Shown: in pieces, positions 1-40,468 of the stretch | Position numbering within the stretch: the stretch's first letter is position 1 | Layout of the letters: each line of letters opens with the position of its first letter | DNA from: a virus | IMG/VR virus record: IMGVR_UViG_3300025013_000125 | Coordinates: 1-40,468 of that record | Reading direction: 5' to 3' (one strand) | Length of the DNA: 40,468 nucleotides | Made by a program: the position numbers and the translations under genes | Notes under the pieces: model-generated | What the model saw: only the letters and a program-made list of their open reading frames with translations | The model's database searches: none | What the model was told of the DNA's origin: nothing

Positions 1-318
1 ATGAATTCAAATTCCAAAAGCACGGAGCCCCGAAAGGACTGGCATCCGGCCGACATCAAGGCGGCGCTGGCCAAGAAGGGGTGGACCTTCGCAAGGATCG
101 CGCGCCAGTACGGTTATGTCAGGAACTCACCGAACACCGTGCTCCACAAGCCGTGGTCCCAGATCGAGAAGATCATCGGCGTGGTCCTGGGTGTGAAGCC
201 TTCAGAGATCTGGCCCAGCCGTTACGATGGCCGCGGTCGCCCGCTCAAAAAGCGTGCATCTAAGTTTACAAGTAAGGTCGGCAGATTAGCAGAGAACAAG
301 GCCGTTAGCAATGCATAA
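1..318 (+). CDS. ner: Ner-like DNA-binding regulator
   Basis: This 105-aa basic protein is of the Ner/Nlp (SfsB) type. In Mu, Ner represses the early and repressor promoters after infection. Residues about 13-75 carry the family pattern: DWHPADIKAALAKKGW, then an HTH with ARQYG, and a closing stretch with VLGVKPSEIWPSRY, which is very typical. The C-terminal 30 residues are basic and probably flexible. It is the first gene in the window, as expected at the head of a Mu early operon, so the divergent repressor should lie just upstream. The start is the first base of the window, so an upstream ribosome site cannot be judged. Family assignment is firm; regulation of this particular phage is inferred. 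Confidence 0.9.
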   Translation: MNSNSKSTEPRKDWHPADIKAALAKKGWTFARIARQYGYVRNSPNTVLHKPWSQIEKIIGVVLGVKPSEIWPSRYDGRGRPLKKRASKFTSKVGRLAENKAVSNA

Positions 319-356
319 GTCGATAGTTATCTGCTTGTGAATACCTGGGGGGAGCT

Positions 357-650
357 ATGAAGAAAACGTACACGCCGGTGCAGTCAAATTACAAGTTCAT
401 GGACATCGTGGAGTTCCTGCACCAGCAGACGGGGCCGGTGTCGGGGACGGCGATAGCGAAGGCGCTGGACCTGCCGCACGGCACGGTGATGAGCCACCTG
501 CAGACGGCGATCGAGCGCAAGTGGGTGCGGCAGGTGGGCGAGGTGTACGAGGCCGGGCCCAGACTGAGCGGCATGTATGCGGCGTATCTGCAGGGGCTGA
601 AGGACAAAAAAGTGAGCATCGAGCGGGAAATTACCAAACTGGAGGTTTGA
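357..650 (+). CDS. Small winged-helix DNA-binding protein
   Basis: This 97-aa protein has an IclR/MarR-like winged-helix pattern. Residues about 13-60 read as helix, turn and recognition helix (VSGTAIAKALDLPHGTVMSH), followed by a wing ending near VYEAG. The remaining third is a charged helix. A GGGGGGAG run lies just before the ATG. It sits between ner and a coiled-coil gene, so it is probably an early regulator or an accessory factor for transposition or lysogeny control. No ligand-binding domain is present. Fold assignment is from sequence pattern only, and the promoter it acts on cannot be told. Confidence 0.7.
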   Translation: MKKTYTPVQSNYKFMDIVEFLHQQTGPVSGTAIAKALDLPHGTVMSHLQTAIERKWVRQVGEVYEAGPRLSGMYAAYLQGLKDKKVSIEREITKLEV

Positions 651-651
651 A

Positions 652-1752
652 ATGTCGCAACTGAATGGGCAAGGGTGGGACGAGGAGGATTACAGCTGGC
701 TGGTCGGCACACCGGTGTCGGACTGTAATTTTACGGCAGCGCTGGAGCGCTCCAACGAGAGGACCATCAACGAGGCGTTGAAGCATATCGACATAGTCGG
801 CGGTTTGCAGTCGAAGAAGCTGGCACTGCGCCGCCAGTTGCGCAAGATCACGGTGCACGGTGAGGTGCCGGTGTCGGACCAAGCCGTCCTGGAGACCGCC
901 ACCCGGCAGGAGCGCACCACCGGCATGGAGATCGCCACGCTGCAGCAGGAGCGCGAGTTCGAGAGCCAGCAGGTCGAGTTGCAGAACGAGAAGGAGCGGG
1001 ACATCGCCCAGGCCTACGAAACGGCGGGCACTATCAAGGCGCTCACTTTCGTATCGAAAGTGGTGACTGTCAGCAAATTGGTACAGTTGGACCTGGTCAA
1101 GAAGTCGAAGGGGTATAAGGGCATTGGGACATGGTCGGATTACTGCAAATACATAGGGTTAGACCGTGCATCCATAGATGACCAGCTTAAAAATCTTCAT
1201 GTCTTCGGGGAGGAATTTTTGCTGACCGTCAGCAATTTTGGTGTTGGCTACCGCGAAATGCGCAAGCTGCGCCAGCTCGCCAACGACGGGACCATCACCC
1301 TGGATGCGGAGTGCATCCAGATTGGCGAAGAGACCCTCCCTATTGATAAGGAACATGCCGAGGATATCCAGATCGCCATCGAACGCATCCTGGAGGAGCA
1401 GATCTCGCTGAACCAGCGGGTGGAGCGGCTCACCAAGGATAAGGACGGGCTGGTGAAGGAGGAGACCCAGGGGCTGCGGACTGAGGTCAAGGCGCTGGTG
1501 AAGGAGGTCAAGCGGCTCAAACCCTTCGACCCGGAGGAGAGGGACCTCTCCTTTGCCACGGAGCAGATGCAGGGCATCCAGGACACGGTGCTCTCAGCGG
1601 TCGCGCTCATGTCGAGCTTCATCGTCGATGAACGGGTACAGCAGGAACCGGTCATCATGGGCCAGGTCGAGGGGCACCTCCAGACCATCGAACTGGCTCT
1701 CGCCAATCTGCGCACGCGCTGGGAACGGGCTGTCAATCTCTTCGAGGTGTGA
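652..1752 (+). CDS. Coiled-coil early protein of unknown function
   Basis: I do not recognise a characterised family for this 366-aa protein. Residues about 85-125 are a Gln/Glu-rich helix. Residues about 140-210 form a compact segment (YKGIGTWSDYCKYIGLDR, then FGVGYREMRKL) that resembles the middle DNA-binding part of phage or plasmid KorB/ParB-like proteins only loosely. Residues about 240-290 are a strong coiled coil (EEQISLNQRVERL, then KALVKEVKRLK). It begins two bases after the winged-helix stop, with GGAGG at 641-645, and ends four bases before the transposase, so it is translated in the transposition operon. A role in transposition control or DNA organisation is an inference from position. 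Confidence 0.65.
   Translation: MSQLNGQGWDEEDYSWLVGTPVSDCNFTAALERSNERTINEALKHIDIVGGLQSKKLALRRQLRKITVHGEVPVSDQAVLETATRQERTTGMEIATLQQEREFESQQVELQNEKERDIAQAYETAGTIKALTFVSKVVTVSKLVQLDLVKKSKGYKGIGTWSDYCKYIGLDRASIDDQLKNLHVFGEEFLLTVSNFGVGYREMRKLRQLANDGTITLDAECIQIGEETLPIDKEHAEDIQIAIERILEEQISLNQRVERLTKDKDGLVKEETQGLRTEVKALVKEVKRLKPFDPEERDLSFATEQMQGIQDTVLSAVALMSSFIVDERVQQEPVIMGQVEGHLQTIELALANLRTRWERAVNLFEV
1044..1062. repeat. Perfect inverted repeat inside the coiled-coil gene
   Basis: CACTTTCG and CGAAAGTG are separated by TAT, giving 8-bp perfect arms. It lies within coding sequence, so it could be chance or codon-constrained. It could also be a protein-binding site. No T-tract follows, so it is not a terminator. 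Confidence 0.45.
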
Positions 1753-1756
1753 CGAC

Positions 1757-3352
1757 ATGGCAAAGGTGATCGATCCGGCCGTGTTGGCCATGGTGAAGAC
1801 TGATCTTGACGGGTGCCCGCGCGGCGGGCGCTCCAAGGTGGTGGCAGATTGGGCCGGTCGTCTGGGTATCAGCTACCAGACGCTGTACCGCTCCATTCCC
1901 GCCACCGGCAAAAGGGCGGGGAAAAAGCGCGCGGGTGGCCGCAAGATCGAGGGCATCGAAAAAGCCGCGCTCCTGGTGGCCCAGGTGAAAAGCCGCCCGC
2001 CCGAGCACCGGGGCCAGATCACCACGAAGGATGCGGTGAAGATCGCCGTGGAGAACGGGCTCATTCCGGCGGAGATGGCCCACGCGGCCACCTTCGACCG
2101 GGTGATCCGGGAGATCGGGGCCAACAAACAGCGCCGCCGGATCGAGCGCTACCAGGCTGAACGCCCCAACGAGATGCACCATGTGGACGCCTCCTCCTCG
2201 AACTGCTTTTACGTGCACAGGGCACTGCCGGACGGGGATTACGTGCTGCGCATCTACGGCGGCACCAAGGATTACAAGAACAAGCCGGTGCCGATCCGGC
2301 TGCGCCCCTGGATCTACGGCGTGGCGGACGATTACAGCGGCTTCCATGTGGCGCGCTACATCGCGGCCCTGGGCGAGAGCGCCGGCGACAACCTCGACTT
2401 TCTGTGCTGGGCCTGGTCCCAGAACCAGGAGAAGGAGCTCTTCGGACTGCCGTCCAGCATCAAGGGGGACCACGGCCCGATGATGTCGAGCGACGGCATC
2501 CCCGAGTGGTTCGATCGGCTGGGCATCACTATCGCCCCCTCCGAGGTGCTCAACAAGGATGCTCACGGCAAGATCGAGCGCCCCTGGAGGACCATGTGGC
2601 AGCGTTTCGAGCTCCCCTTCTTTGCCGAGAGCAACTGGAAGAAGTTCGAGATACCGCTGTCGGAGCTGAACCAGCGCTTCCTGCGCTACCAGCGCGATTA
2701 CAACGATATGAAGCACCGTTACGAGCGCACCATCAGCCGGCGTCAGGCCTGGCTGAAAATCAGCCAGTACGGCGGAGCGGTGGCGCTGCCGGAGAACGCC
2801 ATCAAGACGGTGGTCAGGCGCTGGCCGCGCAAGGTGGGACAGGACGGCTGCTTCTCCATCGATAACGTGATCTACGAGGTGAAGGGTCTGCACGACGCCT
2901 GGGTCTGGGTCTACCAGGGGATGTTCGACGACCGCATGGTGGTGGTGTCCCAGGTCACCGGCGCGAAGTACGAGGTGGAGGACTTCACCCCCAACCGGCT
3001 GGGTGAGTATTCGGAGGCGCCGGAGAGCGTCTACCACCAGACCCGCAAGGAAGCGGTCAAGCTGGAGGGTCTGCACAACACGCTCTACACGGAGGACAAG
3101 GTGGCACCCGCCAACGTGCGCCAGATGCCGACCAGGGTGCGGGAGCTGAAGAACTTCGCGGATCCGCTCAGCGTGGACAGCTACCCGGATGTGGAGACGG
3201 CCTTGAGGGAGTTCCAGGGGCTTTGCGGCTTCTTCCTGGACAAGGAGATGCGGGCGGAGGTGCAGGGTTTGATCGAGGAGAAGAAGCTCTCCAGGCGGTT
3301 CGTGGCGGAACTGGCGCTGGAGGTTCAGATGGTGCAGGCGCAGGCGCTGTAA
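1757..3352 (+). CDS. A: Mu-type DDE transposase (MuA-like, integrase core)
   Basis: This 531-aa protein cuts and joins phage DNA ends during replicative transposition. An N-terminal HTH (about residues 23-46, SKVVADWAGRLGISYQTLY) is followed by a linker and the rve catalytic core. The acidic triad is visible: D144 in HHVDAS, D238 in KGDHG and E274 in HGKIERPW, a DD35E spacing. A beta-barrel-like domain (about 355-430) and an acidic/helical tail follow. MuA has 663 residues. The shortfall lies at the N-terminus, where Mu has its enhancer-binding wing domain, so end assembly may be organised differently here. I chose the ATG at 1757, four bases after the previous stop. A longer reading from 1553 would overlap the upstream gene by 200 bases with no homology-like sequence. 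Confidence 0.95.
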   Translation: MAKVIDPAVLAMVKTDLDGCPRGGRSKVVADWAGRLGISYQTLYRSIPATGKRAGKKRAGGRKIEGIEKAALLVAQVKSRPPEHRGQITTKDAVKIAVENGLIPAEMAHAATFDRVIREIGANKQRRRIERYQAERPNEMHHVDASSSNCFYVHRALPDGDYVLRIYGGTKDYKNKPVPIRLRPWIYGVADDYSGFHVARYIAALGESAGDNLDFLCWAWSQNQEKELFGLPSSIKGDHGPMMSSDGIPEWFDRLGITIAPSEVLNKDAHGKIERPWRTMWQRFELPFFAESNWKKFEIPLSELNQRFLRYQRDYNDMKHRYERTISRRQAWLKISQYGGAVALPENAIKTVVRRWPRKVGQDGCFSIDNVIYEVKGLHDAWVWVYQGMFDDRMVVVSQVTGAKYEVEDFTPNRLGEYSEAPESVYHQTRKEAVKLEGLHNTLYTEDKVAPANVRQMPTRVRELKNFADPLSVDSYPDVETALREFQGLCGFFLDKEMRAEVQGLIEEKKLSRRFVAELALEVQMVQAQAL

Positions 3353-3360
3353 AAAACTAC

Positions 3361-3387
3361 GGGGAGGCGGGTACGAGCCGCCTCCCC
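3361..3387 (+). terminator. Hairpin between A and B genes
   Basis: GGGGAGGCGG and CCGCCTCCCC are separated by seven bases, a perfect 10-bp stem directly after the transposase stop. No U-run follows, so it may be an mRNA-stability or partial attenuation element that sets the A:B ratio rather than a full terminator. Confidence 0.5.
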
Positions 3388-3410
3388 ACTACCAAAGGAG
3401 GGAACAAAGC

Positions 3411-4316
3411 ATGAGTATCACCAAACTGGAACTTTTTGTCAATCTCGGACTGCGGAAGGACCCCTTCAAGGGGGTGGTGTACGAGACGGGGGACGCGGTG
3501 CGGGTGCGCCGGATCCTGGCCATGGCGGTGGAGTCGCACGCCATGGTGAGCATCGTGGGCGAGCGCGGCATGGGCAAGACGGAGGCGGTCAAGGCGGCGC
3601 TTGCCAAGCTGGACGCCAAGGTGGTGACTGTGGAGAAAAGCGACAAGACCCGGGTCACCATCGGCGACATCGAGATGGCCATGGTGCTCGATCTGTGCAA
3701 CGAGCAGCCCAAGGGCGGCGAGAAGTTGAGCCGGCAGCTGCGCCCCATCCTGGGGGCCGCGGGGGTCGGCAAGGGCAGGGTCATCCTGCTTTTGGAGGAG
3801 GCGCAGCGCATCCATGGCGCCACGCTCAAGAGCCTCAAGACGCTCAGGGAGAAGAGCTGGATGGGCGAGACGGAGCTTTTCACGGTGGTGCTGGTGGGCC
3901 AGAGCGACCCGATGGCGCGGCCGGGGCTTTCGGAGGTGCGGCTGCGCACGGACTGCGTCCGGATGCACGGGCTGTCATCGTCAGAGGCGGCCGGCTACGT
4001 CCAGGCCACCCTGGGCAAGTATTTCGAGGAATCGGCGCTGGATGCGCTGTCCGAGCTGCCCGGCGCGACCAACTTCCTGGAGCTGCAGGAGCTGTGCGTG
4101 AAGGTGCTGGGGCATGCCCTGTCGGCGGGGCGCGAGACGGTCACGGTGGAGGACGTCAAGGCGCTCGATCTGGACAAGCAGGCATCTCTGCCAAAGACGG
4201 CGGGTCGCGCGGCAAAAGGCGCCGCGGTGAGCAGCAAGGATGCGCTCAAGTCGGTTTTAAGCGGCAAGCGCGGCGAGACGGCTGCCGGGGAAGTGAAGGA
4301 GGCTGCAGCATGCTGA
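3411..4316 (+). CDS. B: MuB-like AAA+ ATPase, transposition target selector
   Basis: This 301-aa protein is close in length to Mu B (312 aa). Mu B forms ATP-bound filaments on target DNA, stimulates MuA and gives target immunity. The Walker A motif GERGMGKT is at residues 50-57 and the Walker B strand VILLLEEA at 124-131, followed by a sensor-like LVGQSDP. The C-terminal third (from about 235) is a small helical lid, then a basic, Ala-rich tail. AAAGGAGGG precedes the ATG. It overlaps the next gene by seven bases. Mu B has an N-terminal HTH that is not obvious here; the following HTH gene may supply that function in trans, which is a guess. Confidence 0.9.
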   Translation: MSITKLELFVNLGLRKDPFKGVVYETGDAVRVRRILAMAVESHAMVSIVGERGMGKTEAVKAALAKLDAKVVTVEKSDKTRVTIGDIEMAMVLDLCNEQPKGGEKLSRQLRPILGAAGVGKGRVILLLEEAQRIHGATLKSLKTLREKSWMGETELFTVVLVGQSDPMARPGLSEVRLRTDCVRMHGLSSSEAAGYVQATLGKYFEESALDALSELPGATNFLELQELCVKVLGHALSAGRETVTVEDVKALDLDKQASLPKTAGRAAKGAAVSSKDALKSVLSGKRGETAAGEVKEAAAC

Positions 4317-4786
4317 GGCTGAAGATGGCTTTCGAGGAGTGCAAGGTGACCCAGGCCCAGCTGGTGCAGGCAACGGGATACAGCAAGGCCCTGATCAGCC
4401 GGGCGCTCTCCAAGGGGGAGCTGCCGGTGGACCTGGAGCGCTTCGTGGGGGCGGTGGTGCTTTTCGTGGAGGCTGACAAGAAGCTCTCGACCTGGATCGA
4501 CGAGCGCGGCCTGCCTGCGACGGCGCTTTTCGAGCAGGTAGACACGGAGGGGCGGCTGGTGGGGTCTCGGGTCTGGGCGGTGCCGAAGCAGGTGGACCTG
4601 GACGGGGCCATACTGGCCGTCACCGGCCGCGCGCTTTTGCAGGGCGCCTCGATAGAGGGGACCATGACCCTGTCCCGGGTGGCGCTCTACCTGCTGGAGG
4701 CGCTGCGGGACCAGCCCCTGGGGCTGGATACCCTGGGCGAGATCGAGGTGAACGCGGGACGGATGCTGGCCGGGGGTGCCTCATGA
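4310..4786 (+). CDS. HTH-domain protein downstream of MuB
   Basis: This 158-aa protein has a Cro/XRE-type helix-turn-helix at about residues 8-36 (CKVTQAQLVQATGYSKALIS). A second part carries no recognised domain (VWAVPKQVDLDGAILAV). Its start overlaps the end of the MuB gene by seven bases, implying coupled synthesis. Mu B itself begins with a similar HTH that stimulates its ATPase, so this may be a detached counterpart or an independent regulator. I chose the ATG at 4310 because the long upstream reading in this frame lies wholly inside the MuB gene. Confidence 0.7.
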   Translation: MLRLKMAFEECKVTQAQLVQATGYSKALISRALSKGELPVDLERFVGAVVLFVEADKKLSTWIDERGLPATALFEQVDTEGRLVGSRVWAVPKQVDLDGAILAVTGRALLQGASIEGTMTLSRVALYLLEALRDQPLGLDTLGEIEVNAGRMLAGGAS

Positions 4787-4846
4787 GGTCCATTTGTAAC
4801 GGTGCTCATGGGGGTGAAGGGCGGGGGACTTTAATCAAGGGGGGCA

Positions 4847-5029
4847 TTGCCATGGTTCAGGGGGGCGCACGAGAGGGTGAAGATCTGGGTTCGCAAGCAC
4901 GTCTGCTATCGGGGCATCAAGAGGCAGTCGGACCACCGGGCCGTGAACAAGGCGCTGAAGATCATCTACTTCGACGCCCAACTGGACCAGCGGCTGACCG
5001 GCGCACCGCTGTCGAGGGGCGAGCAGTGA
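4847..5029 (+). CDS. Small basic protein of unknown function
   Basis: This reading frame gives a 60-aa basic protein containing VKIWVRKHVCYRGIKRQS and a helical middle (NKALKIIYFDAQLDQRL). Its third-base GC bias matches neighbouring genes, whereas the overlapping frame that runs on into the next gene gives low-complexity sequence. The start is uncertain: TTG at 4847 sits only two bases from an AAGGGGGG, and GTG at 4877 follows AGAGG. Function is unknown. Confidence 0.55.
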   Translation: MPWFRGAHERVKIWVRKHVCYRGIKRQSDHRAVNKALKIIYFDAQLDQRLTGAPLSRGEQ

Positions 5030-5061
5030 GAATATCGGGAATAAATTCAAAGGAGAACGGC

Positions 5062-5922
5062 ATGAAAGAGAGTTTTTACAGCTATTCGGATGTTACGGGG
5101 ATGCAGTACCACGAGACGGGTAAAGAGGCAAAGGAGGCTGCGGACAAGGCCATCAGGACGTTCCTCCACAACGGTGTCTTCGATGCCGAGGTGCTGGGGC
5201 GTATCACCTGGGGCGAGGTAACGGAGCGCTCGACTTCGACCGGTGCCGGGTTCGCCCTGAAGAACGCCCTGCGGCTTGCTTACGAGGCGGAGTTCCCCCA
5301 GGTGGTGGACGGGCGCATGCGCAACGGTAACGACGACCTGGTGCTGGTTTCGAGGATACAGGACACGGATCTGCTCTATCACGACCTGGTGCTCTCCGTC
5401 GCCGTAATCTGGAAGAACCTGGCCGGCAAGATCGAGCGCTTCAAGGGGTACAACTTCCGCGATGTGCAGACGGTGCTGGCGCTCTTGAAGGACAAGCATG
5501 GCATCAAGCGGGGCGGCAAGGAAGGGAACATGACCTTCTTCACGGTGGACAAGCGGTTCAAGCTCCAGGTCGCCATTCAGAAGAAGATCGACTTCGGGCC
5601 GGAGCTGCAGATGGCCGAGATGAAGCTCAACGAGGCGATGCAGGACATGACGGCGACCACTGGTGACGAGGAGCTCAGCGCCAATGCCCTGGACCTCAAG
5701 ACGCTCCTTTCCGCGGCCTTCAAGCTGGTGGACGGGAAGGTGCGGGTCAGTGAAGTGCTCAGGCTTAGGAGCCATAAAATCGAGAACGCCCTCTGGAACG
5801 AGGGGATGGACATCATCGACGCGGCGATCATCGTGACCAGCAAGAAGAAGCAGATCCGGCTCTACGAGAGGAACGAGGCGGGGGCCTACCTGGCGATCCC
5901 GCTGGACATCGCCGCGCTGTAA
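5062..5922 (+). CDS. DUF3164-family Mu-like phage protein
   Basis: In this 286-aa protein the C-terminal 190 residues follow the DUF3164 pattern found in the early region of many Mu/B3-like phages. They include GGKEGNMTFFTVDKRFKLQV, a helical middle, a stretch with AAFKLVDGKVRVSEVL, and a C-terminal QIRLYERNEAGAYLAIP. The biochemical role is not known; position suggests replication or transposition support. About 95 N-terminal residues (AIRTFLHNGVFDAEVLGRI) are extra compared with short family members. The ATG at 5062 has AAAGGAG at 5049-5055, which fixes the start; an open frame extending back to 4783 is not used. Confidence 0.8.
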   Translation: MKESFYSYSDVTGMQYHETGKEAKEAADKAIRTFLHNGVFDAEVLGRITWGEVTERSTSTGAGFALKNALRLAYEAEFPQVVDGRMRNGNDDLVLVSRIQDTDLLYHDLVLSVAVIWKNLAGKIERFKGYNFRDVQTVLALLKDKHGIKRGGKEGNMTFFTVDKRFKLQVAIQKKIDFGPELQMAEMKLNEAMQDMTATTGDEELSANALDLKTLLSAAFKLVDGKVRVSEVLRLRSHKIENALWNEGMDIIDAAIIVTSKKKQIRLYERNEAGAYLAIPLDIAAL

Positions 5923-5943
5923 CCGTTTGACCAGTGAAGCATA

Positions 5944-5971
5944 GGGCGGAGCCTGGCTCCGCCCCTTATTT
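5944..5971 (+). terminator. Rho-independent-like terminator after early operon
   Basis: GGGCGGAGCC (5944-5953) pairs with GGCTCCGCCC (5955-5964), giving an 8-bp usable stem with a CCTGG loop. CTTATTT follows. The U-run is weak, so read-through to the next early genes is likely. Confidence 0.65.
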
Positions 5972-6013
5972 CACGGGTTAAAGGTGAATGGTGGAATTGA
6001 TTGAGGGGGGGTT

Positions 6014-6301
6014 ATGGGGCACAAGGAAGGGACGATCCATTATGCGATGTACCAGAACAGCGAGCGGCTGCAGCGCTTCCTGATGCTGATGCTGGACGGC
6101 AGGGAGCGCTCCACCATGGAGATCATTCGGGGCGCCGACATCTGCGCAGTCAGCTCGGCCGCCTGCGAGCTGCGCGAGAACGGTTTCAGGTGCGAATGCA
6201 TCAAGAAGACTTCGCCGGCCTACTACCAGCTCTTCGACATCGAGCAGGCCAAAGACCTCTCGGAGCAGCTGCTCGCCAAGCGCGAGGTGGTCAATGGGTA
6301 A
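6014..6301 (+). CDS. Small winged-helix-like early protein
   Basis: In this 95-aa protein residues about 15-60 read as an HTH of the type seen in small phage regulators (RFLMLMLDGRERSTMEIIRG, then ISAACEL-like helix and RCECIK wing). It opens the second early cluster after the 5.95-kb terminator, with a GAGGGGGG run before the ATG. It overlaps the next small gene by eight bases. It could control the early-to-late switch, but this is inference from position only. Confidence 0.6.
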   Translation: MGHKEGTIHYAMYQNSERLQRFLMLMLDGRERSTMEIIRGADICAVSSAACELRENGFRCECIKKTSPAYYQLFDIEQAKDLSEQLLAKREVVNG

Positions 6302-6464
6302 GATGAAGGAAAAGCCCAAGTGCCTCGTGTTCAGCTTCCGCACGGACGACAAGAAGGGCCAGGTGATACTTGCGGCGGCTAAGGGGTATCCCACCCTGAG
6401 CGAGTTTCTTGAGGAAGCCGCTCTCTGGTGGGCCGCCCGGCTCAAGGAGGGGAAGGATGCTTAA
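6294..6464 (+). CDS. 56-aa ribbon-helix-helix-like protein
   Basis: The ATG at 6294 overlaps the end of the upstream gene. The product has a beta-strand-like start (KCLVFSFRTDDKK), a helix, then TLSEFLEEAALWWAARL, a layout like short ribbon-helix-helix DNA-binding proteins. An internal ATG at 6303 would remove three residues. Codon use matches neighbouring genes. Its own end overlaps the next small gene by eight bases. Fold is suggested by pattern, not proven. Confidence 0.55.
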   Translation: MGKMKEKPKCLVFSFRTDDKKGQVILAAAKGYPTLSEFLEEAALWWAARLKEGKDA

Positions 6465-6540
6465 CCCTTTTGAGATTGCGATGCTGGTGCTGTCGTACCT
6501 GGTAACTGGGATGTTCATCTGTTGGGTAGCGCGGAGGTAG
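6457..6540 (+). CDS. 27-aa single-span membrane peptide
   Basis: The ATG at 6457 is preceded by AAGGAGGGGAAGG, a strong ribosome site. The peptide is nearly all one hydrophobic helix (IAMLVLSYLVTGMFICWV) ending in two arginines, so it should insert in the inner membrane with the C-terminus inside. It is packed between two coupled genes and ends three bases before GemA. Function is unknown; small membrane peptides in phage early regions can affect superinfection or host physiology. Confidence 0.5.
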   Translation: MLNPFEIAMLVLSYLVTGMFICWVARR

Positions 6541-6543
6541 AAA

Positions 6544-7200
6544 ATGACTGTACGAAATTACCGCAAGTTTGCCGAGCTGCCTATCAACGGGAAACAGATA
6601 TCGGTGATAAAAATGGCTGTCAAGGCCCTCGGCATCAGTGATGACGATTACCGTGACGGCCTTGAACTGCGGTTCAAGGTACGGTCCTGCACGAGGCTTA
6701 CCTTCAACCAGGCCACGGTGTACATCAAGGAGCTGGAGGACAAGGGGTTCTCCATCGTCCCGGGCAAGGGGAAGGTGAAGCCGGTCAAGACCGCTCCGGC
6801 GAAAAGCGCCACGCGCAACTCGATCAGCCGCACGGACGGCAAGATCGTGGGGCTGGCTACCCGGGGCGAGCTGGAGAAGGTGGACTCGCTGGCGCTGCTC
6901 ATTCAGTGGCGGGTGGCGGATGGCCTCGCCCTCTTCCTGGAGAAGCGCATGGGGGTCAAGGGCGGCAGGATCCGGACCTCCAAGGAGGCTTATCTTGCCA
7001 TCGAGGGGTTGAAGAAGATGTTCGAAAACGGCATGAAAAAGGCGCACGGCGCCGACTGGTGGCTCGGGTCCTACTCGGAGCAGGTCAACGAGTATATCCG
7101 CATCCACCGGCCCGAGGAGTTCGGAGGTCGGGCGACCGGTCGGGTCGGCGTGATGCTTGACGGGTCGAAAGTCGCAAGCGCCGATTTGGGGACGCTATGA
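6544..7200 (+). CDS. gemA: GemA / Mu gp16-like protein (DUF1018)
   Basis: This 218-aa protein matches the GemA family. The N-terminal segment ISVIKMAVKALGISDDDYRD is the hallmark (Mu-like AKxxLGMDDDTYR). The central part includes ADGLALFLEKRMGVKGG, and the C-terminal part has YLAIEGLKKMFENGMKKAHG. In Mu, GemA alters host gene expression and DNA supercoiling and is not essential. The gene lies in the usual place after the transposition genes and overlaps the next gene by four bases (ATGA). The family is well supported; the effect on this host is unknown. Confidence 0.85.
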   Translation: MTVRNYRKFAELPINGKQISVIKMAVKALGISDDDYRDGLELRFKVRSCTRLTFNQATVYIKELEDKGFSIVPGKGKVKPVKTAPAKSATRNSISRTDGKIVGLATRGELEKVDSLALLIQWRVADGLALFLEKRMGVKGGRIRTSKEAYLAIEGLKKMFENGMKKAHGADWWLGSYSEQVNEYIRIHRPEEFGGRATGRVGVMLDGSKVASADLGTL

Positions 7201-7511
7201 GCCAGGCTGCAGAGGACAAGCTGAAAGGGATGCTCAGGGCGGCGGGTCTGCCCATGAAGGGGTCCTATCGCAGGAACGAGGTGATGACCATCCTGTCGAT
7301 CAGCAAGCGGACCTTCTGGCGGCTCTTGACCCGGTGCGAGCGGGATGAAGAGGGGCTTTTGGTCTACCCGGATTGCCTCGATTCGTTCTCGATCCGTAGG
7401 GAGCGTCGGGTGAGTTACATGGAACTGATAGATTTTCTGGCCAGGAATAACAGCTACACCAGGGCGAACGCGGTTGATCCCAAACAGATGAGGTTGTTCG
7501 AGGGGGCATGA
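7197..7511 (+). CDS. HTH protein at the Mor position
   Basis: This 104-aa protein has an HTH pattern of the AlpA/excisionase or HTH_17 kind at about residues 25-75 (RRNEVMTILSISKRTFWRLL). A wing-like strand follows (FSIRRERRVSYMELIDFL). It directly follows gemA with an ATGA overlap, which is where Mu carries the middle-gene activator mor. It shows no Mor/C similarity that I can see, so it may be a functional replacement or an unrelated regulator. Confidence 0.6.
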   Translation: MSQAAEDKLKGMLRAAGLPMKGSYRRNEVMTILSISKRTFWRLLTRCERDEEGLLVYPDCLDSFSIRRERRVSYMELIDFLARNNSYTRANAVDPKQMRLFEGA

Positions 7512-7771
7512 ATATGGAGGGGGTTATGCTTGAAGAGAAGGCGATTCAGATGGTGGTCAATGCGGGCCAGCAGCACGGCTTTGGCAACATGATCACCCGG
7601 CTCAGGTATGCCTGGGTGCTGAAGCTGAAGGCGAGCGGCTGCTCCTGGCGGTCAGCGGCCCTCGGGGCGCTCTGCAGCAGGGAGCAGGTGCGGTTCATCG
7701 AGACCGCGGCGGAGAAGGACGAGGCGGCTTTTGTGGACTTCATGAAGTCGTACACCGGGCGGGTGGTCTAA
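7508..7771 (+). CDS. Small helical protein of unknown function
   Basis: This 87-aa protein overlaps the upstream HTH gene by four bases. Three in-frame ATGs (7508, 7514, 7526) are possible. The one at 7526 has GGAGGGGG just ahead and would give 81 aa. The sequence is helical, with Trp and two Cys in the centre (WVLKLKASGCSWRSAALGAL). It lacks a clear DNA-binding motif. It closes the run of coupled early genes. I do not recognise the family. Confidence 0.55.
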   Translation: MNMEGVMLEEKAIQMVVNAGQQHGFGNMITRLRYAWVLKLKASGCSWRSAALGALCSREQVRFIETAAEKDEAAFVDFMKSYTGRVV

Positions 7772-7773
7772 CC

Positions 7774-8004
7774 ATGGCACTAGGATTTGTCAACGTAACC
7801 TGTAGGTGCGGCCACGTCGCCGATCTGGACGAATTCTGACGTACTCCGATTTTTGGAGAGTTGCCCAAAGGTGAGCACCAGTGCCCGGCGTGCGGCTACG
7901 CCTTCAAACGGCACATGAGTGAGTACAAGGTTTTCAAGGCAGGTGGCGAATGGCACGCGATACCGGGGAAGCTGGAGCTGGTGCCAGTGGGTGGAAGGCT
8001 GTAG
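7774..8004 (+). pseudogene. Zinc-ribbon protein interrupted by in-frame TGA
   Basis: From ATG 7774 the frame reads a first Cys pair (VTCRCGHVADLDEF), then TGA at 7837-7839, and continues in the same frame for 54 codons with the second pair (HQCPACGYAF) and an intact tail to TAG at 8002. The two Cys pairs together make one zinc ribbon, so both halves belong to one ancestral protein. Possible explanations are a nonsense mutation, read-through, selenocysteine insertion or a sequencing error. A weak CTCC/GGAG hairpin with a seven-base loop lies four bases after the TGA, closer than a usual bacterial SECIS. I call it a pseudogene as the simplest reading. Confidence 0.6.
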
Positions 8005-8049
8005 TTAACGGGGTGGCCGATCAGCACCCGCAACAAGAAAGGGGTAACT

Positions 8050-8268
8050 ATGAAAAAACTGATTTTAGCGGCTTGCTGCATTAGCTTGTTATCTGCCTGC
8101 TCTTCAATCCCCATGAACGAGCAAGGGTTAAAAGTGTACCTGCCATATGAGGATACTTTTGTTCGAGGGGCAGAAGTTCATCTTGATGAATGCGCCTACT
8201 TCGACGACCTAAAAGAATTTATTTGTCCGCATACCGCTTTGCGGCCCGACGAGGATACCGAGGAATAA
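8050..8268 (+). CDS. Small predicted lipoprotein
   Basis: This 72-aa protein has a basic start (MKK), a hydrophobic core and the lipobox LLSACSS, so Cys17 should be lipidated and the protein exported. The mature part is about 55 residues, acidic, with two further Cys (ECAYFDDLKEFICPH) that could form a disulfide. The gene is more AT-rich than its neighbours, suggesting recent acquisition. It is outside the lysis cluster, so a spanin role is less likely than a surface or superinfection-exclusion role, but function is unknown. AAAGGGG lies before the ATG. Confidence 0.65.
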   Translation: MKKLILAACCISLLSACSSIPMNEQGLKVYLPYEDTFVRGAEVHLDECAYFDDLKEFICPHTALRPDEDTEE

Positions 8269-8279
8269 CGAATTTAGCT

Positions 8280-8313
8280 GTGCCGACAGGCACGAGCGGG
8301 TGTTATGCCCGCT
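8280..8313 (+). promoter_or_regulatory. Two tandem hairpins before the NADAR gene
   Basis: GTGCC-GACA-GGCAC (8280-8293) and AGCGGG-7 nt-CCCGCT (8295-8313) form adjacent short stems in the leader of the next gene. The loop of the second contains an in-frame ATG (8305), which supports the better-placed ATG at 8326 as the real start. They could modulate translation or be an mRNA boundary; no T-tract follows. Confidence 0.4.
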
Positions 8314-8325
8314 GAGGGGGTGAGG

Positions 8326-9174
8326 ATGGAACTGAAATCGTGGGAACCAATTGAAGAACTTGAGGTTCAAGCGCTGGATTCGCGCTGTGAGCCGATGTTA
8401 GAGGACCCAGAGCGACCGCAACAGTACGGCTGCACCGTGGTCGGTTTCTGCCTCGATGATTCTGAAGGTTGCCGCTCTATCATGGATTTCACCACTGGCG
8501 AGGGCCGTGAAGCGGATGAGGCCTTAGCCGCCATGGTTGTGAGGTCTATGCGCGTCGCTGCTGGTATGCAGGCGGGAGGTTGCCCTTACTGCTTCAGCAA
8601 TGTCCTCTACTGCGACCGCCACGACCAGGCGAAAGGCGTAGCTCACTGCGACGACTGCGGTGCTGAACTCACGATGGAGCAGTACCAGGAGGGGCTCCGC
8701 TGGTCGGACTGCCACAAGCTGGACGCACCGGGGCAGGTTCTCTTTTACGAGCAGGACTTCTACGTCTTGTCGAACTTCTCCGCATTCTCGCTCCAGTGGT
8801 TCGGCTATCGTTTTGACACGTCCGAGGCAGCCTATCACTGGATGAAGTTCAATAGTCCTTACCAGGCGAATATCCGTGAAATGATTCTGCTCGCACCGTC
8901 CGCACACGAAGCGTTCAAGATTGCGGAACGATTCAAAGAGGTTCGCCGGGAGGATTGGGATAATGTGAAGGTGGGCATCATGAAGAAGATCCTCCAGGCA
9001 AAGGCTGGTCAGCACGAATACGTGAAGCGTAAGTTGTTGGCGACCGGCGACCGGGAACTGGTAGAGGATTCCTGGCGGGATGACTTCTGGGGCTGGGGCG
9101 AGGATCGGGACGGCGCGAACATGCTCGGCAGACTCTGGATGGAGATCCGGGCGGAACTGCGGGCGGCGGCATAA
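8326..9174 (+). CDS. Zinc-ribbon / NADAR (YbiA-like) fusion protein
   Basis: The C-terminal 150 residues of this 282-aa protein are a NADAR domain. FYVLSNFSAFSLQWFGYRF is followed by the SEAAYHW signature with the conserved Glu at 167, then KKILQAKAGQHEYV, LLATGDRELVEDSW and DFWGWG near 254-258. YbiA-type NADAR proteins hydrolyse N-glycosidic bonds in riboflavin intermediates, and some reverse ADP-ribosylation of guanine in DNA or nucleic acid. Residues 86-111 carry CPYC and CDDC, a zinc ribbon of the kind seen in Lar-like phage proteins. An N-terminal 70-residue domain precedes it. The ATG at 8326 follows GAGGGGGTGAGG. In a phage this may be a counter-defence or nucleotide-repair enzyme; the substrate is unknown. 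Confidence 0.85.
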   Translation: MELKSWEPIEELEVQALDSRCEPMLEDPERPQQYGCTVVGFCLDDSEGCRSIMDFTTGEGREADEALAAMVVRSMRVAAGMQAGGCPYCFSNVLYCDRHDQAKGVAHCDDCGAELTMEQYQEGLRWSDCHKLDAPGQVLFYEQDFYVLSNFSAFSLQWFGYRFDTSEAAYHWMKFNSPYQANIREMILLAPSAHEAFKIAERFKEVRREDWDNVKVGIMKKILQAKAGQHEYVKRKLLATGDRELVEDSWRDDFWGWGEDRDGANMLGRLWMEIRAELRAAA

Positions 9175-9233
9175 CTACTGATTATCCCGAGCTGACGGCG
9201 GCATATCCGCACAAGTCTTGAAAGGAGGAAACC

Positions 9234-10400
9234 ATGGAATCGGCTGTAATACCAACTTTTTCGACCATGTCTCAGGTAGACAGTGAAATATTGGAAAGCA
9301 GCCGCGTGGTCGGATGGCTCGACGCCCTTGGGAAAGAATTTGCGGTGCAGCACAGTGCCGATTCTACCCGCAAGTCCTACCGCGGTGCCATCATCCACTA
9401 CATCCTCTTCAAGTATCGGCATCATGTCATGGAGGAGGGGGCGGCGGGTATCCGCCGCTTTCTCACCTACCGCGCACTGCACGACCATATCTCTGCGTCT
9501 ACTCAGAATGTGGAGCTGAACGCCCTGCTTTTCTTCTACAAACACATATTAAAAGTTGAAGTCGGCGACATCGGCGCTGCTCGCGCACGTCGCCACAAGC
9601 ACCTCCCCGTTGTGCTCACCCGCGAGGAGGTGGCGGAGCTGCTCTCCAAATTCACTGGTGTGTACCGGTTGATAAACTCTTTGATGTACGGCTGCGGCTT
9701 GAGGATAGAGGTCGACTGTCTGAAATTGCGCTGCAAGGATATCGATTTCGGGGCAAACTGCCTGATTCTCCATGACAGCAAACACGGCAATACCCGCTCG
9801 ATCAGGCTGCCTGAGTCCCTGCTTGAGCCGTTGCACCTCCAGATCGAAGAGGTCGGGCGAGTCCACGCTGCGGATCTCGCTGCCGGTTGGGGCGCGGTCG
9901 AGCTACCCGATGCCCTGGCTAAAAAATACCCTGCCTATCCCCGGGAACTCGGCTGGCAGTTTCTTTTCCCGGCGCCGGAGCGCTTCGTGACTCCCGATGG
10001 CCGTGAGGGCCGCTATCATCTCCACGTCTCTGCAGTTCAACAATGCTTCAAGGAAGTGCTTCGCACTACCGGTATTATCAAGGCTGCGCACCCCCACAGC
10101 TTGCGTCACTCCTTCGCGACGCACCTCCTTGAGGACGGCGAGGACATCCGCACCGTGCAGCAACTCCTGGGGCATAAGACGGTTAAAACGACCGAGGTAT
10201 ATACCCACGTCATGCAGAAGCGGGTGGGGACCAGGAGCCCGCTGGATCGCTTGCTCTATTCCGATGCCGACACTGTCGCCGTGCGGGTCACTGACGATGT
10301 ACGGCGCTGGCTGGTGGCAACGGCCTGCCGTCTCGGTCTGACCCCCGGGGAGTATGCCGGCCGCATCATCTCAAACGCTACCCAGGGAGGCGCGCTGTGA
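9234..10400 (+). CDS. Integron-integrase-like tyrosine recombinase with C-terminal extension
   Basis: This 388-aa protein is a site-specific recombinase with all catalytic residues present: R157 (GCGLRI), K183, H288 and R291 (HSLRHSF), H314 (LLGHK) and nucleophile Y323 (VYTHV). The segment about 207-262 ([20 protein letters not shown], then GWQFLFPA) is the additional motif region typical of integron integrases, and the RSPLD after the Tyr is also typical. The N-terminal SAM-like domain spans about 30-110. After RSPLD there is an extra 45-residue tail ([19 protein letters not shown]) that looks like a ribbon-helix-helix unit. A strong site, AAAGGAGG, precedes the ATG. No attC or attI array is visible nearby. 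It is not needed for Mu-type integration, so it is likely cargo or serves another recombination event. Confidence 0.9.
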
Positions 10401-10672
10401 CTAAAATTGACGATATGGTATGGGGCTTGATGGCAATGGGTGCGATGGCACCCAGCAGCGCCGCGCAGCGGGATCTGGAGGAGTCCAGGGCGCGCGGCAA
10501 ACAACGGGCCGCGGCAGTCGGACACCCGGAATGGCCGAACGCTTGCCTCAGCTGCGGCTGCTCAACGGACATCGACCAGGGCGCCGTCTGCTACCCCTGC
10601 CAGGTGCGCCGCCTCTTCGCTCCGACCTCCGCTTTACGCTTTCCTGCCGCTACCTTCGATAAATCCGCATAA
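10397..10672 (+). CDS. Small Cys-rich protein coupled to the recombinase
   Basis: This 91-aa protein starts at GTG 10397, overlapping the recombinase stop (GTGA). The middle has CLSCGCSTD and VCYPC (about residues 50-68), a likely zinc-binding knuckle. The N-terminal 40 residues are helical with a Met-rich stretch. Tight coupling suggests co-function with the recombinase, for example as a DNA-binding accessory protein, but I do not recognise the family. It is the last gene before a strong terminator. Confidence 0.6.
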
Positions 10673-10706
10673 CCCCCCGCTAACAGTGCCTTTTGGGCTA
10701 CCAAAG

Positions 10707-10728
10707 ACGCGCCAGATGGCGCGTTTTT
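10707..10728 (+). terminator. Intrinsic terminator of the accessory segment
   Basis: ACGCGCCA (10707-10714) and TGGCGCGT (10717-10724) give a perfect 8-bp GC-rich stem with a two-base spacer (effective loop a few bases larger), followed directly by TTTTC and ATTATT. It lies about 35 bases after the Cys-rich gene. Confidence 0.85.
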
Positions 10729-10782
10729 CATTATTGTCCCCCCTGTAGTTTCTTCCAACTTTTGATCGTCCCGGGGTGGCGT

Positions 10783-10796
10783 CGCATTGCAATGCG
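10783..10796. promoter_or_regulatory. 14-bp perfect palindrome CGCATTGCAATGCG
   Basis: The sequence equals its own reverse complement. It lies in the non-coding leader upstream of the late genes, so it may be a regulator-binding site. Its right half (GCAATGCGTC) recurs in the long inverted repeat at 29053-29079, so it may instead be a copy of a dispersed palindromic repeat of the host. Confidence 0.55.
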
Positions 10797-10924
10797 TCCT
10801 CACCGCGAACCGGGGCGATCCACCTCAACCTTTTTACTTGAATACCACCTGGCCCGCGACCCCAGTCTCCGTGATCCTGGGCAGGCCATCGATCGGAGTC
10901 CGCAGTTGCGCGGGCTCCACCTAA

Positions 10925-10996
10925 GGGGAAGGACCGGGCTTAACTGAACCGTTCCCGGTAGAGCTTTCGGCGTCCCGGCTCCTTCCCCGCTTTTTT
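10925..10996 (+). terminator. Large structured leader with T6 tract before the endolysin
   Basis: GGGGAAGGA (10925-10933) pairs with TCCTTCCCC (10980-10988). The helix can continue across one bulged C (10979) by pairing CCGGG (10934-10938) with CCCGG (10974-10978), 14 bp in all. An inner ACCG/CGGT hairpin (10948-10959) fits in the loop. CCGGG can alternatively pair with CCCGG at 10954-10958. GC and six T follow. This is a strong intrinsic terminator, or an attenuator with two possible folds, sitting 17 bases before the endolysin start. Confidence 0.7.
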
Positions 10997-11012
10997 GGTT
11001 TTTGGAGGTTGC

Positions 11013-11696
11013 ATGGCTTCGGATTTCCTTGTTGCGCACCAGAACACTATGGGGGAGGAAGGCGGCTTCGCCAACCATCCCGACGACGGCGGCGGCCCGA
11101 CCTACAAGGGGTGCGCCAAGAAGTTCTGGGGCAAGCTGCCGCTGTGGAAAATGATCGACTATCACCTGGCGCAGCTCCCGCCGCAGCCTAAGTACTCCTG
11201 GCGCCCTGGCTCCTACTACCGGAACTGGGTGGACCAGGTGAACGCCGTGCTGCGGGCCGACGCGGATCTGCAGGCGAAGATCCTCTCCTTTTACCGTGAG
11301 GTGTTCTGGAACGCGAACCGTCTGGGCGAGATTAACGATCAGCGTGTGGCCAACTGGCTCTACGACCACGCGGTGAACGGCGCTGGGCGCGGCATCGGCT
11401 GGATGCAGACGGCGGCCGGCTGCACGGCTGACGGCGATATCGGTCCCAAGACGATCGCGGCCATCAACGCGGCCGACCCGGTGCAGCTGCTGGTCAGGGC
11501 CGAGGACGAGGCGGCGCTGTACCGGCTCAAACGTGCGCACGAGAAGCCATCCCAGATCCAGTTTCTGCCGTCCTGGTTGAAGCGCGACGGCCTCTCGCCT
11601 GCCGAGATCCGCAAGGTCATGTTTGCCGCGGCGGACGGAGAGCTGTCGCTGCAGGAGCTGAAGGATTTGACGGAGATGATTGTCGCCACGGTGTGA
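11013..11696 (+). CDS. Endolysin, GH108-type N-acetylmuramidase
   Basis: This 227-aa protein degrades peptidoglycan at the end of infection. The N-terminus has the GH108 layout: VAHQNTMGEEGGFANHPDD, where the Glu before GG (E16) is the expected catalytic acid, followed by GGGPTYKG. The second part (from about 95) is the family's peptidoglycan-binding-3-like domain (WLYDHAVNGAGRGIGWMQ, then TADGDIGPKT). No signal peptide is visible, so release needs a holin. The ATG at 11013 follows GGAGG; a TTG at 10995 inside the T-tract is not used. It heads the lysis cluster. Confidence 0.85.
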   Translation: MASDFLVAHQNTMGEEGGFANHPDDGGGPTYKGCAKKFWGKLPLWKMIDYHLAQLPPQPKYSWRPGSYYRNWVDQVNAVLRADADLQAKILSFYREVFWNANRLGEINDQRVANWLYDHAVNGAGRGIGWMQTAAGCTADGDIGPKTIAAINAADPVQLLVRAEDEAALYRLKRAHEKPSQIQFLPSWLKRDGLSPAEIRKVMFAAADGELSLQELKDLTEMIVATV

Positions 11697-11727
11697 GCGG
11701 CTCGAAATAACTTTTTGGGGGTGCGGC

Positions 11728-12366
11728 ATGGCAAGGAAAAACATGGTGGCGGCGGTACTGGCGATTCTGGCGATGGTCGGTTTTCTGATGGTATTCGCGG
11801 CGCTCAGCTTCTGCGCTGTGCCGGCCGCCAACAAGGATTTCCTCAACATGGGCTTCATCGCCCTGATCGGCCAGGTCGGTACGGCCTTCGGCTACTACCT
11901 GGGCAGCTCGCTCGGCTCGGCTCACAAGAACGATCTGCTGGCGCAGTCCACAGTGCTACCCGCACCGCTACCACCCGAGAAGCCGCTGAGCGAAGGCGGC
12001 TTTGCCCGACTGCAGCTGATGACGGCCATGATCCTGATCGCGAGCCTGTTCACGCTGGCAGCCTGCGCCACCATGAAGAAAAATGGCCCCCAGGTAACGG
12101 CGGGTAAGTCGCTCCTGGCCGTCAAGCAGACCATCGTTGCGGCGGCCAGCAGCACGGATGCCTTGTGCCGCAGCAAGCAGCTCGCTGCCGACAAGTGCCG
12201 GCAGGCCAAGGCCGCTTACGAGCTGGCCAAGCCGGCCTATGACTCCGCCGTGGACGCGTACCTGCTGATGTCCGAAGGGGGCGACCCCGCCGCCTTCGGT
12301 GCGGCGCTGACACATGCCCAGGGGCTTGCCGCCAGCATGCAAACGCTGGCAGGAGGTGCTCAATGA
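11728..12366 (+). CDS. Holin-like membrane protein fused to a lipoprotein
   Basis: In this 212-aa protein residues 7-30 and about 37-58 are two membrane spans (AAVLAILAMVGFLMVFAALS, then FIALIGQVGTAFGYYLGSS), typical of a small holin or a DUF3154-like phage protein. A linker with LPAPLPPEK leads to a third hydrophobic segment with a perfect lipobox (LFTLAACATMKK, Cys near residue 113), then a helical Ala-rich tail of about 100 residues. The second half looks like a separate lipoprotein, possibly an outer-membrane spanin. Internal ATGs at 12019 and 12028 could start it independently, but no clear ribosome site is visible. It ends with an ATGA overlap into the next gene. Confidence 0.65.
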   Translation: MARKNMVAAVLAILAMVGFLMVFAALSFCAVPAANKDFLNMGFIALIGQVGTAFGYYLGSSLGSAHKNDLLAQSTVLPAPLPPEKPLSEGGFARLQLMTAMILIASLFTLAACATMKKNGPQVTAGKSLLAVKQTIVAAASSTDALCRSKQLAADKCRQAKAAYELAKPAYDSAVDAYLLMSEGGDPAAFGAALTHAQGLAASMQTLAGGAQ

Positions 12367-12548
12367 CGGCGGCGCAGATCGCACAACTCGCCATCATTCT
12401 CGCACCCCTGGCACAGAGCCTGGTGGTTGAGGGGAGCAAGCTGGTCGCCACCATGCGCGAGGACCTCAACCAGGACGACCTGAACCGGGCGCTCGAACTT
12501 TCCAAGTCGACCAGCTGGCCGGCACTTGATTTCAAGGCGGAACCCTAA
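12363..12548 (+). CDS. Small lysis-cluster protein of unknown function
   Basis: This 61-aa protein begins with an ATGA overlap. It has a hydrophobic helix at residues 4-22 (AQIAQLAIILAPLAQSLVV) and a charged C-terminal half (DDLNRALELSKS). It could be a membrane-associated holin or antiholin partner. Overlap and spacing show it is co-translated with the holin-like protein. Not recognised. Confidence 0.5.
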   Translation: MTAAQIAQLAIILAPLAQSLVVEGSKLVATMREDLNQDDLNRALELSKSTSWPALDFKAEP

Positions 12549-12575
12549 CCCTTTCATCCACTCCAGGAGGCTGTT

Positions 12576-12992
12576 TTGGAAACCATCTCTCTCCCCTTCG
12601 CCAGTTTCGTGTTCCAAACCCTCGGCCTCCCCGGCCTGATCTTCATCATCTGGTGGTGGGACCACAAGGCCCAGGGGAAACAGCGTGAGACGGACCAGCA
12701 GGAGCACATGAAGGAGCGCGAGGAGTACTCCAAGGAGCGCGAGGCGCACGCCAAGGAGATCACGGCTATTTTGGCGCAGTACCGCGAGGACGTCTCCTCC
12801 ATCAAGACGCTCTACAAGAACAACGTGGAGCTGGTGAACAACTACGACAAATCGCAGATCCGCCTGGAAAAACTGTACCAGGAAACGCTCAGCGTGATCG
12901 CGCTGAACACCCAGACCGCGACCAAACTGGTGGTGGCCATCAACACCAACGATTACTGCCCGTCGGTACGGTCCGCGGGGCCCGGGAGATGA
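12576..12992 (+). CDS. Membrane-anchored coiled-coil protein (i-spanin or BhlA-like)
   Basis: This 138-aa protein starts at TTG 12576, five bases after a perfect AGGAGG (12565-12570). One membrane span near residues 14-29 (TLGLPGLIFIIWWW) is followed by a long charged helix (EEYSKEREAHAKEITAIL) and more helix to about 125. Single span plus coiled coil in a lysis cluster fits an inner-membrane spanin (Rz-like) or a BhlA/UviB-type holin-like protein. Position after the endolysin and the lipoprotein-bearing gene favours the spanin view, with the lipoprotein as partner. Confidence 0.6.
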   Translation: METISLPFASFVFQTLGLPGLIFIIWWWDHKAQGKQRETDQQEHMKEREEYSKEREAHAKEITAILAQYREDVSSIKTLYKNNVELVNNYDKSQIRLEKLYQETLSVIALNTQTATKLVVAINTNDYCPSVRSAGPGR

Positions 12993-13234
12993 ACATGGAA
13001 CGTGCTGCGATGAGGGGACGGCTGGCCGAGCTGAAGGAGCAGCGTGAAAAGCTCCGGAACCGTATCAAAGGCGAAGCCGGCGCGATCCGCTCCAAGCTGA
13101 ACCTCATGCTGACCCCTGCGGACGAGCTGGACGTCCCGGTGATCGACGAGCAGTGGGACGGGCTCAAGGCGGCCTGGGCGGAGCTGGTCTCCGTGAACCA
13201 GGACATCCGCGAACTGGAAAAGGAGTTCCGCTGA
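12989..13234 (+). CDS. Small coiled-coil protein before terminase (Mu gp26 position)
   Basis: This 81-aa protein is mostly helical and charged at both ends (GRLAELKEQREKLRNRI, then VNQDIRELEKEF), with a short non-helical hinge. It overlaps its neighbours on both sides by 4 and 1 bases, so it is translated in step with the small terminase. In Mu the small gene before gp27 has no assigned role. It may help packaging. Identity is by position. Confidence 0.6.
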   Translation: MNMERAAMRGRLAELKEQREKLRNRIKGEAGAIRSKLNLMLTPADELDVPVIDEQWDGLKAAWAELVSVNQDIRELEKEFR

Positions 13235-13707
13235 TGGCCGAGAAAGGGGCGCGTGCCGAGCTGGAGTCGCTGGTGCGCCAGAGCTATATCGACACGGGCA
13301 ACCTGTCCAAGGCGGCGGAGCTGCACGGCGTGTCGCGCCAGGCGGCGGGCGAGTGGAAAAAGCGCGCCGGGGACGAGTGGGACAAGGCGCGGGAGCGCAA
13401 AACGACCTTCGCGCGGCGCATGGAGAAGCTGCTCGATCGCGAGCTGAGCTTCGCCGAGGAGTGCGCGGCCGGCGAGGTCGGCGGCGGCACGCTCGACAAT
13501 CTCTCCAAACTGGGGTCGCTGGTGGTGAAGTTCAAGGCGGTGGAGGCGAGCGGCGGTCCGGGTTACGACAAGCCGGCCGTGTTCCTGGAGAACATCCGGT
13601 GGATGATCGATTACCTGAAGGAGAACGACCTGACCGCGCTGGCGGCCCTGGCCGAGAATTTCGAGCAGATGTCCGCAGCCTACAAGGAGCAGTGCCTAAG
13701 TGCGTAA
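13234..13707 (+). CDS. Small terminase subunit (DUF1804)
   Basis: This 157-aa protein has a DUF1804-type layout: a DNA-binding HTH (residues about 14-50, SYIDTGNLSKAAELHGVSRQ followed by EWKKRAGDEWDKA), then a long helical oligomerisation part with LDNLSKLGSLVVKFKAV. In B3/Mu-like phages this protein recognises the phage end and loads the large terminase for headful packaging. It overlaps the large terminase gene by eight bases. The start at 13234 (TGATG overlap with the upstream stop) avoids an unsupported upstream extension. Confidence 0.8.
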   Translation: MAEKGARAELESLVRQSYIDTGNLSKAAELHGVSRQAAGEWKKRAGDEWDKARERKTTFARRMEKLLDRELSFAEECAAGEVGGGTLDNLSKLGSLVVKFKAVEASGGPGYDKPAVFLENIRWMIDYLKENDLTALAALAENFEQMSAAYKEQCLSA

Positions 13708-15214
13708 GCGTCCGGTTCTGACAGAAGGCCAGTTCGACAAGCAGGTGGACGAACTCAAGAAGTGGATCCGCGAAAGCGTCTCCCCTTTCGAGGACGACAC
13801 CGCCGCCAAGAAAAAGGCTCGCATCGAGCGCGGCCGCACCGATCTGCTCTTCTTCTGCCTGACCTACCTGCCGCACTACTTTTCCTGCGACTTCGGCGAG
13901 TGCCACCCGGAGTGGCAGGAGGTGACCGAGCTTGCCGACCGGTTCGCCGTGGTGGGCGCACCGCGCGAGATGGCCAAGTCGACCTTCTTCACCCTGGGCA
14001 ACCCGGTGCACAAGATCTGCTACGCGCTGAAGCATTTCATCTGGCCCTGCTCCGACACGCACGAGCAGGCCACAGGGTTCAGCCTGCAGATCAAGCTGGA
14101 GCTGGAGGAAAACCCGCGCATCCGTCACGACTTCGGCAACCTGAAGACCAAGAACTGGAGCGACGACGAGTTCGAGACATCCAACGGCGTCAAGGTCCTG
14201 GCGCGCGGCCGCGGCGACAAGGTGAGGGGCATCAGGCACCGCCAGCATCGCCCGGACATGGCCATCTTCGACGACATGGAAAACGACGAGACGGTGGAAA
14301 ACCCGCGTACCACCAAGAAGATCTTGAACTGGATGCGCGGCGCCGTGCTCGGGTCGCTCGGCAAGGGGTACTCGGCCATCATGGTGGGCAACCTGTTTCA
14401 CCCGCTCTCCGCCATCTGCCAGCTGATCGCCGACGTGGACGACGAAGGGAACAAGCGCTACTTCTCCCGGGTCTATCACCTGATCGTGGACGAGGGCGGT
14501 CCCAACGAGCGCTCGCTCTGGCCGGCCAACTGGCCCATGTCGCGCATCCTGCAAAAGCGCCACGACGTCGGCAGCTACACCTTCAACAAGGAGTACATGA
14601 ACAAGGTTGGCACCGAGGATACCCCGTTCCCTGAGGAACAGACGAAGTACTACGGCCGCATCGAGATGGTGAACCGCAAGCTGATCTTCGTGACGGCGAT
14701 CGACCCCTCGGCCACGGCCACCAGCGGCTCCGACTTCCGGGCCGTGGTGACCTACGGATTCGACCCGAAGGACATGCTCTTTCCCTGCATGCACGCCTGG
14801 ATCAAGAAGCGCTCCATCAACGAGATGCTGGCGGCGGCCTACCAGCAAAACGACCAGTACCCGGGCATGGTGGCCATCGAGGACAACATGCTGAAGGACT
14901 TCCTGCATCAGGCCATCCACAACTATGCCAAGGAGGTCGGGCGCTATCTTCCCTGGACTCCGATGCAGCACTCGACCAACAAGATCGGCCGGATCGTCGG
15001 CACCTGCTCCTACCTGTGGGAACACGGCAAGATGCTCTTCGAGAAGGGGCACAGCGACCAGGCGCGGCTGATCGAGCAGTTCATCTACATCTACAACGCC
15101 ACGGTGAACGATGACGGGCCCGACGCCGCGGAAATGGCGATCAGCAAGCTGATGGGGGGTATGGGCATAAAAACGACAGACGCATTACCAGAATTCGGGG
15201 AGGCCTTCGCATGA
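13700..15214 (+). CDS. Terminase large subunit (Mu gp28-like)
   Basis: This 504-aa protein is the packaging motor ATPase and headful nuclease. Its Walker-A-like loop is APREMAKST (87-95, K93), and Walker B is DMAIFDDME (186-194) with the catalytic Glu after the Asp pair. The RNase-H-like nuclease domain shows D335 (AIDPSA), E394-D395 (AIEDN) and D475 (DDGPDAAEMA). The start is GTG 13700 inside the end of the small terminase gene. The deviant Walker A is usual for terminases. It overlaps the portal gene by four bases. Confidence 0.93.
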   Translation: MRKRPVLTEGQFDKQVDELKKWIRESVSPFEDDTAAKKKARIERGRTDLLFFCLTYLPHYFSCDFGECHPEWQEVTELADRFAVVGAPREMAKSTFFTLGNPVHKICYALKHFIWPCSDTHEQATGFSLQIKLELEENPRIRHDFGNLKTKNWSDDEFETSNGVKVLARGRGDKVRGIRHRQHRPDMAIFDDMENDETVENPRTTKKILNWMRGAVLGSLGKGYSAIMVGNLFHPLSAICQLIADVDDEGNKRYFSRVYHLIVDEGGPNERSLWPANWPMSRILQKRHDVGSYTFNKEYMNKVGTEDTPFPEEQTKYYGRIEMVNRKLIFVTAIDPSATATSGSDFRAVVTYGFDPKDMLFPCMHAWIKKRSINEMLAAAYQQNDQYPGMVAIEDNMLKDFLHQAIHNYAKEVGRYLPWTPMQHSTNKIGRIVGTCSYLWEHGKMLFEKGHSDQARLIEQFIYIYNATVNDDGPDAAEMAISKLMGGMGIKTTDALPEFGEAFA

Positions 15215-17490
15215 GCTGGTGGAACCCGTTCGCCAAAGCAGCGCGTCCGGACGTGCTGCCGGGGCGTCAATCCGAACCGGAAGACAACATCGGCGGCGTG
15301 ATCAGCAAGCTGTCGGGCTTCTACAACTTCACGGCCGCGCCCTTCGACCTGCGCGCCCTGGAGGTGCTGGAGCTGTTGGGCATGCTCAACCCGGACGTGT
15401 CCCAGGTGCTCAGCATCTGGGTCAACCTGGGCAACACCGGCCATGACCTGGAGGTCGAGGGCCGCAACCCCCAGGCGGTGCTGGACCGGCTCAATAAGCT
15501 GGCCGCCGGCGTCTACCAGACGGGGGGTGGCATCGACGGCATGGTGAACCACTTCCTGCGCCAGATTCCGCTCATGGGCGCGCTGTCGGCCGAGTGGGTG
15601 GTGGCGGACCGCATCGAGGACGGCCTCGCCGATTGCGTGGTGGTGCCGGTGAAGCGAATCCGCTGGCAGCGTGTCGACGGCCAGTGGGCGCCCTTCCAGA
15701 TCACCAACGCCATCACGGGCGGCAACATGGGGCATGTCCCGCTCAACCCGCTCACTTACAGCTACATGCCGCTGCAGACCAACGACGGCAACCCCTACGC
15801 CATCCCGCTTTTCCTGTCGGCGCTGAAGAACATCGGCGTTCAGATCGACGCCACCGGCAACGTGGGCGCCATCATCCGCAAGATGGGCCTGGTCGGTTTC
15901 GTCGATGTGGCACTGGAGGTGCCGGACCGCAAGGGGGGCGAGAGCGACGAGTCCTTCGCGGCCCGCTGTACGACCCGGCTCAAGAACTATGCGGCATCCT
16001 ACGCGGCGGGGCTCTCCAAGGGGGTGGCGGTCCATTACAAGGACCAGGAGATCAAGCACAACGCCATGTCGCCAGGGGCGGCCGCCGGCGCGAAGAGCAT
16101 CTTCGACATGAACGAGGAGCAGGTCTTTTCCGGGCTGGACGCCCCCCCCTCCATGTGCGGGCGCAGCTACTCGACCACAGAGACCTATGCCGAGGTGGAC
16201 TTCGAGAAGATGATCACCAAACTCAGCAACGGCCGGCGCGTCGTGAAGCGCTTCCTGGAGAAGGGGTACGGTCTGGATCTCTTGTTGAGCGGCATCGATG
16301 CGCAGGTCTCGGTCAACTTCCACGAGAACAGCGCCTTCAAGCGCAAGGAGAAGGAAGAGGCCGAGGGGGAGAAGATCAAGAACGTCTTGAGTAAGCGCGA
16401 CGCGGGGATCATCAGCGACGACGAGGCGGCTCAGGAGCTGGGGTACGAGAAGGCGACCGGGAGAAAGGCCGGGGAGGTGCCGCCCTGGCTCTCCGCCAAA
16501 GCAGGCACCGGGCTCCATGGGGCGCCGGGCTCGCCCCTGCGTTTTACCTTCAACCGCAAATCGTCGCGCTACGAGTTCGCACAGGAGCGGATCGCGGTGC
16601 TGGAGACCCCCGCCGACGACCGGCGGGACCAGAGCTATCAGGCGGCGCTGGAAAGCGTGCTGATCGGCCCCGAGGAGGCGGCGCTCGCGGCGGCGATCGC
16701 GGCGGGCGACAAGGAGTTCGTCTCGGCCCGGGCGTTCGCCACGGCGGTCTGGGAGGCTTTCGCTTTCACCCTGCGCGAGGAGATCGGCAAGAGCTCGGTG
16801 ATGCGGGTCTGCAACCGCTTCACCCTGGACGAGTGGAAGCGCTGGCGCTACGAGGACAAGAACCACCTGGCGGCGAGCCGTGGGGCCCGGCGTCTGGCGT
16901 CGAAGATCGACATCGGGCTGGTGGACAAGAACGCGCTCAAATACATCACCAACGTGGAGCAGTTCTACTTCGGCCGCGGCAACTATCTGGCCCAGGACGA
17001 TGTGACCGGCAAACAGTTCGTCTCCTGGCTCCAGGAGGAGTACATCGCCAAGGGTCTCAGCATCCGGGACGACGCCACCTGGGCTGAGTTCAAGGCGAAC
17101 TTCGGCAAGCTGGTGGAGCAGTCGAGCTACCAGAAGATCGAGCAGATCGTCTCCACCACCATGGGGCGCATCCAGAACATGGGGCAGACGCTGTCGCTGT
17201 ACGAGGCGGGCGCCACGACCTACGTGATCGTCGGACCCCGAACCGCCCCCATCTGCCAGCACTGCCTGGCCATGCTGGGGCGGAAGTTCCAGGTGAAGGT
17301 GGCGGCGGAGCGCCTGGCCAAGATCCTGGACAAGGGTTTCGAGAAGCCGGCCGACCTCCCCCCTTTCCTGAGCTCCAAATATAATGCGGACCAGGTGAAG
17401 GCCATGACGGATGAGGAGCTGCAGGCGGAGGGTTTCGAGACGGCGCCCTTCCACCCCAAATGCAGGCATCGCAAGGCGATAGTGGAGTAA
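15211..17490 (+). CDS. Portal protein fused to a MuF-like head morphogenesis domain
   Basis: Residues about 1-480 of this 759-aa protein match the DUF935/Mu gp29 portal (KRIRWQRVDGQWAPFQI, then DAPPSMCGRSYSTTETYAEV). The C-terminal 200 residues match the MuF/SPP1 gp7 minor head protein: IVGPRTAPICQHCLAMLGRK with C682 and C685, and the closing FHPKCRHR at 747-753. In Mu these are two genes (gp29 and gp30). Here they are one continuous frame, and no separate MuF gene follows. The portal is the DNA gate of the head; MuF proteins sit inside near it, sometimes ejected. ATGA overlap with the terminase gene. Confidence 0.88.
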   Translation: MSWWNPFAKAARPDVLPGRQSEPEDNIGGVISKLSGFYNFTAAPFDLRALEVLELLGMLNPDVSQVLSIWVNLGNTGHDLEVEGRNPQAVLDRLNKLAAGVYQTGGGIDGMVNHFLRQIPLMGALSAEWVVADRIEDGLADCVVVPVKRIRWQRVDGQWAPFQITNAITGGNMGHVPLNPLTYSYMPLQTNDGNPYAIPLFLSALKNIGVQIDATGNVGAIIRKMGLVGFVDVALEVPDRKGGESDESFAARCTTRLKNYAASYAAGLSKGVAVHYKDQEIKHNAMSPGAAAGAKSIFDMNEEQVFSGLDAPPSMCGRSYSTTETYAEVDFEKMITKLSNGRRVVKRFLEKGYGLDLLLSGIDAQVSVNFHENSAFKRKEKEEAEGEKIKNVLSKRDAGIISDDEAAQELGYEKATGRKAGEVPPWLSAKAGTGLHGAPGSPLRFTFNRKSSRYEFAQERIAVLETPADDRRDQSYQAALESVLIGPEEAALAAAIAAGDKEFVSARAFATAVWEAFAFTLREEIGKSSVMRVCNRFTLDEWKRWRYEDKNHLAASRGARRLASKIDIGLVDKNALKYITNVEQFYFGRGNYLAQDDVTGKQFVSWLQEEYIAKGLSIRDDATWAEFKANFGKLVEQSSYQKIEQIVSTTMGRIQNMGQTLSLYEAGATTYVIVGPRTAPICQHCLAMLGRKFQVKVAAERLAKILDKGFEKPADLPPFLSSKYNADQVKAMTDEELQAEGFETAPFHPKCRHRKAIVE

Positions 17491-17523
17491 CGGTATGCCC
17501 CGGGGGTGGTTACCCCGTTCATG

Positions 17524-17556
17524 AACTAAATTTCGACGCCTCAGGGCGGTTTAGTT
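17524..17556 (+). promoter_or_regulatory. Hairpin before the protease gene
   Basis: AACTAAA (17524-17530) and TTTAGTT (17550-17556) enclose CGCC/GGCG (17537-17548). It occupies the gap between the portal stop and the protease ribosome site (AGGGAGG, 17565-17571). It could tune translation or mRNA cleavage. Confidence 0.35.
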
Positions 17557-17576
17557 GGGTCATCAGGGAGGCTGAT

Positions 17577-18674
17577 ATGGCGGAAGCCGCAAGGAAACAG
17601 TTTCAGGTCATCAAGGAAGGTTTTGCCCGGGCCACCTTCGGCGGCGCGCTGGCCGGGTGCGACACGACGGCGGTGGGAGGCCCTATCAACTTCGCCGCGG
17701 TGGAGGAGAACGGCGGGCGCAACCCGGAGGAGTACTTCGTCACCAACTCCCGGCTGCTCTCCATGGCGGTGACCCCGTACCGCAAGTTCGACTTCACCCG
17801 GGCCGGGGTGCTGAAGGCGGCGACCGGCATGTTTGAGGGTTTGACGCTCTACGCCAACCATTGGGCCGACGTCAACAACTGGAAGGGGCTGGTCGAGGGG
17901 TGCGTCTGGGACGACCAGAACACGCCGCCCGGCATCAACGGCAGGCTGGTGGTCGACAAGATCGTGGACCCCAAACTGGCCCGCGGGGTGGAGACCAAGG
18001 CACTGCGTTCGGTGAGCGTCACCATCTGGTTCAAATACGAGCGCAGCCATCCGGACCTCGCCAACTTCTACGACCGCCTGGGAGAGATGGTGGACGGGGA
18101 GATGGTGCGTTTCATCATCCTGGAGATCACCCAGGCCGGCGAGGTTTCCATCGTCTGGGAGGGGGAGGATCCGCACGCTAAAACTTTTGGCGCGCCGGGC
18201 AGCGAAACCGGCGCTTCGTTATCAACCACGCAAGGAGAGGCGGATATGAAACTGACGGCTGCAACATTGACGGCGCTTGGCATAACGGCGGGCACCGAGG
18301 TCACCGAGTCGATGCTCGAGGAGAAGCTCAACGCCACCATCACCGGGTTCAAGACCCAGATCGAGAGCCTGAAGCTGGACGCCGCGGTCGGCGTGGCCAC
18401 GCTCACCGAGACCCGCGAACGGGCCGTGACGCTCTACAAGGCCGCCAAGGGCGAGAAGTCGGTGGAGTCCTTTATCACCACGGTGATCGATAAGGCGGAC
18501 CTGGCCACGGCCCGGGCCTTCTGCGAGGAGTACCAGCTCGCTGTGGACCAGAGCGTGCCGCTCTCCTGCCCGAAATGCGGGGAGAAGCTCTCCCGGCGGA
18601 GCTCGGTACCGGAGCCGGTGGGCGGCGAGCTGGGTGCCGGAGATAAGCGGTTCGAGGATTACAAGGGGATCTGA
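17577..18674 (+). CDS. I: Prohead protease with C-terminal scaffold (Mu I-like)
   Basis: This 365-aa protein processes the prohead. The N-terminal half shows features of phage prohead serine proteases: a His in LTLYANHWADVNNW and a Ser in ALRSVSVTIWFKY about 60 residues later. Residues from about 224 are a helical scaffold-like part, and a CPKCGEK zinc-ribbon-like half-site lies near the end. In Mu the protease I and scaffold Z share their C-terminus, and the same arrangement is visible here. I chose ATG 17577 with AGGGAGG upstream. An open frame back to 17460 (sequence ELNFDASGRFSWV) is coding-like and could contribute residues if an unusual start is used. Confidence 0.75.
   Translation: MAEAARKQFQVIKEGFARATFGGALAGCDTTAVGGPINFAAVEENGGRNPEEYFVTNSRLLSMAVTPYRKFDFTRAGVLKAATGMFEGLTLYANHWADVNNWKGLVEGCVWDDQNTPPGINGRLVVDKIVDPKLARGVETKALRSVSVTIWFKYERSHPDLANFYDRLGEMVDGEMVRFIILEITQAGEVSIVWEGEDPHAKTFGAPGSETGASLSTTQGEADMKLTAATLTALGITAGTEVTESMLEEKLNATITGFKTQIESLKLDAAVGVATLTETRERAVTLYKAAKGEKSVESFITTVIDKADLATARAFCEEYQLAVDQSVPLSCPKCGEKLSRRSSVPEPVGGELGAGDKRFEDYKGI
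18246..18674 (+). CDS. Z: Nested in-frame scaffold protein (Mu Z-like)
   Basis: An internal ATG at 18246, in the same frame as the protease, is preceded by CAAGGAG (18231-18237), eight bases away, an excellent ribosome site inside coding sequence. It would make a 142-aa protein equal to the protease C-terminus: TAATLTALGITAGTEVTESM, helices to about 90, then the CPKCGEK segment. In Mu, Z is made in this way from the I gene and serves as internal scaffold. Expression of the short form is inferred from the site and the Mu precedent. Confidence 0.7.
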   Translation: MKLTAATLTALGITAGTEVTESMLEEKLNATITGFKTQIESLKLDAAVGVATLTETRERAVTLYKAAKGEKSVESFITTVIDKADLATARAFCEEYQLAVDQSVPLSCPKCGEKLSRRSSVPEPVGGELGAGDKRFEDYKGI

Positions 18675-18744
18675 CAGAGTGCTCGGGGAAGGGGCCTAAA
18701 GGACTGCAGGGAATCAGGGGACATCTACTAAAAGGAGCATTTCT

Positions 18745-19458
18745 ATGTGGGGAATCGGATACGACGGTATTGGGGTGAGAACGCTGGCGGTACTTATCGC
18801 GGCGGCGATCGGCGCCGCGGATGAGGGGAAGGTGGTTTGTGTCAGCGCCAACGACACGGTCGATCTGTGCGACGCGGAGGACAACTTCTGCGCCGTGCTG
18901 AAAAAGGTCGAGGCCGACAGCAGGATGCCTGCGGGTACGATCCAGACCAAGGGCTTCGTGACTCTCAGTTATACCGGCAACCCGGGGCTGGGATTTCAGG
19001 AGCTGGTGGCCGATGGTGACGGTGGCGTGAAGCCGCCCGCGGCAGCGGTAAAGGCCGCCCTGGTGACCGGAGTGGTGGGCAACAACAACGCGCTGGCCTG
19101 GGCTGCGCGGATTTCCGGGGACGAGGGGAACGACATCAGCCTCGCGCTGCTGGACCCGGCTGGCAATGACAAGGCGCTTGCGGTCGACGTAGTCGGGCGC
19201 GACATCCTGGTAAGCCTGGCAACGGGCGGCGCCGGAGCCATCACCTCCACGGCTGCCGAGGTGATAGCGGCGGTCGAGGCGAGTGCCGCGAACGACCTGG
19301 TCACAGTGGACAACTCCGGAGCCTCGACTGGCGCGGCCGCAGTGGTAGCTGTGGCCCTGACGGATCTGGCCGGCGGCGCGGATGCCAGCGTCGGGCGCAA
19401 GCTCCATGTCTGGAATAAGGACACCGTCGCCGGGACTCTGGTGGTCGACCTCGGTTAA
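18745..19458 (+). CDS. Head decoration-type protein with inserted Ala-rich beta domain
   Basis: In this 237-aa protein the first 95 residues (MPAGTIQTKGFVTLSYTGNP followed by GFQELVADGDGGVK) and the last 15 (KLHVWNKDTVAGTLVVDLG) read as one small capsid cement or spike-type protein. Between them lies a 125-residue module (ISGDEGNDISLALLDPAGND, then TSTAAEVIAAVEASAA) of a type I have seen repeated in phage surface and sheath proteins. AAAGGAG precedes the ATG. Position before the capsid gene, where Mu-like phages often carry a decoration gene, supports the call. Confidence 0.6.
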   Translation: MWGIGYDGIGVRTLAVLIAAAIGAADEGKVVCVSANDTVDLCDAEDNFCAVLKKVEADSRMPAGTIQTKGFVTLSYTGNPGLGFQELVADGDGGVKPPAAAVKAALVTGVVGNNNALAWAARISGDEGNDISLALLDPAGNDKALAVDVVGRDILVSLATGGAGAITSTAAEVIAAVEASAANDLVTVDNSGASTGAAAVVAVALTDLAGGADASVGRKLHVWNKDTVAGTLVVDLG

Positions 19459-19463
19459 TACAG

Positions 19464-19478
19464 GGCGCCTGAGGCGCC
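19464..19478 (+). repeat. Short inverted repeat before the capsid gene
   Basis: GGCGCCT and AGGCGCC flank one base. It lies in the 50-base gap before the major capsid gene. No T-run follows, so it may be an mRNA-protecting hairpin. Confidence 0.4.
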
Positions 19479-19509
19479 ACTACTACTTCATGGTTCAAAG
19501 GAGCAAGAC

Positions 19510-20505
19510 ATGGCCAAGCTGCTTAAAGAGATGTACTCGCAGGCCCAGAAAGAAGGGGTGACATTTTCCGAACTGCTGGAGAGGGAAGCACCCTCCAAAG
19601 ATGCACGGCTCGACGCCTTCCAGTTCGAGCTGTACGACCGCAAGATCGACCTGAAACGGGACACGGTCGAAAGGTTCTACCAGACCAAGGAAGACTCGGT
19701 CCTGTTCCCCGAGTTCATCAACCGCAACGTCCGGATCGGCATTGCGGGGCTCGGTCGCCTGGATCTCACCCTGGACGAGCTGGTCGCCACTACCACCACC
19801 ATCGACTCCGGCGTCTACCAGACGATCAAGGCCGAATTCGACGCAAAAAAGATTGATTTCAAGCGGGTCACCGAAGGCGCGCCCTTCCCCACCGTCGCGA
19901 TCAGCGCGGGCAAGGAGTCCATCACCCTGGCCAAAATCGGCATTGGCATGGATGTGACCTATGAGGTGCTGCGGCGCATGAAGCTGCCGCTGTTGGCCAT
20001 CCACATGCAGCTGATCGGCCAGCGTCTGGCCAAGCGTAACGTGGCGTACGCCATGTACTCCATCATCAACGGCGACGGCAACGACAACGCCGCTGCACAG
20101 ACGCAGCCCACGGCGGTGTCTTATGACGCGCTGCTCGACTTCTACCTGGACATGGAGAACTGGGAGGCCACCGTCTGGTCGGCCAAAAAAGCCCTGCTCA
20201 AGACCATCTTCAAGCTGGACGAGTTCAAAGACCCGCTGCTCTTCGACACGGCGAAGACCGGAGACCTGGCCAAGGCGTTTGGTTACAACATCAAACGCTT
20301 CAACTGGACCGAGACCCCCCTGGGCGACGACATGCTGGTGGCGGTCGCCAAGAACGCGGCGCTGGAACTGGTCAAAGAAAGCGGCGCCGAGCTGGTCGAA
20401 ACGGACAAGGTGATCGACAAGCAGTTCGAAAAGACGGTGATCAGCCAGGTGATGGGCTTCAGCCGCATTTTCAAGGAAGCTGCCACCATCTTCAAGAAGC
20501 AGTAA
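19510..20505 (+). CDS. T: Major capsid protein (Mu T-like, HK97 fold)
   Basis: This 331-aa protein shows a long N-terminal helical arm, then patterns of an HK97-fold capsid. These include LDLTLDELVATTTTIDSGVY, VTEGAPFPTVAISAGKESI for the P-domain strand region, and a helix with AIHMQLIGQRLAKRNVAYAM. The central and C-terminal parts (WEATVWSAKKALLKTIF) fit the A-domain. It has a strong AAAGGAG site and sits at Mu gene T. It is the most abundant virion protein by role. Confidence 0.85.
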   Translation: MAKLLKEMYSQAQKEGVTFSELLEREAPSKDARLDAFQFELYDRKIDLKRDTVERFYQTKEDSVLFPEFINRNVRIGIAGLGRLDLTLDELVATTTTIDSGVYQTIKAEFDAKKIDFKRVTEGAPFPTVAISAGKESITLAKIGIGMDVTYEVLRRMKLPLLAIHMQLIGQRLAKRNVAYAMYSIINGDGNDNAAAQTQPTAVSYDALLDFYLDMENWEATVWSAKKALLKTIFKLDEFKDPLLFDTAKTGDLAKAFGYNIKRFNWTETPLGDDMLVAVAKNAALELVKESGAELVETDKVIDKQFEKTVISQVMGFSRIFKEAATIFKKQ

Positions 20506-20508
20506 GCC

Positions 20509-20883
20509 ATGGCCAGCCTGCTGGACATGGTGCGTAACAGGCTCCCGGACGAGGCGGCGCTGTTTGCCGCCTCGCTGGGGTCCGTCATTGAGGAGGCCCA
20601 GGCGGATGCCGGTCTGGAGGGGACTCCAGAGGCGCAACTTTCGACCCGGCAGAAGTCCCTGGTCGCCGATCTGGCGGCCAAGGCGCTGATCATGCCGGCG
20701 ATGTCGAAGTACAAGAAGAGCATGGAGGAGGCCGAGGGGGACGACGCGGGCAAGGTGAAGTTCGCGGACAAGCTCAAGTTCCTCCAGGAGATGAAGAAGG
20801 ACCTGGAGACCTCGATCGCGGAGCGCCGGTCGGCGCTGGCGACGGCCACCGATACCGGCGTGGCGATGATCCTGGTGGAGTGA
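20509..20883 (+). CDS. Small helical head protein of unknown function
   Basis: This 124-aa protein starts three bases after the capsid stop. Two helical parts (SLLDMVRNRLPDEAALFAAS and KLKFLQEMKKDLETSIAERR) are joined by an acidic linker. It lies where Mu carries gp35-type head-completion genes, so it may be a head-tail connector or capsid accessory. Not recognised by motif. Confidence 0.55.
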   Translation: MASLLDMVRNRLPDEAALFAASLGSVIEEAQADAGLEGTPEAQLSTRQKSLVADLAAKALIMPAMSKYKKSMEEAEGDDAGKVKFADKLKFLQEMKKDLETSIAERRSALATATDTGVAMILVE

Positions 20884-20891
20884 GGTAAAAG

Positions 20892-20929
20892 GCGGGGGCT
20901 GGTGGACCGGGGCTGGGGGATGGGGGCTG
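20892..20929. repeat. G-rich intergenic repeat, copy 1
   Basis: A run built from GGGGCTGGTGGACCGGGGC and GGGGGCTG units fills the gap between two head genes. Related copies are at 27253, 29551 and 30124. It could form G-quadruplex or act as a dispersed host repeat. Confidence 0.6.
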
Positions 20930-20932
20930 AAC

Positions 20933-21343
20933 GTGGATCTGCTCGAGCAAGAGAATGTTGACGATTTCCGCGCCGGGATGCGGGACGTGAGCGACACCTT
21001 CTACCGTACGCCGGTAACGGTACGCCGGGCCGGCAGCGCGGACGTGGACCTGCTGGTCGGCATGAAGCCGGACGACACGGGGCTGGACGGCGAGTCGCAC
21101 GGCGAAGTGAACGTCCGGGACGAGCGCAGCGAGCTGGTGGAGCGCTGGGTGATCAGCGTGAACCGGGATTACCTGGTGGAAAAGGGGCTGGTCGACCTGG
21201 AGGCGGACGAGGCGCACCAGCTGCTGATCACGGTAGAGGACTGGGTAATCGTCAAGAGCCAGCGCTTCGCCATCATCGGCATCAGCGACCGGGCGCTGTT
21301 TAGGGGTGTCCCCATCCTGGTGCGGTTGACGGTGGCCAGGTAA
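20933..21343 (+). CDS. Head-tail stopper-like protein
   Basis: This 136-aa protein starts at GTG 20933. It is beta-rich after a short helix (FYRTPVTVRRAGSADVDLLV, then LITVEDWVIVKSQRFAIIGI), in the manner of small head-closure proteins. The final A of its stop region overlaps the next ATG by one base. It is in the head-completion cluster between capsid and tail-joining genes. Family not certain. Confidence 0.55.
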   Translation: MDLLEQENVDDFRAGMRDVSDTFYRTPVTVRRAGSADVDLLVGMKPDDTGLDGESHGEVNVRDERSELVERWVISVNRDYLVEKGLVDLEADEAHQLLITVEDWVIVKSQRFAIIGISDRALFRGVPILVRLTVAR

Positions 21344-21825
21344 TGGCGCGATCGGTGGAGCTGACCGGGGACTGGGCGGTACTGAAGAAGGTGCTGGACA
21401 ACGCCTCGCCAAAGCTGAAAAGGGAGAGCCGGCGCACCATAGGCAAGCAACTGAAGAAGATCGAGGCAACGGTGCTCTCGCACCTCGACTCGCAGGACCT
21501 GGGCTGGCAGGAGCTGTCGGAGGCCTACCTGGAGAAGAAGGAGCGGGCGGGGCTCTCTCCGGACACGCTCAGGGCCACCAACCAGATGTACTCCAACATC
21601 ACCACGGCGCAGGAGAATGACTACTCCGGGGCGGTAGGGGTGATGAGGGGAGTGAAGACCAAGGAGGGGGAGGAGCTGACGGACATCGCCATCATCCATG
21701 AGCAGCCGGAGGATGACGGCAAGGTGATGCCGGCCAGGAAGCTCTGGAAGCCCACTTTCGACGAGATGCAGACGGGGATCGCGGCGGCGCTGAAGGGGAT
21801 AGCTATCGAGGTGTTCAAGAAATGA
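21343..21825 (+). CDS. Tail completion / virion morphogenesis protein (Mu G-like)
   Basis: In this 160-aa protein the layout WQELSEAYLEKKERAGLSPD is typical of phage virion-morphogenesis proteins of the Mu gpG / P2 gpS type. A later block (IAIIHEQPEDDGKVMPARKL) matches the HEFG-and-PARPF-like end of that family. Such proteins join tails to heads or complete the tail tip. It overlaps the next gene by four bases (ATGA). Confidence 0.7.
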   Translation: MARSVELTGDWAVLKKVLDNASPKLKRESRRTIGKQLKKIEATVLSHLDSQDLGWQELSEAYLEKKERAGLSPDTLRATNQMYSNITTAQENDYSGAVGVMRGVKTKEGEELTDIAIIHEQPEDDGKVMPARKLWKPTFDEMQTGIAAALKGIAIEVFKK

Positions 21826-22424
21826 AGGCCGCCTGCATCAAATACCTGACGGACCGGATGGAGGCGCTGCTGGCCCGGGACGGCGAGACGCTCCCCTACC
21901 GGGTGGCGGTCTCTGATGACGAGCTGCCGGCGAACCTCTTCTTCGACGAGCTACCGCTCGACTTCCTGAAAGACAACGACTGGGCGGCCTGCTGCCTGCC
22001 GCTGCAGGACCGCACCAAAAAGATGGGCCGGCTGTTCGCCCGGGGGCTCAATGAGGACAAGACGGAATTTACCCTTACCCGGCGGCGCTTTTCCCGGGAG
22101 ATCCTGTTTCGGTGCCTTATCTACGCGCCGACGGCGGTTGAGCTTTGGGGAGACGGGGAGCATGTCGGTCTGGTCGATCAGCTGGTCCAGGCGGTGGCGG
22201 AGCATAAGTACATTGCCGCCGGCGACGACAGCGCCATCAAGGTGGAGCCTCAGGATCTGGCTCGGCCCTTTGACTCTGCTGTTGAACAGGATAGGAAGCT
22301 CCGGCGCGCGCGGCTGGCGATTGTCCGGGTGCTGTTCACGGGCGGGGTGCAGGTGACTGCGACTCTGCCGGTGATAACGAGTGTCGAATTTGTACCAAGC
22401 GTTGGAGGAAACGATGATGTGTAG
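21822..22424 (+). CDS. Tail terminator-like protein (Mu gp37 position)
   Basis: In this 200-aa protein an N-terminal helix precedes alternating beta segments ([20 protein letters not shown], then [20 protein letters not shown]), as in phage tail terminators. It lies between the tail-completion gene and the tail cluster. Its last 11 bases overlap the start of the fibre gene. Assignment rests on order and secondary-structure impression. Confidence 0.5.
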
Positions 22425-25400
22425 CCGGTTTTTCTTTATTGCAGTGCTGGTGCTCAGTCTGGCGTGCGGCTCTCAGGGGTTTTGCGCCGATGCGGGGGTG
22501 GATCTCACCAAGATCCTGATCGCCCGTCCGGATGCGACGACGCCGCCGGGGAGCACGGACACGCTGCCGATCATCCAGGGCGGGGTGCTGAAAAAGATCA
22601 AGCCGAGCCAACTGGGCGCCGGTTCGGGTACCGTCGGGCCTGCCGGGCCGACCGGCCCCCGGGGGCTCACCGGGCTAACTGGCCTCCAGGGCGAACCCGG
22701 CCCCGCTGGTGCCGATGGTGCAGACGGTGCTCCTGGCGCTGATGGTGCCCCTGGTGCAGACGGTGCCCCTGGTGCTGATGGTGCTCCTGGTGCTGATGGT
22801 TCGGACGGTGCTCCTGGTGCTCCTGGTGCGGACGGGGCTCCTGGTGAACAGGGGCTGCAAGGCGAACCAGGCCCGCCCGGATCAGGCGGAACAGCGGTAA
22901 CGATAACGACCGCCACTGGCACATTCGTGGCGGCCAATGCCACCAGTTATCTGCTATCTGGCGACTGCGACATCACCCTGCCGGCTCCGGTAGCCAACGG
23001 CTGGATCAGTTTCGTGAGCGGGGCGGCGGGGTCCGCGCTGACCTCGGGTGTCGTAACCAAATATGCCGATGCGGCGCTGTACCTGGACAACATCAGCGTC
23101 CCCTCCGCGACACTCTATACCTATGACGGCAGTAAGCTCGGGCTGGTTTCGGACGGCGTCTCCTGGATGGGCGCCAATATGGCAGCGGTCACGGTCAACG
23201 GATCGCCGACCAGTATCCCCGCTGGCCCGGTTTGGTCGGATGGCTCGGAGTTGTCCGGGCATACGCTGACCGTGGCGGACATCTCCGACGCGGGGAGCGC
23301 AGCAACCCAGGACATCGAGGCGTTTGCCACGGCAGCGCAGGGGGAGTTGGCGGAGACAGCGCTACAACCGGGGGATGTTGATAATGAGGTGAGCGCCACT
23401 GCCTACAACGGCGGAACGCTCACATCGGCAACCATTAACGCGGCCATCACTGCGATCGGCTCCACGGTTAAAACTCTGGTGCTTACGCCTGGAACATGGG
23501 TCATGGCCAGCAATATAACGATCCCTGAGAACATAACACTGAGGCTGCAACCCGGCGCTTTAATCCAGAGGACCGGCGGCGTCCTCACTATCGATGGTCC
23601 TATAGATTTCCCGGAACAGCGGTGCCTGTCAGGGTTTATCTCAGGATCAATCCTGTGGGGTGACAGAGCCCACGAGATCGATATCGAGTGGCAGGCTCTT
23701 GGTGATGGATCGGATGACTACCAGAACATCCAGTCGCTGATTAACAGGATCAAAGCCGGAACCAGCGTGGACTTCGGAGTCGAGCAGTCCTACAACATCG
23801 GCACCAACACGCTGTCATTCGCAGGGATCACCGGCGGGGAGATCCACGGCTACGGGTCGCGCATCTACGGGAACAATACGGCATACGGGCTGCTTTCAGC
23901 TTATGGCCTGTTGAGCAGCAACACTGGCCAGAGCATTGCTGTGACCAAAGATTCTCTGACATTCACCATTCCCGGCGGAATTACAGTCGCCGCCGGCAAC
24001 ATGGTTCGGTTAATCCCCGCTGCGCCTTACCTTTACAACTACTATGCGGGACATATGGCCCAGGTGGTCTCTGTGTCTGGTTCAACTGCGACCATGGACA
24101 TCCCGCCTCTCAATACCATCACCGCCGCAACCCTGGACGTGTTCGTCGGGATGCACAACGGGTTAATAGAGGATCTAGTTTTTGATAGCCGTTCGGCTAC
24201 CACCGCGATTACCAGCGCAAGCCTTTACGCTTCTAACGTGACCATTAGGAATTGCGACTTCCTCGGCGCGGACAACGCTGCCGCAGGTCTTGCCGTGACC
24301 GGGAACAACCTTGTCCTGGAGGACATCTATTCGACCGGTTATCTGAACAAGATCGGCGTGTCGGGTGGTCGGATGGGATATGGCATCGCGGCATCCGGGA
24401 CAAACATCACGATAGATCGCGCCGTCGTAACCAACTGCAAACATGACGTGGCACTAGGGGCAGACCGCAGCATCATCAGCAACAACAACGTAGTCAAAAA
24501 CTCAATTCTTTGGCAGGACCCTGCGCATTACGGGGAAGAATTAACAATTTCCGGAGCGCAGCACGCTTACTTTTCCACCGCTATTGACGCTCACAGCAAT
24601 CTTGAGCAGTGGGAGGTCACCGGCAATACCATCACTGGCGCGTCCGTCGTCGGGCTAGCATCGATAAGGAACGGCAAAGGCGTGTTTTCGGGCAATACGA
24701 TGCGCCTGGCGAACAGTGACAGCAACGGCAACATTTTTATCGTCGGGGAGAGAACGCTGACGACTCTGCCGCTCACAGGCAACACGATCACTGCGGACAC
24801 CGCAGGCATTCCTTTGGTTCGCAATGCGGCTACGGATATCGATGCTATTGCGACAGCGTCGCCATTCTACGCGTCTGAACAGGCGGTGAAATACGCCAAT
24901 AACTACCTGTCTGGTGTGTCGTGGAAGGGATGCACCATTCAAGGCGACCGCATGTTTGCTGCAGCAGCTCCGACCAGTTTCACCTGGGAACTTAACGATT
25001 TCGTCCACAACAGCAACCAGACTGCAGGCTCTGCACTCGGGTGGCGATGCGTCGCGGCCGGAACACCCGGGACTTGGGAGGCGGTGACCAACGCAGCGAC
25101 TACTGTCAGCGATACCGCCTATGACGCCACATCTTGGGACGGTGACACCACAACAGCACCGTCCAAAAACTCCATTAGAGACAAAATTGAGTCGATGGGG
25201 ACCGGCAGCGGAGACATGGTTGGACCTGCGTCTGCTGGTGATAATGAGATCGTGAGGTTTGACAGCACCACAGGCAAACTCGCGCAGCGATCCAGTGGCG
25301 TCACCGTCTCGGACACAGGGACCATCCAGACATACCAGACGAACCAGAGCGTCGAGATCCTTGCCGTAAATAGCTCAGACTCTTCCGCCAAATACCCCAA

Positions 25401-26304
25401 ACTCCTAGTGCGGAACTGGGACGGCACGGGTGCGACCGGCTATGGGGGCTTCCCCTCCGTACAGATACAAAACGGTCGCGGTACTGCTGCATCTCCGCTC
25501 CCTTTGGCTTCTGGCATGAGGATCTTCTCTCTTTTGGGTTATGGCTATGGGGATACCGGCCTCAAAAACGGGATTTCGATTCAAGCTGACGCCTCCGCCG
25601 CGTACACGGATGCTAACCAGCAAACCGATATGACCATCTATCTCGGGACTGTCGGTGGCAACGGTTCTATGACCTCGCGTTTTCGCATCAAAGGGGACAC
25701 TGGCAACGTGGGCATAGGCGTTACTACACCAACAGCGGCACTGCATCTCAAGGCCGGGACTGCTACGGCAAGCACCCCACCACTTAAATTCACGGCGGGA
25801 ACCAGCCTGACAACTGCAGAGGCCGGAGCAGTCGAGTGGGATGGGACAAATCTATTCGTCACACAAACGACCGGCCCTACCCGTAAGACGATGGCCTACA
25901 CGACTGACATTCCAAACCTTGCCGCTCCCGGCGCAATCGGCGGCACGACCCCTGCGGCGATCACCGGCACGACTATAAAGGGACAGCAGTTCACCGAAAC
26001 GGCCGCTACCGCTACGGGGTCATCGTTCACGCCGCCAGGACTCACGGAGAGCCTGTACGCCTACACCCTCAATGCCAACTCAACTATCACGCTCCCCACA
26101 ACCGGCCTGCCGACTGGCGTCGTAACGCTGAATTTCAACCTTACCGGGACGGCCGCCTACACGGTGGCATGGGCTGGCGGTACGCGCCACGTCATCGGCG
26201 TTCAACCCGCGGCGATCACCGCCAATAAGGAGTCCTGGTGGACGGCCACAAGTAGGGACCAGGGCGCCAACTGGAGCCTGTTCTACGGCGGGGTGGAGCA
26301 ATGA
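22414..26304 (+). CDS. Large collagen-like, beta-helix fibre protein with signal peptide
   Basis: The order in this 1,296-aa protein is a Sec-type signal ([19 protein letters not shown], likely cut after FCA), a 28-triplet Gly-X-Y stretch (residues 75-158), and a pectate-lyase-like right-handed beta-helix (about 320-850, many NNVT/GNTI turns). A stalk with [17 protein letters not shown] and a [20 protein letters not shown] segment follow; the latter is typical of fibres ending in chaperone-type domains. No obvious endosialidase-chaperone tail follows. ATG 22414 or 22417 is set by TTGGAGGAA. A fibre gene placed before the sheath gene, and with an export signal, is odd. It could be a surface protein rather than a virion part. 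Confidence 0.75.
22636..22887 (+). repeat. Collagen-like Gly-X-Y coding repeat
   Basis: Twenty-eight consecutive Gly-X-Y triplets are encoded, with alternating GAP and GAD units in the centre. The DNA there repeats an 18-bp unit (GGTGCTCCTGGTGCTGAT) with few changes, so length variation by slippage or recombination is likely. Confidence 0.9.
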
Positions 26305-26900
26305 TCCGCGTCATCTGCATAGCGTTAGCGCTACTGACTCTCTCTGCTCCGGCTGATGCCATAGGTCTGGGCCGGGCGCTGCGGGTGAGCCCCTGCATTC
26401 CACCCACTACGCTCCACGGCTCCGCGTCGATCAGCTCCACGGGCGCGTGGCCCTCAGGGGTAGCAAGCACCTGGGGTACCTGTGTAATCCCGGTCACGAT
26501 CACCGTCAAGGGGTCAGGCGGTGGCGGAGGGCAATGGTTTGGCGACAACGACGGCTCGCTAGGGGCGGATACTACCGTCAGTCGCGCCGGATGGTCAATG
26601 ACTGCTAACGGCGGCGGCGGGGGTGATGCCGTAGACCCCAATGCCGTTGCATCGGCGGGAATCCAGTCCTACACCGGCACGGTCACAGCGGTCACGCAAA
26701 CCACAGGCAATGGTAATTTAGGCGGCGTACCGGATGACGACACCCATGCAGCCCCCGGCGCGCGTGGCGGATATATCAAGGGGACCGTGACGGGGAATTT
26801 TACGGTCGCGAACCCGATATCAATCACCATCGGCCTCGGTGGCTATGCCACTCCGGTTGCTACCGACGGGCAACCAGGCAGCGTTTTGATCGAATGGTAA
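26301..26900 (+). CDS. Gly-rich secreted-type protein
   Basis: This 199-aa protein has a clear signal peptide ([20 protein letters not shown], cut after ADA). The mature part is Gly/Ser/Thr-rich, with runs of Gly ([20 protein letters not shown]) and a C-terminal beta part ([18 protein letters not shown]). Gly-rich parts of this type occur at tips of phage fibres. It overlaps the large fibre gene by four bases (ATGA), so both are made together and may form one complex. Function unknown. Confidence 0.65.
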
Positions 26901-26967
26901 TCACCCTGCCACAAGGGCTCATGATGGGCCGCGAGGGTGGGTCTCATGTATGAAGGTGACTTGAGCT

Positions 26968-26980
26968 GCTCATGATGAGC
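26968..26980. repeat. Short inverted repeat GCTCAT-G-ATGAGC
   Basis: Six-base arms lie in the 113-base gap after the fibre cassette. A similar GCTCATGATGGGC lies at 26929-26941. Possible operator or weak mRNA boundary. Confidence 0.35.
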
Positions 26981-27013
26981 GGCGTGTTTTGTAACCAATT
27001 AAAGGAGTCGGTC

Positions 27014-27250
27014 ATGTCTGGTAATGAGAAGCGGCGGAAGGAGATGAGCATGGTGGCGCCCAAGTCGGCGGCGCAGGAGTTGCGACTGCAGCCGGTCACG
27101 GTGCTGGCCATGGAGCGCGGGGTGCCGGAGCACGCTATAGCCGGTATGTGCCGCTTCTACGGATGGGCCGAGGGTAAGCAGCTGACGGCGGAGGACTTCG
27201 AGTCGGCGATGAACGCTTACCGGGTCCGGCCGATGGGGCAAGGCAGGTAG
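27014..27250 (+). CDS. Small protein before the sheath gene (Mu gp38 position)
   Basis: This 78-aa protein starts at ATG 27014 with AAAGGAG upstream; an open frame back to 26972 lacks a site. The N-terminus is basic (SGNEKRRKEMSM) and the rest helical (VLAMERGVPEHAIAGMCRFY). It is not recognised. Mu has a small gene of unknown role here as well. Confidence 0.55.
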   Translation: MSGNEKRRKEMSMVAPKSAAQELRLQPVTVLAMERGVPEHAIAGMCRFYGWAEGKQLTAEDFESAMNAYRVRPMGQGR

Positions 27251-27252
27251 AG

Positions 27253-27296
27253 GCGGGGATCGGGGTTTGGAGAACCGGGGCTAGGGACTGGGGGCT
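27253..27296. repeat. G-rich intergenic repeat, copy 2
   Basis: GCGGGGATCGGGG is followed by GAACCGGGGCTAGGGACTGG, sharing the AACCGGGGCT core with the other copies. It lies in the gap before the sheath gene. Confidence 0.6.
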
Positions 27297-27341
27297 AAAA
27301 GCAGGGGGCCTGCGAGGGGTCCATACAAAAGGGAGCTGCTT

Positions 27342-29027
27342 ATGAAAGATGTATTTGAGTATCTGGTGGACGGTGTCTCGGGGCTGGCTCCGGGAGGCGT
27401 GGAGGGGGCTGCTATCGTCGTCGGGGTCTGCTCCCTGGGCGAGACGGGCAAGGGTTATCTGCTCGGCAAGTCGTCCAACCTGGAAGCGCTGCTCGGGGTC
27501 GGGCCGCTGGTGGACCGGCTGCGCGATATCTTCGCGACGGCGGGCCAGGGTGCGGTGGTGATCGCAGTGCCGGTGGGGGGGCTGGCCGGTGGTTACATCA
27601 CCACGGTGGAGCTTGCGGGCGATGGCCCGGTGGGCGCCGCCAGCGGCGTGCCAGTGGATAACGCCACGGTCAAGGTGATGATCGTGGCGGGGGGCGCGCC
27701 CGGGGTGGCCACGGCCAAGGTGAGTCTCAACAACGGTGCCGTGTACGGCGCGCCGGCTGCGGTACCGGAAAACGGTCAGATCGCCATCGGGGCCACCGGG
27801 GTCACGCTGGTGCTGGCCGCGGGCGACCTGGTGGCGGATGACGTCTATTCCTTCCTGGTGCGATCGCCGATCGGGCCGGTGACCAAGGTCGGGGCCGGTC
27901 CGGACATCGCCGCGGCGGGGACGGTGAAGGCCGCGGCGGAGGTGATCCTGCTGATCACCGGCGCCGGACTGCGCAACGTCGGGACCTATCAATTGAGTCT
28001 TGACGGCGGCGACTCCTGGAGCGGCATCAAGACTATTCCGGTGGACGGGGCCATTGCGGTCGGCAGCACCGGGGTGACCATCACCTGGCCCGAGGCCGGT
28101 GCAGCGGTGGCCGGCGACTCCTATTCGTTCCTGTTGCTGGCGCCGGCGCCCACGGTAACGGCGGTGATCGACGCGCTGGAGACGCCGCTGTCGCTTTACG
28201 ACGTGGAGTTCGTGCACGTGGTCGGGCCTGCGGACTCGTCGGACTGGGCTGCGCTGGGGGTGCAGGCGGACCTGCTGTGGAATGCGCATCGCCCCACCTT
28301 CTTCCTGGCCGAGACCAGGCTCCCCTATGACAACGAGACCATCGACGACTGGTCGGCGGTGCTGGCGGAGGAACGGCAGGATTTCGCTCACCGGTTCGTC
28401 TCGGTCTGCTGCGCCTTCGGGGAGATCTCGGAGTCGACCGGCCGGCGCATCACCCGCAACGCGGCGGGGCTGGCCGCGGGGAGGCTTTTGGCCATTCCGG
28501 TGATGCGGGCGCTGGGGCGGGTCAGGGACGGCAACGTGGCGCCGCTCGCCCTGCCGGTGGAGTACACGGAGGCGCACCAGGACGTGCTGCAGGCGGCCGG
28601 GTACCTGACGGCGCGCCGCTATGCCGGGCTTTCGGGTGTCTACTGGGGCGATGAGCGCACCATGGCGGACCCGACCAGCGATTACCAGTACCTGACGGTG
28701 CTCAGGGTGGTTTTCAAGGCGGTCAGAAAGGCGCGCATCGCGGCGCTCAAGAGCATGTACGACGAGGCGGGAGACCCGGCGCTGGGCATCAGCGCGGGCG
28801 GGCTGGCCTACCTGAAGGTGGGGATCGAGACGGCGCTGAACACCATGGTGAAGGCGGCACCCAGCGAGCTGGCGGCGCACCAGGTGACCATCCCCTCCGG
28901 ACAGGACATCGTGAACAACGGGGTGGCGGTGGAGATGGTGCTGATCGGCATCCCGATTATCAGGAGCATCAAGCTGTTTGCCAGCTATGTGTGCGCCGGC
29001 GGGGCTTTCGATCCGCGGCTAGGGTAG
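27342..29027 (+). CDS. L: Tail sheath protein (Mu L-like, DUF2586)
   Basis: This 561-aa protein forms the contractile outer tail tube. The N-terminal part (GVEGAAIVVGVCSLGETGKG) and C-terminal half (FFLAETRLPYDNETIDDWSA, RALGRVRDGNVAPLALPVEY, and the closing IPIIRSIKLFASYVC) follow the sheath pattern. Between about 93 and 272 are two related 85-residue beta domains, each ending DxYSFLxxxP (VYSFLVRSPIGP and SYSFLLLAPAP). These are probably surface-exposed decorations arising by duplication. AAGGGAG precedes the ATG. Confidence 0.85.
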   Translation: MKDVFEYLVDGVSGLAPGGVEGAAIVVGVCSLGETGKGYLLGKSSNLEALLGVGPLVDRLRDIFATAGQGAVVIAVPVGGLAGGYITTVELAGDGPVGAASGVPVDNATVKVMIVAGGAPGVATAKVSLNNGAVYGAPAAVPENGQIAIGATGVTLVLAAGDLVADDVYSFLVRSPIGPVTKVGAGPDIAAAGTVKAAAEVILLITGAGLRNVGTYQLSLDGGDSWSGIKTIPVDGAIAVGSTGVTITWPEAGAAVAGDSYSFLLLAPAPTVTAVIDALETPLSLYDVEFVHVVGPADSSDWAALGVQADLLWNAHRPTFFLAETRLPYDNETIDDWSAVLAEERQDFAHRFVSVCCAFGEISESTGRRITRNAAGLAAGRLLAIPVMRALGRVRDGNVAPLALPVEYTEAHQDVLQAAGYLTARRYAGLSGVYWGDERTMADPTSDYQYLTVLRVVFKAVRKARIAALKSMYDEAGDPALGISAGGLAYLKVGIETALNTMVKAAPSELAAHQVTIPSGQDIVNNGVAVEMVLIGIPIIRSIKLFASYVCAGGAFDPRLG

Positions 29028-29028
29028 G

Positions 29029-29058
29029 ACGGGGGAGGTAGAGACGGGGGAGGTAGAG
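29029..29058. repeat. Tandem 15-bp direct repeat
   Basis: ACGGGGGAGGTAGAG occurs twice back to back just after the sheath stop, and its second copy runs into the long inverted repeat that follows. Confidence 0.8.
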
Positions 29059-29079
29059 ACGCATGCAATGCGTCTCTAC
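29053..29079. repeat. 27-base inverted repeat, 12-bp arms
   Basis: GTAGAGACGCAT and ATGCGTCTCTAC flank GCA. It lies between sheath and tube genes. No T-tract follows, so it is more like a dispersed palindromic (REP-like) host repeat than a terminator. Shares GCAATGCGTC with 10783-10796. Confidence 0.85.
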
Positions 29080-29117
29080 GTACCGGGAACACATAAAGGG
29101 TAAGGGAGGAGCGCCAG

Positions 29118-29546
29118 ATGGCCATAAACGGAAATTTGTACGACTGGGAGTCTGTGGAGATCCAGCTGCCGGGCGGGGTCGCGATCGGGGTGCAGAGCAT
29201 CGATTACGACGATGAGCGCCCGGTGGAGGAGCGCTACGGCAAGGGGTCGACGCCGCGCGGCATCGGCCGCAAAAACTACAAGGCGAGCGGCAAGATGGAA
29301 CTGGACCTGGACGAGGCGGCGTTTCTGGCCAACTCGCTGGGAGGGTCGGTCTATAACGCCGGGCCGTTCCCGATCGTGGTCTCCTACGCGGTCGAGGGGA
29401 TGCCGACAATCACGGACGTGCTGCCGCTTTGCATCATTACCAAGGTCGGCACGGGTGCCAAACAGGGCGACGATAACGTGGGCGCGCGCAAGTTCGACTT
29501 CAAGATAGTCGCGCCCATCGAGTGGGGTGGACTGCCGCAAGGCTAG
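29118..29546 (+). CDS. M: Tail tube protein (Mu M-like)
   Basis: This 142-aa protein forms the inner tube through which DNA passes. It is beta-rich with a central segment (RGIGRKNYKASGKMELDLDE) and a C-terminal strand set (NVGARKFDFKIVAPIEWGG) typical of the Mu gp40 / P2 FII-like tube family. GGGAGGAG lies before the ATG. Position right after the sheath confirms the role. Confidence 0.8.
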   Translation: MAINGNLYDWESVEIQLPGGVAIGVQSIDYDDERPVEERYGKGSTPRGIGRKNYKASGKMELDLDEAAFLANSLGGSVYNAGPFPIVVSYAVEGMPTITDVLPLCIITKVGTGAKQGDDNVGARKFDFKIVAPIEWGGLPQG

Positions 29547-29550
29547 AAGC

Positions 29551-29585
29551 GGGGCTAGGAGCTGGTGAACCGGGACTTGGGGCTG
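29551..29585. repeat. G-rich intergenic repeat, copy 3
   Basis: GGGGCTAGGAGCTGGTGAAC followed by CGGGACTTGGGGCTG fills the gap after the tube gene. Same family as copies 1, 2 and 4. Confidence 0.65.
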
Positions 29586-29613
29586 AAAAACAACGGATCA
29601 AAGGAGTTTTGAG

Positions 29614-29931
29614 ATGAGCGGAACATTGCCGCAGGAAGTGCAGGAAGCGAAGTCGAAGGGGGTCCAGGTCATACAGCTGGAGGGGGAGAACGGCGAGTTC
29701 TACTACTTCGGCCGGCCGGGCCGCGAGGATATGAACAAATACATCGCCACGGCAGCCAAGGGCAAGCCGGCACAGGCGGTGCGCAACCTGGTCATCGAGA
29801 AGGCGATCTTGCCGACCGGTCCCGATCTGGCCAAGGAGTTCGACGAGAACCCGGGCCGCATGGTGGCGCTCAACTCCGCGCTGCAGGGGTCGGTCGGCAT
29901 GAACGAGGAGTTCACAGCAAAAAAGTTGTAA
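29614..29931 (+). CDS. Tail assembly chaperone, short form (Mu gp41-like)
   Basis: This 105-aa protein has a beta-rich start (VQVIQLEGENGEFYYFGRPG), then helices (EDMNKYIATAAKGKPAQAVR) as in tail-tube chaperones of the lambda G / Mu gp41 type. It coats the tape measure during tail assembly. The stop TAA at 29929 comes directly after a slippery heptamer, so this is the zero-frame product. AAAGGAG precedes the ATG. Confidence 0.8.
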   Translation: MSGTLPQEVQEAKSKGVQVIQLEGENGEFYYFGRPGREDMNKYIATAAKGKPAQAVRNLVIEKAILPTGPDLAKEFDENPGRMVALNSALQGSVGMNEEFTAKKL

Positions 29932-30119
29932 ATCTCCAGGGGGAGCTGAAAGACAACAGCTTCCGCCAGATGGCTGTCCTGGTCCGGCACTACCTGAGGG
30001 TGGAGCCGGACCAGGATCTGGACCGGTTCTTCGAGCAGTACGTGGAGGCGCTCTGGATCGAGGATCGGCTGGGGACGGTGATGGCCGGCGCGGTTAACAG
30101 GGGTTTCAACGGCAAGTAA
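29614..30119 (+). CDS. Tail assembly chaperone, -1 frameshift fusion (GT-like)
   Basis: After residue 104, slipping one base back at A-AAA-AAG lets ribosomes read on from 29925 for 64 more codons, to TAA at 30117-30119. The extension is protein-like, with NSFRQMAVLVRHYLRVEPDQ, FFEQYVEALWIEDRLG and a basic end (VNRGFNGK). The region 29932-30119 would otherwise have no gene. Such G/GT fusions are conserved across tailed phages and link tube and tape measure. The 168-aa product is predicted from the site and the extension, not measured. Confidence 0.8.
29919..29925 (+). promoter_or_regulatory. dnaX-type -1 slippery heptamer A AAA AAG
   Basis: The zero frame reads GCA AAA AAG TTG TAA, so the heptamer is A_AAA_AAG, the efficient bacterial -1 site. 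AGGAG at 29906-29910 lies eight bases upstream, like the internal SD that stimulates dnaX shifting. A short CTCC/GGAG hairpin (29934-29945) follows eight bases downstream. Confidence 0.85.
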
Positions 30120-30123
30120 AGAC

Positions 30124-30159
30124 AGGGGCTGGTGAAGCGGGGCTAGGGGCTAGGGGCTG
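30124..30159. repeat. G-rich intergenic repeat, copy 4
   Basis: GGGGCTGGTGAAGCGGGGCT followed by AGGGGCTAGGGGCTGT fills the gap between the chaperone extension and the tape measure gene. It has the clearest GGGGCT periodicity of the four copies. Confidence 0.65.
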
Positions 30160-30177
30160 TACTACCGGGGTTATGTA

Positions 30178-32382
30178 ATGGAATCTCTCTTTAAGTTGGG
30201 CATTTTGCTGCGGGTGATGGACATGGTTTCGGGGCCGGTGGCTCAGATATCCAAGACTATCGACGTGCTGCATGACAAGGCCATGAAGCTGCAGCCTGTG
30301 TTCGACAAGTTCCGGGATTACGGCACCTGGATCGCCGGGGCCGGGGTGGCGGGCGCGCTGGGGCTCGGCATCGCGGTGACCTCGTTCGCCAATCTGGAGG
30401 AGGCGCAGCTGGGCCTGCGGACGCTGCTCATGGACTCCACCGGCCAGGTGGGCGCGGAGTACGAGCGCCTCAACAAGCTGGCTGAGAAGCTGGGCACCTC
30501 GCTCCCCGGGTCGACACAGGACATGATCCAGATGTTCATCGCGCTGCGCGAGCAGGGGGGGCAGACGGAGGTGATCCTGGGCGGTATGGGCGAGGCCGCG
30601 GCCAAGTTCGCGGTGCTGATGAAGGTCAGCTTTGCCGAGGCGGCCACGCACGTGGCTAAGTTTTCGGAGGCTCTGGGGATTGCGGACAAGGAAGCGGTCC
30701 CCTTCATGGACATCCTGCAGCGGCTCAAGGGGGCTGCCGGGGTGAATGTCAACGACTTGAGCGAGTCGCTGAAGTACGCGGGGGCTTCGCTCAAGGCGCT
30801 GCGGGTGCAGGGGCTCGATGCTGGCCGCGACGTGGCTGCGGCGATAGGAATGATGGCGACTTCCAGCATCGAGGGGTCGCAAGCCGGCACCAACTTCGCC
30901 CAGGCTTTGACCCGCATGGCGGAGATCAGCAGCAAGCTGGACTCGGGCAAGATCGCCAAACTGGTGGGGCCCATCCTGGACGCCAAGGGGATCAAGCTCA
31001 ACTTTTTCGACGACGCGGGCAACTTCGTAGGCATCCGCAACATGATGGCGGAGCTGGAGAAACTGCGCGCCATCAACCCCCAGGAGCAGCTGATCGTGCT
31101 CTCCAAACTGTTCGGTGCCGAGGCTTCCAGGCCGCTATCGGTGTTCATTAACCAGGGCGTGGCGGGCTTCGACGCCATGACGGAGAAGATGCGCAACCAG
31201 GCGGACATGCAGACGAAGATCAACGAGATCATGAGCGGCACCAAGATGCAGTGGGAGACCTTGACCGGCACCCTGTCCAACGTGGTGGCGCATATGGGCG
31301 CGGTGGTGACCAAGGTGGGCGGTCTGATCGGGGTGATGAGGCTGGCCAACGAGCTGGCCGGCGGGCTCGACTCCTGGATCATCGCGCATCCGCGCACTGC
31401 CGGGCTGATCGGCGGGGTAGCCATAGCTGTGACCGGCGCGGCGCTGGCCATAGGGAGCCTGCTCCTGGTGATCGGCCTAGGCGGCACGCTGGTGACCAAG
31501 ATGATGATGGGCTACGGCCTGCTGGTTCAAGGAATCGCGATTTTGAAGCTCGCCCTGGGCGGTCTGATACCTGTGGTCTGGAGCTTTACCACGGCGCTGT
31601 TGGCCAACCCCATCACCTGGATCGTGCTGGCGGTGGTGGCCGCGGCCTGGGTGATCGGCCGGGCCTTCGGCTGGATGTACGGCAACGTGACCTGGTTCAA
31701 GGCCGGGGTGGACGCCATGCTCTACGCCCTGGGCTTCGGGTTGGGCCGCCTTGGCAAGTGGCTTGCGGAGTTCGGCTCCATGCTGGCCATGCCCTTCGTC
31801 TTTATCTGGTCCGTGATCAGCAGGCTGCTTAATGCCCTGCCCGAGATATCGGGGGCCGTCTCCAGAGCTCTGGCGGGGATGCTGAACGCGCTTCCGGCCA
31901 TCCTGGGCGCCATGTTCAGCTCGGGCCAAAAGATCGTCTCCACGCTGGTGGCCGGCATCAAGTCGATGGGGCCCGCAGTGGTGGGTGCGATCGCAACCAT
32001 CTTCGGCAAGGTGAGGAACCTGCTCCCCTTTTCGGACGCCAAGGAGGGGCCGCTGTCGCAGCTCACCCTGTCCGGATCGCGCATCATGTCCACCCTGGGC
32101 GAAGGGATCACCGGGGCGGCTCCCGGACTGCACCGCACCCTGGCGGGGGCGCTGGCCGGCGCGGCGCTTACCACCAGCATCGCGGTGCAGCCGCCCCCCT
32201 CGTTTGCCTCGGCCGGACCGGGCAAGACTGTGGCCGCGGAGCGGTCGGCGGGCGGCAAGACCGGCTCGAGCGGCAAAAGCATATCGATACAGATCGGCTC
32301 GATAACGCTGCCAGGTGTCGCGAACGCACAGGATTTCATCGCGCAGCTGCAGGCGCTGGTGGAGGCTCACGATGTCGATTGA
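30178..32382 (+). CDS. Tail tape measure protein (TP901-type)
   Basis: This 734-aa protein sets tail length. The conserved TP901 core lies at about 75-290: AEKLGTSLPGSTQDMIQMF, GVNVNDLSESLKYAGASLKA and SSIEGSQAGTNFAQALTRM. Membrane-like helices follow at about 400-450 and 475-495 (WIVLAVVAAAWVIGRAFG), which can help DNA cross the host membrane. The Ser/Gly/Lys-rich end (GGKTGSSGKSISIQI) is flexible. It overlaps the next gene by 11 bases. Confidence 0.9.
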   Translation: MESLFKLGILLRVMDMVSGPVAQISKTIDVLHDKAMKLQPVFDKFRDYGTWIAGAGVAGALGLGIAVTSFANLEEAQLGLRTLLMDSTGQVGAEYERLNKLAEKLGTSLPGSTQDMIQMFIALREQGGQTEVILGGMGEAAAKFAVLMKVSFAEAATHVAKFSEALGIADKEAVPFMDILQRLKGAAGVNVNDLSESLKYAGASLKALRVQGLDAGRDVAAAIGMMATSSIEGSQAGTNFAQALTRMAEISSKLDSGKIAKLVGPILDAKGIKLNFFDDAGNFVGIRNMMAELEKLRAINPQEQLIVLSKLFGAEASRPLSVFINQGVAGFDAMTEKMRNQADMQTKINEIMSGTKMQWETLTGTLSNVVAHMGAVVTKVGGLIGVMRLANELAGGLDSWIIAHPRTAGLIGGVAIAVTGAALAIGSLLLVIGLGGTLVTKMMMGYGLLVQGIAILKLALGGLIPVVWSFTTALLANPITWIVLAVVAAAWVIGRAFGWMYGNVTWFKAGVDAMLYALGFGLGRLGKWLAEFGSMLAMPFVFIWSVISRLLNALPEISGAVSRALAGMLNALPAILGAMFSSGQKIVSTLVAGIKSMGPAVVGAIATIFGKVRNLLPFSDAKEGPLSQLTLSGSRIMSTLGEGITGAAPGLHRTLAGALAGAALTTSIAVQPPPSFASAGPGKTVAAERSAGGKTGSSGKSISIQIGSITLPGVANAQDFIAQLQALVEAHDVD

Positions 32383-32941
32383 CGGGCTGTTGAGCTGGGA
32401 GGACGGCGAGGTGCGGCTCGGAGGACAGCTTATCCCCGGGGAGTTCCTGGACATGAGCATCCGTGGCGCGGTGCGCTTCGACCAGTCGCAGCAGGACTCC
32501 CAGTCTGGCAAGCACAAGACGCCGCTGGGCTACGAGGACGCCGACATTACGCTGTCGCTCGATCTTTTGTGCGACGAGATGGGCGACTGCTACGTCAAAT
32601 TGGCCAAGATCAATAAGGTGTTCAAGGCTGACCGAAAGGCCAACCCGAAGGTGTACGCGGTGGCCAATCGGCACTGCGCGGCGCGGGGAATCCGTAACGT
32701 GATCTTCTCCGCCCTGGACTCGTCCGAGACGGACCAGGACGACGTGATAACGGTGACGCTTTCCTTTGTGGAGCACTTGCCGCCGGTGATAAAGCGGGAA
32801 AAACAGGCGACGGCGACCAAGGCGGCCGCGGCGAAGTCGGGCACGGCGCCGGCCATAAAGGCCACCCCGGCGGTGTCGGCCGCAGTGGTGTCGGACTCGG
32901 ACAGCCCGTTTCAGGCGGGTCTCAGGGCGGGGAGCCAATAG
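32372..32941 (+). CDS. Baseplate/tail protein at the Mu gp43 position
   Basis: In this 189-aa protein residues 1-140 are beta-rich (GQLIPGEFLDMSIRGAVRFD, then VITVTLSFVEHLPPVI), followed by a Lys/Ala linker and short tail. It lies between tape measure and the gp44-like hub, where Mu has N (gp43) and P2-type phages have U/D or LysM adaptors. It is much shorter than Mu N. The start at 32372 is inside the end of the tape-measure gene. Confidence 0.6.
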   Translation: MSIDGLLSWEDGEVRLGGQLIPGEFLDMSIRGAVRFDQSQQDSQSGKHKTPLGYEDADITLSLDLLCDEMGDCYVKLAKINKVFKADRKANPKVYAVANRHCAARGIRNVIFSALDSSETDQDDVITVTLSFVEHLPPVIKREKQATATKAAAAKSGTAPAIKATPAVSAAVVSDSDSPFQAGLRAGSQ

Positions 32942-33739
32942 ATGGACGTGAACGGTATCAACCTGGAAATCATGGTGGGCGACCTGGAGGTGTTTCGCGC
33001 TCCCAGCTGGTGGATCGAGTCGTTGCGGCATGTCCCCGTCGGTCGCGCTGGCATTACGCTGCCTGACCCTGACGGCGAGCTGTACCAGGCAGTCAGGATC
33101 GGGGACGAGGTGTCCATCAGCGTAGGGTATCGCGACCAGGTCCCGGCGCTCTGGAGCGGTACGGTAACGGCTCGCTACCCTGGCGAGACCTGCGACCAGC
33201 TGGAGATCCGCGCGGCGGACGCTTCGCTGGCGATTGCGACGACCAGGATATTGCAGTCCTGGGAGAACGAGACTCCTGAGGCGCTGATCGCCTGGGCGAT
33301 CCGCAAGGCGGGGCTTGAGGTGGGGCGGGTGATGGAGACGGGCATGGTGCTCCCCAGGGTATCGGCGGCCAATATCCCGGCCTGGCAGCTGGTCCAGCAG
33401 ATAAAGCAGAGCTGCCGGGCGGCTTTCGGGCTGGACATGAGCCGGTGGGCGCTCTGGCTGGGGGCTGACGGGGTGAATTGGGGCGACATCGATGAGCCGG
33501 GGGACGTGGTGGACATAGCGACCGGGGCCAACCTGATCAACCACGAGCCGGTCGACTGGCGCACCGGCATGGGACTGGTGGAGACGCATCTGATAGGGGA
33601 TCTGTCGCACTCGCGCCAGGTGAGGCTGCAGGACGCCCGGCGCGGCGTCGATGCGGTGCACCGGGCGCTCAGGGTGCGGCACGAGGGGACTCCGGACAGG
33701 GTGCGGACCTTCGTCTGGTACGGGGTGGAGCATGGGTGA
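32942..33739 (+). CDS. Baseplate hub protein (Mu gp44/P-like, late-control-D-type)
   Basis: This 265-aa protein follows the gp27/late-control-D hub layout: a first beta barrel (LRHVPVGRAGITLPDPDGEL), WSGTVTARYPGETCDQLEIR, and a central PEALIAWAIRKAGLEVGRVM segment typical of the second domain. The C-terminal strand part includes HSRQVRLQDARRGVDAV. The hub holds the central spike. It begins directly after the upstream stop and overlaps the next small gene by eight bases. Confidence 0.78.
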   Translation: MDVNGINLEIMVGDLEVFRAPSWWIESLRHVPVGRAGITLPDPDGELYQAVRIGDEVSISVGYRDQVPALWSGTVTARYPGETCDQLEIRAADASLAIATTRILQSWENETPEALIAWAIRKAGLEVGRVMETGMVLPRVSAANIPAWQLVQQIKQSCRAAFGLDMSRWALWLGADGVNWGDIDEPGDVVDIATGANLINHEPVDWRTGMGLVETHLIGDLSHSRQVRLQDARRGVDAVHRALRVRHEGTPDRVRTFVWYGVEHG

Positions 33740-33947
33740 CAGGGTGGTTTGTCCCAGCTGCGGTGCTGAGGCCCAGAAGGTGCTCTATGCCGGGCTCCCC
33801 ATGAAGAGCTGCGACGCCTGCTCTAACTTGTGGGGCTTCTGGTCCTTCGTCCCGGCCTTGTGGTTCAACGGCTGGCTTTTTCCCTACCAGGGGCCGTATT
33901 TGCTGGTGCTTTGGGACTGGCTCAAGCTGGACTGGGGGCGCAAGTGA
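33732..33947 (+). CDS. Small zinc-ribbon, hydrophobic protein in the baseplate cluster
   Basis: In this 71-aa protein CPSC and CDAC (about residues 7-31) should bind one zinc ion. The rest is strikingly aromatic and hydrophobic (WGFWSFVPALWFNGWLF). A membrane-associated or hub-plugging role is possible. It overlaps the hub and spike genes on both sides, so it belongs to the tail operon. I do not recognise a family. The longer frame from 33651 is a shadow of the hub gene. Confidence 0.6.
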   Translation: MGDRVVCPSCGAEAQKVLYAGLPMKSCDACSNLWGFWSFVPALWFNGWLFPYQGPYLLVLWDWLKLDWGRK

Positions 33948-34687
33948 AGGGACAGGGGACGGACCTCAAGGCGTTATTGCAAAGGGTTGTGGAGCTGGTG
34001 ATGCCCAACCTGCGCGGCTATTACCGGGTGCCCCGCAAGGGGCGCGTGGTGAAGGCCTATGCCTCGGACGACGCTTACTGGGCGGACGTGCAGCCGCTTC
34101 GAAACGACGACAGCGACGACGCCGACGAGCCGGTGGTGACCAGGGTGGAGATACCGGTGCTGTGGGGCGGCCCGGAGCGGGGCGTGGTCTGCCCGCCCAC
34201 GGTGGGGACGCTGTGCGACATCACCTATTACGACGGCGACCCCAACTATCCGCGCATTTCGAACTTCCGCTGGGAGCGCAACAAGGCGCCCAACTGCGAG
34301 CTGGGGTCTTTCATTATCCAGCAGAAGCCGGGGGTGCATATCCTGATCACGCCTCAGGGGAACATTGTGACGAAGACGGACACGGACCTGGTCAACGAGG
34401 TGGGGGGCAGCAAGGCCGAGACGGTCGGGGCGGACTGGAGCATGGAGGTGTCCGGGTCGCTCTCGATCAAGGCCGCCGCCGGGACGGCGGAGATGTCGAC
34501 CTGGAACATAAAGGCTGACGTGGTGGTGGACGGGGAGCTGCTGGTGCTGAAGGGGATCACCTCGACGCAGCAGGTCAAGGATTTGGGCGGCGCGCAGGGG
34601 AGCCTGGCGGATCTGCGCGATGGGTACCTGGTACACACGCACAACGAAAACGGGGACGGCGGCGGCATCACCGGCCCGCCTCTCTAG
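33944..34687 (+). CDS. Baseplate spike (Mu gp45-like, gpV family)
   Basis: The order in this 247-aa protein is an N-terminal helix, an OB-fold (PVVTRVEIPVLWGG, VVCPPTVGTLCDITYYDGDP), a repetitive beta-helix (GSLSIKAAAGTAEMSTWNIK) and an apex with H231-x-H233 in LVHTHNENGDGGG. The HxH pair coordinates iron at the tip of Mu gp45 and P2 gpV spikes. It pierces the outer membrane. The GTG start at 33944 overlaps the previous stop by four bases. Confidence 0.88.
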   Translation: MKGQGTDLKALLQRVVELVMPNLRGYYRVPRKGRVVKAYASDDAYWADVQPLRNDDSDDADEPVVTRVEIPVLWGGPERGVVCPPTVGTLCDITYYDGDPNYPRISNFRWERNKAPNCELGSFIIQQKPGVHILITPQGNIVTKTDTDLVNEVGGSKAETVGADWSMEVSGSLSIKAAAGTAEMSTWNIKADVVVDGELLVLKGITSTQQVKDLGGAQGSLADLRDGYLVHTHNENGDGGGITGPPL

Positions 34688-34697
34688 GGGGTAGCAA

Positions 34698-35090
34698 ATG
34701 GCTGATTGGCAGTCTTTGACATTGGGCGGGATCTTCCCGGGGGCGGCGGCGACCATAGCGGATCTGCGGGCCGAGGCGGATGACCTCTTAAATAAATACG
34801 GCGCGGTGGTGGGGCAGATCAACGCCAAGGTGGCGGCGCTGGACGGCATCGCCAACACGACCCTGGGGCTGGCGTCGGCCATGGCTGCGGCCGGGTTCTA
34901 CCTGCTGCCGCTGGAGCCGGGGGTCGGGGGGTGGCAGAACCGGATCAACGCGGCCGCCGGGGCCCCGCCCAATAACGGGGCCTGCGCCGGGATGGTGATT
35001 ATCGTCCAAGGGGTCGATGTGGAGGCGATCGCGGAGCAGTACGCGCAGCTGGCCTCGGTACTGTCCTCGCCGGTGTCGGTGCCTAAATGA
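34698..35090 (+). CDS. Helical tail-cluster protein of unknown function
   Basis: This 130-aa protein has a helical coil (GAAATIADLRAEADDLLNKY), a hydrophobic segment (LASAMAAAGFYLLPL) and a Gly-rich turn. It sits between spike and gp25-like wedge genes and ends with an ATGA overlap into the latter. Probably virion-associated. Not recognised. Confidence 0.55.
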   Translation: MADWQSLTLGGIFPGAAATIADLRAEADDLLNKYGAVVGQINAKVAALDGIANTTLGLASAMAAAGFYLLPLEPGVGGWQNRINAAAGAPPNNGACAGMVIIVQGVDVEAIAEQYAQLASVLSSPVSVPK

Positions 35091-35524
35091 CGGATCTCTT
35101 CGGCCAGGACATAAAGCTGGACGAGGCCGGCCAGGCGCTGGTGGCGTCCAACGGGGAGCTGATCCTGACCCTGGGGGCGGAGACCGGGCTGCAGGATGTG
35201 CGGCTGAGGCTCATGACTCCCCTGGGCGAGCTCTTCTACGACGTGGAGTTCGGCAGCCTGGTACACGAGTTTTTCCTGGACGAGAATAGCGCTGCGCGCC
35301 GGGCGGGCTTCGAGGCCGAGGTAGAGCAGAGGATCGAGGAGGACCCGCGGGTGGTGCTGGGGTCGGTGGCCTGTGCGGTGAGCTCTTTTAACGAGCGGGG
35401 TTTTAGCGCGCAGGTCTCCTGGGAGTTCATCGATGAGGACCATCCGTTCAACCTGGTGCTGAGCTACGATGCCGACAAAAAGGAGATGGTGATAGCCGAT
35501 GTCAATCCAAGATCTGGTCTCTAA
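35087..35524 (+). CDS. Baseplate wedge protein (Mu gp46, gp25/GPW-like)
   Basis: This 145-aa protein has a gp25-like core at about 25-120: LGAETGLQDVRLRLMTPLGE, then FYDVEFGSLVHEFFLDENSA and EQRIEEDPRVVLGSVACAV. These wedge proteins bind the sheath and trigger contraction. It overlaps gp47-like J by 26 bases and the previous gene by four. Confidence 0.85.
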   Translation: MTDLFGQDIKLDEAGQALVASNGELILTLGAETGLQDVRLRLMTPLGELFYDVEFGSLVHEFFLDENSAARRAGFEAEVEQRIEEDPRVVLGSVACAVSSFNERGFSAQVSWEFIDEDHPFNLVLSYDADKKEMVIADVNPRSGL

Positions 35525-36668
35525 ATCGCTCGATACCATCCGCCAAGAGATGTTTGACCGCCTGACCGCGGTGCAGGAGGAATACGTGGCCAAGGGTTGG
35601 CTCCCTCTCCGCCTGAACCTGAACAAGGGGGTGGTGCGCGGGCTGCTCGAGATGTGGTGCTGGGGGCTCTGGCAGCTGTACCAGTTTCTGGAGCTGGTGC
35701 TGCGCCAGGCTTTCCCGGACCAGGCCACCGGCTTCTGGCTCGATCTGCACTGCAAGCAGGTGGGGGTGGCAAGGCGTCCCGCCACCAAGGTGTCCGGCAC
35801 GGTCTATTTCACCCGGGCTGCAATGGCGGGCAACGTGCCGATACCTGCCGGGCGGGTGGTGCGCACCAGGCCGGACGGCGCAGGGCGCATATATAGATAC
35901 GTGACCACGGTTGCCGCGGTGCTTTTGGACGGCGCCGGCGAGGTGGCGGTGCCGGTGCTGGCGGAGGAGTACGGGGCGGCGGCCAACGCCACGGTGGGGC
36001 AGATCTGCGAGATCGTCACGGTGGTGCCGGGGGTCGATGCGGTCGAAAACCGGGAGGGGTGGATCACCCTGGAGGGGAGCGATCAGGAGGGCGACGACAG
36101 CCTGCGCGAGCGCTACGCCCTGGCCTGGAAGGTCCTGAACGGCTGCACCAAATACGCCTACGAGGCGTGGGCCCGGGAGATCGTGGGGGTGGTGCAGGTG
36201 AAGGTGCGCGACCAGCACCCGCGTGGCGAGGGGACGCTGGACGTGGTGATCATCGGCAGCGCCGGGGCGCCCAGCGAGGCGCTGCTGGCTGCTGTGGGCG
36301 CCAACATTAACGGCACCGGCAACGGCGACGAGAAGCGGCCCATCAACGACGACGTGCTGGTGTTGGGGGCGGAGCTGGTGGAGACGGCGCTGGTGGTGGA
36401 GCTGGAGATCTTCGCAGGCGATCCGGCGGCCATCGCGGCGCAGGCCGAGAACCGGGTGCGGGCGCTCTACGCGGCGCTGCCGGTGATAAACGGGGTGACC
36501 CCTTTCGGCGTGGGCGGGGACGTGACGCGTGACCGGCTGGTGTGGGCCATGATGCTCCCCGGGGTGAAGCGGGTCAATATGGTGTTCGAGGATGTGGCGG
36601 TGGAGGAGTTCGGTCTGGCCGTACTGACGGACCTCGCCATCAGCTATGTCGTAGTGGGCGAGGCTTAG
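35499..36668 (+). CDS. Baseplate protein J (Mu gp47-like)
   Basis: This 389-aa protein shows the Baseplate_J pattern: GFWLDLHCKQVGVARRPATK, VPIPAGRVVRTRPDGAGRI, GSDQEGDDSLRERYALAWKV and a C-terminal INGVTPFGVGGDVTRDRLVW. It forms the wedge heterodimer with the following I-like protein. ATG 35499 lies inside the gp46-like gene. The gene ends at the base before the next ATG. Confidence 0.9.
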   Translation: MSIQDLVSKSLDTIRQEMFDRLTAVQEEYVAKGWLPLRLNLNKGVVRGLLEMWCWGLWQLYQFLELVLRQAFPDQATGFWLDLHCKQVGVARRPATKVSGTVYFTRAAMAGNVPIPAGRVVRTRPDGAGRIYRYVTTVAAVLLDGAGEVAVPVLAEEYGAAANATVGQICEIVTVVPGVDAVENREGWITLEGSDQEGDDSLRERYALAWKVLNGCTKYAYEAWAREIVGVVQVKVRDQHPRGEGTLDVVIIGSAGAPSEALLAAVGANINGTGNGDEKRPINDDVLVLGAELVETALVVELEIFAGDPAAIAAQAENRVRALYAALPVINGVTPFGVGGDVTRDRLVWAMMLPGVKRVNMVFEDVAVEEFGLAVLTDLAISYVVVGEA

Positions 36669-37412
36669 ATGGGGCTCTTGTGGTCATATTTCCGCGATAC
36701 CCTGCGGCTCCCTTTCCTGGCCAAGCCGGGGCCTTTGGCCATGCTGGCCCAGGGGGGCGCGGAGTGCCTGGACTGCACCCCGGTACCGGTAACCTTCGAA
36801 GGGGAGCCGGTGACTTTCGAAGGGGAGCCGGTCACCTGGGGGACCATCGCCACCCGCGAGATTATCGCGCTGCTGCGGGACCAGTTTTTGCCGTCGCGCT
36901 GCGAGGACGTCTACCTGGAGCGCTTTGCCGCGAGCCGCGGCATCGTGCAGGCGCCTCTGGAACCGGAGCAGTACTGGCAGGCGCGCATCCGCTTTGCCTA
37001 TCACTGGTGGGCGCGCGGCGGGCGCGAGTCGGCCATGGTCGAGGGGCTGAGGTTGGGGTTCGGCTTCGAGGCGGCGCGGGTGGAGAGCCTGCGCGGCGAG
37101 GACCCGGCCAAGTGGGCTTCTTTCCGGGTCGTTTTGACCGGCGGGCCGGGAGACATACTGCTCCAGGTGGACCGGGTGCGCTGGGCGATAAACGAGGTGA
37201 AGCCGGCGCGCTCGCTGTGCCGGGAGTTGAAGTTCTACGCGCCGGAGCAGCGGGTCGAGCGGGTCTGCGGCATCGCGGCCCTGAGCGGTACTGTGACGGT
37301 CATCTACCCCTACACTCCGACCGGCATAGTGCTGTCCGAGGCCCATCAGTGGCGCGGCATAGCCTGTGTGGGCGGCACACTTAGCACCATCTACCCCGGA
37401 GACGAGGAGTAA
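36669..37412 (+). CDS. Tail protein I-like (Mu gp48-like)
   Basis: This 247-aa protein has the wedge partner layout: an N-terminal segment with LRDQFLPSRCEDVYLERFAA, a central HWWARGGRESAMVEGLRLGF, and a beta C-terminal half. A 24-base in-frame duplication encodes PVTFEGEPVTFEGEPVTWG near residue 40. It sits right after J as in Mu. Confidence 0.8.
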   Translation: MGLLWSYFRDTLRLPFLAKPGPLAMLAQGGAECLDCTPVPVTFEGEPVTFEGEPVTWGTIATREIIALLRDQFLPSRCEDVYLERFAASRGIVQAPLEPEQYWQARIRFAYHWWARGGRESAMVEGLRLGFGFEAARVESLRGEDPAKWASFRVVLTGGPGDILLQVDRVRWAINEVKPARSLCRELKFYAPEQRVERVCGIAALSGTVTVIYPYTPTGIVLSEAHQWRGIACVGGTLSTIYPGDEE

Positions 37413-37414
37413 CT

Positions 37415-38185
37415 ATGGAGTTTAAAACTATCTGGACATTGTTGGGGCTGGCTAAAAGGGCCAATGCCGAGGTGCTGGGCAGCCTGGTGGAGATCACCCA
37501 CATGGCGTTTGGCGACGCGGACGGCGACGACGCCTTCTTGCCGGATCAGGCGATGGAGGCTCTGGTCAACGAGGTGCACCGCCAGGCGGTTGATTTCGTG
37601 CAGATCGACGAGGAGCAGCCGCAGTGGGTAAACGTGGAGGGGCACATACTGGCGGCAGACGGCGGCTGGTGGGTGCGCGAGATCGGGCTCTTCGACGCGG
37701 ACGGCGACCTGGTGGCGGTGGGTAACTGCGCGCCCAGGTACAAGCCGGTACTGGAAGAGGGGGAGTCGGGAGACCAGTACTTCCGCCTGGTGCTTTTGAC
37801 CTCGAACACGGCGGTGATCACGCTGAAGACTAACACGGCGCTGGCGGTGGCGAGTCGGAAGTACGTGGATGACAACACGGTGGCCTGCCGCTCCTCGCAT
37901 ATGAGGGTCGTTTTGGAGAGCCAGGCCGTGCTGGCTGGGGATCGGGCTCTGAGCATCGATGCCAGCGCCGGGGACATTGACCTGACGCTTTTCGCGGCCA
38001 ACAGCGTGTCTGCCCGGGCGATCCTGCTGCACCGGGAGGATGACACGGCGAATACGGTGAACGTGCTGGTGGTGGCCGGGACGGTGTGTCGCATGGACGA
38101 CTTCCCGGAGATCCTTACCGGACAAGATGAGACGGTATCGCTCTTTCCGAGAGCTGCCACCAATAACTGGATAAAAGTTATTTAA
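37415..38185 (+). CDS. Tail-fibre N-terminal adaptor (tail-collar DUF3751 type)
   Basis: This 256-aa protein begins with a phage_tail_N/DUF3751-like domain (LVEITHMAFGDADGDD, WVREIGLFDADGDLVAVGN, VLLTSNTAVITLKTNTALAV). A ~75-residue beta part follows (RALSIDASAGDIDLTLFA). It probably links baseplate and spike. GAGGAG precedes the ATG. It lacks a long fibre of its own, so the next protein is the likely receptor-binding partner. Confidence 0.78.
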   Translation: MEFKTIWTLLGLAKRANAEVLGSLVEITHMAFGDADGDDAFLPDQAMEALVNEVHRQAVDFVQIDEEQPQWVNVEGHILAADGGWWVREIGLFDADGDLVAVGNCAPRYKPVLEEGESGDQYFRLVLLTSNTAVITLKTNTALAVASRKYVDDNTVACRSSHMRVVLESQAVLAGDRALSIDASAGDIDLTLFAANSVSARAILLHREDDTANTVNVLVVAGTVCRMDDFPEILTGQDETVSLFPRAATNNWIKVI

Positions 38186-38197
38186 AGGAGATTTCAG

Positions 38198-40468
38198 ATG
38201 AAATTTTGGTGCGGTCTTTTAACACTTCTCGTTTTGCTGAGTGCCTGTGGACGTGCGGAATCGGCCATACTGATACGGGAGCCAAGCGGCGCGCTGATTT
38301 CGAGCAAGCTGACCCTGGACCAGTGCAGGGTATCCCCGCAGTGCGCGGGCAAGGAAATCTTGATAACCACGCCGCTTTCGGCAGTTCAGTCCAACATTTC
38401 ATCGGCTACGGTGCATCAATGGCCGGCTGATCGCCCGTTACGCTTTACTGGTAAAGGGAGCCTCGGCAACACTACCGTTTTCCGCTTTTCAGGAAGCCAG
38501 ACTGGCTGGCCCATGGCTAAAATCTTCGCGGGTACAGGCAGGATAGAGGGACTGAGTGAGGCTTTTGCCGACTGGTGGGGGGTCGACGGAGTTTCTGACC
38601 AAGTGGAAGTCAACCAGGCCATCCAGTCACTAGTTACAGGTGGGGTGCTTAGGGGAAGCACCGCAACGTATATAACCTCCGCAAAGATCCTGGTGGACAA
38701 GACCATTAAGGTCCTCTTGCCGTTCAACGTAAAAATAATGGACAATGCCCCCCTGCGCGATGCTCCCGACCAGGCCAGTGCAACATTTTCTGTGATCGAG
38801 GTAACGGCGCCGAACGTGATGATCGATGGGATTACCGTGGACGGCAACAGATCTGGTAACCCCACTTGGCTGTGGGACCACTCGGCAAACTATGGAGTCA
38901 GCTTTCACGCTCCATACTGTACACTCCAAAATTCCGAGATCAAAAACGTGACGGCCAATTGCGCGGGGCCCGCAATCCTTGGGGGGACTGACACTAAGGG
39001 GGACTACTGCTCATTTATCAACAATAAACTCCACGGAGCCGGGAAAAAAGGCATACATTCCGGTAAAGTGGTTGGTGCCTTAATTCAAGGCAATACCATC
39101 TACGGCAACGAACATGATTCCGGAATTGGGCTTCACCAGGGGGCCACGCAGTACATCGTAACCGGCAACAACATCTACGGTAACTATTACGGCATCAACC
39201 CCGGCGAATCGTTTGACATACCAGGCCTTGTCGGCTCGGGCATCATCAGCCACAACAGCATCCACGATAACATTATAACCAACGTGTTCGTGACGATGGT
39301 GTGGGACATGCCGGCACGCCCCACCGGGACCATCACCGCCATAACCAAGGCAAACCCCGCAGTCGTTACGAGTGCCGCCCACGGCCTCACGACCGGGACT
39401 CCTGTGCAGATCATCACAAGTGACAGGTTCGGCATGACGGAGATTTACACGACCATCGCCAACGTGACCGTGATCGACGCCGACAGGTTCTCTCTCGATG
39501 GTGTGGACTCTACAACTTACAGCACGTTCTCCTATGGTTCATGGATCTACGAGCCGACACAAGAGGATTGGGACACCACAGGGCTAAGCGAAGACACCAT
39601 CGAAAACAGGGTGATAATCAGCGAAAACGACATATTTTACACCGCGCAGCCTACCGAGCCGAGCGGTGGCGTTCAGGCCAAAAACCCTTTCAACATTGAG
39701 GTATGGAACACCAAGGGCGCCAAGGTCATAAACAACAACATCAAGAATGGCGGGCTGCTGGACTATAATGGTATCGCGAATGAGATAAGCAATAATACCT
39801 GGGTAAGCAACTACGCTTATACTCAGGATTACCTGATTGCGCTCCGTAGCTCCGCTGTAACTGGGTCGCACAGAAACCGGCGCGCTGTGGTTAGCGACGA
39901 GATTAAGAATAATCGTATCGAAGTCTCCAACGTGGTTCAGGTGATCGATACGTCTGGCGATTCAGGGACGGCGATAAGTGGTAACACGTTCCGAATTAAC
40001 GCGGGTGGCACATATGAAGTCCGTGTCCGGGACGCGGCCAGCGTAGCCACTGTCCAACTTAATCAGCCCCTCGGCAGGATCCGGCTCGGAAGCGTCGCAT
40101 ATCCGTCAGGGTACACCGGCAAACCCCCATACTATGCCACCGCCATGCCAACGGCAGGTCTATGGACGTTGGGGACTAGAGTAGAAAACAACAGCGGTAC
40201 TATTGGCGCCCCTCAGGGGTGGCGAGTGACGACTGCTGGCGGTGCTTACTCGGTAACCAGGGCTAACTCTACGCCTTATTCAGAGTACGTAGAGGCGCGG
40301 TGGAGTTCCGGATCGACCGTATGGACTTGCACTACGGCGGGGGTTAGTAATGGCTCGGAACCGGATATCACTGGCAAGGTGGTGGGTAACACGGTTACGG
40401 ATGGGACGGTGGTTTGGACGATGAACAGTCTGACTTCAGCGGTGTTCACTTCGGAAGGCAACCTGTAG
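38198..40468 (+). CDS. Pectate-lyase-like tail spike with lipoprotein-type signal
   Basis: In this 756-aa protein the N-terminus MKFWCGLLTLLVLLSACGRA is a signal with lipobox LSAC-G (Cys17). A pectate-lyase/beta-helix body follows (about 120-350 and 440-620, with GNTIYGNEHDSG and NNIYGNYYGINPG turns). An inserted FCCH-like domain (KANPAVVTSAAHGLTTGTPV, then FSLDGVDSTTYS) lies at about 375-445. The C-terminal beta repeats (GLWTLGTRVENNSGT, TDGTVVWTMNS) are typical of spike ends. It would cut or bind host polysaccharide. AAAGGAG precedes the ATG. An export signal on a tail spike is unexpected. Ends at the last base of the window. Confidence 0.78.
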   Translation: MKFWCGLLTLLVLLSACGRAESAILIREPSGALISSKLTLDQCRVSPQCAGKEILITTPLSAVQSNISSATVHQWPADRPLRFTGKGSLGNTTVFRFSGSQTGWPMAKIFAGTGRIEGLSEAFADWWGVDGVSDQVEVNQAIQSLVTGGVLRGSTATYITSAKILVDKTIKVLLPFNVKIMDNAPLRDAPDQASATFSVIEVTAPNVMIDGITVDGNRSGNPTWLWDHSANYGVSFHAPYCTLQNSEIKNVTANCAGPAILGGTDTKGDYCSFINNKLHGAGKKGIHSGKVVGALIQGNTIYGNEHDSGIGLHQGATQYIVTGNNIYGNYYGINPGESFDIPGLVGSGIISHNSIHDNIITNVFVTMVWDMPARPTGTITAITKANPAVVTSAAHGLTTGTPVQIITSDRFGMTEIYTTIANVTVIDADRFSLDGVDSTTYSTFSYGSWIYEPTQEDWDTTGLSEDTIENRVIISENDIFYTAQPTEPSGGVQAKNPFNIEVWNTKGAKVINNNIKNGGLLDYNGIANEISNNTWVSNYAYTQDYLIALRSSAVTGSHRNRRAVVSDEIKNNRIEVSNVVQVIDTSGDSGTAISGNTFRINAGGTYEVRVRDAASVATVQLNQPLGRIRLGSVAYPSGYTGKPPYYATAMPTAGLWTLGTRVENNSGTIGAPQGWRVTTAGGAYSVTRANSTPYSEYVEARWSSGSTVWTCTTAGVSNGSEPDITGKVVGNTVTDGTVVWTMNSLTSAVFTSEGNL

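Follow-up and report, generated by a model that had tools for sequence, protein, structure and literature searches.

That receptor-binding proteins can be joined in vitro to finished particles is established for tailspikes of the P22 type. The nearest exported fibre-like proteins in the literature are bacterial: the MAT proteins of Bdellovibrio, with a beta domain of about 130 aa straight after the signal and a trimeric fibre tip (PMC10769870), and WceF of Pantoea stewartii (PMC7949094). Searches of an open-access library turned up no account of Sec-targeted tail fibres as a class, an absence that is no proof of novelty. In a survey of diversity-generating retroelements, phage target proteins were without signals, and this was taken to favour a phage over a bacterial-surface origin (PMC6199706).

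We examined a fibre gene in the virus contig IMGVR_UViG_3300025013_000125, whose full 40,468 bases are here called the window; other loci are given by L numbers. The contig belongs to a myophage with a DUF2586 sheath, and its late genes run in the order terminase, capsid, neck, sheath, tape measure, baseplate J and PF12571 tail-collar connector; from this gene content we read the phage as Mu-like. The sheath was used for placing the phage and its hosts. Its closest relatives by identity are L012 (84%; an IMG record derived from an isolate), L013 (82%), L014 (79%) and a Desulfuromonadaceae MAG (75-76%), and the remoter ones are mostly from Desulfobacterota. The features discussed below are these:

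21822..22424, plus strand: gene at the neck/tail-completion position; its stop overlaps the fibre start
22414..22494, plus strand: Sec signal peptide that opens the fibre, with signal peptidase I cleavage predicted after ADA27 and a poor lipobox-like LSLAC18 as well
22495..22611, plus strand: N-terminal adaptor-like module of the fibre, residues 28-66; equivalent to the start of signal-less fibres/connectors in L161, L159 and L114
22627..22896, plus strand: 30 uninterrupted Gly-X-Y (collagen) triplets of the fibre, residues 72-161, from Pfam PF01391 and a triplet count
23293..25890, plus strand: beta-helix/stalk body of the fibre; 94% identity to L002, PF12708-like at about 24166-24501
25954..26301, plus strand: C-terminal tip of the fibre, unlike the tip of the L002 homologue
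26301..26900, plus strand: Gly-rich partner of 199 aa with its own signal peptide; its start overlaps the fibre stop
27342..29027, plus strand: tail sheath (DUF2586)
37415..38185, plus strand: signal-less connector, with a PF12571 baseplate-binding N domain (residues 2-148) and a C-terminal beta "dock" domain ending NNWIKVI
38198..40468, plus strand: at the canonical fibre site, a beta-helix protein of tailspike type that bears a signal peptide and an LSAC lipobox

The fibre reading frame (22414..26304, plus strand; 1296 aa) is called real, and encodes in order a Sec signal peptide, Gly-X-Y triplets, a weak match to a pectate-lyase-type beta-helix, and a fibre stalk. By sequence and operon, as a large fibre with a Gly-X-Y repeat among tail/late genes, it groups with the phage collagen-like tail fibres and may be a virion part. 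The sequence-only reading had listed 28 Gly-X-Y triplets and a beta-helix; the collagen segment stands (PF01391, E=1.5e-13) with the count corrected to 30, and the beta-helix has modest support, since PF12708 scores slightly below its cut-off (E=6.8e-6; 26.5 against 27.0 bits) and residues 505-679 match Klebsiella phage tail proteins by tblastn (E 5e-8). Among isolated phages the fibre found only such distant Klebsiella tail-protein matches and the spikes found no match. A PDB sequence search with the fibre returned no relative and nothing useful; the AlphaFold2 model of its body was uninformative (pLDDT 32), and no fold search was made on it. That the protein is polysaccharide-active, as also suggested from the sequence, is plausible at the level of a glycan-active fibre.

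Sec signals were predicted with a strict rule set. The fibre N-terminus passes it, with a positive n-region, an uncharged h-region and an AxA site, and its upstream start has a ribosome site: the ATG at 22414, which follows a GGAGG at a distance of 5 nt, overlaps the neck-position gene's stop (ATGATGTGTAG). Out of 769 genes in the late operons of related loci, 4 passed. Since two of these are themselves tailspikes of the present kind, the background comes to about 2 in 767. Among internal Met starts 1 of 375 passed, as did 2.4% of shuffled N-termini for the fibre (1-4% across each tested N-terminus). The lipobox [LVI][ASTVI][GAS]C is absent from the fibre, whose S-L-A-C at residues 15-18 departs from the strict motif. 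The segment following the cleavage site also begins the signal-less L161 and L159 fibres and the L114 connector (local scores matched by 3 of 2000 shuffles for L159 and by 0 for each of L161 and L114), so the signal looks pasted before a standard fibre start. An export signal unexpected on a tail fibre was the point of departure of the sequence-only reading, which proposed signal-peptide prediction as a check and a start beyond the hydrophobic segment as one way it might fail. The later in-frame starts (codons 11, 13, 29 and 58) each lack a Shine-Dalgarno sequence, so the signal-bearing start stands; judged by these rules the fibre signal peptide is confirmed as genuine, and it is unusual for a tail fibre.

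Neither the fibre nor its signal is confined to this contig. L002, a separate 95-kb viral contig, has homologues of the fibre, the Gly-rich partner and the spike, with signals of differing sequence. Its fibre body is 94% identical over 866 columns and has an unrelated N-terminus that yet again begins with a signal; its Gly-rich protein is 71% identical with a diverged signal, canonical in look though failing the strict cleavage-site rule; its spike is 36% identical to that of the window. Thus the type of signal is kept while the signal sequences diverge. Between neck and sheath L012 and L013 have no fibre/Gly-rich pair, which, with its signal-bearing presence in the window and L002, marks the pair as a mobile cassette. 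The Gly-rich partner was sought in 277 genomes of the class and found in none; it has no family match, and its AlphaFold2 model has a pLDDT of 38. Directly downstream of the signal-bearing Gly-rich protein of L002 lies an endolysin-like protein with a signal peptide (L002:13795-14421). L013 has another insertion, between capsid and neck genes (L013:3826-7895); its first gene is signal-bearing, with a weak match to podophage GP4 fibre I (PF23140, E=1e-5), and is followed by two large unknown genes. In P2-like phages, large fibre-like genes sit as insertions upstream of a baseplate gp25-like gene (L113:7862-9400, with a signal peptide; L261:562-1848, with a hydrophobic N-terminal segment), both outside the usual fibre site, as is the fibre at 22414.

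The spike at 38198, whose reading frame runs past the contig end at 40468 and so has a partial C-terminus, carries an L-S-A-C that matches the strict lipobox motif. A signal-bearing tailspike also follows immediately after the connector in L012 and L013 (82-84% sheath identity). Connectors upstream of most such spikes are short and signal-less, with a phage-type-specific N domain and a beta domain ending NWYRI, NWIKVI or NWQTI. Between the connectors of the window and of L012, identity is 80% over residues 1-152 (N domain) and 26% beyond (dock). Dock type follows the N-terminal type of the spike, with L012, L013, L112, L113 and L110 in one set and the window, L002, L116, L117 and L114 in the other. 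Such co-variation is expected if dock and spike touch, and contact between them is what we infer; against this, adjacent genes can be swapped together by linkage. The fibre gene of the window has no adjoining connector, which counts against docking of the fibre. The dock bears a faint likeness to PF25692, a depolymerase C-terminal domain (E=0.009). In two loci a dock-bearing connector has no adjoining spike or fibre (L167:7309-8052 and L176:6001-6738), and there the dock may serve as a tip on its own.

A profile (A5) built on the N-terminus of the spike had hits in 19 of 277 genomes of the class to which the Desulfuromonadaceae MAG belongs. Signal-bearing spikes stand at tail-operon ends of P2/Mu-like (L112, L113), T7-like (L116, L117, L123), sipho-like (L119) and other (L114) phages, and signal-bearing fibres often precede these prophage spikes; L122 has a fibre with a signal and a spike without, and the surroundings of L110 and L120 are isolated or degraded. 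Further signal-bearing cases are found in viral contigs (L179, L181, L258, L260, L262). Many divergent genes have a canonical AxA site just ahead of the point where the mature protein starts, and a lipobox is present in the signals of the window spike (LSAC), L002 (LAAC) and L179 (LVGC). The sequence-only reading considered this one fibre. A signal is also present on the tailspike and Gly-rich protein of the same phage and on many receptor-binding proteins of unrelated ones, which points to a strategy general among phages and not to a lone adhesin.

Signal-less homologues of the spike (L182, L171, L109, L122) start with an ATG at, or at most 2 residues from, the predicted cleavage site, each with an AAGGAG ribosome site; the L182 start (M-AILIFSSNG) coincides with the cleavage site of L105 (QANA-AILVFSSNG). 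L179, with signal, and L182, without, have identical gene order and architecture, which implies that some phages make the mature protein in the cytoplasm as well. L009 and L011 have the beta-helix known from the L002 spike without a signal, fused to another N-terminus, and in L100 a homologous beta-helix is fused to a virion N-terminus, again without signal. From these comparisons the signal looks like a real, swappable and optional export tag on receptor-binding proteins. In the Desulfuromonadia prophages and viral contigs (Mu-like, P2-like, T7-like, sipho-like), a spike or fibre gene that stands apart, behind a signal-less virion connector, usually carries a signal, and connector-fused spikes do not. 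A stricter rule, that a standalone connector always has a signal-bearing receptor-binding gene behind it, does not hold: the spikes of L182 and L171 are signal-less, other signal-less genes follow in L162-L164, and L167 and L176 have no spike. Because PF03906 was too narrow for T7-like connectors, an alignment of those connectors was used instead. About 60 informative viral loci have their T7-like N domain fused to the remainder of the fibre, and in none of them does a fibre or spike with a signal come after it; the lone flagged gene encodes a short holin/spanin-like protein (L193). Most of these loci are closely related to each other, so the comparison is descriptive only; the split versus fused tally was done by hand, its fused set is mostly near-identical prophages, and its Fisher value is given no weight.

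Other Desulfuromonadia prophages (L155, L156, L165) have 360-aa genes behind PF12571 fibres, ending ..GERLPxRGGxW..GFRPAFV. By eye these proteins resemble variable binding proteins of the formylglycine-enzyme type, and reverse-transcriptase-like ORFs near those of L156 and L165 suggest diversity-generating retroelements.

We tentatively propose, as having a little less than an even chance, that the fibre is a late Sec pre-protein, receptor- or glycan-binding, of a Mu-like Desulfuromonadia myophage, and is added to virions at lysis. It would be synthesised late in infection, threaded into the periplasm, cleaved and trimerised there; once the cell had been opened by holin and endolysin, the fibre would meet the cytoplasmic particles and dock. 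The signal implies that the receptor-binding protein would reach the periplasm before lysis, and the signal-less versions, holding the same gene position, imply that the mature protein is of the virion type. Signal, context and modularity are observed in the genes themselves; a path through the periplasm to the virion is the favoured interpretation of them. Extended to tailed phages of the Geobacter group, the proposal becomes a two-compartment assembly, possible although we would not wager on it, in which heads, tails and connectors are cytoplasmic and Sec-exported fibres and spikes, matured in the periplasm, join them only at lysis via an exchangeable dock.

A serious rival, with a real chance of being correct yet one that we would sooner doubt than assert, is that fibre and spikes are exported late, to the periplasm or the outer surface, as free enzymes or receptor masks that cut or cover surface glycans while the virion uses the short connector alone; superinfection would be blocked, progeny spared trapping on debris, or biofilm matrix opened after lysis. 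Exported tailspike-fold glycan enzymes are known in bacteria (WceF, with a Tat signal; PMC7949094), phage T5 exports a receptor-blocking lipoprotein (PMC9586334), and a lipobox occurs in a number of the signals (window spike, L002, L179). The fibre pair lies at a non-fibre site and is missing from L012 and L013, and GC3 is low in all three signal-bearing genes, those of fibre, partner and spike (0.64-0.67, against 0.78-0.90 in other genes). This is countered by the signal-less homologous spikes of the same position and architecture, by the fused virion versions, and by L012, which would have no other obvious receptor-binding gene in the examined region if its spikes were non-virion. Addition to particles at lysis, or free enzyme release, would be the simplest account of a protein of virion type that reaches the periplasm before lysis.

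The suggestion of the sequence-only reading that a lysogen displays or secretes the fibre, as an adhesin of lysogenic conversion, agrees with the export signal, the adhesin-like collagen and beta-helix, and the inserted cassette of distinct GC3. It fares poorly in the operon: the fibre start overlaps the neck-position gene (GAGGAAACGATGATGTGTAG), the fibre stop overlaps the next gene (AATGATC), and promoter- and terminator-like sites around the gene are no more frequent than chance, from which we infer that it is transcribed late, with the structural operon. The homologue of the neck-position gene in L012 and L013 is followed directly by the small pre-sheath ORF. A moron of lysogenic conversion would have its own promoter and terminator apart from the late operon, and the fibre gene has neither above chance; nor has the fibre a recognisable outer-membrane anchor. 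Low-level expression in a lysogen is compatible with all this, and we consider the lysogen adhesin improbable. Least probable of all is that the hydrophobic segment is no working signal, translation starting later or the segment being a membrane anchor or inert: the signal prediction does rest on simple rules, but the later starts are without ribosome-binding sites, AxA sites recur before the mature start in divergent genes, and signal-less versions begin at that point.

Signal peptides are thus found repeatedly on receptor-binding genes among several unrelated types of tailed phage that infect one bacterial class, and are optional on homologous spikes. This suggests that host-recognition fibres may leave the cytoplasm before lysis, counter to the usual view. 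Should these proteins end up on virions, the assembly of tail fibres can be divided across the inner membrane; should they not, phages export tailspike-type enzymes in free form at a late stage of infection. In both cases such phage genes would be overlooked by annotation that takes a signal as a mark of a bacterial gene.

Among known systems, the phage collagen-like tail fibres (PHROG 5073, 6320, 1806) share the Gly-X-Y segment and the fibre modules in a structural operon; the window fibre differs in the Sec signal before the module, and the PHROG matches are mainly over the collagen part. The T-even gp38-type adhesin is a polyglycine sandwich encoded beside the long tail fibre, and the protein at 26301, Gly-rich and fibre-adjacent but without a family match, is at most a candidate for this kind. 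Bdellovibrio MATs, likened here by description, are phage-fibre-like trimeric adhesins after a signal peptide, but the predator's own genome encodes them and they serve in the invasion of prey (PMC10769870), whereas the window genes lie in phage late operons. WceF is also an exported tailspike-like beta-helix glycan enzyme, from a host polysaccharide biosynthesis cluster and with a Tat signal (PMC7949094), where the window has a phage gene and a Sec signal. T5 Llp is an exported phage product whose gene adjoins a receptor-binding gene, but it is a small receptor-blocking lipoprotein of superinfection exclusion (PMC9586334) and the window protein is a fibre. Finally, phage tailspikes and depolymerases with PF12571 or T7 gp17-type N domains have the same genomic position and beta-helix body as those described here; they are usually one cytoplasmic polypeptide, whereas here the connector and the spike with its export signal are separate proteins.
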